A stretch of 64,000 bases of DNA from Roseofilum halophilum BLCC-M91 (GTDB taxonomy: Bacteria; Cyanobacteriota; Cyanobacteriia; Cyanobacteriales; Desertifilaceae), in the NCBI RefSeq assembly GCF_030068445.1, contig NZ_JAQPOK010000084.1, positions 1 through 64,000 of the forward strand, given 5' to 3'. A program made the translations under genes and the position numbers. Positions 1-64,000 of the stretch are shown here, in pieces. A model generated the notes under the pieces. The model did no database searches and had not been told where the DNA came from. It was given only the letters and a program-made list of their open reading frames with translations. The stretch's first letter is position 1; every line of letters starts with the position of its first letter.

Positions 1-115
1 GCTCACTGCTATACAGCGCTTTTCGATGTTATGAGGTACAGTAATCGAAATTTTAAGGGTTGAGTGCCTTCCCATGAAAAGCCTGAAAAATGGGGATTAT
101 AGCGTGAAAAATGGT

Positions 116-194
116 TTTCCCATTACCAATTACCCATTACCCATTACCGCGCGAAGCGCTGTAACTGGTCACCAACCCCCATTACCCATTACCC
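116..194. repeat. Heptameric tandem repeats (CCCATTA type)
   Basis: Two runs of CCCATTA / CCAATTA heptamers separated by a short GC-rich stretch. This is the short tandemly repeated type common between cyanobacterial genes. The last unit runs directly into the ATG of the next small gene, so the repeat forms its 5' leader and supplies the sequence up to the start codon. Similar runs recur at about 5999-6018, 12974-12999, 24771-24857, 41145-41197, 41640-41680, 54071-54092 and 61471-61496. Confidence 0.8.
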
Positions 195-437
195 ATGCAA
201 CCCTCCTCCTTTTTAATCAGTTTATTGGTCGTGATGACTGTTATTTTAGGCCTACTCTCTTTTCCCAGTTTCGGACAGTCAGACCCACCCGAACCCGTTA
301 ATCCAGATATCCGCTCTCCTGATGTGCAAATGTTATCTCAAGAAGTGCGCCAGCTTCATCAACAAGTCCGCCAGCTAGAATCCCAGGTCAGATCCTTAGA
401 ATCTAAGGTGCGGTCTTTAGAATTTTCCATCCGTTAG
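195..437 (+). CDS. Small secreted or membrane-anchored coiled-coil protein
   Basis: An 80-residue protein of unrecognised family. Residues 5-27 form a hydrophobic signal or anchor segment ending near SFGQS. A short proline-rich stretch follows (DPPEPVNP). Residues about 45-80 are a regular heptad coiled coil with repeated QLxxQV and SLExKV units and no predicted enzyme motif. The architecture suggests an exported or inner-membrane-anchored oligomerising protein. The ATG lies at the very end of a CCCATTA repeat run, and no convincing ribosome-binding site is visible. The next gene follows after 21 nt on the same strand and may be co-transcribed. It could be a lineage-specific ORF; the clean signal-plus-coil layout favours a real gene. 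Confidence 0.55.
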   Translation: MQPSSFLISLLVVMTVILGLLSFPSFGQSDPPEPVNPDIRSPDVQMLSQEVRQLHQQVRQLESQVRSLESKVRSLEFSIR

Positions 438-458
438 GAGTCAATCCAATTTCCGATC

Positions 459-758
459 GTGAATACACCCAGTCACGCCATCTTAAACTTGACCGCTTTG
501 GGAAAGACTAATTTCCCAGAATATAACCGCCATTTCTTTCCCTTCAGCAATTACCGCTTGATCAGTCCCTTTTCCTACTGGAATCCTGCTCATTATGGAG
601 TCTGGGTGTCTGCTATAGAAATACTTCTAGTGATTGCAGGAACTATTTATTGTTGGTCGTTTATCCAGTCTTGGTTCGGTAAAATTCTGATGGTTTTGGT
701 GAATACTGCCTATGTTATTTTGTGGTTTCTATTCTATTTTAGGTTGATTATTTCTTAG
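459..758 (+). CDS. Hypothetical small membrane protein
   Basis: A 99-residue protein starting at GTG. The first 45 residues are polar to aromatic (FPEYNRHFFPFSNYR and similar). Two hydrophobic segments follow, at about residues 48-70 and 74-98, consistent with a two-pass membrane protein with a short turn. I do not recognise the family. A TAGGAG sequence at 435-440 lies too far upstream to be an ideal ribosome-binding site, so the start is uncertain. It sits 21 nt after the coiled-coil gene in the same orientation. Function unknown. Confidence 0.45.
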   Translation: MNTPSHAILNLTALGKTNFPEYNRHFFPFSNYRLISPFSYWNPAHYGVWVSAIEILLVIAGTIYCWSFIQSWFGKILMVLVNTAYVILWFLFYFRLIIS

Positions 759-784
759 GAGTCATATCAAGTCCGGATAATCAC

Positions 785-870
785 TTGTTATTGCGAATGG
801 AAAGCAAAGGAAAGCAATCTAGCCAATTTCGTTACTCTTGGTGATTGCTTCCCTGCGGTCGCAATGACAA
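785..870. repeat. Dispersed inverted-repeat element (TTGTTATTGCGA...GCAATGACAA)
   Basis: An imperfect inverted repeat. The left arm begins TTGTTATTGCGAATGG and ends AAAGCAATC at 819. The right arm runs from GATTGCTTCC at 843 to GCAATGACAA at 870. The loop is about 23 nt. This resembles the CATTGCGA...TCGCAATG palindromic units scattered in many bacterial genomes. It lies between convergent genes, where it could also act as a transcript end signal. No other copy was noticed in the window. Confidence 0.6.
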
Positions 871-890
871 CTGTCTAACCAGATTTGATA

Positions 891-3152
891 TTAATACACA
901 AAAATATTCCCATTGCTAAAACTACCAACCGAGGGACGACCGGGAGCATTCAGAACCGCTAGAGGTTGATTATTCAAGATCCCGCCAGCAGCCGATCCAT
1001 TAGTATCAAAGAATAACTGACCTTGGGAATCGTAAATAAAGCGGAAATTAGCACCATTTTCGGCATTGCGGTAGGCAGCCGGAGGATTAGCCGGATCGAA
1101 GGCAGAATTAGACAAGAACAACTGTCCTTCAGACAATTGTCCCGCCGTTAGACCGGCTCCAAACGTTTGGGCATTCACCAAAATCACACTACTATCACCA
1201 AAGCCTTGGATCGTATCTCCCCCTTCATCGACAAAAGTATAGAGATAGTAATCTTGTCCAGATACCCCATTGAGTGTATCTGGGCCTTGTCCTCCGAAGA
1301 AGAAATCACTAGAGCTATTGCCTCGGAAGTTCTCGGAGAGGGGCGTACCCGCCACTAAACTACCCGTAATTGGAGTGGGAACAGCCTCGGAAGTCAGTCG
1401 AGCAATTCCTCGTCCCGTATTATCTGGAGTGGTAAAGCGCAGGGTGGTCTCCTCGGTAATGCTCAAGCTGGTTTCGTTATATTTACCGGGAGAAACAATA
1501 ATCGTATCTTGACCGGATATACCTGGTGTGGGGAAGCTATCATCCTGATTATTTCTCAGGATTTGATCTGTACTGGCTGCGCTCACCGTGGTATAGACAT
1601 TAATCGTTGCTTCATCGGAAACTCTGCCCCCGGTATTCGTGGAGCGCACCACCAACCCAAAGGGCCCATTGCCACCCGGAGCGCTGTTGAGGGTAATATT
1701 CCCGTTATTATCAATACTAAAGTTAGAGGTGGAAGCGCCTCCAGTAATGCGGGAAATTTCATAGGATTGAATTCCAGAATTATCTGACGATTGGATTTGC
1801 CCGATCGCCGTTCCCGGTTGGGTGGCATCAATGCCACTGTCATTACTCACAGTGATGAGTTCTCCCCCAACTAATTGAGGAGGAGTAGGGGGTTGGGTTC
1901 CGGGGGTTGGGGTAGGAGTCGGCGTTGGCGTGGGAGTGGGGGTTGGGGTGGGGCTAGGAGTTGGGCTAGGCAGATCGACGGCAACAAAATCCGTTTCGTT
2001 AATCAGAGCAACATTGACATTTTGCAAGACCATTAGATAATCACCCAGTACGGGCCCGGTTTCCCCACCCGCGTTAATAATCTGACGAATGACCACATCA
2101 TTGGCATTGTCTCCCGTTCCTTGAGTAATAAACAGGTCACTAAAGGTCAACCCGCCGCCTAAGCCGATTTTGTCTTCTTTGTTTACATCCTGGTCAACGA
2201 AGAAGTCGGTGACAATATCTGCACCAGAGATCTGGAAACCCCCGGAGTCTGGGGCGATCGCAAACGTATCCCGTCCCGCACCACCGAGCATAATATCCGC
2301 GCCCGTACCGCCAAAGAGGAAATCATTCCCCGCTACGGTGTTATCGGCATCTCCTGCTAGGGCATCATTACCGGCATTGCCTTGTAGGGTATCATTACCG
2401 CGATCGCCAGAGAGAAAATCATTCCCATCTCCCCCTTCCATTTGATCCTCATTTTGTCCCCCAAACAGAGAATCATCACCCGGATCGCCCAGCAGGGTAT
2501 CATTTTCCGTACCACCAGCAATAAAGTCTGCACCATTACCACCCAGGAGACTATCGATACCGGCTTCACCGACAACGACATCATCATCATTATCTCCAAA
2601 AATAATATCGCTATCATTCCCTCCAAAGAGAAAATCAATCCCTTGGCCCCCTCGGATGCTTTCCAAACCATTGCCACCCTCGATGGTATCGTTCCCTAAA
2701 TCTCCAAACAGATTATCATTGCCTTCACTACCGACCAGATAATCATCATCTTGACCGCCATAAATGAGATCGTTACCTCCATTCCCATCAATGGCATCTA
2801 CACCCGTTCCTCCAAAGAGCAAGTCATTAAACGTCCCTCCAGAGATCTGATCGTTACCTGGCCCTCCCAGGACTAAATCAATCCCCTCTCCTCCGGCCAG
2901 AAAATCATCTCCAAAGTCCCCTGAGATTTCATCAGCCCCTGTGCGACCAAAGATGGTATCGCTTTCTTGGCCACCAAATAGGCTATCCTTACCCGGCCCG
3001 CCATCGATCAGATCGTTATCCTGATTGCCCAGGATCACATCATTAAACCCCAATCCGTTCAGGGTATCATTACCTTGAAAACCATAAATAATATCCCCTT
3101 GGTCGGTTCCGTTGAGTAAATCTGGGCCGGGAGTTCCGTTAATCGTTGGCAT
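891..3152 (-). CDS. RTX-type calcium-binding repeat protein
   Basis: A 753-residue protein. Residues about 8-305 are almost uninterrupted RTX nonapeptides (GGxGxDxLx type, for example GGPGNDQIS and GGNGADFIA), which fold into a parallel beta-roll binding Ca2+ between turns. A globular stretch follows, then a pure Pro-Thr/Ser hinge at about residues 394-421. A beta-sandwich, cadherin-like segment covers about 430-520, and a second short RTX stretch lies near residues 600-640 (GGQGPDTLNG). There is no N-terminal signal peptide, as usual for RTX proteins exported by type I secretion, but no type I transporter genes are in the window. Likely secreted or cell-surface. No catalytic domain recognised, so a structural or adhesive role is inference. 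It is transcribed toward the small-protein pair and separated from it by the palindrome at 785-870. Confidence 0.85.
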   Translation of the reverse strand: MPTINGTPGPDLLNGTDQGDIIYGFQGNDTLNGLGFNDVILGNQDNDLIDGGPGKDSLFGGQESDTIFGRTGADEISGDFGDDFLAGGEGIDLVLGGPGNDQISGGTFNDLLFGGTGVDAIDGNGGNDLIYGGQDDDYLVGSEGNDNLFGDLGNDTIEGGNGLESIRGGQGIDFLFGGNDSDIIFGDNDDDVVVGEAGIDSLLGGNGADFIAGGTENDTLLGDPGDDSLFGGQNEDQMEGGDGNDFLSGDRGNDTLQGNAGNDALAGDADNTVAGNDFLFGGTGADIMLGGAGRDTFAIAPDSGGFQISGADIVTDFFVDQDVNKEDKIGLGGGLTFSDLFITQGTGDNANDVVIRQIINAGGETGPVLGDYLMVLQNVNVALINETDFVAVDLPSPTPSPTPTPTPTPTPTPTPTPGTQPPTPPQLVGGELITVSNDSGIDATQPGTAIGQIQSSDNSGIQSYEISRITGGASTSNFSIDNNGNITLNSAPGGNGPFGLVVRSTNTGGRVSDEATINVYTTVSAASTDQILRNNQDDSFPTPGISGQDTIIVSPGKYNETSLSITEETTLRFTTPDNTGRGIARLTSEAVPTPITGSLVAGTPLSENFRGNSSSDFFFGGQGPDTLNGVSGQDYYLYTFVDEGGDTIQGFGDSSVILVNAQTFGAGLTAGQLSEGQLFLSNSAFDPANPPAAYRNAENGANFRFIYDSQGQLFFDTNGSAAGGILNNQPLAVLNAPGRPSVGSFSNGNIFVY

Positions 3153-3318
3153 AGTTGAGCCTCCTCACAACTGAAATTAAGAGTGAAATTAAGAGATTAA
3201 GATCTTCATCCCATTAAAGCAAACTTAGCTCAGTTCAGGGTTAATTGGGGGTGAAGGGAGAGTGAAAGCTCTCTTGTCCTTGCCTGATCCTTGAGGTCAC
3301 CCAGCTTATTGGATTAAT

Positions 3319-3660
<342 letters not shown>

Positions 3661-3854
3661 TTAAAGGTAGGGATGATAATCTGCTAATTTATACCCTAAT
3701 ATGACGACAGACGAACCCGATTCCCCATCCCCTTTTGGGTGAAAGGGGGATTGGGGGAGTCTAGATGGTTCGTTGGGTATAAAAATCTTCCTTGAGGCTG
3801 CCAACACTAGAGCCATGTAGGATTATATGCTACAGGGTTCTAGATCTCAAAGAA

Positions 3855-4166
<312 letters not shown>

Positions 4167-4401
4167 TTAGTTGAATGAGTATAAGCTTGGTTAATACAAA
4201 CGATAGCCAGGGTATTGGCTTAACCGTTTGTAAGATTGCTTGTCTTCCTTCTTGATATTACGGGATTTTGGACAAATTGCAAGCAAAATTTAATCAACAA
4301 TTTGAATCAGATTGGTGATTTGATTTTCTAATTCCTTATACTTCACCCTTCCAGTCAGTAGCTAAGATTGCAGTTTTTCCCATTCAGGTTATCGGGAAGG
4401 C

Positions 4402-5919
4402 TTAGGGGTTCAAGCATTGAATGGCCTGCAATAATCCTTTGGCTTTATTGAGCGTTTCTTGGTATTCGTTCTGGGGCACCGAGTCGGCGACGAGACCGGC
4501 TCCGGCTTGAACGGATAAGGTTTGATCCTCTACGACCATGGTTCTAATGGTAATGGCGCTGTTGAGCTGTCCTTCAAAGTCGTAGTATCCGTATACACCA
4601 GAGTACGGGCCGCGCCGATCGCCTTCAAGTTCGTGAATAATCTCCATGGCGCGAATTTTGGGTGCGCCACTGACGGTTCCGGCCGGAAAACAGGCTTTGA
4701 GTAAATCCCAGGCTGTATGGTCGCTTCCCAGTTCCCCAATCACGTTACTGACAATATGCATGACGTGGGAGTAACGTTCAATCACCATCAGCTCATCGAC
4801 TTTGACTGTGCCACTGGTACAGACTCTGCCCAAATCATTGCGCCCTAAATCCACTAACATCACATGCTCGGCGATTTCTTTGGGGTCTTGCAAAAGTTCA
4901 GTGGCTAAAGCTTCGTCTTCCTCTGGGGTTGCGCCACGGGGACGGGTTCCGGCAATGGGTCTGACGGTGGCTAGGGTTTTGCCACTGGGGTCTTTTTCGG
5001 CTTTAACCATCACTTCTGGAGAAGAGCCAATCAGTTGCCAGGAGCCAAAGTTAAAGTAGGCCATATAAGGCGAGGGGTTAATCAGTCTCAGGGAGCGGTA
5101 TAGGTCAAAGGGTTTACCGCGATAGGGGGTACTCAGGCGCTGGGAGAGAACCACTTGAAAGATATCGCCAGCAAAAATATAGTCTTGGGCGGCTTTGACG
5201 TTGGCACAAAAGGCTTCTGGGGTAATGTTGCTGGTATAGGACAAGGTGGAGTCTGGGTTAATGCGGTTGGGGGGTGTCCATTCTAGGGAAAGATGTTTGC
5301 GCGATAGGGGTTTGTTGAGTTTCTTGACGAGGGATTTGATCCGATCGCACCCTTTCTTGTACGCTTTTTTGAGTTTGATGTTGGGATCGCGCACATCTAC
5401 ATAGGCGATCGCCCAAATCTTACGCTTCACCTGATCGAAAATCAACAGATGATCCACCTGCATCCAAATGCCATCGGGCAGAGCCTTCTTTTTCCCTTTA
5501 TGGACGGGAACCGTGGGTTCAATCCAATGAATCAGCTCATAGCCCCAAAATCCGAATAATCCCCCGATTCCCGGAGGCAGTTGGGGCAATTTTACCGGAT
5601 GATAGGGTTCTAAACAGTCGGCTAAGTGCTGGAAAGGATCGCCTTGAAATTCTTTTGTACTGCCATCTCGGAAGGTTTGGGTGGTGCGATCTCCTCTTGC
5701 TTCTAAGATCCATAGGGGATCGCACCCCAATAAACTGTAGCGACCGATTTTTTCTCCGCCTTCAACCGACTCTAGCAAAAAGTTGTAGGGATGACGGGCA
5801 CAAACCTTGTACCACGCCGAAACCGGGGTTTCTAAGTCAGCTACCCATTCTTGACACACGGGAATAAAGTTACCTTGTTGGGCAAGCTGTTTAAATTCGG
5901 AAAAATCGGGGTAAATCAT
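4402..5919 (-). CDS. trpE: Anthranilate synthase component I
   Basis: Converts chorismate and glutamine-derived ammonia to anthranilate, the first committed step of tryptophan synthesis, with the TrpG glutaminase. The N-terminal regulatory region includes the LLES motif (FLLESVEGGEKIGRYS) of the tryptophan feedback site. The C-terminal chorismate-binding domain carries VLSQRL, GSSPE, RPIAGTRPRG, LVDLGRNDLGRV, PAGTVSGAPKIRAM and the YSGVYGYYDF segment, all typical of active TrpE. Length is 505 residues from the chosen ATG (MIYPDFSEF), matching the family. An in-frame start 63 nt upstream would add an unconserved tail. No trpG is adjacent, as is common in cyanobacteria. Confidence 0.95.
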   Translation of the reverse strand: MIYPDFSEFKQLAQQGNFIPVCQEWVADLETPVSAWYKVCARHPYNFLLESVEGGEKIGRYSLLGCDPLWILEARGDRTTQTFRDGSTKEFQGDPFQHLADCLEPYHPVKLPQLPPGIGGLFGFWGYELIHWIEPTVPVHKGKKKALPDGIWMQVDHLLIFDQVKRKIWAIAYVDVRDPNIKLKKAYKKGCDRIKSLVKKLNKPLSRKHLSLEWTPPNRINPDSTLSYTSNITPEAFCANVKAAQDYIFAGDIFQVVLSQRLSTPYRGKPFDLYRSLRLINPSPYMAYFNFGSWQLIGSSPEVMVKAEKDPSGKTLATVRPIAGTRPRGATPEEDEALATELLQDPKEIAEHVMLVDLGRNDLGRVCTSGTVKVDELMVIERYSHVMHIVSNVIGELGSDHTAWDLLKACFPAGTVSGAPKIRAMEIIHELEGDRRGPYSGVYGYYDFEGQLNSAITIRTMVVEDQTLSVQAGAGLVADSVPQNEYQETLNKAKGLLQAIQCLNP

Positions 5920-6030
5920 GGATCGAGAGGTGATGGAACAGGATTGGCCATCCAAGGATATCCTGCTTATGCTGAATCTCAATCATATCGCGCTTTGCGC
6001 TGGTAATGGGTAATGGGTATTCAGGATTTT

Positions 6031-6255
6031 CTACTCTCCGTCTATGACTGAGAGTTCATCCGTCAGTTTTAAGCGTCCTCGATAATAGGAATGGATCAGG
6101 CGATCGATGGCGTGTTGTTCTTCTTCCGTCAGGTTTTGCTCTAAAATCGCTGCCATCAGTCCATATCGGTCAGCTTGGGTTAATTCGCGCTTGGTATAGG
6201 CTTGAACGATGACATCGCTCAGGGCGCAGGGGAGGAGATTTAAGGAGAATTCCAT
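6031..6255 (-). CDS. Small conserved cyanobacterial hypothetical protein
   Basis: A 74-residue acidic, predicted all-helical soluble protein (AYTKRELTQADRYGL, LTEEEQHAIDRLIHSYYRG). Its pattern resembles short cyanobacterial proteins often annotated only as hypothetical. No catalytic or metal motif is seen. It lies upstream of trpE on the same strand with a 111-nt gap containing heptamer repeats (GGTAATGGGTAATGGG), so co-transcription with trpE is possible but not shown. Function unknown. Confidence 0.65.
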   Translation of the reverse strand: MEFSLNLLPCALSDVIVQAYTKRELTQADRYGLMAAILEQNLTEEEQHAIDRLIHSYYRGRLKLTDELSVIDGE

Positions 6256-6401
6256 GGCTCAGTTGTAAGATGACACTCTAAAGGAGCTTTAATGTCATTG
6301 TCCTTTGTTTTTCCTCTGGGTTACGTGATGACGGGGGAAATTAATTGTGAGTTCTATCACTATTACAGCGCTTTGTTAGCTCTGTATCATTTGAATTGAT
6401 C

Positions 6402-7145
6402 TTAGGCGCACACAGCAGCCACCCAGAAGAGTCCATCTACAACTAGGGTACTGAGGACTGCACCGCTAAAGGCCCACCATGGTATTGATTTCGATCGCAG
6501 GGGAATTAAACCGAGTAGCAGCAGGAGCAGGACTAGCACTCCCGCCCAACATCCCCCCCAGGGGGTATAGATTTGGGCGATCGCCTCTTGAAAGACGGGA
6601 CGGACAAATTCTGGTTCGACGAGCATCAATTGTCGCCAGTGGGGGATCAGGTTAACCAGGTAGAAGTAAATATCGGTGATCGCTGTCCCCAGTAGGGAAC
6701 CGAGATAGAAGAAATGGCCGATTAATCCCCAAGGATTTTGAGAGCGTCTACAGCGTAAAATGAGGTCGAGTAACACGAAGGGGAGGGCGATCGCCTCGAT
6801 GGGTAAATGATAGACTGGTTCCCACCTGAGCCATCCCCAATAAATCGAACCCGCTAACCAACTCCAACTAAATCCTAAGCAGAGATCCCCCCAAAGCTTG
6901 CCCCAGCTCTGTCTCATCAACAGCAGACTTAAGCCAATCCAGAATAGGGTCATTACAAAACTTAATTCTGGAAAAAGTCGCACTAAGGGCGCTTGGAAGA
7001 ACACAGGAACAATCACCAACCCCCCAGATGCCAGCCAGATTTGCCAATGTTGAGGGAGTGCCAGCCCTTGCCACCATTCCTTTATAGGATTTGGGGCTGA
7101 CTTGGATGTTGAGGAAGAGTAGGGGGGGAAGGTTTGTTGAACCAC
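6402..7145 (-). CDS. DUF3120-like integral membrane protein
   Basis: A 247-residue polytopic membrane protein with about six hydrophobic segments (near residues 36-55, 60-78, 88-105, 118-130, 145-165 and 205-245), several conserved-looking Trp/Pro pairs and short loops. The overall pattern matches the cyanobacterial DUF3120 family as I remember it. No transport or enzyme motif is visible. It is divergent from uppP, whose start lies 186 nt away. The shared intergenic region contains the near-palindrome at 7218-7234. Function unknown. Confidence 0.6.
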   Translation of the reverse strand: MVQQTFPPYSSSTSKSAPNPIKEWWQGLALPQHWQIWLASGGLVIVPVFFQAPLVRLFPELSFVMTLFWIGLSLLLMRQSWGKLWGDLCLGFSWSWLAGSIYWGWLRWEPVYHLPIEAIALPFVLLDLILRCRRSQNPWGLIGHFFYLGSLLGTAITDIYFYLVNLIPHWRQLMLVEPEFVRPVFQEAIAQIYTPWGGCWAGVLVLLLLLLGLIPLRSKSIPWWAFSGAVLSTLVVDGLFWVAAVCA

Positions 7146-7217
7146 AATTAAGCTTCGTTACTTAACTTTACATTGTTTAAGATATCAGATTTTTCAATCT
7201 TGTCTATTACATCTAAT

Positions 7218-7234
7218 ATCCCCCTAGGGGGGAT
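7218..7234. promoter_or_regulatory. GC-rich palindrome between divergent genes
   Basis: ATCCCCCTAGGGGGGAT, a near-perfect palindrome in the 186-nt region shared by the DUF3120-like gene and uppP. It could be an operator or a small hairpin in either leader. No regulator is identified. Confidence 0.3.
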
Positions 7235-7331
7235 ACAACTATGATAACCGATCGCCAGAGAAATGAAACCCACAGGCGACAATCCTCTGTTTTTAGCAAT
7301 AATGGGACAGTTCTTCATCGATGGTTAATAA

Positions 7332-8285
7332 ATGATCAACAAAAGCGGCGATCGCCCCCTCCTCCTGGGGTTGATGTTCCTTTCCGCCCTATTTTTACCC
7401 AGCCTCGTGCAAGCACAAGAACCGACTACAAACGCGGTTTCGGGGCAGATTAATATCTTTCAAGCCTTCATTTTAGGGCTGGTACAAGGAATGACCGAAT
7501 TTATCCCCATCAGCAGCACCGCTCATCTGAAAGTAGTTCCCGTGGCGCTGGGATGGGGAGATCCAGGGGTTGCCTTCTCTGCCATTATTCAACTTGGCAG
7601 TATTGGCGCAGTTCTCTGGTACTTTTGGAGCGATCTGAGCCAACTGACTCTAGGAACCCTTGAAGCCCTGCAAAAAAAAGAGTATCAGTCCAATAGCGTC
7701 CGCATGGTATTGGGGATAGCGATCGGAACCCTACCCATTGCCATTATCGGTTTAGGCATTAAAATACTTGTACCCAACTTCGACGAATCCCCCATTCGTC
7801 AACTCTCTTCCATTGCGATCGCCTCCATCGTCATGGCCATTCTACTCGGATTAGCCGAACAATGGGGCAGCCGAAAACGGGACTTCGATCGCCTGGGAAT
7901 GCAAGACGGCATCCTCATGGGATGCGCCCAAGCCCTCGCCATCATCCCCGGCGTTTCCCGCTCCGGCTCCACCATTACCGCCGGATTATTCATGGGATTA
8001 GAACGCGCCAGTGCCGCCCGCTTTTCCTTCCTCCTGGGCATTCCCGCCATCACCCTCGCCGGATTAGTCGAACTCGCTGGACTAATCGACGAAGGACTCG
8101 CCGGAGTGGGCTTATTTCCCCTAATTGTCGGCTTAATCTCCTCCGCCTTCTTCTCCTATGTCGCCATTGCCTGGCTGATCCGCTTTCTCCAAACCCGTAG
8201 CACCTGGCTCTTTATCTGGTATCGTCTCATTTTCGGCATCCTTATCTTAATCGCCATCAGCACCCAACTGATTCCCAACCGCTAA
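7332..8285 (+). CDS. uppP: Undecaprenyl-diphosphatase
   Basis: A membrane phosphatase that recycles undecaprenyl pyrophosphate to the monophosphate lipid carrier for peptidoglycan and polysaccharide synthesis (BacA/UppP family). Signature segments are GMTEFIPISSTAHL near residues 50-63, with the catalytic Glu and Ser region, and PGVSRSGSTITAG near residue 205 with the essential Arg. About eight membrane helices are visible. Length 317 is longer than E. coli UppP (273) because of a signal-like N-terminus ending LPSLVQAQ, a variation seen in cyanobacteria. The next gene starts 3 nt after its stop codon, indicating tight co-expression. Confidence 0.94.
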   Translation: MINKSGDRPLLLGLMFLSALFLPSLVQAQEPTTNAVSGQINIFQAFILGLVQGMTEFIPISSTAHLKVVPVALGWGDPGVAFSAIIQLGSIGAVLWYFWSDLSQLTLGTLEALQKKEYQSNSVRMVLGIAIGTLPIAIIGLGIKILVPNFDESPIRQLSSIAIASIVMAILLGLAEQWGSRKRDFDRLGMQDGILMGCAQALAIIPGVSRSGSTITAGLFMGLERASAARFSFLLGIPAITLAGLVELAGLIDEGLAGVGLFPLIVGLISSAFFSYVAIAWLIRFLQTRSTWLFIWYRLIFGILILIAISTQLIPNR

Positions 8286-8288
8286 CCC

Positions 8289-9620
8289 ATGAGTACCATC
8301 CGCCCCGCCAAAATCTCCCAAGTTCTACCCGACTCCATCGCCGCCGAGATTGGTTTTGAAGCCGGTGATGCGATCGTCTCCATTAACGGTACAGCACCGC
8401 GAGACTTAATTGACTATCAATTTTTATGTGCCGATGAAATCCTCGATCTCGAAGTCCTCGACATTAAAGGCAAAACCCATCAAATCGAAATCGAAAAAGA
8501 CTACGACGAAGATTTAGGACTCGAATTTGAAACCGCCCTTTTTGACGGCTTAATTCAGTGCAATAATCGCTGTCCCTTCTGCTTCATCGATCAACAGCCC
8601 CCCGGAAAGCGAAAAAGCCTCTATCTCAAAGATGATGATTATCGCCTCAGTTTTCTCTACGGCAGTTATTTAACCCTAACCAACTTATCAGCAAAGGAAT
8701 GGAGCCGCATTGAAGCCATGCGCCTCTCTCCCCTCTATGTTTCCGTTCATGCCACCGAACCCGACATTAGAAACCGCCTATTAAAAAATCCCCGCGCTGG
8801 TGACATCTTGAAGCAACTGGAATGGTTCCAAGAACGGCGCTTACAAATTCATGCCCAAGTCGTCGTTTGTCCCGGAATTAATGATAGAGCGCATTTAGAG
8901 CAAACCCTTTTAGACTTAGCCCAATTTCATCAAGGAGAAGTTCCCACTGTTGCCTCAATAGCCGTGGTTCCTGTGGGCTTAACCCGGTTTCGTCCCACAG
9001 AAGATGAACTGATTCCGGTAACTGTAGAAAAGGCGCAAGAAGTGATTGCCCAAGTGCAAAGATTACAGGAAAAGTTTCAACACCAAAAAGGCGCAACCGT
9101 AGTTTGGTTAGCCGATGAGTGGTTTTTAATCGCCGGAGTCGATTTACCGGCCGAATCCCATTATCAAGATTATCCCCAAATTGGCAATGGAGTAGGTTCA
9201 ATTCGGTTATTTATTCGCGAATTTGCAGAGAAAATAAAAGAAAGAAACGTTTCTCAAGTGTCTCCCCCGAAAACTTTATCTTGGGTGGTGGGAAACACCG
9301 TAGAAAAAGCATTTACCCCCCTCGTCAACCAATTAAATCAGATATCAGGCTTGACAATTCAGTTACAAGCGCTCAATAGCGACTATTGGGGACAAGAAAT
9401 GACCGTTACTGGCTTATTGACGGGGGAAGATTTGCTGCATAAATTATCTGGCAAAGATTTAGGCGATGGCATTTTATTGCCCACGGTGATGTTAAAGCAT
9501 GGCGAAACTTGTTTTTTAGACGATCGCACGGTGGAAGAGGTGGAAGAAAAATTAGGTGTGCCGATTTTTCTAGTCGAAAATATTGAGGCTTTGCTAAATA
9601 TAGCGCTTTCCGTTCTATAG
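8289..9620 (+). CDS. TIGR03279-family protein (PDZ plus radical-SAM-like, DUF512)
   Basis: A 443-residue cyanobacteria-specific protein. Residues about 5-75 form a PDZ-like domain (DSIAAEIGFEAGDAIVSING). A cysteine cluster CNNRCPFCFID at about residue 95 resembles a radical-SAM iron-sulfur motif. The C-terminal half corresponds to DUF512 (GNTVEKAF, GLLTGEDLL). Family members are annotated as putative FeS oxidoreductases of unknown reaction. The gene follows uppP by 3 nt, so the two are translationally linked, although no functional link to cell-wall recycling is established. Confidence 0.88.
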   Translation: MSTIRPAKISQVLPDSIAAEIGFEAGDAIVSINGTAPRDLIDYQFLCADEILDLEVLDIKGKTHQIEIEKDYDEDLGLEFETALFDGLIQCNNRCPFCFIDQQPPGKRKSLYLKDDDYRLSFLYGSYLTLTNLSAKEWSRIEAMRLSPLYVSVHATEPDIRNRLLKNPRAGDILKQLEWFQERRLQIHAQVVVCPGINDRAHLEQTLLDLAQFHQGEVPTVASIAVVPVGLTRFRPTEDELIPVTVEKAQEVIAQVQRLQEKFQHQKGATVVWLADEWFLIAGVDLPAESHYQDYPQIGNGVGSIRLFIREFAEKIKERNVSQVSPPKTLSWVVGNTVEKAFTPLVNQLNQISGLTIQLQALNSDYWGQEMTVTGLLTGEDLLHKLSGKDLGDGILLPTVMLKHGETCFLDDRTVEEVEEKLGVPIFLVENIEALLNIALSVL

Positions 9621-9623
9621 GTA

Positions 9624-9653
9624 TGTAGGGGCGAACGGCCGTTCGCCCCTACA
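9624..9653. terminator. Perfect 30-bp palindrome between convergent genes
   Basis: A perfect palindrome whose half is TGTAGGGGCGAACGG followed by its exact complement. It sits in the 80-nt gap between the convergent TIGR03279 gene and the permease gene. An identical copy is at 21577-21606, also between convergent genes. It could form a very stable hairpin on either strand and serve as a bidirectional terminator, but it is also a dispersed cyanobacterial repeat. Confidence 0.7.
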
Positions 9654-9700
9654 GGATTGTCAATACTCATCTATTTGAGAAAGGCTATATAGCCATCAAT

Positions 9701-10693
9701 CTAAACGGTTAACACCTGATTAAACAAGTAACCCACGCTGATAATGCCCACAGTCATTAAGGTGATAAAAACCGCTAACAATTGAGGGCGCAATACCTTC
9801 CGCAAAATCACGATTTCTGGCAAAGATAAAGCCGTGACTGCCATGGTGAAGGCTAACACTGTACCCAAGGGGATACCTTTATTAACCAAGGCTTCACTAA
9901 TGGGCATCACCCCGGCAATATTGGCATATAGAGGCACACCGAGAACCACGGCAACCGGTACAGCTAAAGGATTATTTGCACCGGCAAATTCGCTAATGAA
10001 TGAGGTGGGGGCATAGCCATGAATGCCTGCACCAATGGCAATGCCAATTACTACATAAATCCAAACGGAGCTGATAATTTGACTCGACTGAGACCATCCC
10101 TGATTAAATCGCTCCTTCCAAGTCAGAGAGGAGTCGGAGCTATCCTCTGGGGGGACAGATTGCTCGGACTTTGGCAGTTGCCAAACGAAGGATTCCACCC
10201 ATCGCTCTAATTTGAGTTGGCCCATGATATATCCAGCCGCGATCGCCAATACTACCCCAAAGCCAATATAGATAAGGGTGACCTTAAAGCCAAACAATCC
10301 CCACAGCAACACCACCGCCACTTCATTCACCATGGGGGCAGAAATGAGATAAGAAAAGGTGACTCCTAACGGAATTCCCGCCGTCAAAAAGCCGATAAAC
10401 AAGGGAACTGCCGAACAGGAACAAAAGGGGGTAATAATTCCCACCAGGGCGGCTAAAATATTGCCACTGAACTGGCGTTTTCCGGCTAACCAATGGCGCA
10501 CATGCTCTGGTTGTAAAAAGCTCTGAACTGTACCCACCAGAAAGCTAATGATCGTCAGTAAGGTGAGAATCTTGGGCACATCATAGAGGAAAAACCGCAA
10601 ACTCTCGCCTAGGTGGGAGTCGAGGGGAATTCCCAACAGATGATTGACGATTTGACAGGCCAGCCAATCGAAGGGATAAAAGGGATCGAACAT
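9701..10693 (-). CDS. ArsP/YraQ-family permease
   Basis: A 330-residue integral membrane permease of the DUF318/ArsP_1 family (Pfam PF03773 as I recall). The family hallmark PFCSCSAVPLF is present at about residues 90-100, and the second half carries VPLYANIAGVMPI. About eight to nine hydrophobic helices are visible, with a hydrophilic loop around residues 170-195. Some relatives export trivalent organoarsenicals and others have unknown substrates. It is last in a three-gene minus-strand set: MerR regulator, thioredoxin-like protein (8-nt overlap), permease (27-nt gap). The set suggests a metal, metalloid or thiol-redox response. Confidence 0.88.
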   Translation of the reverse strand: MFDPFYPFDWLACQIVNHLLGIPLDSHLGESLRFFLYDVPKILTLLTIISFLVGTVQSFLQPEHVRHWLAGKRQFSGNILAALVGIITPFCSCSAVPLFIGFLTAGIPLGVTFSYLISAPMVNEVAVVLLWGLFGFKVTLIYIGFGVVLAIAAGYIMGQLKLERWVESFVWQLPKSEQSVPPEDSSDSSLTWKERFNQGWSQSSQIISSVWIYVVIGIAIGAGIHGYAPTSFISEFAGANNPLAVPVAVVLGVPLYANIAGVMPISEALVNKGIPLGTVLAFTMAVTALSLPEIVILRKVLRPQLLAVFITLMTVGIISVGYLFNQVLTV

Positions 10694-10720
10694 GGGTAAT
10701 TTTTCTGTCTACTGTTGGGT

Positions 10721-10963
10721 CTAATTTTGCAAGAAGGGTTTAATTTCGTCTGCACTCATGACTTTACCTTTGGCGACGAGTTTCCCGTTTACCATTAGGG
10801 CTGGAGTGGAGAGGACTCCCCGCTTGGCAATTTCGATCGCGTCTTTAATGTGTAAAACTTCTGCATCCAGACTGAGATCGGCGATCGCCTGCTTTGCATT
10901 CGTTTCTAACTGCTGACATTTCTTACAGCCAGTTCCCAAAACTTCCACTTGAATGTTACTCAT
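10721..10963 (-). CDS. Small thioredoxin-like redox protein (CxxC)
   Basis: An 80-residue thioredoxin-fold protein of the redox-active disulfide protein 2 type (TIGR00412). The active-site motif GTGCKKCQQLE is near residues 10-20, and the cis-Pro segment STPALMVNGKLVAKG is near residues 53-67. It is much shorter than standard thioredoxin, as expected. The start ATG overlaps the end of the upstream merR gene (shared ATGAGTAA), showing translational coupling. Relatives of this protein often accompany ArsP-type permeases. A role in reducing or passing a metal(loid) substrate is inference. Confidence 0.9.
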   Translation of the reverse strand: MSNIQVEVLGTGCKKCQQLETNAKQAIADLSLDAEVLHIKDAIEIAKRGVLSTPALMVNGKLVAKGKVMSADEIKPFLQN

Positions 10964-11396
10964 GATCTGACTCCTTCCTGAATTGATCCATCGATTGGGA
11001 AAAATTAACCGTATCTAAAACCACACATTCTCGATCCGTGACTTCTAGATTTTGGGCACAATAATTTACCAATGGGGTTAACTGATCGTGGAGAGCTTGT
11101 AACTGTTGAATCTGCTGTTCAATCTCGTTAAGTTTCTTACATAGGCGCTCATGCACCGCTTGACAAGTGAGCGATCGCCCATCCTTAAGCGCGAGAATAT
11201 CCTTAATCTCATCTAAACTTAGGCCCAACCCTTTCACTTGCACAATAAAAGCCAGTCGTTCCATATCGCTCTGACTAAACAAGCGATAGCCTGCTGCGGT
11301 GCGCTCAGGAGCAGGAATTAATCCGATCCGTTCATAAAAATAAAGGGTTTGTGGATTAATGCCTAAAGTGCGGGATACTTCGCCGACTTGAAACAT
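10956..11396 (-). CDS. MerR-family transcriptional regulator
   Basis: A 146-residue regulator from the ATG at 11396; a GTG three codons upstream is an alternative. The N-terminal winged helix-turn-helix is clear (FQVGEVSRTLGINPQTLYFYERIGLI). The Q-TLYFYERIGL pattern is typical of heavy-metal MerR proteins. The dimerisation helix spans about residues 80-115. Cysteines lie in LTCQAVHERLC, in NYCAQ and in RECVV, and could form an inducer site. It is first gene of the operon with the CxxC protein and permease, so it most likely controls that operon and its own promoter in the 11397-11530 region. Inducer unknown. Confidence 0.9.
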   Translation of the reverse strand: MFQVGEVSRTLGINPQTLYFYERIGLIPAPERTAAGYRLFSQSDMERLAFIVQVKGLGLSLDEIKDILALKDGRSLTCQAVHERLCKKLNEIEQQIQQLQALHDQLTPLVNYCAQNLEVTDRECVVLDTVNFSQSMDQFRKESDHE

Positions 11397-11532
11397 AGAT
11401 CTCACTTGGTTACCAGCTCAATAGCTCTACTCTAAACCCTATAGTCGAGTATAAAGTCAAGACCTTGAGCCAGCCTGATCCTTAGCACGGAGTCAACCGT
11501 AATCAATTTTGCTATAGTTGAAGCGAAATAGA

Positions 11533-11680
11533 GCAAACCTAAATGAGTTATGTAATGGCTGCCCCTCATCCCCCAGCCCCTTCTCCCGCAGGAGAAGGGG
11601 AGCAGAAGTCCCTCTCGGAGTGGGAGAGGGATATAGGGAGAGGGCATTTCCCCTTGCACAACTCATTTAGACTAGCTATA
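11533..11680. mobile_element. MITE-like repeat, copy 1
   Basis: An about 150-bp non-coding element. The left end GCAAACCTAAATGAGTTATG and the right end CACAACTCATTTAGACTAGC are imperfect inverted repeats sharing CTAAATGAGTT. The interior contains the hairpin-rich core GGGAGAGGGATATAGGGAG. A second copy with nearly identical ends lies at 13003-13177. No transposase is encoded, so it would be a non-autonomous element. No clear target-site duplication was identified. It sits just upstream of the cytochrome b561-like gene and may shape its leader. Confidence 0.65.
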
Positions 11681-11699
11681 GAGTGAATCCTTTTTGCTT

Positions 11700-12368
11700 A
11701 TGCCCCGGTCTATTCCTTACCAACCTGTTCTCCTGCGACTCTTACATGGTGGCAGTGCCCTACTGGTGATTTTGGCCCTGATTTCCGGTTTTTGGGTTTA
11801 TAACACCTATGATGGGCGTTGGGGTAGCCTACCCTTACCCAACCTACCCGATATCCAAGACATTCACGGCACGATCGCCGTTACCTTCCTGCTCTTACTT
11901 CCCCTCTTCGCCTTCTATAGTTTCCACATTGGCTATCATCGCCTCATTCAAGAGCAATCTTTTAACCCCTTAAAACAGGTGGGTAAACCGGTTTGGTGGA
12001 TCTTTATGCACCGTTTAGCCAATACCTTCATGTTGGTGGCCGCCACTTTCGCCGTCATCACCGGTAGAATGATGGAAGAAGAATGGCTTCCGGCTGGAGA
12101 AATTGACCGCCCCTGGTATTTAGCCCATTTAGTTTCATGGCTGATTGTATTCCTGAGTTTAGCTCTACATCTGTTACTAGCGGCTAAAGTGGGTGGAGTG
12201 CCTTTACTGCGATCGATGTTGCAATTCTCCCGGCGCGATCGAGATACTCCTAAATCTTGGTTGAGAGGTCTGAGAAAAATCTCCTCTAGTCGGCTCTTCC
12301 AATGGGTGGAAATCATGGTCATGGGGGGGATTATTTTGGCGTTTCTGCTCCCCGTCCTACCCTCATAA
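11700..12368 (+). CDS. Cytochrome b561-like membrane protein
   Basis: A 222-residue membrane protein with four main hydrophobic helices. Histidines lie in or near the helices at RLLHGGSALL, DIHGTIAV, FMHRLANTF and ALHLLLAAK, in positions expected for two b-type hemes of the cytochrome b/b6 domain family. The likely role is transmembrane electron transfer in the cytoplasmic or thylakoid membrane; the redox partner is unknown. The ATG at 11700 is chosen over a TTG two codons upstream. It lies directly after MITE copy 1 and is followed by an A/T-rich spacer (TCAATTCAAAATTCAAAAT repeats) before the cyclophilin gene. Confidence 0.75.
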   Translation: MPRSIPYQPVLLRLLHGGSALLVILALISGFWVYNTYDGRWGSLPLPNLPDIQDIHGTIAVTFLLLLPLFAFYSFHIGYHRLIQEQSFNPLKQVGKPVWWIFMHRLANTFMLVAATFAVITGRMMEEEWLPAGEIDRPWYLAHLVSWLIVFLSLALHLLLAAKVGGVPLLRSMLQFSRRDRDTPKSWLRGLRKISSSRLFQWVEIMVMGGIILAFLLPVLPS

Positions 12369-12552
12369 TATCAATTCAAAATTCAAAATTCAAAATTCAA
12401 AATGGGTAGACTCAAGTGCGATCGCCTGCTTTGTCTACACTCTACGACTCCCCCATTCCCTCATTCCTCCATTCCCCCACCCGGAGCTATTCTAGAACCG
12501 CCGAATTTGTGATAGGGTGAAAAGGTTGTCTAATTCGCCTCAAGGAGAAGCT

Positions 12553-12972
12553 ATGACCCGCGCCATTATGGAAACAGAAAAAGGGACGATTAACTTAGAA
12601 TTGTTCGATCAAGATGCTCCCAATACAGTAAAAAACTTTGTGGAATTATCCCAGAAAGGATTTTATGATGGACTGACTTTCCATCGGGTTATTGATAACT
12701 TTATGATTCAAGGAGGCTGTCCCCTAGGCACAGGAACCGGCGGCCCAGGGTACAAAATTAAGTGCGAAATTAATGATAATAAGCATGTAGCTGGAACCCT
12801 ATCTATGGCCCACGCAGGTCGGGATACTGGAGGCAGTCAGTTTTTTATTTGCCATGCTCCTCAACCCCATTTAGATGGTGTGCATACCACATTTGGTCAA
12901 ACCCAAGATATGGATGTGGTGAATGCTATTCGTAAGGGAGATAAGATTATTTCGGTGAAAATCGAAGAGTAG
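12553..12972 (+). CDS. Cyclophilin-type peptidyl-prolyl cis-trans isomerase
   Basis: A 139-residue cytosolic PPIase that catalyses proline isomerisation. Core motifs are [15 protein letters not shown], the active-site Arg and Phe region, [19 protein letters not shown] and [11 protein letters not shown]. It lacks a signal peptide. The ATG at 12553 is preceded by AAGGAG at 12542-12547, an optimal ribosome-binding site. An upstream in-frame start would add 12 unconserved residues. Downstream, a heptamer repeat and MITE copy 2 fill the gap to the next gene. Confidence 0.95.
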
Positions 12973-12973
12973 G

Positions 12974-12999
12974 GAATGGGTAATGGGTAAGTAGGTAAT
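12974..12999. repeat. Short heptamer repeat run
   Basis: GGGAATGGGTAATGGGTAAG and following GTAGGTAAT: degenerate GGGTAAT heptamers immediately after the cyclophilin stop codon and before MITE copy 2. Confidence 0.6.
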
Positions 13000-13002
13000 A
13001 CA

Positions 13003-13177
13003 GCAAACCTAAATGAGTTATGTAATGGCTGCCCCTCATCCCCCTACCCCCTTCTCCCGCGGGCGCTGCCCTGAGCGAAGTCGAAGGGAGAAGAGGGAAA
13101 ACAGTCCCTCTCCCTTGGGAGAGGGATATAGGGAGAGGGCATTTCCCGTTGCACAACTCATTTAGACTAGCGATAGA
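13003..13177. mobile_element. MITE-like repeat, copy 2
   Basis: Ends match copy 1 at 11533-11680: GCAAACCTAAATGAGTTATG on the left and CACAACTCATTTAGACTAGC on the right. The interior is longer (about 175 bp in total), with an extra GCGCTGCCCTGAGCGAAGTC segment, and carries the core CCCTCTCCCTTGGGAGAGGG. The same core is found in the hairpin at 26235-26284. Both copies are in the same orientation and bracket the cytochrome b561-like and cyclophilin genes. Confidence 0.65.
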
Positions 13178-13223
13178 TAATAGGTAATTAATTGTCTATC
13201 GCCCCATTTTCCTATCTCCAAAA

Positions 13224-14486
13224 TTATCCCTCTAAACCGCGACCTAATGTTTGCTCTAGCATCTCTACATCCGGAACTTCTTCTGGTGCATAATATCCGG
13301 CTGCTCGTTTGGCTGTAATCTCCACTTGGGCATCTTTGGGAATTAATTCGGGAGGGATGGGAACCCGCTCGATAACTTCAATGCCAGAATTGGTAATGGC
13401 ATCATATTTCAGGTTACTCATGGATACTAATCGGTCAATGCGGGTTAAGCCTAGCCAGTGTAGGACATCGGGCATAAATTCCTGAAAGCGCATATCTTGA
13501 ACTCCGGCAACACATTCGGTACGCTCAAAATAGGCTTTGGCCCGATCGCCGCCTTCTTGACGTTTGCGAGCATTATAGACCAGAAACTTCGTAACTTCAC
13601 CGAGGGCGCGACCTTCCTTGCGGAAGTAAACAATGACTCCTAGACCTCCTTCCTGGGCGGTGCGAATACAGACCTCGATGCCATGGGCAAGATAGGGGCG
13701 ACAGGTGCAAATGTCAGAGCCAAAGACATCGGAACCGTTACACTCATCATGGACGCGCACGGCGATCGCGCGATCGCCATCTGAAATCGCCCTTAAATCG
13801 CCAATTAAATACACCGTCATTCCGCCAATGGGGGGTAAATATAACACCAAATCCGGGCGGGTCACCAACTCTGGAAACATGCCCCCTGTCTGCTCAAACA
13901 GGGCCTGACGCAGATCCATTTCCTCGACTCCAATCCGTTTGGCAATTCCCGGTAAATACCACACCGGCTCGATCGCCGCTTTGACAACGACTAAATCCCC
14001 ACCTTCCTTGAGAATCTTGCCATCAGCTTGCAACCGTCCCTGATTTACAGCTTCCTGAAGTTCAGGCATATTAATATGGGCTTGGGTAATGGCGATCGTC
14101 GGGCGAATATCAACTCCCTGTTCATAAAATTGGGTATAAATTTCACCCACACGAGCGCCAAAGGGGTCTAGAGAAACAATCTTATCCGGATCGCTCCAAC
14201 TGGGATGGGGGCCAATATCAGCCACGGGGGCAGTATTGGTTAAATCTGCTCGATGTTCCGGGTTCAGCGCTCGACGAGCTACCGCTAGGGCCCGATAAAT
14301 GGCATAGGAACCCGAATGAGTTCCGATCACATTCCGGTGCGCTGGATTAGTTAACGTGGCAATTACCGGCCCCCTAACGATGGGATCGGCATTTCCCCAA
14401 TCAATGGCGATCGGTTTTGCCCCACTGCTGCGAGGATGGGACGTGAGGACAATGGGTTTAGACTTACGACGGGTTGAATCAGCCAT
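13224..14486 (-). CDS. GTP cyclohydrolase II homologue, URC1-like
   Basis: A 420-residue protein whose C-terminal half resembles GTP cyclohydrolase II. It contains the zinc-site region HDECNGSDVFGSDICTCRPYL and VYFRKEGRALGEV, and keeps three cysteines of the metal centre. The long N-terminal half (PIAIDWGNADPIVRGPVIAT and following) is not found in riboflavin-pathway RibA. This two-part layout matches the URC1 branch known from uracil catabolism in yeast and present in bacteria. It probably acts on a uracil-derived or related substrate, not in riboflavin synthesis (inference). Start at MADSTRRK; the longer ORF runs back through the intergenic region. It is divergent from an AllA-type ureidoglycolate lyase. 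Confidence 0.75.
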   Translation of the reverse strand: MADSTRRKSKPIVLTSHPRSSGAKPIAIDWGNADPIVRGPVIATLTNPAHRNVIGTHSGSYAIYRALAVARRALNPEHRADLTNTAPVADIGPHPSWSDPDKIVSLDPFGARVGEIYTQFYEQGVDIRPTIAITQAHINMPELQEAVNQGRLQADGKILKEGGDLVVVKAAIEPVWYLPGIAKRIGVEEMDLRQALFEQTGGMFPELVTRPDLVLYLPPIGGMTVYLIGDLRAISDGDRAIAVRVHDECNGSDVFGSDICTCRPYLAHGIEVCIRTAQEGGLGVIVYFRKEGRALGEVTKFLVYNARKRQEGGDRAKAYFERTECVAGVQDMRFQEFMPDVLHWLGLTRIDRLVSMSNLKYDAITNSGIEVIERVPIPPELIPKDAQVEITAKRAAGYYAPEEVPDVEMLEQTLGRGLEG

Positions 14487-14680
14487 AGAGACCAGGGGAG
14501 AGTGGACAATTGACAGTTGTATACTGTATTGTGTCACGATTTTTGAGAGTGGGATCGAAACTTGTCCGCCGATAATGCGACCCATCCCTGGCGCGATCGC
14601 ATTCCCCAGACGCTTAAACTGATAGAACAACAGTTGTCTTGACCGGCTAATATCCTGCCATTTCCCTATTCCCTTTTGCA

Positions 14681-15184
14681 ATGACCGAACCCCTCAAACT
14701 GCAACCCCTTCCCGCACCTTGGATCGCCCCAGAAACCTTTGCCCCTTACGGTCAAGTCATCTGGGCAACCGACGATGGCAAACCCTATGATTCCCAGGAT
14801 GCCCAACTGATCCTCGATCGCGGAACACCCCGATTTTACATCATGCGCTTGCACCAAAACGGGCGCAAATTTGCCGCCATTACCCGTCATCAAAACTGTA
14901 CTCAATGCCTGGGATCTCTTGAAGGTAAAGATTGGTTTTTAGGCGTTGCACCTCCGAGCGAGAACTCAAAACCCGACCCAGAGCAGATCCGCGCCTTTCA
15001 TATTCCCGGTAATTGCTTCGTTAAACTCCACCTGGGAACCTGGCACGCTGGGCCCCATATTGACCACGATTTCGTAGATTTTTATAACCTAGAATTAAGC
15101 GATACCAATATTACCGACCATCAAACCTGTAATCTGGGTTTAACCTATGGTCTAGAGTTTGAAATCAGCGATCGCCGATCCTAA
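14681..15184 (+). CDS. Ureidoglycolate lyase (AllA-like)
   Basis: A 167-residue cupin-fold protein of the ureidoglycolate lyase family, which splits ureidoglycolate into glyoxylate and urea. Supporting segments are LQPLPAPWIAPETFAPYGQV at the N-terminus, RFYIMRL, TRHQNCTQCLGSLEGKDW, and GTWHAGPHIDHDFVDFYNLE, where family members place the substrate-binding His/Glu region. Other allantoin-degradation genes are absent. The divergent neighbour is a URC1-like protein, so a pyrimidine-ring degradation role producing a ureido intermediate is plausible (inference). Its stop lies 8 nt from the convergent methyltransferase stop. Confidence 0.8.
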   Translation: MTEPLKLQPLPAPWIAPETFAPYGQVIWATDDGKPYDSQDAQLILDRGTPRFYIMRLHQNGRKFAAITRHQNCTQCLGSLEGKDWFLGVAPPSENSKPDPEQIRAFHIPGNCFVKLHLGTWHAGPHIDHDFVDFYNLELSDTNITDHQTCNLGLTYGLEFEISDRRS

Positions 15185-15192
15185 TCCATAAT

Positions 15193-16089
15193 TCATTCAA
15201 AAAGGCTGGGTTGAACCACCAAATTATCGATTCTATGTTGCGCCATTTCTTGATATTGCTTGACTATTTCACAGCCAATAAATTTTCTCTGGTTCTTGAG
15301 CGCTACAACGCCCGTTGTTCCTGAACCCGTAAACGGATCAAAAACAATATCTCCTTTCCGAGTTGAAGCCAAAAGGCAAGTTTCAACCAAAGCTTCAGGA
15401 TAAACTGCAAAATGGGCATCCCTAAATTTTCCTAACGGAATTTCCCAAACTGTCCTTTTATTTCTCCCTTTAGGATGAAAAGCCTGATCCCATCGACCAT
15501 TGTGTAAGTTTTGATGACCTGAATTTTTTCCTTTTTCTGGTGTCCCATTCCGTTTTCCTAAATGATTTCTTCCTCCTTTCATTTTGGACTTTTCCGTAAA
15601 AGTAACATGCGGCTCTCTAATCGCGTCTGCATTGTAGTAATAATTGCTTGATTTGGCAAATAAAAAAATATATTCATGATCCGTTGTGGGTCTATTCTTC
15701 ACTGAAGAAGGCATCGCGTTAGGCTTTTTCCATATAATATCACTTCTAAGAATCCAACCAGTATCTTTAAGAGCAAAGGCCATGCGCCAAGGAATTCCTT
15801 GAAGTTCTTTATTTCTGTAAGTGTCCCCTAGATTCAACCATAACAGTCCATCTTCACGGAGTTTAGGTTGAATCAATTTAAAGCAGGAAACAAGATTTTC
15901 AATATATAATTCGACGCTATTTTCTCTGCCAATTTCATGTTTATTGTCCAAGCTATCACTATATTTTCTATGTCCGAAATAAGGCGGACTAGTTATAACG
16001 GCTTGCAGGATATTATTGGGTATTTTATCAACCACAGAACGAATATCCCCCAGGAGAATTTTGTTGATTATTTCATCCAGATTATCCAT
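15193..16089 (-). CDS. Type II DNA methyltransferase (SPPY, probable N4-cytosine)
   Basis: A 298-residue amino-methyltransferase. Motif IV TSPPYFGHRKYSD is at residues 33-45 and motif I DPFTGSGTTGVVALKNQRKF is near residue 260. The catalytic motif precedes the SAM-binding motif, as in the beta class. An SPPY tetrapeptide is more typical of N4-cytosine than N6-adenine enzymes. It protects the host site from the partner nuclease. Its start overlaps the upstream endonuclease gene by 8 nt (ATGGATAA). Both genes look more AT-rich than their neighbours, suggesting horizontal acquisition. Recognition sequence cannot be predicted here. Confidence 0.9.
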   Translation of the reverse strand: MDNLDEIINKILLGDIRSVVDKIPNNILQAVITSPPYFGHRKYSDSLDNKHEIGRENSVELYIENLVSCFKLIQPKLREDGLLWLNLGDTYRNKELQGIPWRMAFALKDTGWILRSDIIWKKPNAMPSSVKNRPTTDHEYIFLFAKSSNYYYNADAIREPHVTFTEKSKMKGGRNHLGKRNGTPEKGKNSGHQNLHNGRWDQAFHPKGRNKRTVWEIPLGKFRDAHFAVYPEALVETCLLASTRKGDIVFDPFTGSGTTGVVALKNQRKFIGCEIVKQYQEMAQHRIDNLVVQPSLFE

Positions 16090-17050
16090 AACTTAAAATA
16101 TCTTGAATATACTTATTCAATTCAATTTGGGAACAGTCATCAAAGCCCAAGAATTGATTGGGATTCATATTAAAGTGGAATAGCTTATCAATTTTGTTTT
16201 GCATATTACCCAGTTCAGAGATAGACCAATTCAGGGCAACAATAACTACTATTATATAATAGCTTTGTGGATCATCCTTAAGTTCTCCAATCGAAGCCAT
16301 GATATCCCTAGTGAACAGATGGGAATGACCTCCTCCTTCAGTTTCTCGCGTTTTAATTGGCATTAAGATAATTTTTTTAGGGCTACCATCTGAAGGAATA
16401 AGTTCTACAGAAACATCAATTGTATGTTGATTGATTTTAATTTGCTTGTCAGCAATGATGATTTTCTTATATTTTCCATAATTGCCATGAATAGCATAAT
16501 GATTCTGAAATGCTGTAATGATAGCAGTTCGCGCACTCGCCTCAAGATAATGTCCTTTAATGCTACGTCGAGACCCTTCTAGACGATCAATAATAACTTC
16601 TCGTACTGTTAACCAGCTAAAACTCTGAACCCACGATCGGTATTCAACAATCAACTCCGCCAAAGTATCAGTTTCTGCCGCTATCTTTTTGATTTTTTTT
16701 AGTTTTCTCATGCGTGTAATCAGAGGGGCTAATCTTTGTTGAGGAGCATCCCGAATTATCCATGCAAAGAAATAGAAACAGGCTTTGTTATGGGGATAAA
16801 CTCTACCAATACCGTCAAAGAGTAAAGGCCGTTTCTCTTCTCTTTCATGATAGCAGGCATCAATAATAGAAATTAGCTCACTTTTACTGACAGACATGAG
16901 GATTTGATTTAAATCTTTATGCGATCCAGTTAATCGTTTTGCCGTTCTTTCTACCCAGTCATAAAATGGTTTGGCTTGGTCAGCAAGGTTGGCAAGTTCT
17001 ACTAAACGATAGTGGGTAATATTAACTTGGTGAACAATCAATTCGTTCAT
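16082..17050 (-). CDS. Probable type II restriction endonuclease
   Basis: A 322-residue protein coupled to the methyltransferase gene. The probable PD-(D/E)xK-like core is in residues about 195-245: acidic residues in HTIDVSVELIPSDG, then a beta strand with ILMPIKTRETEGGGHSHLFT containing a candidate catalytic Lys and Glu. The rest is helical with no recognised domain. Identification rests mainly on the operon position, the size and the nuclease-like core. It is transcribed before the methyltransferase, an order that needs regulation to protect the host when newly acquired. No controller (C) protein gene is visible. AT-rich composition supports transfer. Confidence 0.72.
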   Translation of the reverse strand: MNELIVHQVNITHYRLVELANLADQAKPFYDWVERTAKRLTGSHKDLNQILMSVSKSELISIIDACYHEREEKRPLLFDGIGRVYPHNKACFYFFAWIIRDAPQQRLAPLITRMRKLKKIKKIAAETDTLAELIVEYRSWVQSFSWLTVREVIIDRLEGSRRSIKGHYLEASARTAIITAFQNHYAIHGNYGKYKKIIIADKQIKINQHTIDVSVELIPSDGSPKKIILMPIKTRETEGGGHSHLFTRDIMASIGELKDDPQSYYIIVVIVALNWSISELGNMQNKIDKLFHFNMNPNQFLGFDDCSQIELNKYIQDILSYG

Positions 17051-17098
17051 TTGTAATCCTTGATTTTGGGAAGGGGAGAGGGCAGTTAATATTTAATA

Positions 17099-17225
17099 TC
17101 ATTTAAAGGTTGCGCTAATCTCTTGACCCTCATTCCCCAGTTTCCCTTCGCCGATACTTACAGCAGTAGGTAAGGCACGGCTTAAAGTGGTCGAAGGTGA
17201 ATCAATAGCGGACTCCTCCTGCCCA
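17099..17225 (-). pseudogene. Possible tnpB-like C-terminal remnant
   Basis: A short open stretch on the minus strand ends at a TGA (17101-17099) and reads GGQEESAIDSPSTTL then SRALPTAVSIGEGKLG, interrupted upstream by TAG. The Ser/Thr/Gly-rich tail reminds me of C-terminal ends of IS200/IS605-type TnpB proteins in cyanobacteria. No catalytic part remains. It lies in the 226-nt gap between the restriction operon and murE, which would fit a decayed mobile element beside a transferred operon. The resemblance is from memory and weak. Confidence 0.25.
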
Positions 17226-17276
17226 CCCTAGGAGGATTGGCTTGTCTTTGAACTGTTGCTCAACCGTCTTGTTCGG

Positions 17277-18761
17277 TTATGATCGCTCCTGTAGAGCTAA
17301 CCTCGCCTGTTCTCGGTCATCGAAGTGAATCTTTTCTGTGCCTAAAATTTGATAATCTTCGTGACCTTTACCAGCGATTAAAACCCCATCACCCGGTTTG
17401 GCTTCCAGGATAGCCTGACGGATGGCTTGGGCCCGATCGCCCATGACAATGGGTTTGGCAGATTCAGGAATTCCGGCCATAATATCCTCAAGGATTTGCT
17501 CCGGATTTTCCGTGCGCGGATTATCGGAAGTCACCACCGGCACATCGGCTAATTCGGCGGCAATTTTACCCATGATGGGGCGTTTGGTGCGATCGCGATC
17601 GCCTCCACAACCAAACACGCAAATCATCCGCCCTGGAATAAAGGGACGAGAAGCCTTCAGTAAATTTTCTAGGCTATCGGGGGTATGGGCATAGTCTACA
17701 ATCACCGTAATCTCCTGATCCGGTTTCACGCTCACGCGCTCCATCCGTCCCGGCACGCCCAAGAAGTCAGGTAAACTCGATACCATCGTTTCTAAGGAAA
17801 TGCCCAGATGTAAGCCAGCGCCAATGGCTGCCAATAGATTGGAGACATTAAATTGACCCACTAAGGGCGACTCGAAGGCCATCTCCCCTTGGGGGGTATG
17901 TAAGATTCCTTTCACGCCTTTGGGCTGATATTCTAGATCGCTTGTCCACAGAGACGCGGAAGGATCATTAAGGCTATAGCTCCAAACCTGTTCCTGGGGT
18001 AAACGCTCAATTAACCGCTTGCCGTAGGGATCGTCAGCATTAATAATCGCTTTTCCTTTTAAGTAATCTGGACTAAACAGCAGGGCTTTGGCTTCAAAAT
18101 AATCTTCCATGCTGGGGTGATAGTCCAAATGGTCTTGGGTTAAGTTCGTAAAAACAGACACTTGAAAGGGACAGCCCCAAACCCGTTTTTGCTCTAAAGA
18201 ATGGGAGCTGACTTCCATTACTCCATATTCACATCCGGCAGCGACTGCTTGGGAGAGCTGTTGTTGTAAGGTGACGGCAAAGGGGGTGGTATTAACTGCC
18301 GTTTGGTGATATCCCGGCCATTTGGCGTAGAGGGTTCCCAGGAGAGCCGTCGGCTTTTGTCCGTGGGTTAAAAAGGCTTCAATTAAATGGGTGGTGGTGG
18401 TTTTGCCGTTGGTTCCCGTTACGCCCACCAGCTTTAAGGTCTGGCCAGGATGGTTATAGAAGGCGGCGGCTACTTCCCCGCAAATCTTGGCCATATCTAG
18501 ACCGGAAATCACACAAGCGTCTCCAGGAGGATGCTTACTGAGGGCGGATTCCGAGACGATCGCCGCGATCGCCCCCGCAGCCACAGCACTCGGCCAAAAC
18601 TCTCCCCCATCCACACGGGTTCCGGGCATTCCGATAAACAGATCTCCAGCTTGACAAGAGTGGGAATTCGTGCTTAGTCCTTTTACATCCAGGTCTAAAG
18701 CCGGGTGTGTAGAGACTTCCCCTAATTCACTCACGTTAGGGAGCAACTCGCGTAATTTCAT
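17277..18761 (-). CDS. murE: UDP-MurNAc-tripeptide synthetase, meso-DAP adding
   Basis: A cytosolic Mur ligase that adds meso-diaminopimelate to UDP-MurNAc-L-Ala-D-Glu during peptidoglycan synthesis. It has the three Mur ligase domains: the N-terminal UDP-binding region (STNSHSCQAGDLFIGMPG), the central ATPase with P-loop GVTGTNGKTTTTHLI near residue 115, and the C-terminal domain with TSDNPRTENPEQI. DNPR is the signature for diaminopimelate specificity. Length 494 is normal. The start MKLRELLP is typical. It is transcribed away from the 81-nt gap to the mmsA stop, on the same strand. Confidence 0.96.
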   Translation of the reverse strand: MKLRELLPNVSELGEVSTHPALDLDVKGLSTNSHSCQAGDLFIGMPGTRVDGGEFWPSAVAAGAIAAIVSESALSKHPPGDACVISGLDMAKICGEVAAAFYNHPGQTLKLVGVTGTNGKTTTTHLIEAFLTHGQKPTALLGTLYAKWPGYHQTAVNTTPFAVTLQQQLSQAVAAGCEYGVMEVSSHSLEQKRVWGCPFQVSVFTNLTQDHLDYHPSMEDYFEAKALLFSPDYLKGKAIINADDPYGKRLIERLPQEQVWSYSLNDPSASLWTSDLEYQPKGVKGILHTPQGEMAFESPLVGQFNVSNLLAAIGAGLHLGISLETMVSSLPDFLGVPGRMERVSVKPDQEITVIVDYAHTPDSLENLLKASRPFIPGRMICVFGCGGDRDRTKRPIMGKIAAELADVPVVTSDNPRTENPEQILEDIMAGIPESAKPIVMGDRAQAIRQAILEAKPGDGVLIAGKGHEDYQILGTEKIHFDDREQARLALQERS

Positions 18762-18842
18762 CTGTCAGCCCTCCTCACAGAAATATCCTTTGGCATTTGC
18801 ACGGGAATTGTTAGTTACTATAGTATTTGTATCAGAATTGGT

Positions 18843-20324
18843 TCAAAACTGCCGCGACCAAGTTTTGGGCCAGCGCTCAATTACGACCTTGGTTTGGGTA
18901 AAAAATTCGACGGCATGACGGCCTTGACCGTGTAAATCCCCAAAAAAGCTTTCTTTCCAACCACTGAAGGGAAAAAAGGCCATGGGAGCAGCTACACCGA
19001 TGTTAATGCCGATATTTCCGGCTTCAACTTCATAGCGGAATTTACGGGCGGCTGCGCCACTGCTGGTAAATAAACAGGCCATGTTACCCCAGGGACTTTG
19101 GTTGATGAGGGCGATCGCCTCTTCTAAGCTGTTGACATGCATTAAACCAAGAACCGGGCCGAAAATCTCTGTGGTGGCGATCGCACTCTCAGCCTGTACC
19201 CCATCTAAAATCGTCGGTCGCACAAAGTAACCATTCTCGTAACCGGGAATGTTCCGATTTCTGCCATCCACCAGCAATTGAGCGCCTTCTTGGGTTCCTT
19301 GCTCAATTAATCCGTGAATTCTCTGTTGACTAGATTGAGTAATCACTGGCCCCATCTGAATGCCCTCATCCAGACCAAACCCCACCTTGCGCTCCGTGGC
19401 AGTAGTGGCGATCGCCTCCCGAAAATCATCTCGCACCGAACCTACAGTGAGGGCGATCGAAGCCGCCAAACAGCGCTGTCCCGCACAGCCAAACGCACTA
19501 TCAGCCACAATTCTCGTCGTCATCTCCAAATCCGCATCCGGCAGCACAATAATCGGATTTTTCGCTCCCCCCTGACACTGCACCCGCTTCCCCTGCTCTG
19601 CTGCTCGACTATAGATATAGCGAGCCACCGGACTCGAACCCACAAAACTAATCGCCCGAATCAGGGGATGATCTAAAATCGCGTCCACCGTCTCCTTCGC
19701 CCCATGGACTAAATTCACCACCCCCTTCGGCAAACCCGTTTCTGCTAACAGATGAAACACCTTCTCCATCGTCAGGGGCACTTTCTCCGAAGGCTTAACT
19801 ATATAAGTATTGCCACAAGCCAGAGCATAGGGCATAAACCAAAAGGGAATCATCGCCGGAAAATTAAACGGCGCTATGACTGCGGCGACTCCCAACGGTT
19901 GGCGAATCATGATTTCATCAATCCCTTGGGCAATATCTTCCAGGTTAGTGCCTTGCATCAGAGTCGGAATTCCACAAGCCACTTCCACATTCTCAATCCC
20001 TCGCTGTAACTCCCCTTGAGACTCCTTCAACGTTTTACCGCACTCAATCGTAATCGTCTGAGCGAGACTCTCAAAGTCCCGCTCTAGCAAACTTTTGAGC
20101 TTAAACAAATACTGAATTCTCTCTTGAGGGGGAACCCTGCGCCAATCCTGTTGCGCTATACTCGCGGCTGTGGCTGCGAGATCCACCTCAGTGGCTGGAG
20201 AAACGGGAACTTGGCTCAAAACCTGGCCTGTCGCTGGATTCATCACTGGCATCGATTCCGTTGCTCCAGAAACCCGCCACTCTCCATTGATATAGTTGTG
20301 CAGAGTCCCAGTCCCCATACTCAT
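18843..20324 (-). CDS. mmsA: CoA-acylating methylmalonate-semialdehyde dehydrogenase
   Basis: An NAD-dependent aldehyde dehydrogenase of the MmsA type, which converts methylmalonate or malonate semialdehyde to propionyl- or acetyl-CoA. The Rossmann segment [12 protein letters not shown] is present. The catalytic loop is [12 protein letters not shown] with the nucleophilic Cys. The C-terminal [18 protein letters not shown] segment is the family signature; it replaces the Glu general base of ordinary aldehyde dehydrogenases (here GGAKNP in place of ELGGK). Length 493 matches. No valine or inositol degradation genes are nearby, so the physiological substrate is uncertain. Confidence 0.9.
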
Positions 20325-20701
20325 CCCTCCCCTTCTTACGGTTTAGCTTCCCATTCTTCGACTCAATTATAGAATTTTACGCAAAATCTCCAGAGAAATT
20401 ATAATTTGACTCCTGATAAACCGTTACATTTCTTCAATGTCTGTGAAAATAAGGAGCTATTTTCGGAATCTAGGGGGTCAACTTCACACAATCTTTAAAT
20501 TTGTGCCCTCTAATTTAAAGTTTCCGTGAATTCCACGAAAAACCCTAGGCGATCTTTCGGGGGATTGTCTATGATAGGAATTGTCAACGAGAAAAGGAAA
20601 TAGCGATCGCTCTGAGGCGATTCCGTAAAATCCCCTTCCGTATTGAACGCTTCTACGATCTTTTACTCAAACTACTGTTATTTAATTTCAGGAGAATCCT
20701 A
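20325..20701. other. 376-nt divergent intergenic region without a gene
   Basis: Region between mmsA and the PEP-CTERM gene. I see no ORF. It contains the structured element at 20493-20540, a HIP1 site (GCGATCGC near 20604) and an AGGAGAATCCTAATG-like ribosome-binding site for the downstream gene (GGAG at about 20691). Confidence 0.6.
20493..20540. promoter_or_regulatory. Two adjacent inverted repeats upstream of the PEP-CTERM gene
   Basis: CTTTAAATT at 20493-20501 pairs perfectly with AATTTAAAG at 20512-20520 (10-nt loop). It is directly followed by TTTCCGTGAATTCCACGAAA (20521-20540), a second near-palindrome. Both lie in the divergent region and do not follow a gene, so they are not obvious terminators. 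They may be operator sites or a structured leader. No regulator is known. Confidence 0.4.
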
Positions 20702-21532
20702 ATGAACTATCTAAATTTATTCCCCCAACGCCTATTCTCTGCCACTGCACTAACCGCAATCACCCTGGGTTTATCTGGGTTAACTGGTGGTAGTGCCCAA
20801 GCTCTAGATTTCGGTACATCTTGGGATACCAACTGTCTAGGTGGAGTTGGACCAGAATCCTGTTCTCTACAAAACCACTTTGATAGTCAGACCGTAAGTG
20901 GTGGGATTGACGCTGTTGCTGACCAAACTGGCTACGAATGGTTTACCAACACGGCTACTGGAAATGCTACCGGCACTTTCATGTTTGAAGTTGCTGGTTT
21001 TGCCCCTCACAACGAGTTCGGGATTTACAACAAGTCAGGTTCTAAGATTGACTTGTTTGGTGGAATAAATGATGCGGGTGATTCAGTGACTGTCAATTTC
21101 CTCAGTGGAGGCAAAGTGAGTCGCACCACTCAGCAGTTGGAACCCGGCCCGATCAATGCTCCTGTATGGAATATGTTTGAAGACTTTGGTAACGAATTCG
21201 GTTTCTACCTAACCAACAAGAATGGCGAAACCTTCTATTCTCAAAGCAGCAAAAATGACGGCGGTTATCAGCAAGCCGTTGTGTATCAGGGTGATGATGA
21301 AACAGTCATGGAGTTGCCAGGAAGAGCAGCAGGAACATTTACGGATAATGAATTCATCATTGCCTTTGAAGATCTCTTCCGTGGAGGAAGTTCCGACTCT
21401 GACTTTAATGATTTAGTCGTGATGATGGAATCGATTGAACCGGCTGATGTTCCCGAACCTTCTATGCTGCTTGGCTTGGGTGTTTTAGGTGCGAGTTTCT
21501 GGTCTGTTCGTCGTCGTCGTTCTCGCTCTTAG
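20702..21532 (+). CDS. DUF4114-like PEP-CTERM exported protein
   Basis: A 276-residue exported protein. The N-terminal signal peptide spans residues about 8-34 (ALTAITLGLSGLTGGSAQA). A DUF4114-type body follows, with FEVAGFAPHNEFGIYN, FGFYLTN and the acidic SDSDFNDLVVMME motif. The C-terminal PEP-CTERM sorting signal is VPEPSMLLGLGVLG, then a hydrophobic helix and RRRRSRS. PEP-CTERM proteins are sorted by exosortase and often associate with exopolysaccharide. A GGAG ribosome-binding site precedes the ATG. Function of this member is unknown. Confidence 0.9.
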   Translation: MNYLNLFPQRLFSATALTAITLGLSGLTGGSAQALDFGTSWDTNCLGGVGPESCSLQNHFDSQTVSGGIDAVADQTGYEWFTNTATGNATGTFMFEVAGFAPHNEFGIYNKSGSKIDLFGGINDAGDSVTVNFLSGGKVSRTTQQLEPGPINAPVWNMFEDFGNEFGFYLTNKNGETFYSQSSKNDGGYQQAVVYQGDDETVMELPGRAAGTFTDNEFIIAFEDLFRGGSSDSDFNDLVVMMESIEPADVPEPSMLLGLGVLGASFWSVRRRRSRS

Positions 21533-21576
21533 TTCTTAGAGTTTTCCCAGACGTAAATAGACAGAAATAGACATAA

Positions 21577-21606
21577 TGTAGGGGCGAACGGCCGTTCGCC
21601 CCTACA
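21577..21606. terminator. Perfect 30-bp palindrome, second copy
   Basis: Identical to 9624-9653 (half-site TGTAGGGGCGAACGG). It lies 45 nt after the PEP-CTERM stop and is followed by GCTTTTTTTAA, so on the plus strand it has the form of a Rho-independent terminator. It sits between convergent genes (PEP-CTERM and crtB). Confidence 0.75.
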
Positions 21607-21630
21607 GCTTTTTTTAATACAGATCTAGCA

Positions 21631-21658
21631 GTAGGGGCGAAATATTTTTCGCCCCTAT
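21631..21658. terminator. Related hairpin GTAGGGGCGAAA...TTTCGCCCCTAT
   Basis: A variant of the neighbouring palindrome: same GTAGGGGCGA outer arm with an A/T-rich loop (AATATTTTT). It is placed just before the crtB stop codon in the convergent gap, so it probably helps end crtPB transcription on the minus strand. Confidence 0.55.
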
Positions 21659-21669
21659 ATCAATCTCGA

Positions 21670-22593
21670 TCAGAAAATTTGCGATCGCATATACGCCACC
21701 GGCAAACTCACCAGTTTCTTCGGCAAAGACACATAGGCACGCTTCGTAAACACATCATAATCATTGCGTTCAATTGCCCCTAAAATCTGTTGATAGAGCA
21801 TCAGGGCTGACCAAACCGGCCATCGAGCATCCCGAATCAGATAGCGTACACCCCCTTCTGCTTGTTTATAAAACTTCCGCGCTCGTTGAATTTGGAAGCG
21901 CATAAACTGCCGCCAACGGTCATCAATCACCCTATTGAGTAAATCCTCTTCCGTATAGTCAAACAGGGCTAACTCTTCCAAAGGCAAATAAATTCTACCC
22001 CGCCCAATATCTTCCCCCACATCCCGGAGAATATTGGTTAACTGATTAGCAATACCCAGAGCTACAGCCTCTTCGATGGGCACATAGGGCTGATTATGCC
22101 AAGGTGCAATAGAACCAGACTCATCTACGCCCATCACAGATGTAGACATTAACCCGACTGTCCCCGCGACTCGGTAACAGTATAAATACAAATCATCAAA
22201 CGTTTGATACCGACTCTGGAATAAATCCATCCGTTGCCCGGCAATCATATCGCGGAAGGGCTGAATATCTAGGGAAAACCGTTCCAGGGTATCGACTAGG
22301 GCCACTTCTTCATCGGTCAGGGCATCGCCATCAAACACTTCTTCTAGGCGCTCTTCCCAATGGTCAAGGGTTTCTGGGGTGGTGATTTCACTTTCCTTGC
22401 CATCGACCAATTCATCGGTGTGCCGACACCAAGCATATATGGCCCAAATGGCCCGGCGCTTGGCTTCTGGCATTAACAGGGTTCCTAAGTAGAAGGTCTT
22501 AGCATAGGTTGCCGTAATTTGACGACAGAGTTCATAGGATTTTTCTAGGGAGACAAGCGGTCTCATGCGAGCAGGCTTCGGTAATTGCAGCAT
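21670..22593 (-). CDS. crtB: Phytoene synthase
   Basis: Condenses two geranylgeranyl diphosphates to 15-cis-phytoene, the first step of carotenoid synthesis. Two aspartate-rich Mg-diphosphate motifs are clear: RHTDELVDG near residue 60 and NILRDVGEDIGRGRIYLP near residue 190. The ELCRQITATYAKTFYLGT N-terminus and AIWAIYAWCR segment are typical of cyanobacterial CrtB. Length 307 is normal. It lies 30 nt downstream of crtP on the same strand, the usual crtP-crtB operon of cyanobacteria. Confidence 0.96.
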   Translation of the reverse strand: MLQLPKPARMRPLVSLEKSYELCRQITATYAKTFYLGTLLMPEAKRRAIWAIYAWCRHTDELVDGKESEITTPETLDHWEERLEEVFDGDALTDEEVALVDTLERFSLDIQPFRDMIAGQRMDLFQSRYQTFDDLYLYCYRVAGTVGLMSTSVMGVDESGSIAPWHNQPYVPIEEAVALGIANQLTNILRDVGEDIGRGRIYLPLEELALFDYTEEDLLNRVIDDRWRQFMRFQIQRARKFYKQAEGGVRYLIRDARWPVWSALMLYQQILGAIERNDYDVFTKRAYVSLPKKLVSLPVAYMRSQIF

Positions 22594-22623
22594 GGGTTAC
22601 AGAGAGATTCGGCGGTGGGGGAC

Positions 22624-24048
<1,425 letters not shown>

Positions 24049-24770
24049 TTAGTTCCTTTTTCGCTCTGTAACATTTCTTATTATTCTACTATAGTTGGCC
24101 CAGAGTTCTCACATTTCGATCGAAGATTGCCAAAAATGGAGAAATATCCGAAATGGCGATCGCCGGAAATCTCCCTTGCCAATGGATTGAAGGTGTGATA
24201 CATTTCTTAATAGTAGAGAAACAACAATGTTGGCTCTACAGACTGCGGAGATCCGAAACAACCGGTAAGCAAAGTTGCCAGTTGCCCAGGTGTCTCCTCT
24301 AAGTCTTTTATCTTTTTCTAATTACCGATGTTTGAAGTCAGAGCGTTCCACCTTGTGGAGTCGCAGGAACCTTTGGGCCATTTTTTAAGTTTCTCTAGTC
24401 TGATGCATTAGGGACGAGGGATAGTTCTCCTACAATCTCTGTGCAGTTTAGGGACTAGCACAACCGAGATGGATCGAGTTCCAGAGTTTTCCTATGGTGG
24501 AAATCATAGGGAAGGTTCACACGCTGCTTGCTTCAAGCGATCGTTTTTCCGACCCATGATTGTTTATTCACCACTTCATCTGGAGTTGCGGCCGATCTTA
24601 TGTATTTAACTGGTGTTTTCTGGACTCACAATCCTAAAGTTTTAACCACGCCTTTGTTCTGGAGAGCCTTGATATCTATGGGTAAAGGTTGGACATTATT
24701 TTGTCAATATTCTTGGCTGATTTCGCCTCTAAAGTGTCTTTTGGCAAGTTAACTCAATTCTCAAGAAGGA
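24049..24770. other. About 720 nt with no recognised gene
   Basis: Region between crtP and the repeats next to the CRISPR array. The first 60-100 nt presumably hold the crtP promoter. A 74-codon ORF (24528-24752) shows no recognisable features and no clear ribosome-binding site. Small inverted repeats occur, such as CCTATGG...CATAGGG near 24491-24510. I could not match it to RNase P RNA, tmRNA, SRP RNA or 6S RNA by eye. A non-coding RNA or a decayed gene cannot be excluded. Confidence 0.5.
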
Positions 24771-24857
24771 TGGGTAATGGGTAATGGGTAATGGGTAATT
24801 GGTAATGGGTAATTGGTGATTGGTGATTGGTGATTGGTGATTGGTGATTGGTAATTG
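24771..24857. repeat. Heptamer tandem repeats beside the CRISPR array
   Basis: About 12 tandem heptamers: GGGTAAT units first, then TGGTAAT, then a run of TGGTGAT units, ending TGGTAATTGATT. The gradual unit change (GGGTAAT to TGGTGAT) indicates local expansion of variant units. It ends 16 nt before the first CRISPR repeat. Confidence 0.85.
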
Positions 24858-24873
24858 ATTCCGAGGGATACTT

Positions 24874-25279
24874 GTTTCAATCCCTAATAGGGATTTAAGG
24901 GCATTTCAACGCTACATCTGGTAACGATAGCGATGTCGTCGGCTTTCAGTTTCAATCCCTAATAGGGATTTAAGGGCATTTCAACCAACTTTAATTTTTC
25001 ATCACTCTAGATTTAATTCGGAGTTTCAATCCCTAATAGGGATTTAAGGGCATTTCAACGCAAGATTGCATAATTTATTGTCGTTAATTTGTTTGAGTTT
25101 CAATCCCTAATAGGGATTTAAGGGCATTTCAACTAGCGGGGAGAGATCGGGGACGATACTCGAATTCCGGTTTCAATCCCTAATAGGGATTTAAGGGCAT
25201 TTCAACCCAGCCGTCCCACTTATCTACCGCGTGATCACCATCGTTTCAATCCCTAATAGGGATTTAAGGGCATTTCAAC
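24874..25279 (-). CRISPR. CRISPR array, 6 repeats and 5 spacers
   Basis: Six identical 37-nt repeats start at 24874, 24949, 25023, 25097, 25170 and 25243. On the plus strand they begin GTTTCAATCCCTAATAGGG and end GGGCATTTCAAC. Spacers are 38, 37, 37, 36 and 36 nt and are all different. The reverse complement ends in GGGATTGAAAC, the usual 3' end (tag) of type I/III repeats in cyanobacteria, so the array is probably transcribed on the minus strand with its leader to the right. The repeat has an internal palindrome AATCCCTAATAGGGATT. No cas gene is present in the window, so the Cas proteins must act in trans or lie elsewhere. Confidence 0.97.
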
Positions 25280-25560
25280 TGCTGGCATCTGAGACCCTTG
25301 CCGTATTTAGTTTTCCAGGTACATTTCCGACGATCTCCCTTAATCTTAGCAGAAGGCTGCTGAAAAAACAACCCCAAATCGCTGAAACCCTTGCCCTGTA
25401 TGGGCCGACGCGGTCTCAAGATCTAAAATGGCTACAACCGAGACCAGATAAGGGATAGAGCGATTGGAGCGCTCAAGGCATTTTCCACACCCCCCCAGCG
25501 TCGGAAAAAAAGAAAGGGGAGAGTGAGGACATTACCTTTTGCATGAGTACCTATTCCCTA
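25280..25560 (-). promoter_or_regulatory. Probable CRISPR leader
   Basis: The non-coding 280 nt right of the last repeat, upstream of the array on the minus strand. It contains two similar segments, TGAGACCCTTGCCGTAT (about 25289-25305) and TGAAACCCTTGCCCTGTAT (about 25383-25401), 94 nt apart, and a C-run CACACCCCCCCAGCG near 25488-25502. Placement next to the likely leader end supports a leader role. The promoter was not identified. Confidence 0.5.
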
Positions 25561-25574
25561 TTCCCCATTCCCTC

Positions 25575-26189
25575 TCAGTACAGAGTCGATTCGATACCCA
25601 AACGATTGAGATCGCGTTCGATTTCCAGGCCCAAGCGGCGGTTGTGGGGGTCGGTGCGCCGGGCTTTTTGTAGGTAGAGTTGGGCTTTTTCCAGTTGATT
25701 GTGTTTGAGTAAATGTTGACCTTGAGACTGATAAGTAATCGCTTGCCATTGGCGCACTTCCGGATCGAACGGCAGGCGATCGCGCAAAGCTTCCACCAAG
25801 GCGATCGCCCTCGGAAAGCGCTTATTCTTTAACAACTCTCGCAGTTGCTCATAGGAACTTTGTTTTAACTGTTGATCCTGGGGACTCAAAGGCGGAATTT
25901 TCACCTTCCGGGGAGGGGGTGCAGGAGAAGGGGTATCCGTCACCATTGGTTCAGGAGGGGGATGAGAAAACGCTTCAAACCCCAATTCCGTATCAGTAAC
26001 CTCAGAAATCTCCTTTAACAGAATTTCATAGGCTTGAGTTAATTGAATAAATTTATCTTTAGCTCGTCTATCTCCCGGATTCACATCCGGGTGACACACC
26101 CGTGCCAAGCGCCGATAGGAAGCCTTCACCTCTGCAAAAGAGGCCCCCGGCTTTAAGCCCAACACTCGGTAATAATAAGCAATATTCAT
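25575..26189 (-). CDS. J-domain (DnaJ-like) protein with TPR-like C-terminus
   Basis: A 204-residue protein. The J domain is at residues about 3-65 with the DnaK-stimulating HPD motif (RRLARVCHPDVNPGDRRAK). A Pro-rich linker follows at about 95-110 (PPPEPMVTDTPSPAPPP). The C-terminal part contains helical TPR-like sequence (HLLKHNQLEKAQLYLQKARRTDPHNRRLGLE). It lacks Gly/Phe and zinc domains, so it is a class C J-protein acting as a targeted DnaK co-chaperone. The ATG at MNIAYYYRVLGL is preferred; two codons upstream is an alternative. It is downstream of clpP on the same strand, separated by a strong hairpin. Confidence 0.85.
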   Translation of the reverse strand: MNIAYYYRVLGLKPGASFAEVKASYRRLARVCHPDVNPGDRRAKDKFIQLTQAYEILLKEISEVTDTELGFEAFSHPPPEPMVTDTPSPAPPPRKVKIPPLSPQDQQLKQSSYEQLRELLKNKRFPRAIALVEALRDRLPFDPEVRQWQAITYQSQGQHLLKHNQLEKAQLYLQKARRTDPHNRRLGLEIERDLNRLGIESTLY

Positions 26190-26234
26190 CCCCACACATT
26201 AACAGCGATAACACTCCTAATCCCCTTAACTCGT

Positions 26235-26284
26235 GGATAACGCCCTCTCCCTTGGGAGAGGGATTTAGGGAGAGGGCGTTATCC
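26235..26284. terminator. Strong hairpin with 17-bp perfect arms
   Basis: GGATAACGCCCTCTCCC at 26235-26251 pairs perfectly with GGGAGAGGGCGTTATCC at 26268-26284, loop 16 nt. It lies 9 nt after the clpP stop and upstream of the DnaJ-like gene on the same strand. It may end clpRP transcripts, but its core (CCCTCTCCCTTGGGAGAGGG) is shared with MITE copy 2, so it is probably also a dispersed repeat. Confidence 0.7.
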
Positions 26285-26293
26285 CTGACTAAA

Positions 26294-26890
26294 CTAAACC
26301 CGGTCTACAATCACCTTATCGATCAGACCATACTCTTTCGCCTCTTCAGCAGACAAGAAATAATCCCGGTCTGTATCCTTTTCGATTTTCTCTAAGGGTT
26401 GATTGGTGTGTTTAGCCATTAGCTCATTTAACTGGGAGCGAGTCCGCAGAATTTGTTGAGCTTCAATTTGAATATCCGTCGCTTGCCGTCTCCCCACACC
26501 GCCAAGGGGTTGGTGAATCATAATCCGAGAATGGGGAAGGGCCAACCGTTTACCCGGACTGCCCGCAGCCAGTAAAAAGGCTCCCATGGAAGCGGCTAAT
26601 CCAACACAGATGGTGATCACTTCTGATTTAATATGTTGCATGGTGTCGTAAATAGCCATGCCTGCGGTCACCGAACCACCAGGAGAATTGATATACAGAT
26701 AAATGGGCTTATTCTGGTCATCGGAGTCTAGGTAAAGCATCACTGCTACCAATTGGTTGGCTAAACTATCCGTGACTTCGCGACCGAGAAAGATGATCCG
26801 CTCTTGATAGAGGCGATCGTAAATATTAATCCACCGTTCGTAAGGACTTCCGGGGAGACGATAGGGAACACTAGGAACACCGATAGGCAT
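26294..26890 (-). CDS. clpP: ATP-dependent Clp protease proteolytic subunit
   Basis: A 198-residue serine peptidase subunit, active form. The catalytic triad is visible: Ser in [14 protein letters not shown], His in [11 protein letters not shown] and Asp in [12 protein letters not shown]. The start is placed at [13 protein letters not shown], typical for cyanobacterial ClpP, because the upstream extension is not conserved-looking. It is preceded 94 nt upstream by clpR on the same strand. This pair corresponds to the ClpP3/ClpR mixed core of cyanobacteria, which works with ClpC or ClpX chaperones (family knowledge). The exact paralogue number is inferred from the pairing. Confidence 0.92.
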
Positions 26891-26984
26891 AGGAAAATAC
26901 CAGAAAAAAATGAACAACAAAACAAAAGGCAAGCTGTTACAGCACTGGGTAATGTTATGAGGCAAGGGCTGTAATTGCCCAGAG

Positions 26985-27674
26985 TTAGGAACTCATGGCA
27001 GGCATGGGCTGGGGAAGATCCTTGGTACTGGCTAATACTTTATCAATTAACCCGTATTCTTGGGCTTCTTCGGGAGTGAGGTAGAACATGCGATCGGTAT
27101 CTTTGGAAATTTTTTCCACAGATTGGCCCGTATTCTGGGACAAGATCGAAAGCATGGTCTGTTTATTATCCAGCACTTCCTTCGCCCGGATTTGGATATC
27201 CGTCGCTTGTCCTTGTGTACCCGTGCGCGGTTGGTTAAGAATGATCGTTGCATGGCCAAGGCTGGCGCGACAGCCTTTGGTTCCAGCCGAAAGGATCATG
27301 GACGCGGTTCCCATGGCTTGACCAATGCAGATGGTATGCACGGGGGGTTTAATGTAACTGAGGGTATCGCAGATGGCGAAGGCCTCAGTTTCAAAGCCAA
27401 CAGCTTCTCCTCCGTACCAAGAGGTTCCGGTGGAGTTGATGTAGAAGTAGATGGGTTTTTCCGGACTTTCAAACTGGAGATACAACAGTTGAGCGACAAT
27501 CAGTTCGGTAACGTCAACACCGACTTGTTGTTTGACTTGATCGTCGGAAAATAGGGGCATCCCTAAATAGACGATGCGCTCCTTGAGGAGTAAGGAGGCA
27601 AGATCGGGGGGGGGAGTTCGATAATAGGCATCTCCGTAGTAGGGAGATTGTACGGCCTTAATCGGTGTATCCAT
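26985..27674 (-). CDS. clpR: ClpR, catalytically inactive ClpP-like subunit
   Basis: A 229-residue ClpP-fold protein that has lost the protease triad. The Ser position is replaced in [13 protein letters not shown], the His position reads [11 protein letters not shown] (Asn) and the Asp position reads [12 protein letters not shown] (Met). The fold and oligomer-forming sequence are otherwise retained, and there is an extra N-terminal segment ([15 protein letters not shown]). ClpR subunits form mixed rings with an active ClpP; the active partner is the next gene. The ATG start gives the normal family length. Confidence 0.93.
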
Positions 27675-27790
27675 AGACTAGGATTGCTATTGAATGGGTG
27701 TTTGCTAATGTTTCTTATGGTAGCGCGATCCGGCGCTGTGCGCTGGGAATGGGGGATGGGGGGACGATTTAGAGTTCAGGAAACCCATCT

Positions 27791-28471
27791 TCATCTACCC
27801 ATAATTTTTAATTGATACAAGTCTTCGGGGCGGTCAATGTCGGAGAGAATGGGTAAGAGAAAATAGGATAATTCTAGAGCATGGGCAATATTGAGAGTTT
27901 GGGAAAAAACTTCTGAGGTTCCCCAATCAATGTCTTGAAATAATTCAGGGATGGGGTGGGATAGACCAATTAAATAATAACCCCCATCGGCGGCTGGCCC
28001 GAGGACTAAATCGTGGGAGGCTAAAGCATGAAAAGCTTGAGCTAAAAGAGGTGGGGTGAGACTGGGGCAGTCGGTTCCAATCACCACGATGCGCTCTGTT
28101 CCTTGGGCAAACCCTCGATCGATGGCTCTGTAGAGCTTTTCCCCTAGATCTCCTTGTACCTGACTGCGATAAACTAGATCAGCACCTAACCAGGTCTGCA
28201 TGGCCTGAGCTGTTGAGCCTGTAAAATAAACCACAAGCTGTATGGCTTCTCTATGCCGATCTTGTAGCTGCCGTCCTTGGGCGATCGCCCATTCGGCCAG
28301 TTGACGGTGTAATTCAGTTGCTCCCTGAACCCCTAATGCAGGAATTAAGCGGGTTTTAGCCCTGCCCAATTCTGGATATCGAGTAAAAACTAGGAGTTGG
28401 CATGGGCTAGATAATTGGGAAGATAATTCAGGACAATCGCTCACACTTACCTTTGTTGTAATTGGGAACAT
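27791..28471 (-). CDS. TIGR04282-family glycosyltransferase (DUF2064)
   Basis: A 226-residue GT-A-like nucleotidyl/glycosyltransferase. The N-terminal segment LLVFTRYPELGRAKTRLIPALG and the central VIGTDCPSLTPPLLAQAF with GPAADGGYYLIGL are the family hallmarks; the latter hold the metal-binding Asp. The family is named for arsenosugar biosynthesis, but no other arsenosugar genes are adjacent. The ATG at 28471 overlaps the divergent pgl start within one CATG. An in-frame GTG nine codons downstream (28444) is an alternative start. Function in this organism is uncertain. Confidence 0.8.
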   Translation of the reverse strand: MFPITTKVSVSDCPELSSQLSSPCQLLVFTRYPELGRAKTRLIPALGVQGATELHRQLAEWAIAQGRQLQDRHREAIQLVVYFTGSTAQAMQTWLGADLVYRSQVQGDLGEKLYRAIDRGFAQGTERIVVIGTDCPSLTPPLLAQAFHALASHDLVLGPAADGGYYLIGLSHPIPELFQDIDWGTSEVFSQTLNIAHALELSYFLLPILSDIDRPEDLYQLKIMGR

Positions 28472-29195
28472 GACTAGAATCGTAGAAGTTTTACCAGATA
28501 AAGGCGCTCTTGTCAGCCGCGCCCTTTCTTTAGTCAAAGAAAAAATTGAAACGGCGATCGCCGACTGCCAAGGCTACTGTACCATTGCCCTAGCTGGAGG
28601 CAGCACCCCCAAACCCCTCTACGAGTTCTTGAGCCAAGAAAATCTCCCTTGGGACAAAATTCATGTGTTCTGGGGAGACGAGCGCTACGTTCGGTCTAAT
28701 CATCCCGATAGTAACGAAAATATGGCTCGCCAAGCCTGGCTCGATCGGGTTCCTATCCCTCCAGATCATATCCATCCCATGCCCACCGGAGCGCAAGACC
28801 CCCAACAGGATGCCCAAACCCACGAGACTCAATTACGGCAGTTTTTTGGCAGCTCCTCTGGAGATTTTCCCACGTTCGATATTATTTTGTTAGGGATGGG
28901 CGATGATGGCCATACCGCGTCCTTGTTTCCCCATACTGAAGCCTTGGCAGTCGGCGATCGCCTAGTAACTGTCGGCAATAAAGATGGCCAACCCCGTCTC
29001 ACCTTTACGGTTCCCCTGATTAATCACGCTCGTTGTGCCATCTTTCTCGTCGCGGGAGCCAATAAAATCAATGCTTTAACCCAAGTCTTTGCTCCAGAAG
29101 GAGATAGCAAAGCATATCCCTCTCGTTTAATTGCTCCTCAAGGAGAGCTTTGGTGGCTCTTAGATGAAGCAGCAGGGGGATCGCTTAAAAGTTAG
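28470..29195 (+). CDS. pgl: 6-phosphogluconolactonase
   Basis: Hydrolyses 6-phosphoglucono-lactone to 6-phosphogluconate in the oxidative pentose phosphate pathway, cytosolic. Conserved regions of the sugar isomerase-related fold are present: TIALAGGSTPKPLYEFL, WDKIHVFWGDERYV, SNENMARQAWL and DIILLGMGDDGHTASLFP. Length 241 is normal. The ATG overlaps the divergent gene's start codon, so its promoter must lie inside that gene or transcription begins at a nearby leader. Downstream are three FHA genes on the same strand. Confidence 0.95.
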   Translation: MTRIVEVLPDKGALVSRALSLVKEKIETAIADCQGYCTIALAGGSTPKPLYEFLSQENLPWDKIHVFWGDERYVRSNHPDSNENMARQAWLDRVPIPPDHIHPMPTGAQDPQQDAQTHETQLRQFFGSSSGDFPTFDIILLGMGDDGHTASLFPHTEALAVGDRLVTVGNKDGQPRLTFTVPLINHARCAIFLVAGANKINALTQVFAPEGDSKAYPSRLIAPQGELWWLLDEAAGGSLKS

Positions 29196-29250
29196 GTCTA
29201 ATTCCATCTTTCCCCTATTGCCTTTTGCCTCTTGCCTTCCCATTTGTCCT

Positions 29251-29931
29251 ATGATTGTTTGTCCCAATTGTACTCACCAAAATCCTGACGGCGCTCAAGT
29301 TTGCGAAGCCTGTTATACTGACCTCCCTGCTCTGACCACCTGTTTCAACTGTGGAGCTACAGTCCAACAAGATGCCACCTTTTGTGGGCAGTGTGGAACC
29401 CCCTTAAACCCTGCGCCTCCCGATCCAGATGCTTCTGAAGAAGAAGAATCTGTAGAAATTCCTGTCTTAGTCGAACCCGATCCCCTAGTGATTCCTGAGC
29501 CAATAACCCGTTCTAGCTCAGAATCATCAGAATCATCAGAAATAGAATCTGAAGCCTCAGAAGTCTCAACTCCATCGTCAGTCAATCGCTCAACCGAACT
29601 GCAATCACTAAGCGCTTCCCTGGTGCATGTTTCTACTGGTCGGAGCTTCGAGTTATCTACCCATCTTCCGGTGCTAAACATCGGCAAACCCAACGATAGC
29701 CTGCCCCCAGAAATAGACGTTTCTGGATTTGCCCATTCGGATGTGGTCTCACGGGTTCATGCTGCCATTCGTATCGAAGAGGGTCAGTATTATATAGAAG
29801 ATCTGGGGAGTTCTAATGGAACCTATATTAATCACCTCCCCTTGAGTCCAGGCGATCGCCATCAATTACAAGCGGGCGATCGCATTACATTAGGTAAAAA
29901 TGATCTGGTAACTTTTTTATTCCAAACCTGA
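29251..29931 (+). CDS. Double zinc-ribbon plus FHA domain protein
   Basis: A 226-residue protein. The N-terminus has two CxxC zinc-ribbon modules (VCPNCTHQNPDGAQVCEAC and TCFNCGATVQQ...FCGQCG) at residues 3-50. An acidic, Ser/Glu-rich linker follows at about 60-115. The C-terminal forkhead-associated domain is at about 130-226, with SRVHAAI and EDLGSSNGTYINH. FHA domains bind phosphothreonine, so it likely reads Ser/Thr-kinase signals. The start is chosen at MIVCPNC; the longer frame overlaps pgl. It is the first of three FHA genes in a row. Confidence 0.88.
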   Translation: MIVCPNCTHQNPDGAQVCEACYTDLPALTTCFNCGATVQQDATFCGQCGTPLNPAPPDPDASEEEESVEIPVLVEPDPLVIPEPITRSSSESSESSEIESEASEVSTPSSVNRSTELQSLSASLVHVSTGRSFELSTHLPVLNIGKPNDSLPPEIDVSGFAHSDVVSRVHAAIRIEEGQYYIEDLGSSNGTYINHLPLSPGDRHQLQAGDRITLGKNDLVTFLFQT

Positions 29932-30007
29932 CGATCTCTAGATTCTCCCTGAACTAGAAAGTCCAAACAATTCTTCCCTTATTCTTCGTTATTTCTGTGT
30001 TATTAAT

Positions 30008-30415
30008 GTGATCGCCCTAACCTTATTACATCCTCTTAAAGATACCCCCATTCAGCATTGGGAATTCCAACAAGAATCCGTCGTGCGGATCGGACGTTCT
30101 ACGGATAATCATGTCGTTCTCTATAGTGCCGTGGTTTCCCGTCACCATGTGGAACTCCGTCTAGGAGAAGAGTCTTGGGATGTGGTGAACCTGGGAACCA
30201 ATGGCACTTATTTGGAGGGTCAGCGAATTGAGCAAATGCCGATTACTGGCGAAGTCGTGATCCGACTCGCTCGCTCTGGCCCAAAGATTCAGATTAAAAC
30301 CGATTTTGAAGCGGATCAATCCCTTCCTTCCTCTGGAGAACCCACATCCAGGAATAAACCCCAGATTCCGGTTAAGCCGATTAATAGCAAAGTCATCACG
30401 GCGATCGATCCCTAG
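30008..30415 (+). CDS. FHA domain protein
   Basis: A 135-residue protein that starts at GTG (30008). It is almost entirely one FHA domain: RIGRSTDNHVVLYS with SRHHVELR and LGTNGTYLEG (phosphothreonine-binding Arg, Ser and Asn conserved). The C-terminal 30 residues are polar and probably disordered. It is the second of the FHA trio. It is closely related to the third (shared YSxVVSRHHxEL pattern), suggesting local duplication. No kinase or phosphatase gene is adjacent in the window. Confidence 0.88.
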   Translation: MIALTLLHPLKDTPIQHWEFQQESVVRIGRSTDNHVVLYSAVVSRHHVELRLGEESWDVVNLGTNGTYLEGQRIEQMPITGEVVIRLARSGPKIQIKTDFEADQSLPSSGEPTSRNKPQIPVKPINSKVITAIDP

Positions 30416-30661
30416 GGATTGGGTTCTATCGAGATTTAAAATCCATGAAAAGCGAGACTTTTAGGGGAAAAAGTTTAAGATTCTACTTAATTACTGATTA
30501 CTGATTACCAGAGAAAAACTCTATATTTATTTTTTGAAGAAATAGAAGTTGGTCGCCTGAATCAGGTGAGTCGAGTTATAATAATTATTTTAATGAGTTC
30601 CCGTATTTTGCCTATTGTTGACTATAGTTTTGCTTAATTTAAACTACGTCAGGATAATTTT

Positions 30662-31093
30662 ATGCCAGCGATTACGATATCTTTGATGCATCCGACTCAA
30701 CCAATAGCTATGCATAGTTGGACGTTTGAGCCGGATCGAGATGAACCCATTCGTATTGGTCGTTCTCACGATAATGACATTGTAGTTTATAGTTCCGTGG
30801 TCTCCCGCCATCACGCGGAGCTATGGCCAAGTGAAGAGGGTTGGAATCTTAAGGGATTTGGTGCAAACGGGACATTTGCGAATCAACAGTTGGTCACAGA
30901 GGATATTGTAAAGGATGAAACGATCGTCCGTCTGGGAAATTCTGGCCCCAGATTGCGAATTCGTTTAGGGGTTAGCGATCCGAAGGCGAAACTGGTGAGA
31001 AAAGGCGATCCTAAACCCCAAAGGGAAGCGAGTGAAGCCCAAAAACATAGTACGTTTATCAATGGCCCTCAAGCCCAATCAAATGATTATTGA
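30662..31093 (+). CDS. FHA domain protein
   Basis: A 143-residue single-FHA protein: IRIGRSHDNDIVVYSSVVSRHHAEL is followed by GFGANGTFAN. The usual Gly-Ser/Thr-Asn-Gly loop reads GANG, as in the preceding gene's GTNG. The C-terminal tail is Lys/Gln-rich. It is paralogous to the preceding gene, separated by 246 nt containing short ACTGATTACTGATTAC repeats. Its last 15 nt overlap the convergent pgeF gene. Confidence 0.87.
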   Translation: MPAITISLMHPTQPIAMHSWTFEPDRDEPIRIGRSHDNDIVVYSSVVSRHHAELWPSEEGWNLKGFGANGTFANQQLVTEDIVKDETIVRLGNSGPRLRIRLGVSDPKAKLVRKGDPKPQREASEAQKHSTFINGPQAQSNDY

Positions 31094-31852
31094 ATTCACG
31101 ATTCCTGACCACTGGACAGATTTGAGTCGATCGCGGCGATAAGAAAAGAAGAGATCCGGGTTTTGATAGGTACAATAGGGGGCGATCGCCACTTGCTCTA
31201 CGCTAATTCCCAATTGTTGCAGTTGCCTGAGATTCACCTGACGCACATCTAAGCGGATGCGCTCCGGTTCGGAATCGGGCAAAAAGACCGGATTTTCTCC
31301 CACGGATAAACGCTCCATCCAATCTGGGGGAGTCTTGCCCTGGATCAGGGTTTTCCCCACCTGTTGAGCTACATCTAATGCTACCTGATACTGCGATCCG
31401 GCGATCGCCGGCCCAAGAGCAATCCGCAGATCTTCGAGTCGAGTACCTAAGCCTTGGAAACGGGCGATCGCCTCTGGTACAATCTCTGCTGCGGTTCCTC
31501 GCCAACCCGCATGGAGCGCTGCCACTCGACCGGTTGCCAAATCTCCCATTAACACCGGCACACAATCAGCCGAACACACCCAAACTGCATCATGGGCCTT
31601 TTCCGATATCAGGCCATCGGCTTCTGGACGCTCAACCCCCAACCCTTCTATTTCTAAAGGGGTCAAAACCCGTTGACCATGAACTTGCTTCACCCGATAC
31701 ACCTGGGCCTGCTCGTCCAAAAGAAGCGCTAAAGATTCAGGCGTTTGGGGCGCAAACTGGCGGGTAAAAAAACCATGGTTCCAAGGATCGAGTAAGCTAC
31801 AGGTCAAATAAGTTAATCCCTGAGCCGTCTGCCAATGCCAAAGTGAACTCAT
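31079..31852 (-). CDS. pgeF: Peptidoglycan editing factor / laccase-domain protein
   Basis: A 257-residue protein of the YfiH/PgeF family (multicopper polyphenol oxidoreductase laccase fold, Pfam DUF152). Conserved parts: RVKQVHGQRV, DGLIS, CVSADCVPVLM-type (here VCSADCVPVLM), AALHAGWRGTAAEIV with the Cys/His metal site, and the C-terminal SYRRD. PgeF edits peptidoglycan precursors in E. coli; some members act on purines. The chosen ATG is at 31852; a TTG one codon upstream exists. Immediately upstream lies a hairpin leader element shared with the gene at 38430-39563. Confidence 0.88.
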   Translation of the reverse strand: MSSLWHWQTAQGLTYLTCSLLDPWNHGFFTRQFAPQTPESLALLLDEQAQVYRVKQVHGQRVLTPLEIEGLGVERPEADGLISEKAHDAVWVCSADCVPVLMGDLATGRVAALHAGWRGTAAEIVPEAIARFQGLGTRLEDLRIALGPAIAGSQYQVALDVAQQVGKTLIQGKTPPDWMERLSVGENPVFLPDSEPERIRLDVRQVNLRQLQQLGISVEQVAIAPYCTYQNPDLFFSYRRDRLKSVQWSGIVNSIII

Positions 31853-31855
31853 CAA

Positions 31856-31917
31856 AAATTTTGGGTCTGAAACCCCGTCTTTTGAGGACGGCTTTACGAT
31901 CCTATTTTACCACAATC
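31856..31917 (-). promoter_or_regulatory. Hairpin element fused to the pgeF start
   Basis: On the minus strand the order is TGGTAAAATAGGATCGTAA, then AAGCCGTCCTCAAAAGACGG, then GGTTTCAGACCCAAAATTTT and TGATG, where ATG is the start of pgeF. The stem CCGTC/GACGG sits about 25 nt before the start codon. The same arrangement precedes the gene at 38430-39563. It looks like a dispersed palindromic element, possibly a leftover IS200/IS605-type end, that now forms the 5' leader. Confidence 0.5.
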
Positions 31918-31951
31918 ACAAACTCTATGCTATTATCAAAACCTGTCGATG

Positions 31952-32353
31952 TTATGAATCATTAGTGTTAACTCGCTCAATATCAGTTTGGATAAAATCA
32001 TTCCCTTTGAAAAGTAAAGGTTGATTCATTGCCTTTGCTAACCCATAAGAAAAGCAGTCTCCCATATTCAATTTTGCTGGGTGACGACCTTTGCCAAATT
32101 TTAAGAAAGCTTCAGCCGCTAACCTAGCTTGCTCTGGAGTAAATGGTACGACAGTAATTGATAATTCTTGGAGTAATTGTTCCAAATATTCTAGACCTTC
32201 TTCACCATATCGCGTTCCTAAAACAATTGAGAGTTCAACATATCCTGGAGCAGAAAGCAGACAAGTTTCATTCATCTCCATCAGGTCAAGGAAGATGGGT
32301 TCCTCTGGTTCGGCATACATAATGGCTAGGATAGCGGAAGGATCGATGACCAC
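31952..32353 (-). CDS. vapC: VapC-like PIN-domain toxin
   Basis: A 133-residue PIN-domain ribonuclease from the GTG at 32353, which overlaps the antitoxin stop (TAGTG). The acidic catalytic residues are seen in VVIDPSAILAIMYAEPE, APGYVELSIVL and LNMGDCFSYGLAKA, with a final FKGNDF segment. The overlap favours this GTG over an ATG 18 nt upstream. It partners with the upstream antitoxin gene in a type II toxin-antitoxin module. The AT-rich sequence compared with neighbours suggests acquisition. Confidence 0.9.
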   Translation of the reverse strand: MVIDPSAILAIMYAEPEEPIFLDLMEMNETCLLSAPGYVELSIVLGTRYGEEGLEYLEQLLQELSITVVPFTPEQARLAAEAFLKFGKGRHPAKLNMGDCFSYGLAKAMNQPLLFKGNDFIQTDIERVNTNDS

Positions 32354-32610
32354 TAATCTAGCCCTCCCCATTGATTGTAGCCAATAATTTCCTCCGCCGA
32401 TCGCCGATCGCGAATAGGTAAATTTCTCATGCGATCGCAAATTTCATGTACGGCGGCCACATTAATTTTCCGCTTCTCTGGTTCTGAATTCTGAGGCATT
32501 TCTTGTAATAATTCCACTAACCATTTCAGTAAGTCCCAACGCTCCCCAACTTGCAGATGCTGGATCTGCTGCTTGAGTTCTACTAAGGTATAGTCAAGGT
32601 TGCCTGCCAT
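32353..32610 (-). CDS. vapB: VapB-like antitoxin
   Basis: An 85-residue protein partner of the PIN toxin. The N-terminal half is helical (YTLVELKQQIQHLQVGERWDLLKWLVELLQEM). The C-terminus has LPIRDRRSAEEIIGYNQWGG, a pattern typical of cyanobacterial VapB-like antitoxins (RSAxEIIGY). The short HTH/AbrB-like DNA-binding region is not obvious. It precedes the toxin with a 1-nt overlap. The upstream gap to birA (63 nt, divergent) should contain the module's autoregulated promoter. Confidence 0.82.
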   Translation of the reverse strand: MAGNLDYTLVELKQQIQHLQVGERWDLLKWLVELLQEMPQNSEPEKRKINVAAVHEICDRMRNLPIRDRRSAEEIIGYNQWGGLD

Positions 32611-32673
32611 TAGCTCCCCTCAGTTAGTTCTGCGATCTTAATTATATGGGAATCCGATGCCAGTAAGAATAAT

Positions 32674-33465
32674 ATGAACCTGAATCAAGAACGAATTGGC
32701 CAAACCTGGGAAACAATCAGCAGCCAATTCAATCTAGAACCCCTTCCCCTACCCCCAATTCACGGGTTTGAAACCCTGGAATCGACCAATCAAACTCTGT
32801 GGAAACTACTGAGGGAGGGGGCCCCACCGGGTACAGTGGTAATTGCCCGTCGGCAAACGGCTGGCCGAGGACAATGGGGGCGATCGTGGTCTTCTGCGGA
32901 TGGGGGTCTATATCTCTCTTGGGCGATCGCCCCTAACCTGGCTACAGAGAAAGCCTTATTACTCACCATCAGTAGCGCTTGGGGAATAGCCACTATCTTG
33001 CGCCAATATCAAAACCTGCCGATCCAAATCAAATGGCCCAACGACTTAATTCTTAATCAAAGAAAAGTGGGCGGTATTCTCACCGAAACTCGCGTGCATC
33101 AAAACCAAATTCACCAGGCCGTCATTGGGGTAGGAATCAATTGGGAAAACCGGGTTCCCGAACCGGGAATCAGCCTCAAAGACGCATTCACAGAGCGATC
33201 GCTTGCCAACCCTCTCACTTGCCTAGAAGACCTTTTAGCCCTAACCTTAAGGGGTTTGATCTCCGGATACAAGGCGATCGAGCAGAAAAAAGGAGCAACC
33301 CTAATCTCTGCCTACAATCAACTGCTGATCCATCGGGGCCAGGCGATCGCTATCCAAGGCCAACAGGGCAAGATTAGAGGCATTACTCATACGGGTCAGC
33401 TCTGTATTGACTTTAACTCCTCCCAAAAGCTCCTCAAACCTGGTGAAATTCAATTAGGCTATTAG
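32674..33465 (+). CDS. birA: Biotin--[acetyl-CoA-carboxylase] ligase
   Basis: Attaches biotin to the carboxyl carrier protein of acetyl-CoA carboxylase. The biotin/ATP-binding loop AGRGQWGRSWSSADGGLYLS is present, with IKWPNDLILNQRKVGGILTE and VIGVGINWEN. It lacks an N-terminal DNA-binding domain, so it is a monofunctional ligase and not a repressor. Length 263 is normal for this class. It is divergent from the vapBC module. Confidence 0.93.
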   Translation: MNLNQERIGQTWETISSQFNLEPLPLPPIHGFETLESTNQTLWKLLREGAPPGTVVIARRQTAGRGQWGRSWSSADGGLYLSWAIAPNLATEKALLLTISSAWGIATILRQYQNLPIQIKWPNDLILNQRKVGGILTETRVHQNQIHQAVIGVGINWENRVPEPGISLKDAFTERSLANPLTCLEDLLALTLRGLISGYKAIEQKKGATLISAYNQLLIHRGQAIAIQGQQGKIRGITHTGQLCIDFNSSQKLLKPGEIQLGY

Positions 33466-33543
33466 AATGCCTACAGAAGTTAAGAAATATATGATAAAAC
33501 TTGTCAGAGACCCAATAATGGGATAAAGATCCAACCCCTAATC

Positions 33544-35046
33544 GTGAAAACACTTAACCGAGAACGAATCCAGATGAGTACGGATAAGACAACACAAACC
33601 CCCAATCCCAACCCAAATCACCAATACACTCGCACTTTGTTTTGCCTCACCTGTCACCGTTCCCTGCTCATGCAAGGACTCGGTTGGTTAGGGGCCCTGG
33701 GTTTACTCAGTGGCAGCATGGTTTGGACTCCCAACCAAGGCGCTGCCTACGAACAAGACTCCATTGACCCGGTTGCCTATGATGCGGTTCCTGAAGCCGA
33801 ATGGACGGAACCGGCTTATGAACCTAGTTATGAGCCGCAATGGACTCCCGAACCGGCTGCCTATGAACCCAGCTATGAGCCGCAATGGACTCCCGAACCG
33901 GAACCGGCGGCCTATGAACCCAGCTATGAGCCGCAATGGACTCCCGAACCAGCCGCCTATGAACCAGAATGGACTCCCGAACCAGCCGCCTATGAACCAG
34001 AATGGACTCCCGAACCGGCAGCCTATGAACCAGAACCGATTGATGATAGCTCTGTACCGGTGGTGGTAGAAACCCGTGAAGAGGCTCCCCTTTCCTATTC
34101 GGCTGCGGACTTGATGCCGGAAAATACAACAACAGCTCAAGACAATACGGCTCAAGAAAGTGCCTATATTGATACGTCTGACGATTTTGATACAGGGGCA
34201 ACAGGGGCAACGGCTGTGTATGAGGAACCCACGGAAGTGGTGGTTTATGAACCCTCTGCTCCTGCGGCTCCTGCACCGGAACCGGTGAATCAGACTGCGG
34301 CTGCTCCGGCTCCTAGCGCCCCATCGGAGCCGATCCCTGCTTGGTCTCCAGATACTTATCAGCCTGCTCCTTCTGGTGGAAACACCCATCAAGAGTATGC
34401 TCCGGCTCCGGCTCCGGCTCCTGTGGTTGGGGGAACGACGGCGAGCGGTCGGTCTTATTTCAATACCCAGAAACCTACGGGTCTGCCGGGTAATGGTAAT
34501 GTGAGCTTGTTGTATCCTCTGGCAATTCCGGCTCAAATTACCTCCCATTTTGGTTGGAGATTGCATCCGATTCATGGAGATTGGAGATTACATAGCGGTA
34601 CGGATATGGCGGCGGCTACAGGAACCCATGTGTTGGCGGCTTTGGCTGGACGGGTGGCGATCGCCAATTTCCTAGGCGGATACGGCTTAACTGTGGTTCT
34701 CGAACATAGCAATGGAAGCCAAGAAACGCTCTACGCTCACTTGTCCGAAGTGTTTGTAGAACCGGGTGAAGAAGTGGAACAGGGTACAGTGATTGGTAGT
34801 GTGGGCAGTACCGGCCATTCTACGGGGCCCCATTTGCATTTTGAGCTACGAGAAAACACGGAAGACGGATGGGTAGCCGTGGACGCTGGGGCCCAGTTGG
34901 AATATGCCTTAGCTCGGTTGATCCAGTCTTGGGAAACGGCCTCGGCAACTCCCTATACTGGGGGCAATGCTAAGGAGTTGGAAGTTTTACCCGCTCCGGA
35001 TCTGGCAGTTGAAGAGTTGCCCTATGTGAAGATTCGCCCGATGTAG
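33544..35046 (+). CDS. M23 peptidase with proline-rich repeat linker
   Basis: A 500-residue exported LytM/M23 peptidase or amidase regulator. An internal hydrophobic segment (LLMQGLGWLGALGLLSG, residues about 40-60) is the signal anchor. Residues about 75-170 are tandem Tyr/Pro/Glu repeats of the type AAYEPSYEPQWTPEP and AAYEPEWTPEP, forming a long acidic linker. The M23 domain is at residues about 325-445 with HPIHGDWRLHSGTD (first zinc His and Asp) and TGPHLHFEL (HxH motif). All metal ligands are present, so it may hydrolyse peptidoglycan cross-bridges. The start is GTG at 33544 or ATG at 33574; neither has a strong ribosome-binding site. Confidence 0.85.
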   Translation: MKTLNRERIQMSTDKTTQTPNPNPNHQYTRTLFCLTCHRSLLMQGLGWLGALGLLSGSMVWTPNQGAAYEQDSIDPVAYDAVPEAEWTEPAYEPSYEPQWTPEPAAYEPSYEPQWTPEPEPAAYEPSYEPQWTPEPAAYEPEWTPEPAAYEPEWTPEPAAYEPEPIDDSSVPVVVETREEAPLSYSAADLMPENTTTAQDNTAQESAYIDTSDDFDTGATGATAVYEEPTEVVVYEPSAPAAPAPEPVNQTAAAPAPSAPSEPIPAWSPDTYQPAPSGGNTHQEYAPAPAPAPVVGGTTASGRSYFNTQKPTGLPGNGNVSLLYPLAIPAQITSHFGWRLHPIHGDWRLHSGTDMAAATGTHVLAALAGRVAIANFLGGYGLTVVLEHSNGSQETLYAHLSEVFVEPGEEVEQGTVIGSVGSTGHSTGPHLHFELRENTEDGWVAVDAGAQLEYALARLIQSWETASATPYTGGNAKELEVLPAPDLAVEELPYVKIRPM

Positions 35047-35052
35047 GAGAAA

Positions 35053-35150
35053 CGGGGACGCTTCGGACATGGAGACGCTTCGGACACGGGGACACGGGGA
35101 CGCGGGGACGCGGGGACACGGGGACGCGGGGACGCGGGGACACGGAGACA
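35053..35150. repeat. GGGGACGC / GGGGACAC tandem repeats
   Basis: About a dozen degenerate 8-nt units (CGGGGACA, CGGGGACG, and CTTCGGACATGGAGACG-type variants) directly after the M23 gene stop. A related run (CACGGTGACACGGTGACGCG) follows the bifunctional nuclease gene at 36621-36655. Intergenic variable repeat of unknown function. Confidence 0.75.
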
Positions 35151-35186
35151 TTACTTTCCTCTTGCCTCTTGCCTTTTGCCTATTCC

Positions 35187-35882
35187 CTATCCCCCCATTC
35201 CCCCATTCCCCCATTCCCCCATCCCATACCCATGCTCGCTTAAGAAGTCCGCAGTGATCGGATTTTCGGGTTCATGAACACCGGTTCGCAGTAATCCTTC
35301 CACATATTTCCCTAAAATGTCTCCCTCCAGATTGACTACATCTCCGGGATGTAGATACTGTAAATTCGTATGGTCGAAGGTATGGGGAATCACAGCCACC
35401 TTAAAAGTGTCAGTCGCGCCCTGGTCTTGAGCTAGGGTTAAGCTAATCCCATTCACGGCAATACTGCCCTTGGGGACAAGATAGCGGGCAAGACTGGGGG
35501 TTTGGAGATCAAATACCATTTCCCAGGCGATCGCCGTCTGTACAATAGAAACCACTTCCCCCGTACCATCCACATGACCCGTGACAAAGTGACCCCCTAG
35601 TTTACTTCCCACTCTCAGAGAAGTTTCTAGATTGACAGGCACTTGGCTCATGGCTCGATGCTTCAAGGTGGTGCGACTGAGGGTTTCCGGCGAAACAGCA
35701 GCGATAAATCCCTGGGAAAGTAGGGTTTCTACTGTCAGGCATACGCCATCGACTGCTACACTATCGCCTATAGCTAAATCCGCCAAAATTAGCTCTCTCC
35801 CTTCTGGAGAACAGATAATTTGGACTTGGTAATCATTCAGGGGGGTGAGTGTCCCTAGGGCTTGAATTAATCCGGTAAACAC
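35187..35882 (-). CDS. ribE: Riboflavin synthase, alpha subunit
   Basis: Dismutates 6,7-dimethyl-8-ribityllumazine to riboflavin. It has two lumazine-binding barrels: MFTGLIQALGTL starts the first, with GDSVAVDGVCLTV and FIAAVSPETL. The second has GGHFVTGHVDGTGEV, GSIAVNGISLTL and VAVIPHTF. The expected end is near TADFLSEHG. The last 12 residues (YGMGEWGNGGMGG) are encoded by a CCCCCATTC repeat run, so the true family C-terminus has been extended by repeat sequence. The N-terminus MFTGLI is exactly conserved. Confidence 0.93.
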   Translation of the reverse strand: MFTGLIQALGTLTPLNDYQVQIICSPEGRELILADLAIGDSVAVDGVCLTVETLLSQGFIAAVSPETLSRTTLKHRAMSQVPVNLETSLRVGSKLGGHFVTGHVDGTGEVVSIVQTAIAWEMVFDLQTPSLARYLVPKGSIAVNGISLTLAQDQGATDTFKVAVIPHTFDHTNLQYLHPGDVVNLEGDILGKYVEGLLRTGVHEPENPITADFLSEHGYGMGEWGNGGMGG

Positions 35883-36112
35883 GGGTAATTTTCTGGAAAA
35901 GTGAGCTTAAGATGAGAAGGAGACAGATTACAGATTTTAGATAAACTTATGGTCTAATTAGAATAATCGATTTTAAGGTAGAGAATACTGTAGGCGTTTC
36001 CTGAATCAGTTTATCCTTTAGGAAACCCCCGACAAAACCCGATCTTATCTACGAGCAACGCAGCCCAAGGATAAGCGTCCCTTGCCAGAGAGTGATCTAG
36101 AGGCTTTACCCG

Positions 36113-36619
36113 ATGATTGAAATGAGAGTTGCTGGAATTGCATTAGATGCGGGCACACGCAGCCCCATAGTCTTGTTAAAGGATACGACGGAGCGCCGTG
36201 CCTTGCCGATTTATATTGGCCAAGACCAGGCCAGAGCGATTATTAATGCTCTGGAGAGGCAAAAACCCCCTCGACCCCTGACCCATGATTTGATGGTGAA
36301 TGTCTTAGAAACTTGGGAGATGTCCCTTGAGCGAGTGGTGGTTCACGCCCTTCATGATAATACGTTTTATGCTCTGTTGACGGTTCGTCAAGGCGAGGTG
36401 ACCCATGATATTGATGCTCGGCCGTCGGATGCCATTGCCTTAGCTTTGCGTACCGGTACGTCGATTTGGGTGATGGAAGAGGTGATCGCTGATGCTTCGA
36501 TTCCGGTGGATCAGGAGGCTGATGAAGCGGAACAGGAAGCCTTTCGCGATTTTGTGTCGAGTTTGCGACCGGAGGATTTTGCCCAACGGGGTAAAGGGCG
36601 ATCGGTGAATGGAGAATAG
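36113..36619 (+). CDS. Bifunctional nuclease family protein (DUF151)
   Basis: A 168-residue protein of the bifunctional nuclease (BFN) family. Characteristic segments are VAGIALDAGTRSPIVLLKD, LPIYIGQDQARAIINAL, THDLMVNVLE and the DARPSDAIALALR region. Plant BFN homologues have DNase and RNase activity; the cyanobacterial role is not established. No signal peptide, probably cytosolic. The preceding 230 nt (35883-36112) are divergent from ribE. A repeat-rich stretch follows the stop codon. Confidence 0.9.
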   Translation: MIEMRVAGIALDAGTRSPIVLLKDTTERRALPIYIGQDQARAIINALERQKPPRPLTHDLMVNVLETWEMSLERVVVHALHDNTFYALLTVRQGEVTHDIDARPSDAIALALRTGTSIWVMEEVIADASIPVDQEADEAEQEAFRDFVSSLRPEDFAQRGKGRSVNGE

Positions 36620-36620
36620 A

Positions 36621-36655
36621 GACACGGTGACACGGTGACGCGGTGACGCGGGGAG
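36621..36655. repeat. CACGGTGA tandem repeats
   Basis: Units GACACGGTGA and GACGCGGTGA are repeated about four times after the bifunctional nuclease stop. They are followed by a GGGGAGGATGAGGAGAATGG stretch. Related in style to the repeat at 35053-35150. Confidence 0.65.
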
Positions 36656-36746
36656 GTAGAGATGGGGAGGATGAGGAGAATGGGGAGGATGAAAAAAATT
36701 CGATTTCCATCATCATCCACCAAGTTTAGTGGAAACAGTTAGTAGG

Positions 36747-37865
36747 GTGAAATATCGGCGCTTTGGTAAGACTAATCTGGATTTATCGGTTTTTTCCCTG
36801 GGTACAATGCGACCGTTGGGATCGGAGGAAGGGTTTGGCCAGATTGTTTTACGGGCAGTTGAGAGGGGAATCAATCATATTGAAACGGCTAGAGGGTATG
36901 GTAAAAGTGAGGTCTATTTAGGCCGGACATTGCGTCAGTTAGACCGGGAATCGGTTTATTTAACAACAAAACTACCGCCGACTGCCGATGCGAAGATGAT
37001 GGCAGGATGGATCGATGAGTCTTTGTTCCGTTTAGGGGTAAAACGCATCGATTGTTTGGCGATCCATGGGGTTAATACTTGGGAGCATCTGGAGTGGGTA
37101 CAGGGCGATCTAGGATGTATGCAGGCGGTGCAGGGGGCGATCGCCTCTGGTAAGGTGGATCATGTGGGTTTTTCGACTCACGGTTCCTTGGAGTTGATCC
37201 AATCAACCCTAGAAACGGGTTTATTTGAGTTTGTAAATTTACATTATTATTGGTCGTTTCAGCGCCATGCTCCCCTGTTGGCGATCGCCGATCAATTGGA
37301 TATGGGCGTTTTTATTATCTCTCCAGCCGATAAGGGGGGGCGTTTATATGCTCCCCCTGCAACATTAAAAGCTTTGTGCGAACCCTTTTCACCCCTAGAA
37401 CTGAGCTATCGGTTTTTATTGGCTGACCCTAGAATTACCACCCTCAGCATCGGCCCTGCTACGGTAGCAGAGTTAGGCCCATTCCTGGAAATGGATGATT
37501 ATCCCCTCACAGCAGCAGAACAGCAGGTTTTATCCCGTCTAGACCATCACATGAGTGACCGCTTGGGGCCAACCCAATGTCATCAATGCTATCAATGCTT
37601 ACCCTGTCCCGAAGAGATTAACATCCCGGAAGTTTTGCGCCTACGGAATTTAGCCCTGGCCTATGATTTGGTGGAGTATGGCAAATACCGCTATGGCATG
37701 TTTGAAAATGCCGGTCATTGGTTTCCAGGAAACAAAGCTTCCCGATGTACCGAATGTGGCGACTGTTTACCCCGATGTCCAAGCCAACTCAACATCCCTG
37801 AACTGTTAGGGGAAACCCACAAGTTACTGAAGGGAAAACAAGGCCGCAGACTTTGGGAAGATTAA
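36747..37865 (+). CDS. Aldo/keto reductase with C-terminal iron-sulfur motifs
   Basis: A 372-residue protein. Residues 1-270 form an AKR barrel (YRRFGKTNLDLSVFSLGTM; HIETARGYGKSE with the catalytic Tyr region; LAIHGV). The common Asp before TARGYG is Glu here. The C-terminal 100 residues hold two cysteine clusters, CHQCYQCLPCPEEINIPEV and CTECGDCLPRCPSQLNIPEL, each able to bind a [4Fe-4S] cluster. This fusion suggests ferredoxin-linked redox chemistry. The GTG at 36747 matches the family N-terminus; a GTG at 36729 is an alternative. Substrate unknown. TerB follows convergently with a 1-nt gap. Confidence 0.85.
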   Translation: MKYRRFGKTNLDLSVFSLGTMRPLGSEEGFGQIVLRAVERGINHIETARGYGKSEVYLGRTLRQLDRESVYLTTKLPPTADAKMMAGWIDESLFRLGVKRIDCLAIHGVNTWEHLEWVQGDLGCMQAVQGAIASGKVDHVGFSTHGSLELIQSTLETGLFEFVNLHYYWSFQRHAPLLAIADQLDMGVFIISPADKGGRLYAPPATLKALCEPFSPLELSYRFLLADPRITTLSIGPATVAELGPFLEMDDYPLTAAEQQVLSRLDHHMSDRLGPTQCHQCYQCLPCPEEINIPEVLRLRNLALAYDLVEYGKYRYGMFENAGHWFPGNKASRCTECGDCLPRCPSQLNIPELLGETHKLLKGKQGRRLWED

Positions 37866-37866
37866 T

Positions 37867-38355
37867 TTATGTCTTAACAAACTTAGCCAATTCTTGAGTC
37901 AAGCTCTCGACCATACTCTGATCTTTCGCGATCTCTACGGCAGCTTCCTGAGCAATACTGGCCACTTCTTCCGGAGGTAACTTCACCAATTGAACCAACT
38001 TTTTATACGCTTCTTCCTCTTCGGCATTAATCAACTCTTCATCGGGAGTTCGAGCGCTAGAGGCAATCACTTGATAGCCTAATTTCAAGGCAATTTTGCG
38101 CTCTTCCACCGTCTCTAACTTGGGAATCAACTCCTCTAGGGGAAGATTTTGCATCATATAATCGCGTAATTCTTGTTTGAGTTCCTCCTGTTGGGTCGAG
38201 TTTCCGGGGGCAAACAACTTACTAAAGCGATCGAGCATCACATCCACTTCTTCGGTAGCTAACTCCCCATCAGACCATGCCATGGCTGTAACCACACGCA
38301 ATACATTCATCTGACGGGGTGTAATGGGAGGAGGGGGTGGGGGTTGCACAGCCAT
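37867..38355 (-). CDS. TerB-family protein
   Basis: A 162-residue soluble all-helical protein of the TerB (tellurite resistance B-like) family, with VLRVVTAMAWSDGELATEEVDVML and an acidic central helix. It lacks other ter genes nearby. TerB-like proteins in cyanobacteria are widespread and their role is unclear; stress response or metal binding is often suggested. A Pro-rich N-terminus (VQPPPPPPITPRQM) precedes the domain. It is convergent with the aldo/keto reductase gene. Confidence 0.85.
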   Translation of the reverse strand: MAVQPPPPPPITPRQMNVLRVVTAMAWSDGELATEEVDVMLDRFSKLFAPGNSTQQEELKQELRDYMMQNLPLEELIPKLETVEERKIALKLGYQVIASSARTPDEELINAEEEEAYKKLVQLVKLPPEEVASIAQEAAVEIAKDQSMVESLTQELAKFVKT

Positions 38356-38429
38356 AAGCTTCTCCGATTTTGGTGATGAGTTTTAATTTCTCACCCTACC
38401 ATAATCAATTCCCTATTGCCCATTCCCTT

Positions 38430-39563
38430 TTAATTGAGGGTAGAAACCATGGCTGCAACTAACCGATCGGGAGTTACGGTAAAGGGAAGATGATGAATAT
38501 CAGAAGACTCAGCACAGGCGATCGCCGCCGTTTGTCGCAATTGAGCCAACGTCACTTCCCCTAAACCCAAGTCTTCTAAGGTTTTCGGCAAGCCAATTCG
38601 ATCGTAAAACTGAATCAACTGTTGGCGAGAAGAAAGGGCTAAATGATTGTTTTGAATCATTTCTTCTAGGCGCAGTTGTACCAAAATTCCATAAGCCACT
38701 TTCTCCCCATGGAGAGTTTTATGGTTTGTGCCAATATGAGTTAAGCCATTATGCACTGCATGGGCGGCTACCGTCCGACATTGAGCGCCTCCTAATCCTC
38801 CGGTGACTCCCGCCATCAATACACAAGCATCGATAATTTGTTGCCAGGTGTCGCTTCCGGGATGTTGCAGGGCTTCACCGGCATGTTGCAGGAGGATATC
38901 GCGCAGGACTCTGGCTTGTTGTACAGCCGCGATCGTTAAGGTTTGTTGAGAATGACCGCTACTGACTGAGGCTTCATACCATTTGGCGATCGCATCCCCA
39001 ATACCTGCCACTAATGTCCGCTTAGGGGCGCTCAGAATCAGATCGTAGTCGAGGATCAGCAGATCCGGACAGCGATCTAGAGTCACGTCATAAAGGAATG
39101 CCCCCTGATTAGAATAGACATTCGAGAGGGCTGTCCAAGCGGCACAAGTTGCCCCAGAAGTCGGTAGAGTGGCGATCGCCAAATGGCATTGATGGGCAAT
39201 GAGTTTAGCCGTATCCAGGGCTTTGCCCCCACCCACACCGATAATCAAATCAGCTTGATGATCCGCTACAGCTTGGCGTAGGCGTTCTAGGGAGGTTTCG
39301 CTACACTCAGGCAGATAGGAAGCCGTTTGCAGGGTTAACCCTTGGTCTTGGAGAACAGAAAAGAGGCGCGGTTCAATCACACTCAAAGAGCGATCGCCCC
39401 CAATAACCAAGGGACGCTGCCCCAAAGCAGCCAACTCCCTGCCACAGTCGTCTAAAATTTTTGCTCCTCGAATCACCCGTGCGGGTGCTACATTAATGGT
39501 CGTCCGACTGGCTACTGGAGTGAGTGGGGTGGACTCAGCAGTTGATGGGGTGGATTGAATCAT
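38430..39563 (-). CDS. Iron-containing alcohol/glycerol dehydrogenase family protein
   Basis: A 377-residue GldA-like dehydrogenase. The NAD-binding part has LVIGGDRSL and IIGVGGGKALDTAK. The metal-binding part has the likely ligands in GIGDAIAKWYEA (Asp), TVAAHAVHNGL (His) and TLHGEKVAYG (His). Substrate specificity (glycerol, or another polyol or phosphate) cannot be told from sequence. The ATG at 39563 is chosen; a TTG one codon upstream exists. The first 25 residues are Ser/Thr/Pro-rich and unconserved-looking. The start codon abuts a hairpin element shared with pgeF. Confidence 0.87.
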   Translation of the reverse strand: MIQSTPSTAESTPLTPVASRTTINVAPARVIRGAKILDDCGRELAALGQRPLVIGGDRSLSVIEPRLFSVLQDQGLTLQTASYLPECSETSLERLRQAVADHQADLIIGVGGGKALDTAKLIAHQCHLAIATLPTSGATCAAWTALSNVYSNQGAFLYDVTLDRCPDLLILDYDLILSAPKRTLVAGIGDAIAKWYEASVSSGHSQQTLTIAAVQQARVLRDILLQHAGEALQHPGSDTWQQIIDACVLMAGVTGGLGGAQCRTVAAHAVHNGLTHIGTNHKTLHGEKVAYGILVQLRLEEMIQNNHLALSSRQQLIQFYDRIGLPKTLEDLGLGEVTLAQLRQTAAIACAESSDIHHLPFTVTPDRLVAAMVSTLN

Positions 39564-39566
39564 CAA

Positions 39567-39616
39567 AAAAAGGGTCTGAAACCCCGTCCTTCCAGGACGG
39601 CTTTACTCCTTCATCC
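39567..39616 (-). promoter_or_regulatory. Hairpin element fused to the dehydrogenase start
   Basis: On the minus strand: GGTAGGATGAAGGAGTAAAG, then CCGTCCTGGAAGGACGG, then GGTTTCAGACCC, a T-run and GATG at the start codon. The stem CCGTCC/GGACGG is perfect. It matches the pgeF leader at 31856-31917 in stem, flanks and distance to the ATG. The stem is followed by GGTTTCAGACCC and then the T-run, so it is not a textbook Rho-independent terminator; an attenuator-like effect is only a possibility. Confidence 0.5.
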
Positions 39617-39757
39617 TACCATAATTACCTATAGAGTTCTTTGCTCATATGGCCCGTTAAAGGGCGATCTCTCTTGAGTGGAAATCCGTGGTATACAGTT
39701 ACTAGGGGGACTCAGGGGAATCCTCAAGCTTCAATAGTCTTAATCGGTTGAATCGCC

Positions 39758-41152
39758 ATGAATACGGATATTAAAAACCTGCTCTCGGATTTGATCAAGC
39801 GCTATCGCTCTCAAGTCGATTTTCTCGCTATTCGTCTAGAAGAAGCAGAAGCGACCGATATCTTGCTGCGGGGAGATAAAGTGGAAACCCTCAGTGAAGG
39901 CATTTCCCTAGGGGGACAAGTGAGAGCGTGTTACAAAGGCGGTTGGGGAATGAGTAGCTTTAACCAACTGGGGGTGTTGTCAAATCGGATCGAAGAGGCG
40001 ATCGCCTCAGCGCGGTTAGTGGGACAAGAAGAAACGATCTTAGCCCCGATTCCGATTATTGAAGATAGCCGCATTTTGCCCCTGGGGGGAACCCATCCCA
40101 GGGAGATTCCTTTAATTCAGAAAAAAGAATTATGCGATCGCTACGCCGACATCCTCCACAGCACCGATCCCCAGGTAGCCACCACCTCCGTGCGTTATGG
40201 AGACTGCTGCCAACGGATCATCCTCATCACCTCGGAAGGAACTTTAATTGAGCAATCTTGGGTAGATTTAGAGATGCGCTTTGCCGCCACAGCTCGCCAA
40301 GGTTCCACTGTACAAACCGGACGAGAGACCACCGGATCGCGCAATGGGTATGAAGATTTAACCCAACTCGATGACCAAGTGCGATCGGCTGCCCAGCGTG
40401 CCGTTAACGCCCTTTCCCATCCTCCCATTAAAGGCAACACCTACACCGTCGTTATCGACCCGATTTTGACCGGATTATTTGTCCATGAAGCCTTTGGTCA
40501 CCTGTCCGAAGCCGATATGGCCTATGAAAACCCCGATATCCTGGAAGTGATGACCCTGGGGCGCAAATTTGGCCCGGAAAACCTGCAAATTCTCGATGGT
40601 GGAGCGCCCCAAGGTCACCGAGGCAGTTATTTCTATGATGATGAAGGAACCCCAGCAACCACCACTCAACTGATTAAAGATGGCGTATTAGTCGGCCGTC
40701 TGCATTCGCGGGAAACAGCAGGCAAACTGGGAGAGGAACCCACCGGAAATGCTCGTTGCCTCAATTATCATTATCCGCCCTTGGTACGGATGACCAATAC
40801 CTGGATTGAGCGCGGCGAAACACCAGTTAACGGTCTCTTTAGCGGTATCCAAGAAGGGGTTTATGCCAAAAACTGGCTCGGAGGCATGACCAACGGGGAA
40901 ATGTTTACCTTTAGTGCGGGGGAAGCTTGGATGATCCGCAATGGAGAACTAGCAGAACCGGTGCGGGATGTGACGCTTTCGGGCAATGTGTTTAGTACCT
41001 TAGCCGATATTGAGGCGATCGGTAATGATTTTTACTGGGATGAGTCCGGAGGTTGCGGCAAAGGGGGACAGAACGGTTTAGCCGTTGGCTGTGGCGGCCC
41101 CTCCCTACGCATTCGGAATGTCGTTGTTGGTGGAGAAGCCGAGAATGAGTAA
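39758..41152 (+). CDS. tldD: TldD/PmbA-family metalloprotease
   Basis: A 464-residue TldD-type subunit. The metal-binding motif is FVHEAFGHLSEADM (HExxxH). Other conserved parts: LRGDKVETLSEGI near the N-terminus, GDCCQRIILITSEGT, and the C-terminal GRLHSRETAGKLGEEPTGNARC with the metal-ligand Cys region. TldD works with TldE as a peptidase acting on unfolded peptides or leader peptides. No tldE/pmbA is adjacent in the window. The last codons run into an ATGAGTAATGAGTAATGAG repeat. Confidence 0.92.
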   Translation: MNTDIKNLLSDLIKRYRSQVDFLAIRLEEAEATDILLRGDKVETLSEGISLGGQVRACYKGGWGMSSFNQLGVLSNRIEEAIASARLVGQEETILAPIPIIEDSRILPLGGTHPREIPLIQKKELCDRYADILHSTDPQVATTSVRYGDCCQRIILITSEGTLIEQSWVDLEMRFAATARQGSTVQTGRETTGSRNGYEDLTQLDDQVRSAAQRAVNALSHPPIKGNTYTVVIDPILTGLFVHEAFGHLSEADMAYENPDILEVMTLGRKFGPENLQILDGGAPQGHRGSYFYDDEGTPATTTQLIKDGVLVGRLHSRETAGKLGEEPTGNARCLNYHYPPLVRMTNTWIERGETPVNGLFSGIQEGVYAKNWLGGMTNGEMFTFSAGEAWMIRNGELAEPVRDVTLSGNVFSTLADIEAIGNDFYWDESGGCGKGGQNGLAVGCGGPSLRIRNVVVGGEAENE

Positions 41153-41197
41153 TGAGTAATGAGGGCCAATTACCGATTACCAATTACCCATTACCTA
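41145..41197. repeat. Heptamer repeats between tldD and ccmK4
   Basis: ATGAGTA heptamers overlapping the tldD end, followed by CCAATTACCGATTACCAATT and CCCATTACC units. They form an imperfect inverted arrangement in the 46-nt convergent gap, up to the end of ccmK4. Confidence 0.65.
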
Positions 41198-41198
41198 C

Positions 41199-41546
41199 CT
41201 AAGTTAATGAAGGTCTTGGGGTATCCCCTTCCACGGCTTGGCGATAGAACTCTACATTATCGTTGTAATCAATGGGAAGGACAGCAACGACGTTTTCGTG
41301 GGGGCGGGGGATGATTACCCAGGATTCTAGAGTGGCTCCATAGGCTCTCTCTACGGCCTCTATGCCTGCATCCATGGCCGTTTTTACCTCCGAAACGTCT
41401 CCCCGGATGTTTACGGTAAACCGAGCGCTCCCTACGCGAATATAGCCGACCAAGGTAATCCGTCCCGCTTTCACCATTGCGTCAGCAGCAGCTAAAATAC
41501 CTGGGAACCCCTTTGTCTCAATTGCTCCAACAGCTTGCTGTCCCAT
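41199..41546 (-). CDS. ccmK4: Carboxysome shell protein CcmK4-like
   Basis: A 115-residue BMC-domain hexamer-forming shell protein. Diagnostic sequences are GAIETKGFPGILAAADAMVKAGRITLVGYI, the pore-region KAxRIT...RVGSARFTVNIRGDVSEVKTAM, and WVIIPRPHENVVAVLPI. The AVGAIET...GSARFTVNIRGDV pattern and the longer C-terminus match CcmK4. CcmK4 forms hexamers, also mixed with CcmK3, and adjusts shell permeability (family knowledge). It lies 169 nt downstream of ccmK3 on the same strand. The main ccm operon is not here. Confidence 0.92.
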   Translation of the reverse strand: MGQQAVGAIETKGFPGILAAADAMVKAGRITLVGYIRVGSARFTVNIRGDVSEVKTAMDAGIEAVERAYGATLESWVIIPRPHENVVAVLPIDYNDNVEFYRQAVEGDTPRPSLT

Positions 41547-41639
41547 AATTGTTGCTCCTAATGTTAATCAATAACGATTTCTATGCAAGATTTTATTGTA
41601 GGGGTTTAGGGGGTCACTTGAATCAACAAAATGGGCAGA

Positions 41640-41680
41640 AGGGTAATGGGTAATCGGTAATGGGTAATTGGTAATCGGTT
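41640..41680. repeat. Heptamer repeats between ccmK3 and ccmK4
   Basis: GGGTAATGGGTAATCGGTAA and following GGTAATCGG units in the 169-nt ccmK3-ccmK4 spacer. They may affect relative expression of the two shell genes. Confidence 0.65.
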
Positions 41681-41715
41681 AAACCGGGTTTCCCTATTCC
41701 CTATTTCTCAACTCC

Positions 41716-42021
41716 CTAGCGGAACGGTTCACTGACTTCTGTGTAGTCTATGGGAAGTACGGCTTGCACATTTTCCGGGGGATTGGGGACAATGTAGTGC
41801 ATCATCACCTTACCTCCATAGACTTTTTCGGCTTCCTGAATTCCGACTTTTACTGCTGGTACAACTTCAGATGTCCCTCCCCGAATGGCAACCACAAAGT
41901 TACCACTTTCAGCGCGGTCAAAGTAAACAAGGGTAACTCGCGCTGCTTTAACCATGGCATCAGCAGCAGCGAGAACAGCAGGAAATCCTAGGGTTTGGAT
42001 GACACCAACAGCTTCAGGCAC
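41716..42021 (-). CDS. ccmK3: Carboxysome shell protein CcmK3-like
   Basis: A 101-residue BMC-domain shell protein. AVGVIQTLGFPAVLAAADAM, RVTLVYFDRAESGNFVVAIRGGTSE and HYIVPNPPENVQAVLPI closely follow CcmK3 as I remember it from Synechocystis, including the VYxDxAESGNFVVAIRG pore-side variant that replaces the usual RVGSARFTVNIRG. CcmK3 does not form homohexamers alone and pairs with CcmK4 (family knowledge), which fits the adjacent ccmK4 gene. The AGGAGAAC-like ribosome-binding site lies just before the ATG (minus strand). Confidence 0.92.
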   Translation of the reverse strand: MPEAVGVIQTLGFPAVLAAADAMVKAARVTLVYFDRAESGNFVVAIRGGTSEVVPAVKVGIQEAEKVYGGKVMMHYIVPNPPENVQAVLPIDYTEVSEPFR

Positions 42022-42089
42022 GATTGTTCTCCTTTCGGGGGGATGATTTCACTATTTTAGGCCAGAAGTGCGATCGCGCTCCTTTGGGT

Positions 42090-42611
42090 TCACGCTAATT
42101 TGGCTTCTAAAGATTTGAGCAACTCCGTATTCACCCCAGACTCGCGGGGGAGGGCGATTTTACCCGTGCGAGCAATTTCCCGAATGCCAAATTTTTGCAG
42201 CACTTGCACAATGGCCACCATTTTCCCAGGATCGCCAACAACTTCCAAAGTTAAGGAATCTTCGGCCACATCCACCACACGGGAGCGGAAAATGTTTGCT
42301 AACTCAATAATTTCCGAGCGACTTTGAGTTGGGGCATTGACTTTGAGTAACATTAATTCCCGTTCTACACAGGGACTTTCCGTTAAGTCTTGCACCTTCA
42401 GGACATTAATTTGTTTGTAGAGCTGTTTGGTGATTTGTTCGATAATCTTGTCATCTCCGGGTACAACCATGGTGATCCGAGAGACTCCGAGCTGTTCGGC
42501 TGGGCCGACAGCGAGACTTTCAATGTTAAAGCCACGACGAGCAAACAAACCAGAAATACGGCTTAAGACTCCAGCTTCGTCTTCTACCAGTACAGAAAGG
42601 GTGTGTTTCAT
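42090..42611 (-). CDS. ilvH: Acetolactate synthase small (regulatory) subunit
   Basis: A 173-residue regulatory subunit of acetolactate synthase, needed for activity and valine feedback in branched-chain amino acid synthesis. The N-terminal ACT domain is residues about 3-75 ([35 protein letters not shown], written in two conserved blocks). The C-terminal ALS_ss domain follows ([15 protein letters not shown]). Length is normal. The catalytic subunit ilvB is not adjacent. It is upstream of and co-directional with ccmK3, with a 69-nt gap. Confidence 0.95.
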
Positions 42612-43122
42612 AGTTGCCTCATCCGCCTACGGGTGATAGAATCAGGTTTTGATTTTAGGGTTTAAATCCTACAGTGTAACATCATAGACTCGACTATAAT
42701 AGGGGCTTTAATGGGGCGATCGCCCCCCTATAATCCTTTCTTAAGATTAACCCGATGAACCCCATTGGGGAGCTTGAGGTTCAGGGAGATCTGGCCCCCA
42801 ACTTAGGGCGAAGGGATGCTACCCGTCATAGCTCAGACAGCCTCAAAAATCGCTCAAAGGCTCCCCTAGAGCAAAAAACAAGCGAAAAAATGTAGAACAT
42901 CTCAAAACCTGTCAGTTACAATGGCAGAAACCTACGGATTTTGCCCCCATCCGAGACCTTAATGGACTTAGTGATTCAGGGCATCGATCTGATGGTTTAA
43001 GCAACGGTATTGGAGGCTCTAAGGGTTTGAATCACTCGAATCAGACCCCTGCTGAAGTCTCCAGAATCGTCAGATTCCATACCCAACTGTTGTTCTATCC
43101 CTATTTACAATTCCAAACGCCT
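42612..43122. other. About 510-nt region upstream of infC
   Basis: The region between the divergent ilvH and infC genes. No ORF except the N-terminal extension of infC from TTG 43027. It has a palindromic CCCGATGAACCCCATTGGGG stretch near 42760 and a GGAGG at 43012-43016. infC leaders often carry regulatory structure, which may apply here. Confidence 0.5.
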
Positions 43123-43656
43123 GTGGTTGACAAGAGAAAAAATCGCGATCTTCCCCAAATCAACGAACGGATTAAATATCCAGAAGTTCGAGTTATTGAT
43201 GGTGATGGCACCCAACTCGGAATTATGTCTCCGAGAGACGGCCTGAAACTCGCTCAAGAACAAGAACAAGACTTAGTGCTGGTCAGCGATAAAGCTGATC
43301 CCCCCGTCTGCCGAATTCAGGATTACGGGAAATATAAGTTTGAGCAAGAAAAGAAAGCCCGCGAAGCCAAGAAAAAACAGCACACAGCCGATGTGAAAGA
43401 AGTGAAAATGCGTTATAAAATTGAGGAACATGATTATAATGTTCGTCTTAATAACGCGCGCAAATTTCTCAAGAAAGGTGATAAAGTTAAAGCAACGATT
43501 AGCTTTCGAGGACGAGAAATTCAGCATAGCAATTTGGCAGAAGAGTTGCTCAAACGCTTGGCAAAAGATCTAGAAGAAGAAGCTGAAGTACAGCAAGAAC
43601 CCAAACGGGAAGGGCGGAATATGATGATGCTCCTCTCCCCGAAAAAAGAGTTATAA
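43123..43656 (+). CDS. infC: Translation initiation factor IF-3
   Basis: Binds the 30S subunit and controls start-codon selection. The N-domain ([27 protein letters not shown], given in part) and the C-domain ([50 protein letters not shown]) are complete. The conserved protein begins near [13 protein letters not shown]. The start is taken at GTG 43123. An ACG two codons upstream (43117) aligns with the Met of relatives, and a TTG at 43027 with GGAGG 10 nt upstream would give a 32-residue extension. No ATG exists in the right place. Non-AUG starts are classic for infC autoregulation. Confidence 0.93.
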
Positions 43657-43728
43657 GTCAAGCAGTGCCTAGGAACGAGAGCGGTCTCTTGAACCTGGGC
43701 ATTGTTGGGCAGCATAAAATACCAAGAT

Positions 43729-46722
43729 ATGGAACTCAATTATCAGGGACGCGGCTTAAACAAGTGGGGACAACGGTTCTTCCAATGGTTTAACCTTCGG
43801 CCAGACGAAAGTGAGCGCACAGTCTTAATGCTGGCGTTTTATACGGCAAGTTGTGTGGGACTCAGTTGGACAGAAGCGAGTACTGCTGACTTGTTCTTGC
43901 AGCGATTTGGCGCTGAATCCTTACCTTGGATTTATATTGCCAGTGCGATTATGGGGTCAGGATTAGGGTTTTTGTATGACTGGTTGCAAACCCTGATCCC
44001 TTTGCGTAAGGTGATTGTGCTGACGGCCATACTGATGGCCATTCCCTTATTTTTATTACGCTTAGGGTTGGATCTGATTGTAATCGCTCCAATCTTGATT
44101 TTTTTGCTGCGTCTGTGGTGTGAAGCCATCTTTATTCTCAATGAATTAAATACCAGTATTTGCGCCAACCAACTGTTTAATATTCGAGAAATCAAGCGTA
44201 CCTATCCGTTGATTTCCAGTGGAATTTTGATGGCGGATGTGGTCAGTGGCTTTTCCCTACCGGTGATCTTGACGTTCCTGCGAGTGGAAAATATCCTGGT
44301 TTGTGCCAGTGTGTTGATGTTTGTGGGGGGAGCGATCGCCTTTTACCTCACCCAAAATTATCAACAATTTTTCCCAGACACCACCAGCCGTGTCTCCCAA
44401 GAAGACTCTTCAGACTTTACCCAGCGCCGCTTGGGTCGCCCCGTATGGCGATATGTGATCCCCTTAATTCTGTTCTTTTTTGTGGCTCAAGGCTCTTTAC
44501 AGTTCGTTGAGTTTCAGTTTTTTGACCAACTGGAAAAAAATCTCAATTCAGGAGAAGTCGCCAGTTTCCTGGGATTTTTCAATGGTGTGTTGGGAGTCTT
44601 TGAGCTGATTCTACAATGGTTTTTCTCCTCTCGGATCATTGAGCGTTTAGGGGTGTTTGTGGCGGCTTCTCTGTTGCCGGGACTGATGGGAATTATCAGT
44701 TTGATTTCCTTGGGCCATGTGGCGGATTTGTTTTGGTGTTTGATTACGCTGAAGTTTTTTGATGATTTGTTGCGCTATACGGTGGTCTTAGGGTTGGGGC
44801 CGGCTCTGTTCCAACCGCTTCCAGAAAGTATCCGTAATGGAATCCAGGCCTGGCGGGCGATCGCCGAACCGATCTCAACTGGAGCAACGGGTTTGTTACT
44901 TTTGGGAACCATTTGGTTTTGCAGTCAAATTCTGCCCCAACTTCAATCCCGACAGTCGGATGTGTTCCTGTTCCAAACCATTCTCATTTCCCTGGGCTGG
45001 TTATTGGCGATTTTCTTCCTGCGTTCTGGCTATGTGCAACTGTTGGTATCGAGTGCCAAAAGCGGCCGCTTAGGGGTCTCGGATGTGGATTTGCGATCGC
45101 TACAACGAAATGTGGCCGACACCCTGAAACAACCAGGAGCAGAGGAAGATAAGCGCTCTTGTATCGAACTGCTCAACCGATTTGACCCCCAAAATATTAA
45201 CGAAGTCCTGGTTCCCCTCCTGCCTTCCCTGTCTCCTGCTCTACAACGGCAAAGCTTGGAGGTACTACTAGAACATCCTCAAGCTAAGGATGTGGAAGCC
45301 ATTCGCGCCCTCACTCAAACTTCCTTGCTCCCGGATGTGTTGGCCCTAGCTCTGCGCTACATTTGGCTCACGGAAGCTGAACCCGATATCCGTCAATTAC
45401 GCAGCTATCTTCAACCCTCTGTCGATCCGGTGGTGCGGTCAACGGCAGCAGCCTTAATGCTCAAGCGCGGCAATGCTAAAGCCAAAGCCGAAGCCACTAA
45501 TACCCTGCGACGGATGGTGACTAGCGAGCAGGAACGGGAGCGGGTGATGGGATGTCGCGCTTTGGGGGAAGCGGTGTATATGCAAGCCCTACGGCTCTAT
45601 GTGCCCAATTTACTTCAAGATGATTCCCTGCGGGTGCGCTGTGCCCTGCTAGAGGCGATCGCCGCCACCCGTTTAGAAGAATATTATCCTTCCCTACTGC
45701 GGGGGCTTTACTATCAATCGACCCGCGAAGCTTCTTGTCGGGCGCTGGTTCGCCTCGGCCATGAAGCGATACCTCTGCTCTTAGACTTGGCCCGCGATAT
45801 CTATAAACCGGATCTGGTACGGATGTATGCTTGGATGACGATCGGTGAGATTAAAACACCCGAAAGTCTGCATGTGCTAACCCAAAATCTGATGACTTCT
45901 TGGGGTAGCACCCGACGCAATATCCTGAAAATCTTGATTAAATTACCCGACGATCTGGGAATTGAAAAAGTACAGACAGTCATGGGGCGATCGGGAATTG
46001 AATTATTGATTGACCAGGAATTGATGTTTATGGGTCAGCTTTATGCCGGACGCTTAGATTTGGCTGAGGAGCGGGTTTCTGGTCGAGAAGCTCAATTGCT
46101 GTTGCGATCGCTGACCGATTTGGAAACCGATTCGATTGAGCGCTGTTTTCTGTTGATGAAGTTTTTGTATCCCATCCAGAGTGTACAAGCGGCTGCCTTT
46201 AACCTCCAGTCCAATTCCATGAGTTCTCAAGCTAGAGGCTTAGAAATTTTAGATAATATTGTGGATATTCCCCATAAGAAAGCCTTGTTAACGGTACTCG
46301 ATCAATATACCACTGCCGAAAAACTGACTTATCTGGAGGATTTGGTGGTGTATCAACCCCTAAATCCGAGCGATCGCCTGCGCCATCTTCTTGACTTACG
46401 CCATTTTCTCTCCGATTGGCCCTTAGCCTGCTGTTTCCATCTCGCTCAAGCCTTTCGCTGGAGTACCACCGCCGAACATATTCTCGCCGGACTTCGCCAT
46501 CCCAGGGGATTTGTACGGGAAGCCGTCTTGAATTATCTTAAAGTAGCAAGCCCTTCAACCTTGAGTCAATTGTTGCCTATGCTCAAAAACGATCCCGATC
46601 GCCTGGTGGCTGCCCAAGTTCAAGCCTTAATTGAAGAGTTTGGACTCTCCCATACGGAGGTCTCCTCATCCTCAATCTTAACTGAGGATTCCTCAGATTT
46701 CCCCATCCCCCCATTCCCCTAA
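43729..46722 (+). CDS. NTT (ADP/ATP translocase)-like transporter fused to HEAT repeats
   Basis: A 997-residue protein. Residues about 25-455 contain around 11-12 hydrophobic helices and resemble the nucleotide-transporter (NTT/Npt) branch of MFS-like carriers: RVLMLAFYTASCVGLSWTEA-type start, LNTSICANQLFNIREIKR and GPALFQPLPESIRNG. Residues about 475-985 are helical HEAT-type repeats (VRSTAAALMLKRG, VRCALLEAIAATRLEE, REAVLNYLKVASP). Known NTTs import ATP or NAD into intracellular parasites and plastids, but free-living bacteria carry NTT-HEAT fusions whose substrate is poorly defined. The ATG at 43729 is preferred over a TTG 27 nt upstream. The C-terminus DFPIPPFP derives from CCCATT repeats. 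A cNMP-binding protein follows after 18 nt. Confidence 0.82.
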   Translation: MELNYQGRGLNKWGQRFFQWFNLRPDESERTVLMLAFYTASCVGLSWTEASTADLFLQRFGAESLPWIYIASAIMGSGLGFLYDWLQTLIPLRKVIVLTAILMAIPLFLLRLGLDLIVIAPILIFLLRLWCEAIFILNELNTSICANQLFNIREIKRTYPLISSGILMADVVSGFSLPVILTFLRVENILVCASVLMFVGGAIAFYLTQNYQQFFPDTTSRVSQEDSSDFTQRRLGRPVWRYVIPLILFFFVAQGSLQFVEFQFFDQLEKNLNSGEVASFLGFFNGVLGVFELILQWFFSSRIIERLGVFVAASLLPGLMGIISLISLGHVADLFWCLITLKFFDDLLRYTVVLGLGPALFQPLPESIRNGIQAWRAIAEPISTGATGLLLLGTIWFCSQILPQLQSRQSDVFLFQTILISLGWLLAIFFLRSGYVQLLVSSAKSGRLGVSDVDLRSLQRNVADTLKQPGAEEDKRSCIELLNRFDPQNINEVLVPLLPSLSPALQRQSLEVLLEHPQAKDVEAIRALTQTSLLPDVLALALRYIWLTEAEPDIRQLRSYLQPSVDPVVRSTAAALMLKRGNAKAKAEATNTLRRMVTSEQERERVMGCRALGEAVYMQALRLYVPNLLQDDSLRVRCALLEAIAATRLEEYYPSLLRGLYYQSTREASCRALVRLGHEAIPLLLDLARDIYKPDLVRMYAWMTIGEIKTPESLHVLTQNLMTSWGSTRRNILKILIKLPDDLGIEKVQTVMGRSGIELLIDQELMFMGQLYAGRLDLAEERVSGREAQLLLRSLTDLETDSIERCFLLMKFLYPIQSVQAAAFNLQSNSMSSQARGLEILDNIVDIPHKKALLTVLDQYTTAEKLTYLEDLVVYQPLNPSDRLRHLLDLRHFLSDWPLACCFHLAQAFRWSTTAEHILAGLRHPRGFVREAVLNYLKVASPSTLSQLLPMLKNDPDRLVAAQVQALIEEFGLSHTEVSSSSILTEDSSDFPIPPFP

Positions 46723-46740
46723 CTCAGACCTGGAGAAGTT

Positions 46741-47208
46741 ATGTTAAGTAGCGTTGACCGCTTGCTATTTGTGCGAGGTGTTCCCATCTTTAAGGAGTTA
46801 CGGGATGATTTTTTGGTGCGCCTAGCCTCGATTATGGATGAGTTATCGTTTCCTGCTGGACAAACGATTTTTACCCAAGGACAAGAAGGACGCTCTCTGT
46901 ATATTGTGGTCTCTGGACGGGTACGGGTGCATATTGGCGATCGCGATTTGGCTTACTTAGATAAGGGCACGACGTTTGGGGAAATGTCCCTGTTTGATGC
47001 GGAACCGCGATCGGCTTCGGTAACGGCGATCGAAACCTGCGACTGTTTGGTTTTAACCCAGCAACAACTCTATGATGCCATTGATGAAACTCCAGGCATT
47101 GCGGTCAATATTATTCGTTTGCTCTCCCGACGCATTCGCGAGTTAAACCAAAAAATCAACGCCCAAGAAAGTAAAATTCAAGAATTACAACTATCCAGCA
47201 AACATTAA
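46741..47208 (+). CDS. Cyclic-nucleotide-binding (CRP-like sensor) protein without HTH
   Basis: A 155-residue single cyclic-nucleotide-binding domain. The beta-roll is seen in GQTIFTQGQEGRSLYIVVSGRVRV (first part) and the phosphate-binding cassette in FGEMSLFDAEPRSASV, with Glu, Arg and Ser ligands for cAMP or cGMP. There is no DNA-binding domain; the C-terminal helix (LSRRIRELNQKINAQESKIQELQ) is a short coiled coil for dimerisation or partner binding. It begins 18 nt after the NTT-HEAT gene, so the two are probably one operon and the protein may gate or sense for the transporter (inference). Confidence 0.88.
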   Translation: MLSSVDRLLFVRGVPIFKELRDDFLVRLASIMDELSFPAGQTIFTQGQEGRSLYIVVSGRVRVHIGDRDLAYLDKGTTFGEMSLFDAEPRSASVTAIETCDCLVLTQQQLYDAIDETPGIAVNIIRLLSRRIRELNQKINAQESKIQELQLSSKH

Positions 47209-47331
47209 AAGTTGATTGATTTTGAAGTCACTGTACGACATAGAAAGAAGCCCTAGAGGATAAACCAAACCCGCCTCTATGCCCTTGAAAAGAACCATGA
47301 TGGCGGGTTGAAAGATCGCGCAGGGAACAAC

Positions 47332-47472
47332 TTAGCCCAAGGCGTAGGCTGATTGTAGACCCCACCAAATTAAAACGGCAATACCACCTAAAACGACAAT
47401 AGACGAGATGGCGATCGCCGCCGCGCTATCTGCGCCTTTGAATTTCATGATGCCGCGATTTAAGTCAGACAT
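47332..47472 (-). CDS. 46-residue single-span membrane protein
   Basis: A small ORF on the minus strand beginning ATG at 47472 (MSDLNRGIMKFKGADSAAAI) and ending TAA at 47332. Residues 18-40 form one hydrophobic helix (AIAISSIVVLGGIAVLIWWG), flanked by a short charged N-terminus and an exposed tail LQSAYALG. GGAGGC lies 9-14 nt upstream on its strand, a good ribosome-binding site. The size and layout resemble small photosystem-associated or respiratory subunits, but I cannot assign it. It sits between convergent/divergent neighbours with its own promoter space. Confidence 0.6.
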   Translation of the reverse strand: MSDLNRGIMKFKGADSAAAIAISSIVVLGGIAVLIWWGLQSAYALG

Positions 47473-47619
47473 GGCGATTAGCCTCCATCAGAACAAGGGT
47501 CAAAGGTTATAACAAACTGACTCAGACATAGGGTAACGGTTCCTGGCTTGAGTGTCCACGATCCAATTGGGCGATCGAGTAGGATAGGAAAGGTCAAATC
47601 AGGCAGATACTCCGAATTC

Positions 47620-48570
47620 ATGGGCCAGATTAAAATTCTATTACTGATTGGGGCGATCGCCCTAAGTCTTTTTACTTTCTTTGAACTTGCTCTGCGTTGG
47701 TTCTTCGGGTTTGGCAAACCCTTGATCTATCAAGCCGATCCAGAAATTGGTTATTTACTCGCTCCCTCCCAAACCACGCGCCGGTTTGGAAATCGGATTA
47801 CCATTAATCGATATTCCATGCGGAGTGCTGAGATTAGGGACGAACCAGAACCCGGCATAAAACGGATCTTACTGCTCGGAGATTCCATCGCCAATGGGGG
47901 ATGGTGGACGGATCAGGAGCAGATTCTTTCGACTCTGATCGGCAACAAACTTAAGGAAGAGAGGGGCAAACCCGTGGAAGTGCTGAATATTTCCGCCAAT
48001 TCCTGGTGTCCGCGCAACGAAATCGCCTATGTACGCAAATATGGCACATTTGGATCGCAATGGATTATCCTGTTGATCAATACCGACGATCTGTTCGGCA
48101 CTGCACCCACCTCCATTCCCGTAGGGCGCGATCGCTTTTATCCCAATCAATATCCCCCCCTCGGTATCGTCGAAGCCTTTACCCGCTTCGTTTTGCCCTA
48201 TGAGTCTCCCCCAGAAATGGCAGAAGTTCGAGCCGAAAAAGGCGATCGGGTGGGCTTTAATTTACAAGCCATTCAGGACATCCACACCTACGCTCAAGAA
48301 CACCAAGCCCAAGTCCTCCTAGCCATGACTCCCCTCAAGCGCGAACTCGGAGAACCCGGCCCCAGAGACTACGAATGGAAAGCCAGAAAGCGCCTCCTAG
48401 CCCTCACAGAAGCAGCTCAAATGCCCTATATCGACTTTTTACCCATTTTTAACGCCCAAGACACCCCAGAAACCCTCTACCGCGACCACATCCACCTCAG
48501 TCCCCTTGGTTACCAACTCGTCACCGAAACCCTATGCAGCCAGAACGAAACCAGAAAGTCTTCGGCTTAA
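47620..48570 (+). CDS. SGNH/GDSL-like hydrolase, membrane-anchored
   Basis: A 316-residue protein. The N-terminal helix (KILLLIGAIALSLFTFFELAL) is an uncleaved signal anchor. The SGNH fold follows: the block I serine is in ILLLGDSIANGGWW near residue 86. The conserved Asn is in ISANSW. The catalytic DxxH-like block is RDHIHLSPLGYQLV near the C-terminus. Such periplasmic hydrolases remove acetyl or other ester groups from polysaccharides or peptidoglycan; the substrate is unknown. The start is placed at ATG 47620. It is transcribed away from the 46-residue gene and convergent with hflX. Confidence 0.83.
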   Translation: MGQIKILLLIGAIALSLFTFFELALRWFFGFGKPLIYQADPEIGYLLAPSQTTRRFGNRITINRYSMRSAEIRDEPEPGIKRILLLGDSIANGGWWTDQEQILSTLIGNKLKEERGKPVEVLNISANSWCPRNEIAYVRKYGTFGSQWIILLINTDDLFGTAPTSIPVGRDRFYPNQYPPLGIVEAFTRFVLPYESPPEMAEVRAEKGDRVGFNLQAIQDIHTYAQEHQAQVLLAMTPLKRELGEPGPRDYEWKARKRLLALTEAAQMPYIDFLPIFNAQDTPETLYRDHIHLSPLGYQLVTETLCSQNETRKSSA

Positions 48571-48623
48571 AAAGCAGGCGATCGCAGCACTACGACCATT
48601 CCCCCATTACTTCAACCCCCTGC

Positions 48624-50312
48624 CTAACTCTGATGGGCCGCATAATGCACCAGTTGACCGAGCTTGTGACGTAGGGTTTCTAAACCGAGACGCTCACTAG
48701 CGGAGATAAACAGAGCTTGGGGATAATACTCTTGAGCTAGAGCCAGGGTATCGCCATCGACTTGATCGATTTTGTTAAACACCATCAAACTGGGACAAGG
48801 CTCGATCGCCAGATCCGATAAAACCATCGTCACCGACTCCACTTGTTGCTCCCAAGCTCGATGGGACAGATCCACTAAATGTAACAGGGCATCGGCTTCG
48901 GTAACTTCCTCTAAAGTTGCCCGGAATGCATCCACCAGGGGCGGGGGCAACTCATGGATAAATCCTACCGTATCCGTCATCAGAATAGTTGTTGGCTCTC
49001 CGGTCACGGCCTGGGGAACCCCTAACCGACGGGTGGTGGCATCCAGGGTAGCAAATAATTGATCGGCGGTATAAACTTCTGCATTGGTTAGGCGATTAAG
49101 TAAAGTGGATTTACCAGCATTAGTATAGCCAACAATGGCGATCGCCGGAATTTCCCGATGTTGCCGTTGATGACGCAACCGGCCCCGATGGGCTTGCAGT
49201 TGGTTCACCTCCCGTTGCAACCGAGATAAGCGCCGGGAAATCACCCGTCGCTCGGTCTCTAACTTCGTTTCCCCTGGGCCTCTGGTTCCAATACCACCCC
49301 CCAACCGGGACATCATTTGACCGCGCCCGGTCAACCGAGGCAACATATACTCCAGTTGGGCCAACTCCACCTGAAGTTTCCCGGCGCGGGACTGGGCCCG
49401 TTGGGCAAAAATATCTAAAATCAGCTCAGTGCGATCTAAAACCCGAATCCCGATTTGGGTTTCCAAATTTCGCACCTGAGCCGGGGATAAATCTCGGTCA
49501 AACACCACCAAGGTTGCGCCTAGGGTTTGGGCCGTTAAAGCAATTTCCGAGACCTTCCCCTTACCGACAACCGTTTGCGGATGGGGCTGCGATCGCTTCT
49601 GCTGCATCGTTTCCAAAACTATACCGCCAGCCGTTTCCACCAACCGGGCTAATTCTTGCAACCCTTCTGAAAACCGTTCCGGAGTCACTCGATCCACCTG
49701 CAAGCCTACCAATAATACCCGGTCTTGCTCGGAATCCACATCTTGGGCAACCGCTTCTTTGCGAAATTCATTTTCCAGCTCTTCCACCAAGTCCAGAAAA
49801 TCAGAATCGGTCAATTGCTCTAAACTCACGGGAGGAGAAAGAATCCAATTCAGTTGGGGATCGGCGATTAAATGGGCCAGATAGGCCGATTTCACATAAC
49901 CCGTCGCTCCTTTACCACTGCGATAGGAACCCCCACCACTAAGGGTTAACACTGCTAGAGCATCTAAGCGTTGCAAAGCCATAGCGGTGAGAGATGATTT
50001 ATTCGGAGGACTCTGTTTCAGTTGGGTGGCAATACAGCGAATACCACTGAGTCGCTCCATGCCATATCGGGGCAGTTCCAGGGGGGGGATCTGGGTTTGG
50101 TGGGGACTGCCAACTCCCACACGGATGACTTGCCCGCGACGGTTAATGTAGCTACAGACGGGTTGATTAATGTCTGAGCTAATGGCGGCAACGCGCTGGG
50201 CAAATTCGGACGTGGTTAGGCGATCGCCCGGTAGCCGTTGATGATACAGCCGTTGCAGTTGTTTCAGTTGACTCGGCTTCAATCCTTGAATGTTGCCGTA
50301 GATAGTATCGAT
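48624..50312 (-). CDS. hflX: GTPase HflX
   Basis: A ribosome-associated GTPase that rescues or splits stalled ribosomes. The G-domain has P-loop IVGYTNAGKSTLLNRL, switch region TTRRL, G3 DTVGFIHELP and NKID (G4). The N-terminal HflX domain (GIVLETMQQKRSQPHPQTVVGKGKV in part) and the SRLGGGIGTRGPGETKLE linker are intact. The N-terminal extension (about 560 residues in total) is usual in cyanobacteria. The start is placed at ATC 50312: it aligns IDTIYGNIQGLKPSQ with the METIYGN-type N-terminus of relatives and is preceded by AGGGAGAGAG. The alternative TTG at 50282 has no such support. Confidence 0.93.
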   Translation of the reverse strand: MDTIYGNIQGLKPSQLKQLQRLYHQRLPGDRLTTSEFAQRVAAISSDINQPVCSYINRRGQVIRVGVGSPHQTQIPPLELPRYGMERLSGIRCIATQLKQSPPNKSSLTAMALQRLDALAVLTLSGGGSYRSGKGATGYVKSAYLAHLIADPQLNWILSPPVSLEQLTDSDFLDLVEELENEFRKEAVAQDVDSEQDRVLLVGLQVDRVTPERFSEGLQELARLVETAGGIVLETMQQKRSQPHPQTVVGKGKVSEIALTAQTLGATLVVFDRDLSPAQVRNLETQIGIRVLDRTELILDIFAQRAQSRAGKLQVELAQLEYMLPRLTGRGQMMSRLGGGIGTRGPGETKLETERRVISRRLSRLQREVNQLQAHRGRLRHQRQHREIPAIAIVGYTNAGKSTLLNRLTNAEVYTADQLFATLDATTRRLGVPQAVTGEPTTILMTDTVGFIHELPPPLVDAFRATLEEVTEADALLHLVDLSHRAWEQQVESVTMVLSDLAIEPCPSLMVFNKIDQVDGDTLALAQEYYPQALFISASERLGLETLRHKLGQLVHYAAHQS

Positions 50313-50510
50313 AGGCTCTCTCTCCCTGATTTGTTGGATAAGATTACATGGATTTTACCCTAAATACCCAATAGGTATAACACGATTGTAGTATGCCGAT
50401 TCTATGGGGTTGTTTTTAGCGATAAATCTTAACCGAAATTTGTAGCAGAAGACGACTCCGACTTGTTGCCGTGGGGGATAATGCGACCCATCACTGCGCG
50501 ATCGCCAAAA

Positions 50511-51278
50511 CTAACTGAGAGTATCTGGATCGATACCCAATTGCGCCAGACGCTCTCGTAACTGTTCAATGGTCTGCTCTTTCTCTGCAAGCCTTGCTTC
50601 AGCGCTCTCTGCTCGCTCCTGTTGGCGATCGGTTTCCTGACGCTGGCGTTCCGTTTCCTGGCGTTGGCGATCGCGCTCTTGTACGACATCCTCATAAGTC
50701 CCGAACGCTTCCCCAGTCGGCGCGAACACCTGCAACTCTGGCGATCGGGTACTAAAACTCACTCCCAATAAAGGACTTCTCCAACCCTCCATTTGAGGAA
50801 TTTCCGTTAATCTCCCTCCACGTCTCAACCATCCTTTTAGTTGATTCTGTTTCGGATTGTAGACATAATATTCTTCCACGCCATAATGGTCGTAGAACTC
50901 AAACTTATCGTTCATCTCTCCTGTGGTATTGCTCGGCGACATAATTTCCATCGCCACTTGAGGCACAATATTTCCTTCTTCCCATTGTTTATAAGAACCT
51001 CTATCTTTTTTCTCCACTCCCAAAACTACCATCACATCTGGCGCTTGGCAGAAGGCTAAATTTTCTTCAACTCCCGTTAACGTTCCCGCTTTTCTGGGAT
51101 ACCACAACAAATCCCCAGCCACAAACACATTTTGTCGCTCTTGAAACAGAACTGACAATCCTCCGACAATCGTTGTCATTAAACGAAATTGAACTGTATT
51201 ATCTGCCATCGGCTTGCCATCACTGTCTGGGTAGAGTCGAGCATCAATTTGCGCTTGAGAAAGCAATTCTTGTACCAT
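50511..51278 (-). CDS. Uma2-family (DUF820) restriction-endonuclease-like protein
   Basis: A 255-residue protein. The N-terminal PD-(D/E)xK-like Uma2 domain is at residues about 1-175, with DLLWYPRK, PDVMVVLGVEKKDRGSYKQW and EIMSPSNTTGEMNDKFEFY. The likely active-site Asp, Glu and Lys are in the last two. The C-terminal 55 residues form a Glu/Gln/Arg coiled coil (QETERQRQETDRQQERAE), common in cyanobacterial members. The family is very numerous in cyanobacteria and its function is unresolved. It is downstream of hflX's leader on the same strand. Confidence 0.9.
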   Translation of the reverse strand: MVQELLSQAQIDARLYPDSDGKPMADNTVQFRLMTTIVGGLSVLFQERQNVFVAGDLLWYPRKAGTLTGVEENLAFCQAPDVMVVLGVEKKDRGSYKQWEEGNIVPQVAMEIMSPSNTTGEMNDKFEFYDHYGVEEYYVYNPKQNQLKGWLRRGGRLTEIPQMEGWRSPLLGVSFSTRSPELQVFAPTGEAFGTYEDVVQERDRQRQETERQRQETDRQQERAESAEARLAEKEQTIEQLRERLAQLGIDPDTLS

Positions 51279-51394
51279 CGTTTTCTACCTGAATACCGAT
51301 CGGGTTTGCACTCCTGTTTTGAAGATATCATAGTTCTAGATTTGATATGAGAGACTAAAAGCGAGCAAGATGCTCGCACTCCCCATCTCCCCAT

Positions 51395-52498
51395 CTATAA
51401 ACGAATTTCAATCACCTGTCCCGGCTGAACAATGGGGGACGTGAGGCGATCGGATTGGCCTTGAATAGGGAAAGTGCCTTCAGATCCGAGAACCAGGGCT
51501 GTGGCTTGAAAGCGACTCTGTTGACCTTGGGTTTCAAATTGCCCTATCACCCGCGTTCCTACTGGGATCAGTAAACGCCCCTGCCGATCGCGAAGGGCTT
51601 CATCCACAATTAACACTTCTTGCAGGGGAATACCGGCATTGAGAACCAGGCTCTCCTGTCCGGGATAGCGCAATGTTAACCGGGTTCCGCGAGGCAAGAT
51701 GGAGCCAGAGGTCTGGGCGATTCTGACCCCGGAATTTGACGAGGGCAAATCTTGTCCAAACTCGATTACGGGAATCACCGTAGAGCCGATGGGGGGGACA
51801 TCTGAGGCAGTAGTAAGGGGCTGAGGGTGCGATCGCCGTCTCATGCCCACTAAATCCGGTGTGGTTTCTACGGAGGCCGGTTGGGTCACCAAGGAAGCGG
51901 CTGATGCTCCGGGGGTGGGTTCTTCTGTCTGAGCGGCTGGCGGTTGGGAACGGGGAAACAGGGGAGGAACGGACACCAGGGGCTGATTGGCTGGGGCTTC
52001 AAACCTCCCTGGCGGCAGATTCAGGGCTGATGTTGAGCGATCTTCAGCAATCAACGGACGGATTGCGATTTTATACAGTCCTGCCGATGTGGGAGAGGAT
52101 GCGATCGCCACCGATTCTGGGGCTAACTTCACCCCAGGAGAAAGGTATAAAATTAAATTGGTTTGATTGGAATTTGAACGCTCTAAGGAAATTTGCTGAA
52201 CCGCTCCAGAGTAACTATTTTTTTCCGTTGGTACTTGAATTTCCGTATTCGGTAATTCTATAATCAGTCTGAGGGGATTCTCGACAACGAAGTACCGAGG
52301 GGCAATCTCTCCTTCAAGGGTTAACTCTAATTCGGTTTTTAGGGGGTCATATTGCCATTGTCTGAGTTCCCCAGCGAGGGAGGGACAAGGGAAGAACCAT
52401 AAGGCGATCGCTCCTAGCACACCTAACCCATTCACAGCCATGCCGATTTTAGATACCCATGCCTCTATTCTAAATTCTTTGATTGGTCTGTAATTCAT
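51395..52498 (-). CDS. AMIN-domain exported protein with TrbI/VirB10-like C-terminus
   Basis: A 367-residue exported protein. The signal segment is at residues about 12-32 (ending PCPSLAGEL). The AMIN domain is residues about 35-140 (DPLKTELELTLEGEIAPRYF, then LRLIIELPNT), a peptidoglycan or septum-binding beta fold. A Pro/Ser-rich linker follows. The C-terminal 100 residues (ILPRGTRLTLRYPG, LLIPVGTRVIGQFETQGQQS) resemble the beta-barrel part of TrbI/VirB10-like envelope proteins. It probably spans or decorates the periplasm. The ATG at 52498 is preferred over an upstream MIFFLERCD start. Upstream, divergent, is the histidine kinase. Confidence 0.78.
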   Translation of the reverse strand: MNYRPIKEFRIEAWVSKIGMAVNGLGVLGAIALWFFPCPSLAGELRQWQYDPLKTELELTLEGEIAPRYFVVENPLRLIIELPNTEIQVPTEKNSYSGAVQQISLERSNSNQTNLILYLSPGVKLAPESVAIASSPTSAGLYKIAIRPLIAEDRSTSALNLPPGRFEAPANQPLVSVPPLFPRSQPPAAQTEEPTPGASAASLVTQPASVETTPDLVGMRRRSHPQPLTTASDVPPIGSTVIPVIEFGQDLPSSNSGVRIAQTSGSILPRGTRLTLRYPGQESLVLNAGIPLQEVLIVDEALRDRQGRLLIPVGTRVIGQFETQGQQSRFQATALVLGSEGTFPIQGQSDRLTSPIVQPGQVIEIRL

Positions 52499-52615
52499 AT
52501 CACACCTTTCCAGAAAAAAAATCACAAGTTGACAAGGGTATTATCACATCAAGATTTCATGAATTCTTAGATACTAATAGATAGACATGCGTAATCCTAG
52601 GGGGGAAACGATGCT

Positions 52616-54058
52616 ATGTACCTGTACGAACACGACTCGACCACCGAAAGCCATATTGGACGGATGAATTGCTCTGATGGCCTTAGCGCCCACTCAACCC
52701 CCAATGTTCATAAAAGACTGGTAAAACGCACCCAGCAATTGGCCCAAGTTAACTTAGAGTTAGCGGATGAAGTCGCCAAGCGGAGACAAGTGGAAGAAAA
52801 ATATCGCTCCATGTTTGAGAATGCCATGGAGGGCATGTTTCAAAGCACCCCAGAGGGTGAGTTCATCAGTGCGAATCCCGCTCTGGCTGAGATTTACGGT
52901 TATTCTAGTGTAGAAGCCCTGAAGGGTGAGGGAATTCAAGTAGGAGATCTTTATGTAGACAAAGACCGCCGCCAGGAGTTCGTTGAACAATTAACGAAGC
53001 AAGGACGGGTACGCGGTTTTGAATCGCAGATTCGCCGACCGGATGGGCAAGTGATTTGGATTTCGGAAACGGCCAGGGAAGTACGTGATGCAGACGGAAT
53101 CCTTCTTTATTATGAAGGCATGGTTCAGGATATCACCGATCGCAAACAGGCGGAATTGGCAATCAAAGAGTCAGAATCGTCTTATCGCCAACAGTCAGAG
53201 GCGCTGCAACAGGCTTTAGACCAGGTACAACTAGCCCAAAGTCAATTGGTGCAACAGGAAAAAATGTCTGCCTTGGGTCAGTTGGTTGCGGGAGTCGCCC
53301 ATGAGATTAATAATCCTGTCAGTTTTGTCTGTGGGAATCTGACCCACGCGATCGCCTATACTCAAGATTTATTAGAGTTAGTCGAACTCTACCAAACTCA
53401 CTATCCCGAACCCGTCGCCGAAATTCAAGAGGCCCAAGAAGATCTAGATGTAGAGTTTTTAGTCGAAGATTTACCCCAAGTGCTGACCTCCATGGAAGTG
53501 GGAGCCAACCGGATTAAACAACTGGTTCGGAGTCTGCGCCATTTTTCCCGTGCTGACGATCAAACCCTGCAACCGGTGGATCTCCATGAAGGTTTGGATA
53601 GCACCTTAATGATTTTACATAATCGCTTAAAAGCCAAGGGCAATCAACCAGAGATTGTGGTGCAAAAAAACTATGGTGAAATTCCCCAAGTGGTGGGATA
53701 TGGGGGACAACTCAATCAAGTTTTCATGAATTTGTTAAGTAATGCCATTGATGCGATTGAAGAAAAGCTCGAACAAGGGGGTTATGCTACAGAAAATCCC
53801 CAAATTGAGATTACCACGAGTTTACCCTCTGGCGATCGCGTAGAAATTCGCATCGCTGATAATGGCACAGGTATGACTTCAGAGGTTCAAGAGAAAGTGT
53901 TTAACACCTACTTTACTACCAAGCCTCTGGGCAAAGGCACAGGATTGGGACTATCCCTGAGTCAACAAATTATCGCTGAACGCCATAGCGGACAGTTGAA
54001 ATGTGAATCTCAACCCGGTGAGGGAACCACATTTATCATTGAGTTAACCTTGAAATAG
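52616..54058 (+). CDS. PAS-domain sensor histidine kinase, cytosolic
   Basis: A 480-residue soluble kinase. The N-terminal coiled coil (KRTQQLAQVNLELADEVAKR) leads to a PAS domain at residues about 65-180 (FENAMEGMFQSTPEGEFISANPALAEIYGYS and IRRPDGQVIWISETAR). A second coil precedes the HisKA region with His229 in GVAHEINNPVSF. The ATPase part has the N box NQVFMNLLSNAIDAIEE, G1 DNGTGM and G2 GKGTGLGLSLSQQI. No membrane span, so it senses a cytoplasmic signal. No response regulator gene is adjacent. The start is ATG 52616. Confidence 0.92.
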   Translation: MYLYEHDSTTESHIGRMNCSDGLSAHSTPNVHKRLVKRTQQLAQVNLELADEVAKRRQVEEKYRSMFENAMEGMFQSTPEGEFISANPALAEIYGYSSVEALKGEGIQVGDLYVDKDRRQEFVEQLTKQGRVRGFESQIRRPDGQVIWISETAREVRDADGILLYYEGMVQDITDRKQAELAIKESESSYRQQSEALQQALDQVQLAQSQLVQQEKMSALGQLVAGVAHEINNPVSFVCGNLTHAIAYTQDLLELVELYQTHYPEPVAEIQEAQEDLDVEFLVEDLPQVLTSMEVGANRIKQLVRSLRHFSRADDQTLQPVDLHEGLDSTLMILHNRLKAKGNQPEIVVQKNYGEIPQVVGYGGQLNQVFMNLLSNAIDAIEEKLEQGGYATENPQIEITTSLPSGDRVEIRIADNGTGMTSEVQEKVFNTYFTTKPLGKGTGLGLSLSQQIIAERHSGQLKCESQPGEGTTFIIELTLK

Positions 54059-54191
54059 GCTAGAGAATTGAGCCATTACCCATTACCCACTATATCGCTA
54101 TTGTGCCCAGGGTTCTCCTCTTTTTGATAATCAAGAATGGGTGAGCTGATGCCACCCATTCCCAGACCTGTCCCTGACGTTGACGGGCAAT

Positions 54192-54362
54192 TTATTCTTC
54201 TTCTTCATCCTCATCAGAAGGATAGACAAAATTGGATCGTCCTGTAAGAATGGACTTACCCAGAGACATAGCTTTCTGGGCTTCGAGTGCTGCCTTGCGT
54301 TTCCAGACAGCGCGACGCTGATTGCGTTTGGTTTTAGAGGTTTTCTTTTTGGGAACAGCCAT
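54192..54362 (-). CDS. rpmF: 50S ribosomal protein L32
   Basis: A 56-residue basic ribosomal protein. The N-terminus [20 protein letters not shown] is the L32 signature. The acidic tail ends SDEDEEEE, longer than usual but seen in cyanobacteria. Start at MAVPKKK; the longer frame upstream is not conserved. No zinc-binding cysteines are present, so this is the C-minus (zinc-independent) form. It is followed by a 72-nt gap to the next upstream gene. Confidence 0.95.
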
Positions 54363-54433
54363 AGGAAGAGGGTTATTTTTCCACAACCTTTCAATTGTAA
54401 GGTAAAAATGGGCTTGGGCCAAGATGATCCGGG

Positions 54434-54898
54434 TTATAGAAATTGGCGCAAATCAAATTCTGGGGGTGACTCTTGGGGATGCTGTTGCTTGAGTAACATC
54501 AGGGGCAGATGATGGGTGATATCAACAATACCGCGCAATTCATCTTGGAGGATCTGTAGCCCCCCATTGGCATATTCTTCAAGGATGTGGACTTGCTTGG
54601 CGATCGCCTCTGGGGAGGATAGGGAAAGCACGTTAACGTCTTCTGTTTTGGCGATCGCCAATAAGCGAATGGCGCGATCGTATCCTCGTGACCTAAAAAT
54701 TTCCCAGGCAATGGGGGCAGGTTCCTTAGCGATGGTGTCATCTAGGGGAACGGCTTGATTGCGCTGATAGCCTAGGGAAGCCGCAAACATCACCGCATCC
54801 GCATAGGTTTCAAACGGCGCATTATCCTCATCAGACTCAACCAACCGCTTGACCAACTCCCCCTTATCCTTTGCTAATCGAATGCGGTATCCTGCCAT
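54434..54898 (-). CDS. Putative DNA phosphorothioation-associated protein 4-like
   Basis: A 154-residue soluble protein. [15 protein letters not shown], the [23 protein letters not shown] block and [22 protein letters not shown] resemble a family named for its link to DNA phosphorothioation (dnd) systems. My recognition is from memory and moderate. No dnd genes occur in the window; instead it sits between rpmF and psb28. It may be a solitary member with a different role. Confidence 0.5.
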
Positions 54899-54953
54899 CC
54901 TATTCCTCTTGATTCAGCAAGTCGCTGGGGACGAGGTTCGTCCCAAGGATGTC

Positions 54954-55289
54954 TTATGCTTTCTGAAACCCTAAACCATTTTCTTGAGCGTAGCGTTCCA
55001 TAAAGCGCATAAACCGATCCCACTCAGCCTCTCCCTGCATTAGCAAGAAGGCTTCCACCGTAGTGGGTTTACCATCAATAAACTTAGCCGTCACTTCCCG
55101 ACTGACCAATTCTCCCTCTTCATCAATCAGATGCAACCCGGTTACTTCATCGGTATTACCTTCCTTAAAGACGGTGGGATCGGAAAAAACAAACGTTGCT
55201 GTACCACTACTTTTATCTTTAGCACGGGTTAGACGCACTTCCGGGACATCCTTTTCTGTGATGCCTTTGGTTAACTGGATTTCTGCCAT
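54954..55289 (-). CDS. psb28: Photosystem II assembly factor Psb28
   Basis: A 111-residue peripheral thylakoid protein that binds CP47-containing assembly intermediates and is not in mature photosystem II (family knowledge). The typical N-terminus is [20 protein letters not shown], followed by [25 protein letters not shown] and the C-terminal [19 protein letters not shown]. Length is standard (about 110). The 101-nt gap to the RCK gene may hold its promoter. It is upstream of the dnd-associated-like gene by 55 nt on the same strand. Confidence 0.94.
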
Positions 55290-55390
55290 CTTTTTATGAT
55301 TTAGTGTAATTCAAACGGATTGAAGGTGTTTTACTATCATCTCAGTCTCAGGACACTTGTGCAACTATAGCCCTGGGCGCTGGTGATGGA

Positions 55391-57454
55391 TTAAGGCCGG
55401 ATTAATTGGGCTTTTACTCGCGATCGCTTTAATTCTCGCACTAAACGCTCCGCTTGATGCAGATAGAGCCGTTTTGGTAAGATGTGGGGCAAGTTATTCA
55501 TCAACTCACGAGCGCTGCTTAAACGATATCCAACAATCCGAGCAATCACATTAGCGCCATCAAAAGCCGAATCCATGCTCAAGGCAGAATCGATACGAAC
55601 CTGGCAAGTTGGCGCAGCTATGGTTCCTTGCTCAATCCGTTTTAATCCTTCAATGGCGGACAATACCACAATGCGATCGCCCACTGCCAGCAGCAGATCG
55701 TCAGAAGGCATCAAAGTTGCCGTCTCTGTTGACGTTTGATGAAGAACCACGACTACCCCATAGCCATAAGCCACTTCACTAATCAGTAATCCATGTAATG
55801 TATCAATCGGTTCAATTTGATATTCCGTGACTAAAATGGTTTGATGATAGCGAAACAGACTAATAATATTTTCACCAAAGGCCGCTCCTGCAAAGGCTTC
55901 TGCTGCTACTTCATAGGTTCCCAAAATTTGCACATTGGTCAGTAAATGACTTAAATATCGGCTCAAGCCTTGGCCATACGTGCCAATCACTAAATGAGTG
56001 TTAGGATTCAACCGCCGAGCCATGAGTGCAATTTCCAGATTCAGCATTTCATTATTTGTGGTAATAATCACACTTTTAGCCGTCCTGACATTGGCTTGAG
56101 TTAGGCTTTCGGTTAAATTGCCGACAACTAGGGGAATATGGGGGAATAAACTTTGATCGAACTTGGGATTAAAGGGAATAGCGACGATCGCTTGTTCTAG
56201 ATTATCCAAGAAACTCGCGACCTGTTGACCGAGGCGATCGAGTCCCACTAAAATTAAATGATCCGTTTTAGGAATGGGAGGACGGCGACGCAATAATTCA
56301 AACTTAGAGGAAAGAATTGCTTCAGTGAGCAGAGCATACAAAACACCCACAAATGCTGTACCCACCAAGGTGAGAGTAAAGGCAAATAACTGTAAACCTG
56401 GAGGAATTTTGGCGACCGGTTCTAAGTGGCCAAACAATTCTCCATAGTCTCCGAGCAAAAGAATCCCTGTTGCATAAAAGGCATAAAGCCAGGTGGTATT
56501 GGGATAGTAAAATTTAAATAAAGTTGTGCCTAGAATTAATAGCACAAGGACAATAACGCCATTGATTATTGCGACTTTTCGTACTCCACTCATCAAAAAA
56601 CGAGTTTTGAATTTTTGCCCTTGCAACTGCCAAAAATTAACATTAAACAGTTGCTTTTGCACCAAATGGCGGCATCTAGCCCCAAGCGTTTGAGGTCTTC
56701 CGGATTCAGACCCATTTCTCCTGAATTTGGGGCCTTGTCGGCCATCGGTCAGTGAAAACTTTTCTACCACTTCGACATAAACGACTGTATCTCCTGTTCT
56801 CACAATCTTCTGGGGATTCCACTGATAAAAATCCGGCACTAATCCCGGTCTGGGGAGATAAAATAACACCCGTCGCTTACTGGTATTGAGGTCTTGAAGC
56901 GATCGCGCATTACACCATCGATGACCCTCTTCTAGTCGATGGGCAATCACTTGCAGATTTTGACCCTCTAGTTCAAAAAACCCCAAGGTTTGGGCCCCCA
57001 AACCTGCCAAACCAAAGGCACTGGCGATCATTTGCGTCGGTTCAGCCGCAAAAAAATTACCCAACTGTTCGCTCAACAGTTGATTCAAATTATGGGCCGC
57101 AGAACGCACTACAATTCTGACACTGGGATTTAGTTGCCGTACCGCTAAGGTGGTTTGGGCATTAACTTCTTCATCACTGGTGACAATTAACACTGTCCGA
57201 CAGGTTTGAATCTGAGCCTGTTCGAGAATATGGGGTTGCCGACAGTCTCCGACAATCAAGGTATCCAATAATTGAGGAACCTTAGATAATTCCCATTGAG
57301 CAGGAGGTCTTTTTTCAATGGCACTGACAACGACTCCAAAATTCTTCAGAGCAATCACACATTCTTGACCGAGACGACCTAATCCACAGATCAAAAAGCG
57401 ATCGCCATTTGACTCTGGAGCATTGGCTTCTGATGCAGTCGAAAGCGTTGACAT
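55391..57454 (-). CDS. RCK/TrkA-N potassium-channel-like protein
   Basis: A 687-residue protein. Residues about 18-150 form a first TrkA-N/RCK nucleotide-binding domain (LICGLGRLGQECVIAL). Residues about 280-395 hold two to three membrane helices (AIINGVIVLVLLILGTTLF, LQLFAFTLTLVGTAFVGVLY). Residues about 400-640 hold a second RCK domain (LILVGLDRLGQQVASFL) plus a TrkA-C-like end. The selectivity filter expected as TVGYGD is not seen; between the helices the sequence reads TGILLLGDYGEL. It may be an atypical channel or a regulator. Upstream overlap with the TPR gene is absent (44-nt gap). Confidence 0.8.
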   Translation of the reverse strand: MSTLSTASEANAPESNGDRFLICGLGRLGQECVIALKNFGVVVSAIEKRPPAQWELSKVPQLLDTLIVGDCRQPHILEQAQIQTCRTVLIVTSDEEVNAQTTLAVRQLNPSVRIVVRSAAHNLNQLLSEQLGNFFAAEPTQMIASAFGLAGLGAQTLGFFELEGQNLQVIAHRLEEGHRWCNARSLQDLNTSKRRVLFYLPRPGLVPDFYQWNPQKIVRTGDTVVYVEVVEKFSLTDGRQGPKFRRNGSESGRPQTLGARCRHLVQKQLFNVNFWQLQGQKFKTRFLMSGVRKVAIINGVIVLVLLILGTTLFKFYYPNTTWLYAFYATGILLLGDYGELFGHLEPVAKIPPGLQLFAFTLTLVGTAFVGVLYALLTEAILSSKFELLRRRPPIPKTDHLILVGLDRLGQQVASFLDNLEQAIVAIPFNPKFDQSLFPHIPLVVGNLTESLTQANVRTAKSVIITTNNEMLNLEIALMARRLNPNTHLVIGTYGQGLSRYLSHLLTNVQILGTYEVAAEAFAGAAFGENIISLFRYHQTILVTEYQIEPIDTLHGLLISEVAYGYGVVVVLHQTSTETATLMPSDDLLLAVGDRIVVLSAIEGLKRIEQGTIAAPTCQVRIDSALSMDSAFDGANVIARIVGYRLSSARELMNNLPHILPKRLYLHQAERLVRELKRSRVKAQLIRP

Positions 57455-57498
57455 AACCTGGTTTCTCCCTTAAAGCATGGGAAACAAGTAAGAGGGGG

Positions 57499-59169
57499 TT
57501 ACTGCAATGCTGTTAATGCTTGTTGCACTTGAAAGATGACTGTAGACCAATCTCCGGGTTGGGTTTGGCGAAATAAGCGGACGGTGGGATACCAGGGACT
57601 GTCAACGCGCAGGAGCATCCACCGCCAATCACAGCTAAAGTGTAAAAGTATCCACGTGGGTTTGCCTAATGTGGCTCCTAAGTGGGCGATCGCCGTATCC
57701 ACCGTAATCACTAGATCCAGTTGCCGGATAATCTGCGCGGTATCCAGAAAGTCCTCACAGTCTGGGTGGAAGGGGTGGATGGGGGTTGGCTCGATTGGCT
57801 CTATTTGCTGGCAATTATCGCCCTCAGAACTGTCTTTTTGCAGGCTATAAAATTGCACCTTGTCGCAATTGAACAGGGGCTGTAAGTCAGAAAATGAACA
57901 GGATCGCAGATAATTATTGGGATGTTCCCAGTTGCCTTGCCACCCTAATCCCACTTTCAGTTTACCTGGTGTTTCTGGAAGCATTAGATTTTCAGGAAGA
58001 TCGGGTAAGGCAAAGGGAAGCGGGGGCGCAATGGTGTTTAAGGAAGTTTTGCTCAGGTGAGGTAAACTCATTAACGATGCATGTTCATCAAAGGACGGCA
58101 GGGTTTCTTCCCTAGTCACAATTTGCTCAACCTGCGGCAAGGTGGCAAATAGACGCTTCAAAGGTTGGCGACATTCGAGGATAATTTTGGCTCCCTGTTC
58201 TTTTACCCAGGGGAGATAGCGGATCATTTGTATCATGTCCCCTAAACCTTGTTCGCTATAGAGCATGAGGGTTTTACCGGCTAGGGGTTCACCGTTCCAA
58301 GAGGGTTGGGTAAGGTTGCCTGTGGTGAATTCTTCGGTTTTCCAGCGCCATTCATATTCACTAAACCCTTGTTCGAGAAAACCGAGACTGAGCAGTGCAA
58401 AGGCAAGTCCGGTATGGGCTTTGGGTTCTTCGGGGTTAAGTTTTAGGCATTTTTGATAGGCAAGGATGGCTTCGGCGATATGACCCTGTGGGATGAGGGC
58501 ATTACCGAGGGTATAATAGACTTCAGTATAGTTGGGGTTCGCTTGGAGAGCGCGATGATAATAAGCGATCGCCTCTTGACGACGTTTAAGGTTAATTCCG
58601 GTCACTTTTTCTTGCTCTTGTAGGGTATTGCCCAAATTCAGCAGCGCTTGGGCAAAGTTAGGATTAAGATTCAAGGCTTGCTGGTAATAGGTAATGGCGC
58701 GATCGAAGTCCTGCTGTGCCTTATAGAGATTACCGAGATTATAGAAGCTTTCCACCTGATTCGGATCGATGGCGATCGCCTGTTCATAAGCGCGTTTAGC
58801 TTGCTCGACCTGATTTTGCTGATGGTAGAGTAAGCCCAGATTACTGTAAGCCCCTGCATGACTCGGTTGTAGCTCTAAGAGAACTTGATAACAGGCGATC
58901 GCCTCCTCTTTGCGTTCGCTGGCACCGAGAGCGTTACCCAAGTTAAACCGCGCTTCAATAAAATCGGGTTTGAGGGCGATCGCCCTTTGGTAATGGGCGA
59001 TCGCCTCCTCTAACTTTCCCTGTCCCCGCGCTACCATCCCCAATAAACACAGCACATTCGTATTCTCTGGTTCTTGCTGCACAATTTGCCCATACACCTC
59101 TTCCGCTTGGGCATATTTTCCCTGTTGGTGATAGGTCAAGCCTTGTTTTAATAATTCTTCGGTAGACAT
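57499..59169 (-). CDS. TPR-repeat protein with glycosyltransferase (GT9/ADP-heptose type) C-terminus
   Basis: A 556-residue protein. The N-terminal 280 residues contain about eight TPRs (AIAHYQRAIALKPDFIEARF, AYSNLGLLYHQQNQVEQA, and so on), a helical solenoid for protein contacts. The C-terminal part carries a GT-B-like fold: LMLYSEQGLGDMIQMIRYLP, ILECRQPL and a DTAIAHLGATLGKPTWIL motif similar to GT9/ADP-heptose and O-GlcNAc-like transferases. The acceptor and donor are unknown. It is 20 nt upstream of bciB's stop on the same strand as the neighbouring genes. Confidence 0.86.
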   Translation of the reverse strand: MSTEELLKQGLTYHQQGKYAQAEEVYGQIVQQEPENTNVLCLLGMVARGQGKLEEAIAHYQRAIALKPDFIEARFNLGNALGASERKEEAIACYQVLLELQPSHAGAYSNLGLLYHQQNQVEQAKRAYEQAIAIDPNQVESFYNLGNLYKAQQDFDRAITYYQQALNLNPNFAQALLNLGNTLQEQEKVTGINLKRRQEAIAYYHRALQANPNYTEVYYTLGNALIPQGHIAEAILAYQKCLKLNPEEPKAHTGLAFALLSLGFLEQGFSEYEWRWKTEEFTTGNLTQPSWNGEPLAGKTLMLYSEQGLGDMIQMIRYLPWVKEQGAKIILECRQPLKRLFATLPQVEQIVTREETLPSFDEHASLMSLPHLSKTSLNTIAPPLPFALPDLPENLMLPETPGKLKVGLGWQGNWEHPNNYLRSCSFSDLQPLFNCDKVQFYSLQKDSSEGDNCQQIEPIEPTPIHPFHPDCEDFLDTAQIIRQLDLVITVDTAIAHLGATLGKPTWILLHFSCDWRWMLLRVDSPWYPTVRLFRQTQPGDWSTVIFQVQQALTALQ

Positions 59170-59189
59170 TCATTGTTAATTATTTATTA

Positions 59190-60389
59190 TTAATTCTCTG
59201 GCAACTGATACTGATCCACGATTTTCTTCGCAAACTCTGGTACGTGCTGCTCTAATTTTTGTGGATAGTTGCGCTTCGTATACAGATAGTTGCGGGTAAA
59301 GTGGGAATCAATGGAAAAGCGGGCATATTCTAACCCTTTGGGGCCGATTTTTTCGATGACTACCCCCATTAATTTGGCTGCCCACATGGGGAGAGTCACC
59401 CCTTGATCGTAGGCGGGAATACTTTGTTGAACCGCTTGACGGCGATCGCCTTTCGACATCACTGGCTGAGTTTCCAGTTGCTCCATCGCCAGATCTAGCA
59501 TCTCTTTGCCCGTATCATTGCGAACCACAATCCACTGCCACCCGAAGGGCGCACCCATATAGCCCACGACTAAATCGGCAAGGGAGTTCACATAGTCAAA
59601 GCATGTCATACACGACGGTGCGAACACATCCTTAAGTTGATTGGTCTTCAGTCCGAAAAAGGGCACGGTTTCCGTAGAGCCATCCTCATGTTTGAAATGC
59701 ACCCGGAAATCCTGCATAAACTCATAATGAACGACGGTTTCCGGCGATCGGCTGGTGGTTTCCAAAAACTTTTGCAACCCCGCGCGAGTCACATTATCCA
59801 CACAAGGCGTTCCCAACACATAGAGCTTCTCTAGCCCCAATTCCTTCTCAACCGCTCGCAGGGCTTGAATTTGACAGCCCACCCCGATCGCCAGCAAGCG
59901 CTTCATCCCCGACTGTTCCACCTGCTCCAAAATCGACAAATTTGGGGAAAGGGTCGGCTTATTCACTCGTGCCGCCAAAATTTCCTCTGGAGTGCGGGCA
60001 ATCACGGGCATCGGTTGAAATCGATCCTCCGGGGTGTTTTGGACGCACACAACCCCTTCTACCTTGCCCTGAGTCAACATTTCAATGGCGATGGTACTCA
60101 CAATTCCCGTCCATTGCGCCCCCTCGATGGGTTCTAGTTTCCGAGCCGCCATCATTTCCTGATGAACGCCAAAATAGAGTTCATCTTCATTATCCAATTG
60201 GCGATCGCGCCCATGACTTTGGATTTCCAGTTCCGGAATCTGCTGATTAATAAACGCGCAGGCTTCCTTAACATAGTGAATATAGTAAGTATCGCACAGT
60301 CCACATTCACTACAGAGTTCTTTCGCCGGACGCACACTACCGGGTTTGATAGCTCTGGCTTTATGGTGTTTGGGAGCAGTAGAAGTCAT
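59190..60389 (-). CDS. bciB: Divinyl-chlorophyllide a 8-vinyl reductase
   Basis: A 399-residue iron-sulfur flavoprotein of the F420H2-dehydrogenase beta family that reduces the 8-vinyl group of divinyl-chlorophyllide using ferredoxin. Cysteine motifs are CSECGLCDTYYIHYV, GVGCQIQALRAV, GTPCVDNVTR and CMTCFDYVNSLADLVVGYMG. The overall sequence fits the cyanobacterial Slr1923-type enzyme closely. It is essential for monovinyl chlorophyll a in most cyanobacteria. The ATG is followed by the usual TSTAPKHHKARAIKPG. It belongs to the chlorophyll pathway but has no other chlorophyll genes next to it. Confidence 0.95.
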   Translation of the reverse strand: MTSTAPKHHKARAIKPGSVRPAKELCSECGLCDTYYIHYVKEACAFINQQIPELEIQSHGRDRQLDNEDELYFGVHQEMMAARKLEPIEGAQWTGIVSTIAIEMLTQGKVEGVVCVQNTPEDRFQPMPVIARTPEEILAARVNKPTLSPNLSILEQVEQSGMKRLLAIGVGCQIQALRAVEKELGLEKLYVLGTPCVDNVTRAGLQKFLETTSRSPETVVHYEFMQDFRVHFKHEDGSTETVPFFGLKTNQLKDVFAPSCMTCFDYVNSLADLVVGYMGAPFGWQWIVVRNDTGKEMLDLAMEQLETQPVMSKGDRRQAVQQSIPAYDQGVTLPMWAAKLMGVVIEKIGPKGLEYARFSIDSHFTRNYLYTKRNYPQKLEQHVPEFAKKIVDQYQLPEN

Positions 60390-60467
60390 GGGGGCAATAC
60401 AGAATCACAAAAAGGACAACTTCTTACTACCATACCGCGTTAAGGAGTCATAAGTAATCCCCAACTC

Positions 60468-61415
60468 TTATTCCCCATTGCCAGCATGTAGCGCTCCAAT
60501 TTTAGATTGGAAAAACTCCTCTAAGGACTGACGGGCTAATTTTAACTCCAGCAGTTCGGCATCCATTAACCGCAAACTGGCGATAAAATCATAGGGATTC
60601 CCTTGAACTTCACCGATCCAACAGCCGCGATCGAAGGAAAGATTGGGAATCCAGCGTTTAATCACCTCTAAAGTGCCTCCTTTACCTCGTGCTTGGTAGG
60701 ATTGCACTTGACCTAAGAGTTCATCTAAAGAACCACAACAAATTAACTCCCCTTGGGATAAAATGGCGATGCGATCGCACACCTGCTCCACATCGGACAA
60801 AATATGGGAATTAAAGAACAGAGTCTTCCCAGCCTGCTTCAGGGATAAAATAATCTCGCGGATCTGATAGCGCCCAATGGGATCTAGCCCGGACATGGGT
60901 TCATCGAGAAAGACTACTTCTGGATCGTTAATTAAGGCTTGAGCAAAGCCAATGCGCTGCTTCATTCCCTTAGAATATTGGCGCAGTTGTTTGCTTTTGG
61001 CGGTTTTGATATCTAATCCCACCTGTTCCAACAGTTCGGGGATGCGGGTACGAGCAACCGTGGTGGGAATTTGGAACAAACCGGCGGTAAAGAGTAAAAA
61101 CTCCCAGCCAGTGAGATAATCGTAGTAATAGGCATTTTCGGGCAAATAGCCAATCCGTTGCTTAATGTGGCGATCGCCTAACGGACGACCCAGCAACACC
61201 CCCCGTCCAGAAGTTGGGCGTACAATTCCCAGTAACGTCTTCAGGAGCGTCGTCTTCCCTGCCCCATTGGGCCCGAGTAAACCAAAGGTTTCTCCAGGAT
61301 ACACCCTCACAGAGCAAGATTTCAGGGATTCTATCTTCTGGTTTAACCAAAACCCCGTCCGGTAAACCTTACTCAAATCCCAAGTTTCAATTACACACGC
61401 AGTTGCTTCAGTCAT
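60468..61415 (-). CDS. ABC transporter ATP-binding protein
   Basis: A 315-residue ATPase. The Walker A is LLGPNGAGKTTLLKTLLG. The signature loop is YSKGMKQRIGFAQAL (Ser-Lys-Gly-Met variant). The Walker B is VVFLDEPMSGLD, with the D-loop and the switch His in FFNSHI. The N-terminal WDLSKVYRTGFWLNQKIESL is an ABC-2 exporter-type start. The 80-residue C-terminal extension may contact a permease. No permease gene lies nearby, so the membrane partner must be elsewhere. It precedes bciB on the same strand with a 78-nt gap. Confidence 0.93.
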   Translation of the reverse strand: MTEATACVIETWDLSKVYRTGFWLNQKIESLKSCSVRVYPGETFGLLGPNGAGKTTLLKTLLGIVRPTSGRGVLLGRPLGDRHIKQRIGYLPENAYYYDYLTGWEFLLFTAGLFQIPTTVARTRIPELLEQVGLDIKTAKSKQLRQYSKGMKQRIGFAQALINDPEVVFLDEPMSGLDPIGRYQIREIILSLKQAGKTLFFNSHILSDVEQVCDRIAILSQGELICCGSLDELLGQVQSYQARGKGGTLEVIKRWIPNLSFDRGCWIGEVQGNPYDFIASLRLMDAELLELKLARQSLEEFFQSKIGALHAGNGE

Positions 61416-61470
61416 AGGTCACGTCAGGGCGCAATAAGTATTGATAAGTAATGAGTAAGGCTGATAACCT

Positions 61471-61496
61471 GCCATTACCCATTACCCATTACCAGG
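61471..61496. repeat. CCATTACCC heptamer run
   Basis: Three CCATTAC-type heptamers in the spacer between the ABC ATPase and the DUF1822 gene (CCATTACCCATTACCCATTA). Confidence 0.7.
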
Positions 61497-61510
61497 ATTT
61501 AGCACTCGCT

Positions 61511-62422
61511 CTAGATCATAAACCATTCCGTGATACTAATATCCCCCAGGGAAACTTTAACCGAAAAGCGATCGCCCCGTTCAGCACTAAAATCGAGTTG
61601 CATAGATTTCGTACTTCTAGAAGAGGCTTGCATGACGACCTCATCTTCGTCATCTAAAATCGACAATTGCAGGTTTGGGGGTAAATGGGATTGGTTCCCT
61701 AGGGGATAGACTTGTACAAAAATATCAAATTCTTCATGCACCATCGGATGAATACCTATAAATAATCCAATGGGTTCACCGTTGGGGTCTAATTGTAACT
61801 TTTTGCCCCGTTCGCAGTGGGCAGGCGCAGAAGCGGTAGCACTAGGATATCTAAAATTTAAAGCCATTTGGGGTTGGGAGGTTGACCAAAATTCCCTCCA
61901 AGTTTGCCAACCGGAGGCCAGCCTATCCTCTAAATTGTCTAACCATTCGGTCAGCATCACTGGATGCAAATGTTCCAAGAGGGTATCGAGGGAGTAAAAT
62001 TCAGTTAAGGGAACTTCTGAATCATAGACCTGGGGGAGATATCCCACAAGATTGGCTTCTGTGAGATCTGCGTTGAGTTGAACGGCAATATAAGCCAGGC
62101 GATCGCCCCAGGTTTCTGGCGGAATAATACACTTAGATGCTCCCGGTAAAACGGGCCGACACTCCACTCGACCTTTGCCCTTAATCCATAGGTCAGCACT
62201 ATTAGAAAGAGATTGCAAAATGGGTTGATGACTGTTAGAGGTTTCCCAATCAGGAACGAGATCGAACCATTCTAAGTAGGTTTTCACCGCCTGAATCGCT
62301 AATGTATTCAGATAAACTTGTTTCGCTTTACCCGGATCGGCTTGATTTTGGGCACATTGGGCTGCCTGCTCATGGGCATTCAGGGTTAAGGGCATGGTGA
62401 TTGTAGGATTAGTTTTCATCAT
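61511..62422 (-). CDS. DUF1822 family protein
   Basis: A 303-residue protein of the cyanobacterial DUF1822 family. The N-terminal part has KQVYLNTLAIQAVKTYLEWF and DLVPDWETSNSHQP, and the mid part WGDRLAYIAVQLNADLTEANLVGYLP. The C-terminal part has beta-rich stretches (GLFIGIHPMVHEEFDIFVQV). The function is unknown; DUF1822 members are often encoded next to sigma-like genes. Its first codons overlap the upstream sigma-like gene by 14 nt, so the two are translationally coupled and may act together. Confidence 0.85.
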   Translation of the reverse strand: MMKTNPTITMPLTLNAHEQAAQCAQNQADPGKAKQVYLNTLAIQAVKTYLEWFDLVPDWETSNSHQPILQSLSNSADLWIKGKGRVECRPVLPGASKCIIPPETWGDRLAYIAVQLNADLTEANLVGYLPQVYDSEVPLTEFYSLDTLLEHLHPVMLTEWLDNLEDRLASGWQTWREFWSTSQPQMALNFRYPSATASAPAHCERGKKLQLDPNGEPIGLFIGIHPMVHEEFDIFVQVYPLGNQSHLPPNLQLSILDDEDEVVMQASSRSTKSMQLDFSAERGDRFSVKVSLGDISITEWFMI

Positions 62423-63167
62423 CGTTCGAGTTGGAAATAGTTTGGGTCAAAATATAGTCTTGAATTTGGGCAGAAAATTTAGCTAAACACCGGTGATAGA
62501 ACCGATTGAGTGTAACTAGGCGAATACCTAATCGATCGGCTGTTTCCTGCCAGGAGTAACCCTCAATCATTCTCAGGGCGAGAAACTGAAAATTAGCAGC
62601 CGGTTTGCCTACAATATGGGTTCGCTTAAAGATTCCGTCAGGATCGGCGCGAATCCAACCAATCACCTGTTCCGAGATTAAGGGCATTCGTTCCGGATAA
62701 ATTTGTTCTAAGGTGACGGGCTTTTCGGGCTGATTAAACTGTTTTTCTAAATCATCAAGGCTGAGTCGTTGTACGCCCCTGGGAATGCTTTGCAAAACCC
62801 ACCGAGACGCTTCAATGAAAAACCGTTTTTCTAGGAGATAGTTGGCCCATTGTAAGACTTCGCCTTTGTCCGGATCGTAGTCATCAATTCGGTGGCAAAG
62901 ATGGTAAAACAGTTGCTGTTTAGCTTCTGCATAAATCTCTGCATAGTGGTTTTTAAATTGATTACGCCTGGGTCTGGCGAGTTGATCGGAGTCGATCAGA
63001 GTCCGGATGAGTTTGCCCAAAAGCTGCTTCCGGTGCAGGCTTTTGGGGGGGTGTTGTTTGGCGGCGATCGCCAAGGGTTTTAACGTTTGGTCTAACTCTG
63101 TTAGGTCTGGTAACTCTGCCATGCCTTCCGTACTAATGAGAGAACCTTTAAGGGCAAGGTGCTGCAT
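62409..63167 (-). CDS. Sigma-70-like protein (divergent ECF-type)
   Basis: A 252-residue protein. A region-2-like segment is at about residues 85-130 (LFYHLCHRIDDYDPDKGEVLQWANYLLEK). A region-4 helix-turn-helix is at about residues 200-240 (MIEGYSWQETADRLGIRLVT, then LNRFYHRCLAKF). It has a long N-terminal part and divergent promoter-binding residues, so it may be a specialised sigma factor or a sigma-like regulator. It is first gene of a coupled pair with DUF1822 (14-nt overlap). The divergent 198-nt region (63168-63365) should hold its promoter. Confidence 0.75.
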   Translation of the reverse strand: MQHLALKGSLISTEGMAELPDLTELDQTLKPLAIAAKQHPPKSLHRKQLLGKLIRTLIDSDQLARPRRNQFKNHYAEIYAEAKQQLFYHLCHRIDDYDPDKGEVLQWANYLLEKRFFIEASRWVLQSIPRGVQRLSLDDLEKQFNQPEKPVTLEQIYPERMPLISEQVIGWIRADPDGIFKRTHIVGKPAANFQFLALRMIEGYSWQETADRLGIRLVTLNRFYHRCLAKFSAQIQDYILTQTISNSNDDEN

Positions 63168-63365
63168 GACACCTCTATAGGGTTCTCAGTTTTTTAGGGG
63201 GCTTTTTATGCAGGATTTACAAAATTTTACATTTATCGGGCTAAATGTTAAGTTTTATTGCAATATTGGGGTGTTTTGCATAAAAACCTAGGGATTTTTC
63301 TGAGAGATCTAATGAAGGCTTCATGAAGTCTTCGCGATTTTAGCGTTCCCTAGGAGATCCATCCG

Positions 63366-63566
63366 ATGATTTTAATTCGCGATATTGTCAAGCAAACCCT
63401 GATGAGTGGATATCTATCACGTACCCACGAAGAGCAACTTCGGTATCTTCTCCAATGTACGCGCTACGGACTAGAAGATATTCAAGCCTTTCACCAGCTT
63501 CAACAGGGGGTTTTAACTGGAAAGGTGGAACAAGAGTCTCGGAGCGCCTCTAGGGTTGCTGGGTAA
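63366..63566 (+). CDS. Small conserved hypothetical protein
   Basis: A 66-residue soluble helical protein (MILIRDIVKQTLMSGYLSRT). TAGGAGATCC lies just upstream of the ATG as a ribosome-binding site. The pattern EEQLRYLLQ, YGLEDIQAFHQLQQGVLTGKV resembles short cyanobacterial conserved proteins of unknown function. Its last 17 nt overlap the convergent ATPase gene. Function unknown. Confidence 0.65.
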   Translation: MILIRDIVKQTLMSGYLSRTHEEQLRYLLQCTRYGLEDIQAFHQLQQGVLTGKVEQESRSASRVAG

Positions 63567-64000
63567 ACTCTTGTTTTGCCCCAGTGAAGCGATCGTAGAG
63601 AGCGCGATGGCGCGATCGTCCATATTCGTCGTTGCGGGTTTCATATTGCTTGACCCAATCAACGAGAACCTCAAGCATTGCTTGTTGCTCTTCGGGGGCA
63701 GCAAATTTTTCCGGTTCCCAAGGTCGTTGGTAACAGTTCTGGACACAGGTTTCGATACCTGGATTGAGAAAGCGCAGTTCGGTGCAGTAAGGTAAGGCTG
63801 CTTCAACTAAATCGGCATAGCAGCCTTCAATCACCCATTGTTCATGCTCTTGGATAAATGAGAGCAATAGGGCAATACTTTCATCCAGGGGTTTTCTTTC
63901 GGGCCCTGGGTTCCAGGCAATTTCGTCTAGAGATAATCGGGCAATAGCCCGATCGCCAATTAACCGACGAGCCATGGTGGTTTTGCCTGCACCCGCGTTA
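63550..64000 (-). CDS. P-loop ATPase/kinase, 5' end outside the window
   Basis: Partial gene; the start lies beyond 64000. The visible N-terminal part reads NAGAGKTTMARRL, the Walker A loop of a P-loop NTPase, followed by RLSLDEIAWNPGPERK. The remainder is helical with several acidic residues and no second nucleotide-binding motif. It resembles small adenylate-kinase or AAA-type P-loop proteins often found as solitary ATPases. Function cannot be assigned. Confidence 0.7.
   Translation of the reverse strand, partial: NAGAGKTTMARRLIGDRAIARLSLDEIAWNPGPERKPLDESIALLLSFIQEHEQWVIEGCYADLVEAALPYCTELRFLNPGIETCVQNCYQRPWEPEKFAAPEEQQAMLEVLVDWVKQYETRNDEYGRSRHRALYDRFTGAKQEFTQQP

Follow-up and report, generated by a model that had tools for sequence, protein, structure and literature searches.

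A cyclic-nucleotide-binding protein co-inherited with an NTT-HEAT transporter-like protein in cyanobacteria: a probable functional unit

In Roseofilum halophilum BLCC-M91, a gene encoding a nucleotide-transporter-like membrane domain fused to a HEAT-repeat solenoid (NTT-HEAT) is followed closely by a gene encoding a small cyclic-nucleotide-binding (CNB) protein. Does the CNB protein belong with the transporter, or are the two genes neighbours by accident? We addressed this question in a window of 64,000 nt (positions 1 to 64,000 of contig NZ_JAQPOK010000084.1, forward strand), the relevant features of which are collected in Table 1. The initial annotation had described a 997-residue NTT-like plus HEAT protein, a spacing of 18 nt to the next gene and a stand-alone CNB domain with an intact phosphate-binding cassette and no DNA-binding part. 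The first of these descriptions was borne out by open reading frame analysis, Pfam and an AlphaFold model, the second by the sequence itself, and the third by the PF00027 match, an alignment with Escherichia coli CRP and a model of the protein.

Table 1. Features of the NTT-HEAT and CNB genes (window coordinates)
Feature	Coordinates	Strand	Basis
NTT-HEAT gene, 997 aa	43729..46722	+	ORF; PF03219 and PF13646; AlphaFold pLDDT 83.8
Predicted NTT-type membrane domain, residues ~22-444, 12 long helices	43792..45060	+	VIA-align, profile alignment, column counts
HEAT-repeat solenoid, residues ~455-970	45091..46638	+	PF13646; helical hairpins in model; alphaRep and PP2A A-subunit matches
18-nt intergenic spacer with RBS-like GGAGAAG (46732-46738)	46723..46740	+	sequence
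Stand-alone cyclic-nucleotide-binding protein, 155 aa	46741..47208	+	PF00027 7.2e-23; AlphaFold pLDDT 89; PDB matches Z 17-20
Phosphate-binding cassette FGEMSLFDAEPRSASV, residues 79-94	46975..47022	+	FGE and RSA in 49/49 orthologs read; CRP alignment
C-terminal helix 119-153, resembling the CRP C-helix and possibly used for dimerisation	47095..47199	+	DSSP of model

The NTT-HEAT gene lies downstream of infC (43027-43656). An in-frame TTG at 43702 offers an alternative start upstream of the ATG at 43729, but the ATG is favoured because the orthologs open with MELN or MELK. The gene ends with TAA, and the CNB gene opens with an ATG just after the spacer. Promoter and terminator scans gave matches that were no more numerous than in shuffled sequences, and the argument for an operon is therefore the 18-nt gap itself. 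An Rfam search for riboswitches or other known RNA elements gave no match. Elsewhere in the window, a 46-aa open reading frame on the minus strand (47332-47472) has one apparent membrane segment (MSDLNRGIMKFKGADSAAAIAISSIVVLGGIAVLIWWGLQSAYALG) and no Pfam match; perhaps it encodes a small membrane protein, photosynthetic or otherwise. Two neighbouring BMC-domain (CcmK-like) carboxysome shell genes occupy 41199-42021, also on the minus strand; Pfam confirmed PF00936 for the gene at 41716-42021, whereas the other was called by eye.

The gene arrangement has been known since 2017. Major, Embley and Williams (Genome Biol Evol, PMC5381601) describe NTT-HEAT fusions from bacteria, cyanobacteria among them, as well as a cNBD gene that follows NTT-HEAT 'at a distance of several nucleotides' and three-domain NTT-HEAT-cNBD fusions. 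In their hypothesis, uptake of ATP through the NTT protein is adjusted when cAMP binds. They report NTT-HEAT proteins to be widespread in free-living bacteria, Chlamydiae and oomycetes, none of them functionally characterised at the time. The domains, their order, the downstream cNBD gene, the cyanobacterial host and the fused forms are all shared with the system analysed here. The earlier suggestion that this unit was undescribed thus had to be given up, since that article already contains the gene adjacency, the fused form and an identical proposal about cAMP. Co-inheritance of unlinked genes, co-loss, missing lysines and an invariant cassette are not stated in the portions of that article available to us. 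Our literature search found no functional study of NTT-HEAT, and one later paper that names it merely cites Major et al.

To see what kind of transporter NTT-HEAT might be, we compared its membrane domain with known structures. The Pfam match to TLC (PF03219) covers residues 145-327 and is marginal (21.8 bits against a cut-off of 21), while HEAT_2 (PF13646) matches in four stretches (1.2e-18). In the AlphaFold model, the 12 long helices at residues 25-444 are followed C-terminally, in the same chain, by the helical-repeat solenoid. Using VIA-align, the first 444 residues of the model matched AtNTT1 with Z 35.3 (408 residues, 2.9 A) and NTT1 of C. pneumoniae with Z 32.2; the next-best structures, of the MFS, reached Z 25.8, about 10 below AtNTT1. 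A profile search agreed with this assignment (E 5e-11). Judged by the model, the membrane domain is a true NTT fold. The 12-helix fold is shared with the AtNTT1 and C. pneumoniae NTT1 structures (PDB 9j3j/l/m and 9j3n/o) over ~406 residues at 2.9-3.0 A, with a sequence identity of 14-15% only, and the window system adds the HEAT solenoid and the CNB partner.

Following Major et al., ATP/ADP would be carried by the NTT domain, either from cell to cell or through the plasma or thylakoid membrane, and cAMP would let the CNB protein tune this transport to the energy state of the cell. Besides having been proposed in print (PMC5381601), this explanation fits the fold, whose closest structural matches are clearly AtNTT1 and C. 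pneumoniae NTT1. It also fits the acidic residues of the transport site, which we compared through sequence profiles: E139 aligns with AtNTT1 E245 (D/E in 34 of 36 orthologs) and E261 with AtNTT1 E385 (D/E in 36/36). The two lysines with which AtNTT1 binds nucleotides point the other way. Among the 36 NTT-HEAT orthologs aligned, no lysine occurs in the K155 column (S/T/A) or in the K527 column (mostly T/S), and, although the register of helix 1 is uncertain, the absence of lysine does not depend on it, since, whatever register is chosen, the bodies of helices 1 and 11 contain no basic residue that the orthologs conserve. In AtNTT1, mutants of K155 lost ADP/ATP binding, K527E did not bind ATP, and K527R bound it only above 1 mM (PMC3306366). 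With small uncharged residues standing in for both lysines, ATP/ADP moved by canonical exchange is probably not the cargo. From the sequences, NTT-HEAT appears doubtful as a canonical ATP/ADP exchanger, and we regard the explanation of Major et al. in its original form as unlikely.

We then turned to the CNB protein. Its model shows the CNB fold in full, ending in one C-terminal helix of 35 residues, and matches domains of PKG, CRP/GlxR and MloK1 in the PDB. The cassette FGEMSLFDAEPRSASV aligns with GELGLFEEGQERSAWV of E. coli CRP, such that E81 and R90 fall on the cassette Glu and Arg of CRP. The fold, the cassette Glu and Arg and the long C-terminal helix are thus common to the CNB protein, the N-terminal domain of CRP/GlxR, MloK1 and PKG. 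In contrast to these proteins, the CNB chain carries no DNA-binding, channel or kinase part, and its effector would be a separate transporter. The chain stops after the C-helix, at residue 155, with no C-terminal helix-turn-helix, and we therefore rejected a role as transcription factor. The ligand, cAMP or cGMP, is unreadable from sequence because T127 and S128 of the CRP C-helix, which contact the adenine, correspond to L and N here. A ligand supply exists in the cell but is non-specific, as the genome encodes 19 class III cyclase domains and 21 CNB domains. Given the 20 CNB domains other than that of the window, cAMP has many possible receptors here.

Would the CNB protein need a cyclic nucleotide at all? 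It could serve NTT-HEAT as a chaperone or as a permanent subunit for structure or assembly, and no longer require the ligand, or never have required it. The protein is near-invariant also outside the cassette, for example at ELRDDF and LYDAIDETP, which suggests a partner surface and is a pattern to be expected if the protein contacts a partner, and fused relatives that lack the cassette arginine exist (see below). On the other hand, FGE and the cassette RSA are present in all 49 CNB orthologs read, linked or unlinked and from very different families. This would be unexpected if the pocket were unused. Two CNB paralogs in the same genome (L110, L141) did lose the arginine. A purely structural role therefore seems to us quite improbable. 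One of these paralog loci (L141:3359-4932, contig C12, minus strand) holds two tandem CNB genes; the first encodes a 168-aa CNB protein with 51% identity to the window CNB, and the second, directly next to it, a CNB-TerB-Mo_nitro_C (PF06967) fusion. Tandem CNB genes of a similar kind are present in three other genomes (G207, G393 and G405).

The distribution of the two genes was examined by searching 291 cyanobacterial genomes with each protein. An NTT-HEAT ortholog was found in 58 genomes and a CNB ortholog in exactly the same 58, a co-occurrence whose count is inflated by shared ancestry, which the Fisher test on these sets ignores. The cut-offs were placed at gaps in the match lists after these had been seen: NTT-HEAT main matches had E-values of 1e-176 or better, against 2e-20 and weaker in the remaining genomes, and CNB matches 2e-52 or better against 5e-42. 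Across many families, ortholog identities ranged from 41 to 97% for NTT-HEAT and from 57 to 100% for CNB; outside the genus, CNB evolves more slowly (57-84% compared with 41-64%). The tree of CNB sequences was weakly resolved: its branches are long, and 17 of its forks stay open. In a second sample, 389 genomes of the window's order that overlap the first sample in part, we obtained 227 NTT-HEAT matches and 218 CNB matches, and no genome had CNB only. The nine mismatches were re-examined. Two genomes (G350 and G454) proved on repeat search to have a CNB gene whose alignment had been internally broken; four (G022, G595, G371 and G405) hold only remnants or broken copies of NTT-HEAT; and three (G571, G575 and G579) are draft assemblies with NTT-HEAT running out near a contig end. 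After this correction, 220 of ~223 genomes with NTT-HEAT also have CNB.

Conservation of gene order had been proposed as a check, and here the outcome was divided. In 32 of the 58 genomes, CNB starts at most 450 nt downstream of NTT-HEAT on the same strand, and in 2 more within 2.6 kb; in the other 24, the genes are unlinked. Since all 24 still carry CNB elsewhere, loss of adjacency leaves the pair intact. Twenty-two of them belong to one family, which we take to be Nostocaceae, and the remaining two are G280 and G164. Two candidate explanations were rejected: chance adjacency, by the conserved linkage together with the identical phyletic sets, and the notion that the Nostocaceae CNB is a mere paralog, as it is 64-74% identical to the window CNB, compared with at most 51% for the paralogs in the latter's own genome. 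Within the window's genus, G358 has NTT-HEAT on contig C14 and CNB on contig C3, possibly a recent separation.

The unlinked genes raise the question of whether the CNB protein acts on NTT-HEAT. Both proteins might be inherited together by way of a common physiological programme, with CNB acting on another target. The Nostocaceae CNB indeed lies amid unrelated genes, and the slower evolution of CNB is as one might expect of a protein with several partners. What speaks against this explanation is the tight adjacency in most other families, the repeated co-loss of the two genes and their natural fusion. Remnants of NTT-HEAT beside infC remain in two genomes that lack CNB, namely 85 codons in G022 (L140:3953-4207) and C-terminal fragments in G097 (L139:5019-5538); in the family of these two, CNB is located elsewhere in the chromosome. 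In the window's own family, the NTT-HEAT gene of G371 and G405 is split into several pieces, some of which contain stops or lie in different frames, and the only CNB matches there are paralogs of ~50% identity; G371 is a draft, and part of its break-up may be due to assembly. G595 has a broken NTT-HEAT copy and no CNB ortholog match. Thus, in at least three genera a broken NTT-HEAT goes together with the loss of CNB. We found one counter-example: in G278, NTT-HEAT is cut at residue 854 (residues 1-854, C1:2034921-2037503), its last part lies ~540 kb away (C1:2572491-2572853), and CNB is kept.

Single-chain NTT-HEAT-CNB proteins occur as divergent relatives in the same phylum (L060 and L062-L066), with the CNB domain at residues ~900-1050, and such natural fusions point to joint action of the three modules. 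Three of them (L064-L066) have lost the cassette arginine, and ligand binding is therefore not universal in the wider family. Two genomes, G060 and G002, have the split NTT-HEAT and CNB pair plus a second, divergent fused protein (L064 and L065), the cassette of which reads FGDFGLFGETPYSATI. Taken with the adjacency and the co-loss, the fusions make it rather unlikely that CNB serves another target and leaves NTT-HEAT untouched.

We therefore favour, with moderate confidence, the explanation that the products of the two genes make up a single regulated transport unit, in which CNB is a dedicated sensing subunit and the cargo is probably something other than ATP/ADP. That NTT-HEAT and CNB form a functional unit had been proposed in the initial annotation, and this proposal gained support from the identical phyletic sets, which include unlinked pairs, from the co-loss and from the single-chain fusions. 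As to how such a unit might work, NTT-HEAT would be an NTT-fold secondary transporter of the MFS superfamily with a C-terminal HEAT solenoid, and the separately encoded CNB would be its sensor. A cyclic nucleotide, probably cAMP from the cell's own class III cyclases, would bind the intact cassette and shift the C-terminal helix of CNB; we infer that this shift would alter the docking of CNB on the solenoid, and with it transporter activity. A two-subunit, cyclic-nucleotide-gated secondary transporter of this kind, in which an obligatory trans-acting CNB gates an NTT-fold carrier of non-ATP/ADP cargo via the HEAT solenoid, is at present a tentative model.

Beyond the arrangement known since 2017, our analysis strengthens the case for functional coupling and urges caution about the cargo: the absent lysines warn against taking ATP to be the transported molecule. 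The CNB gene is kept or lost with the transporter even when the two genes are far apart, so that what was a guess based on an operon becomes a strongly predicted functional unit. In the filamentous cyanobacteria with unlinked pairs, either gene could be removed without touching the other.
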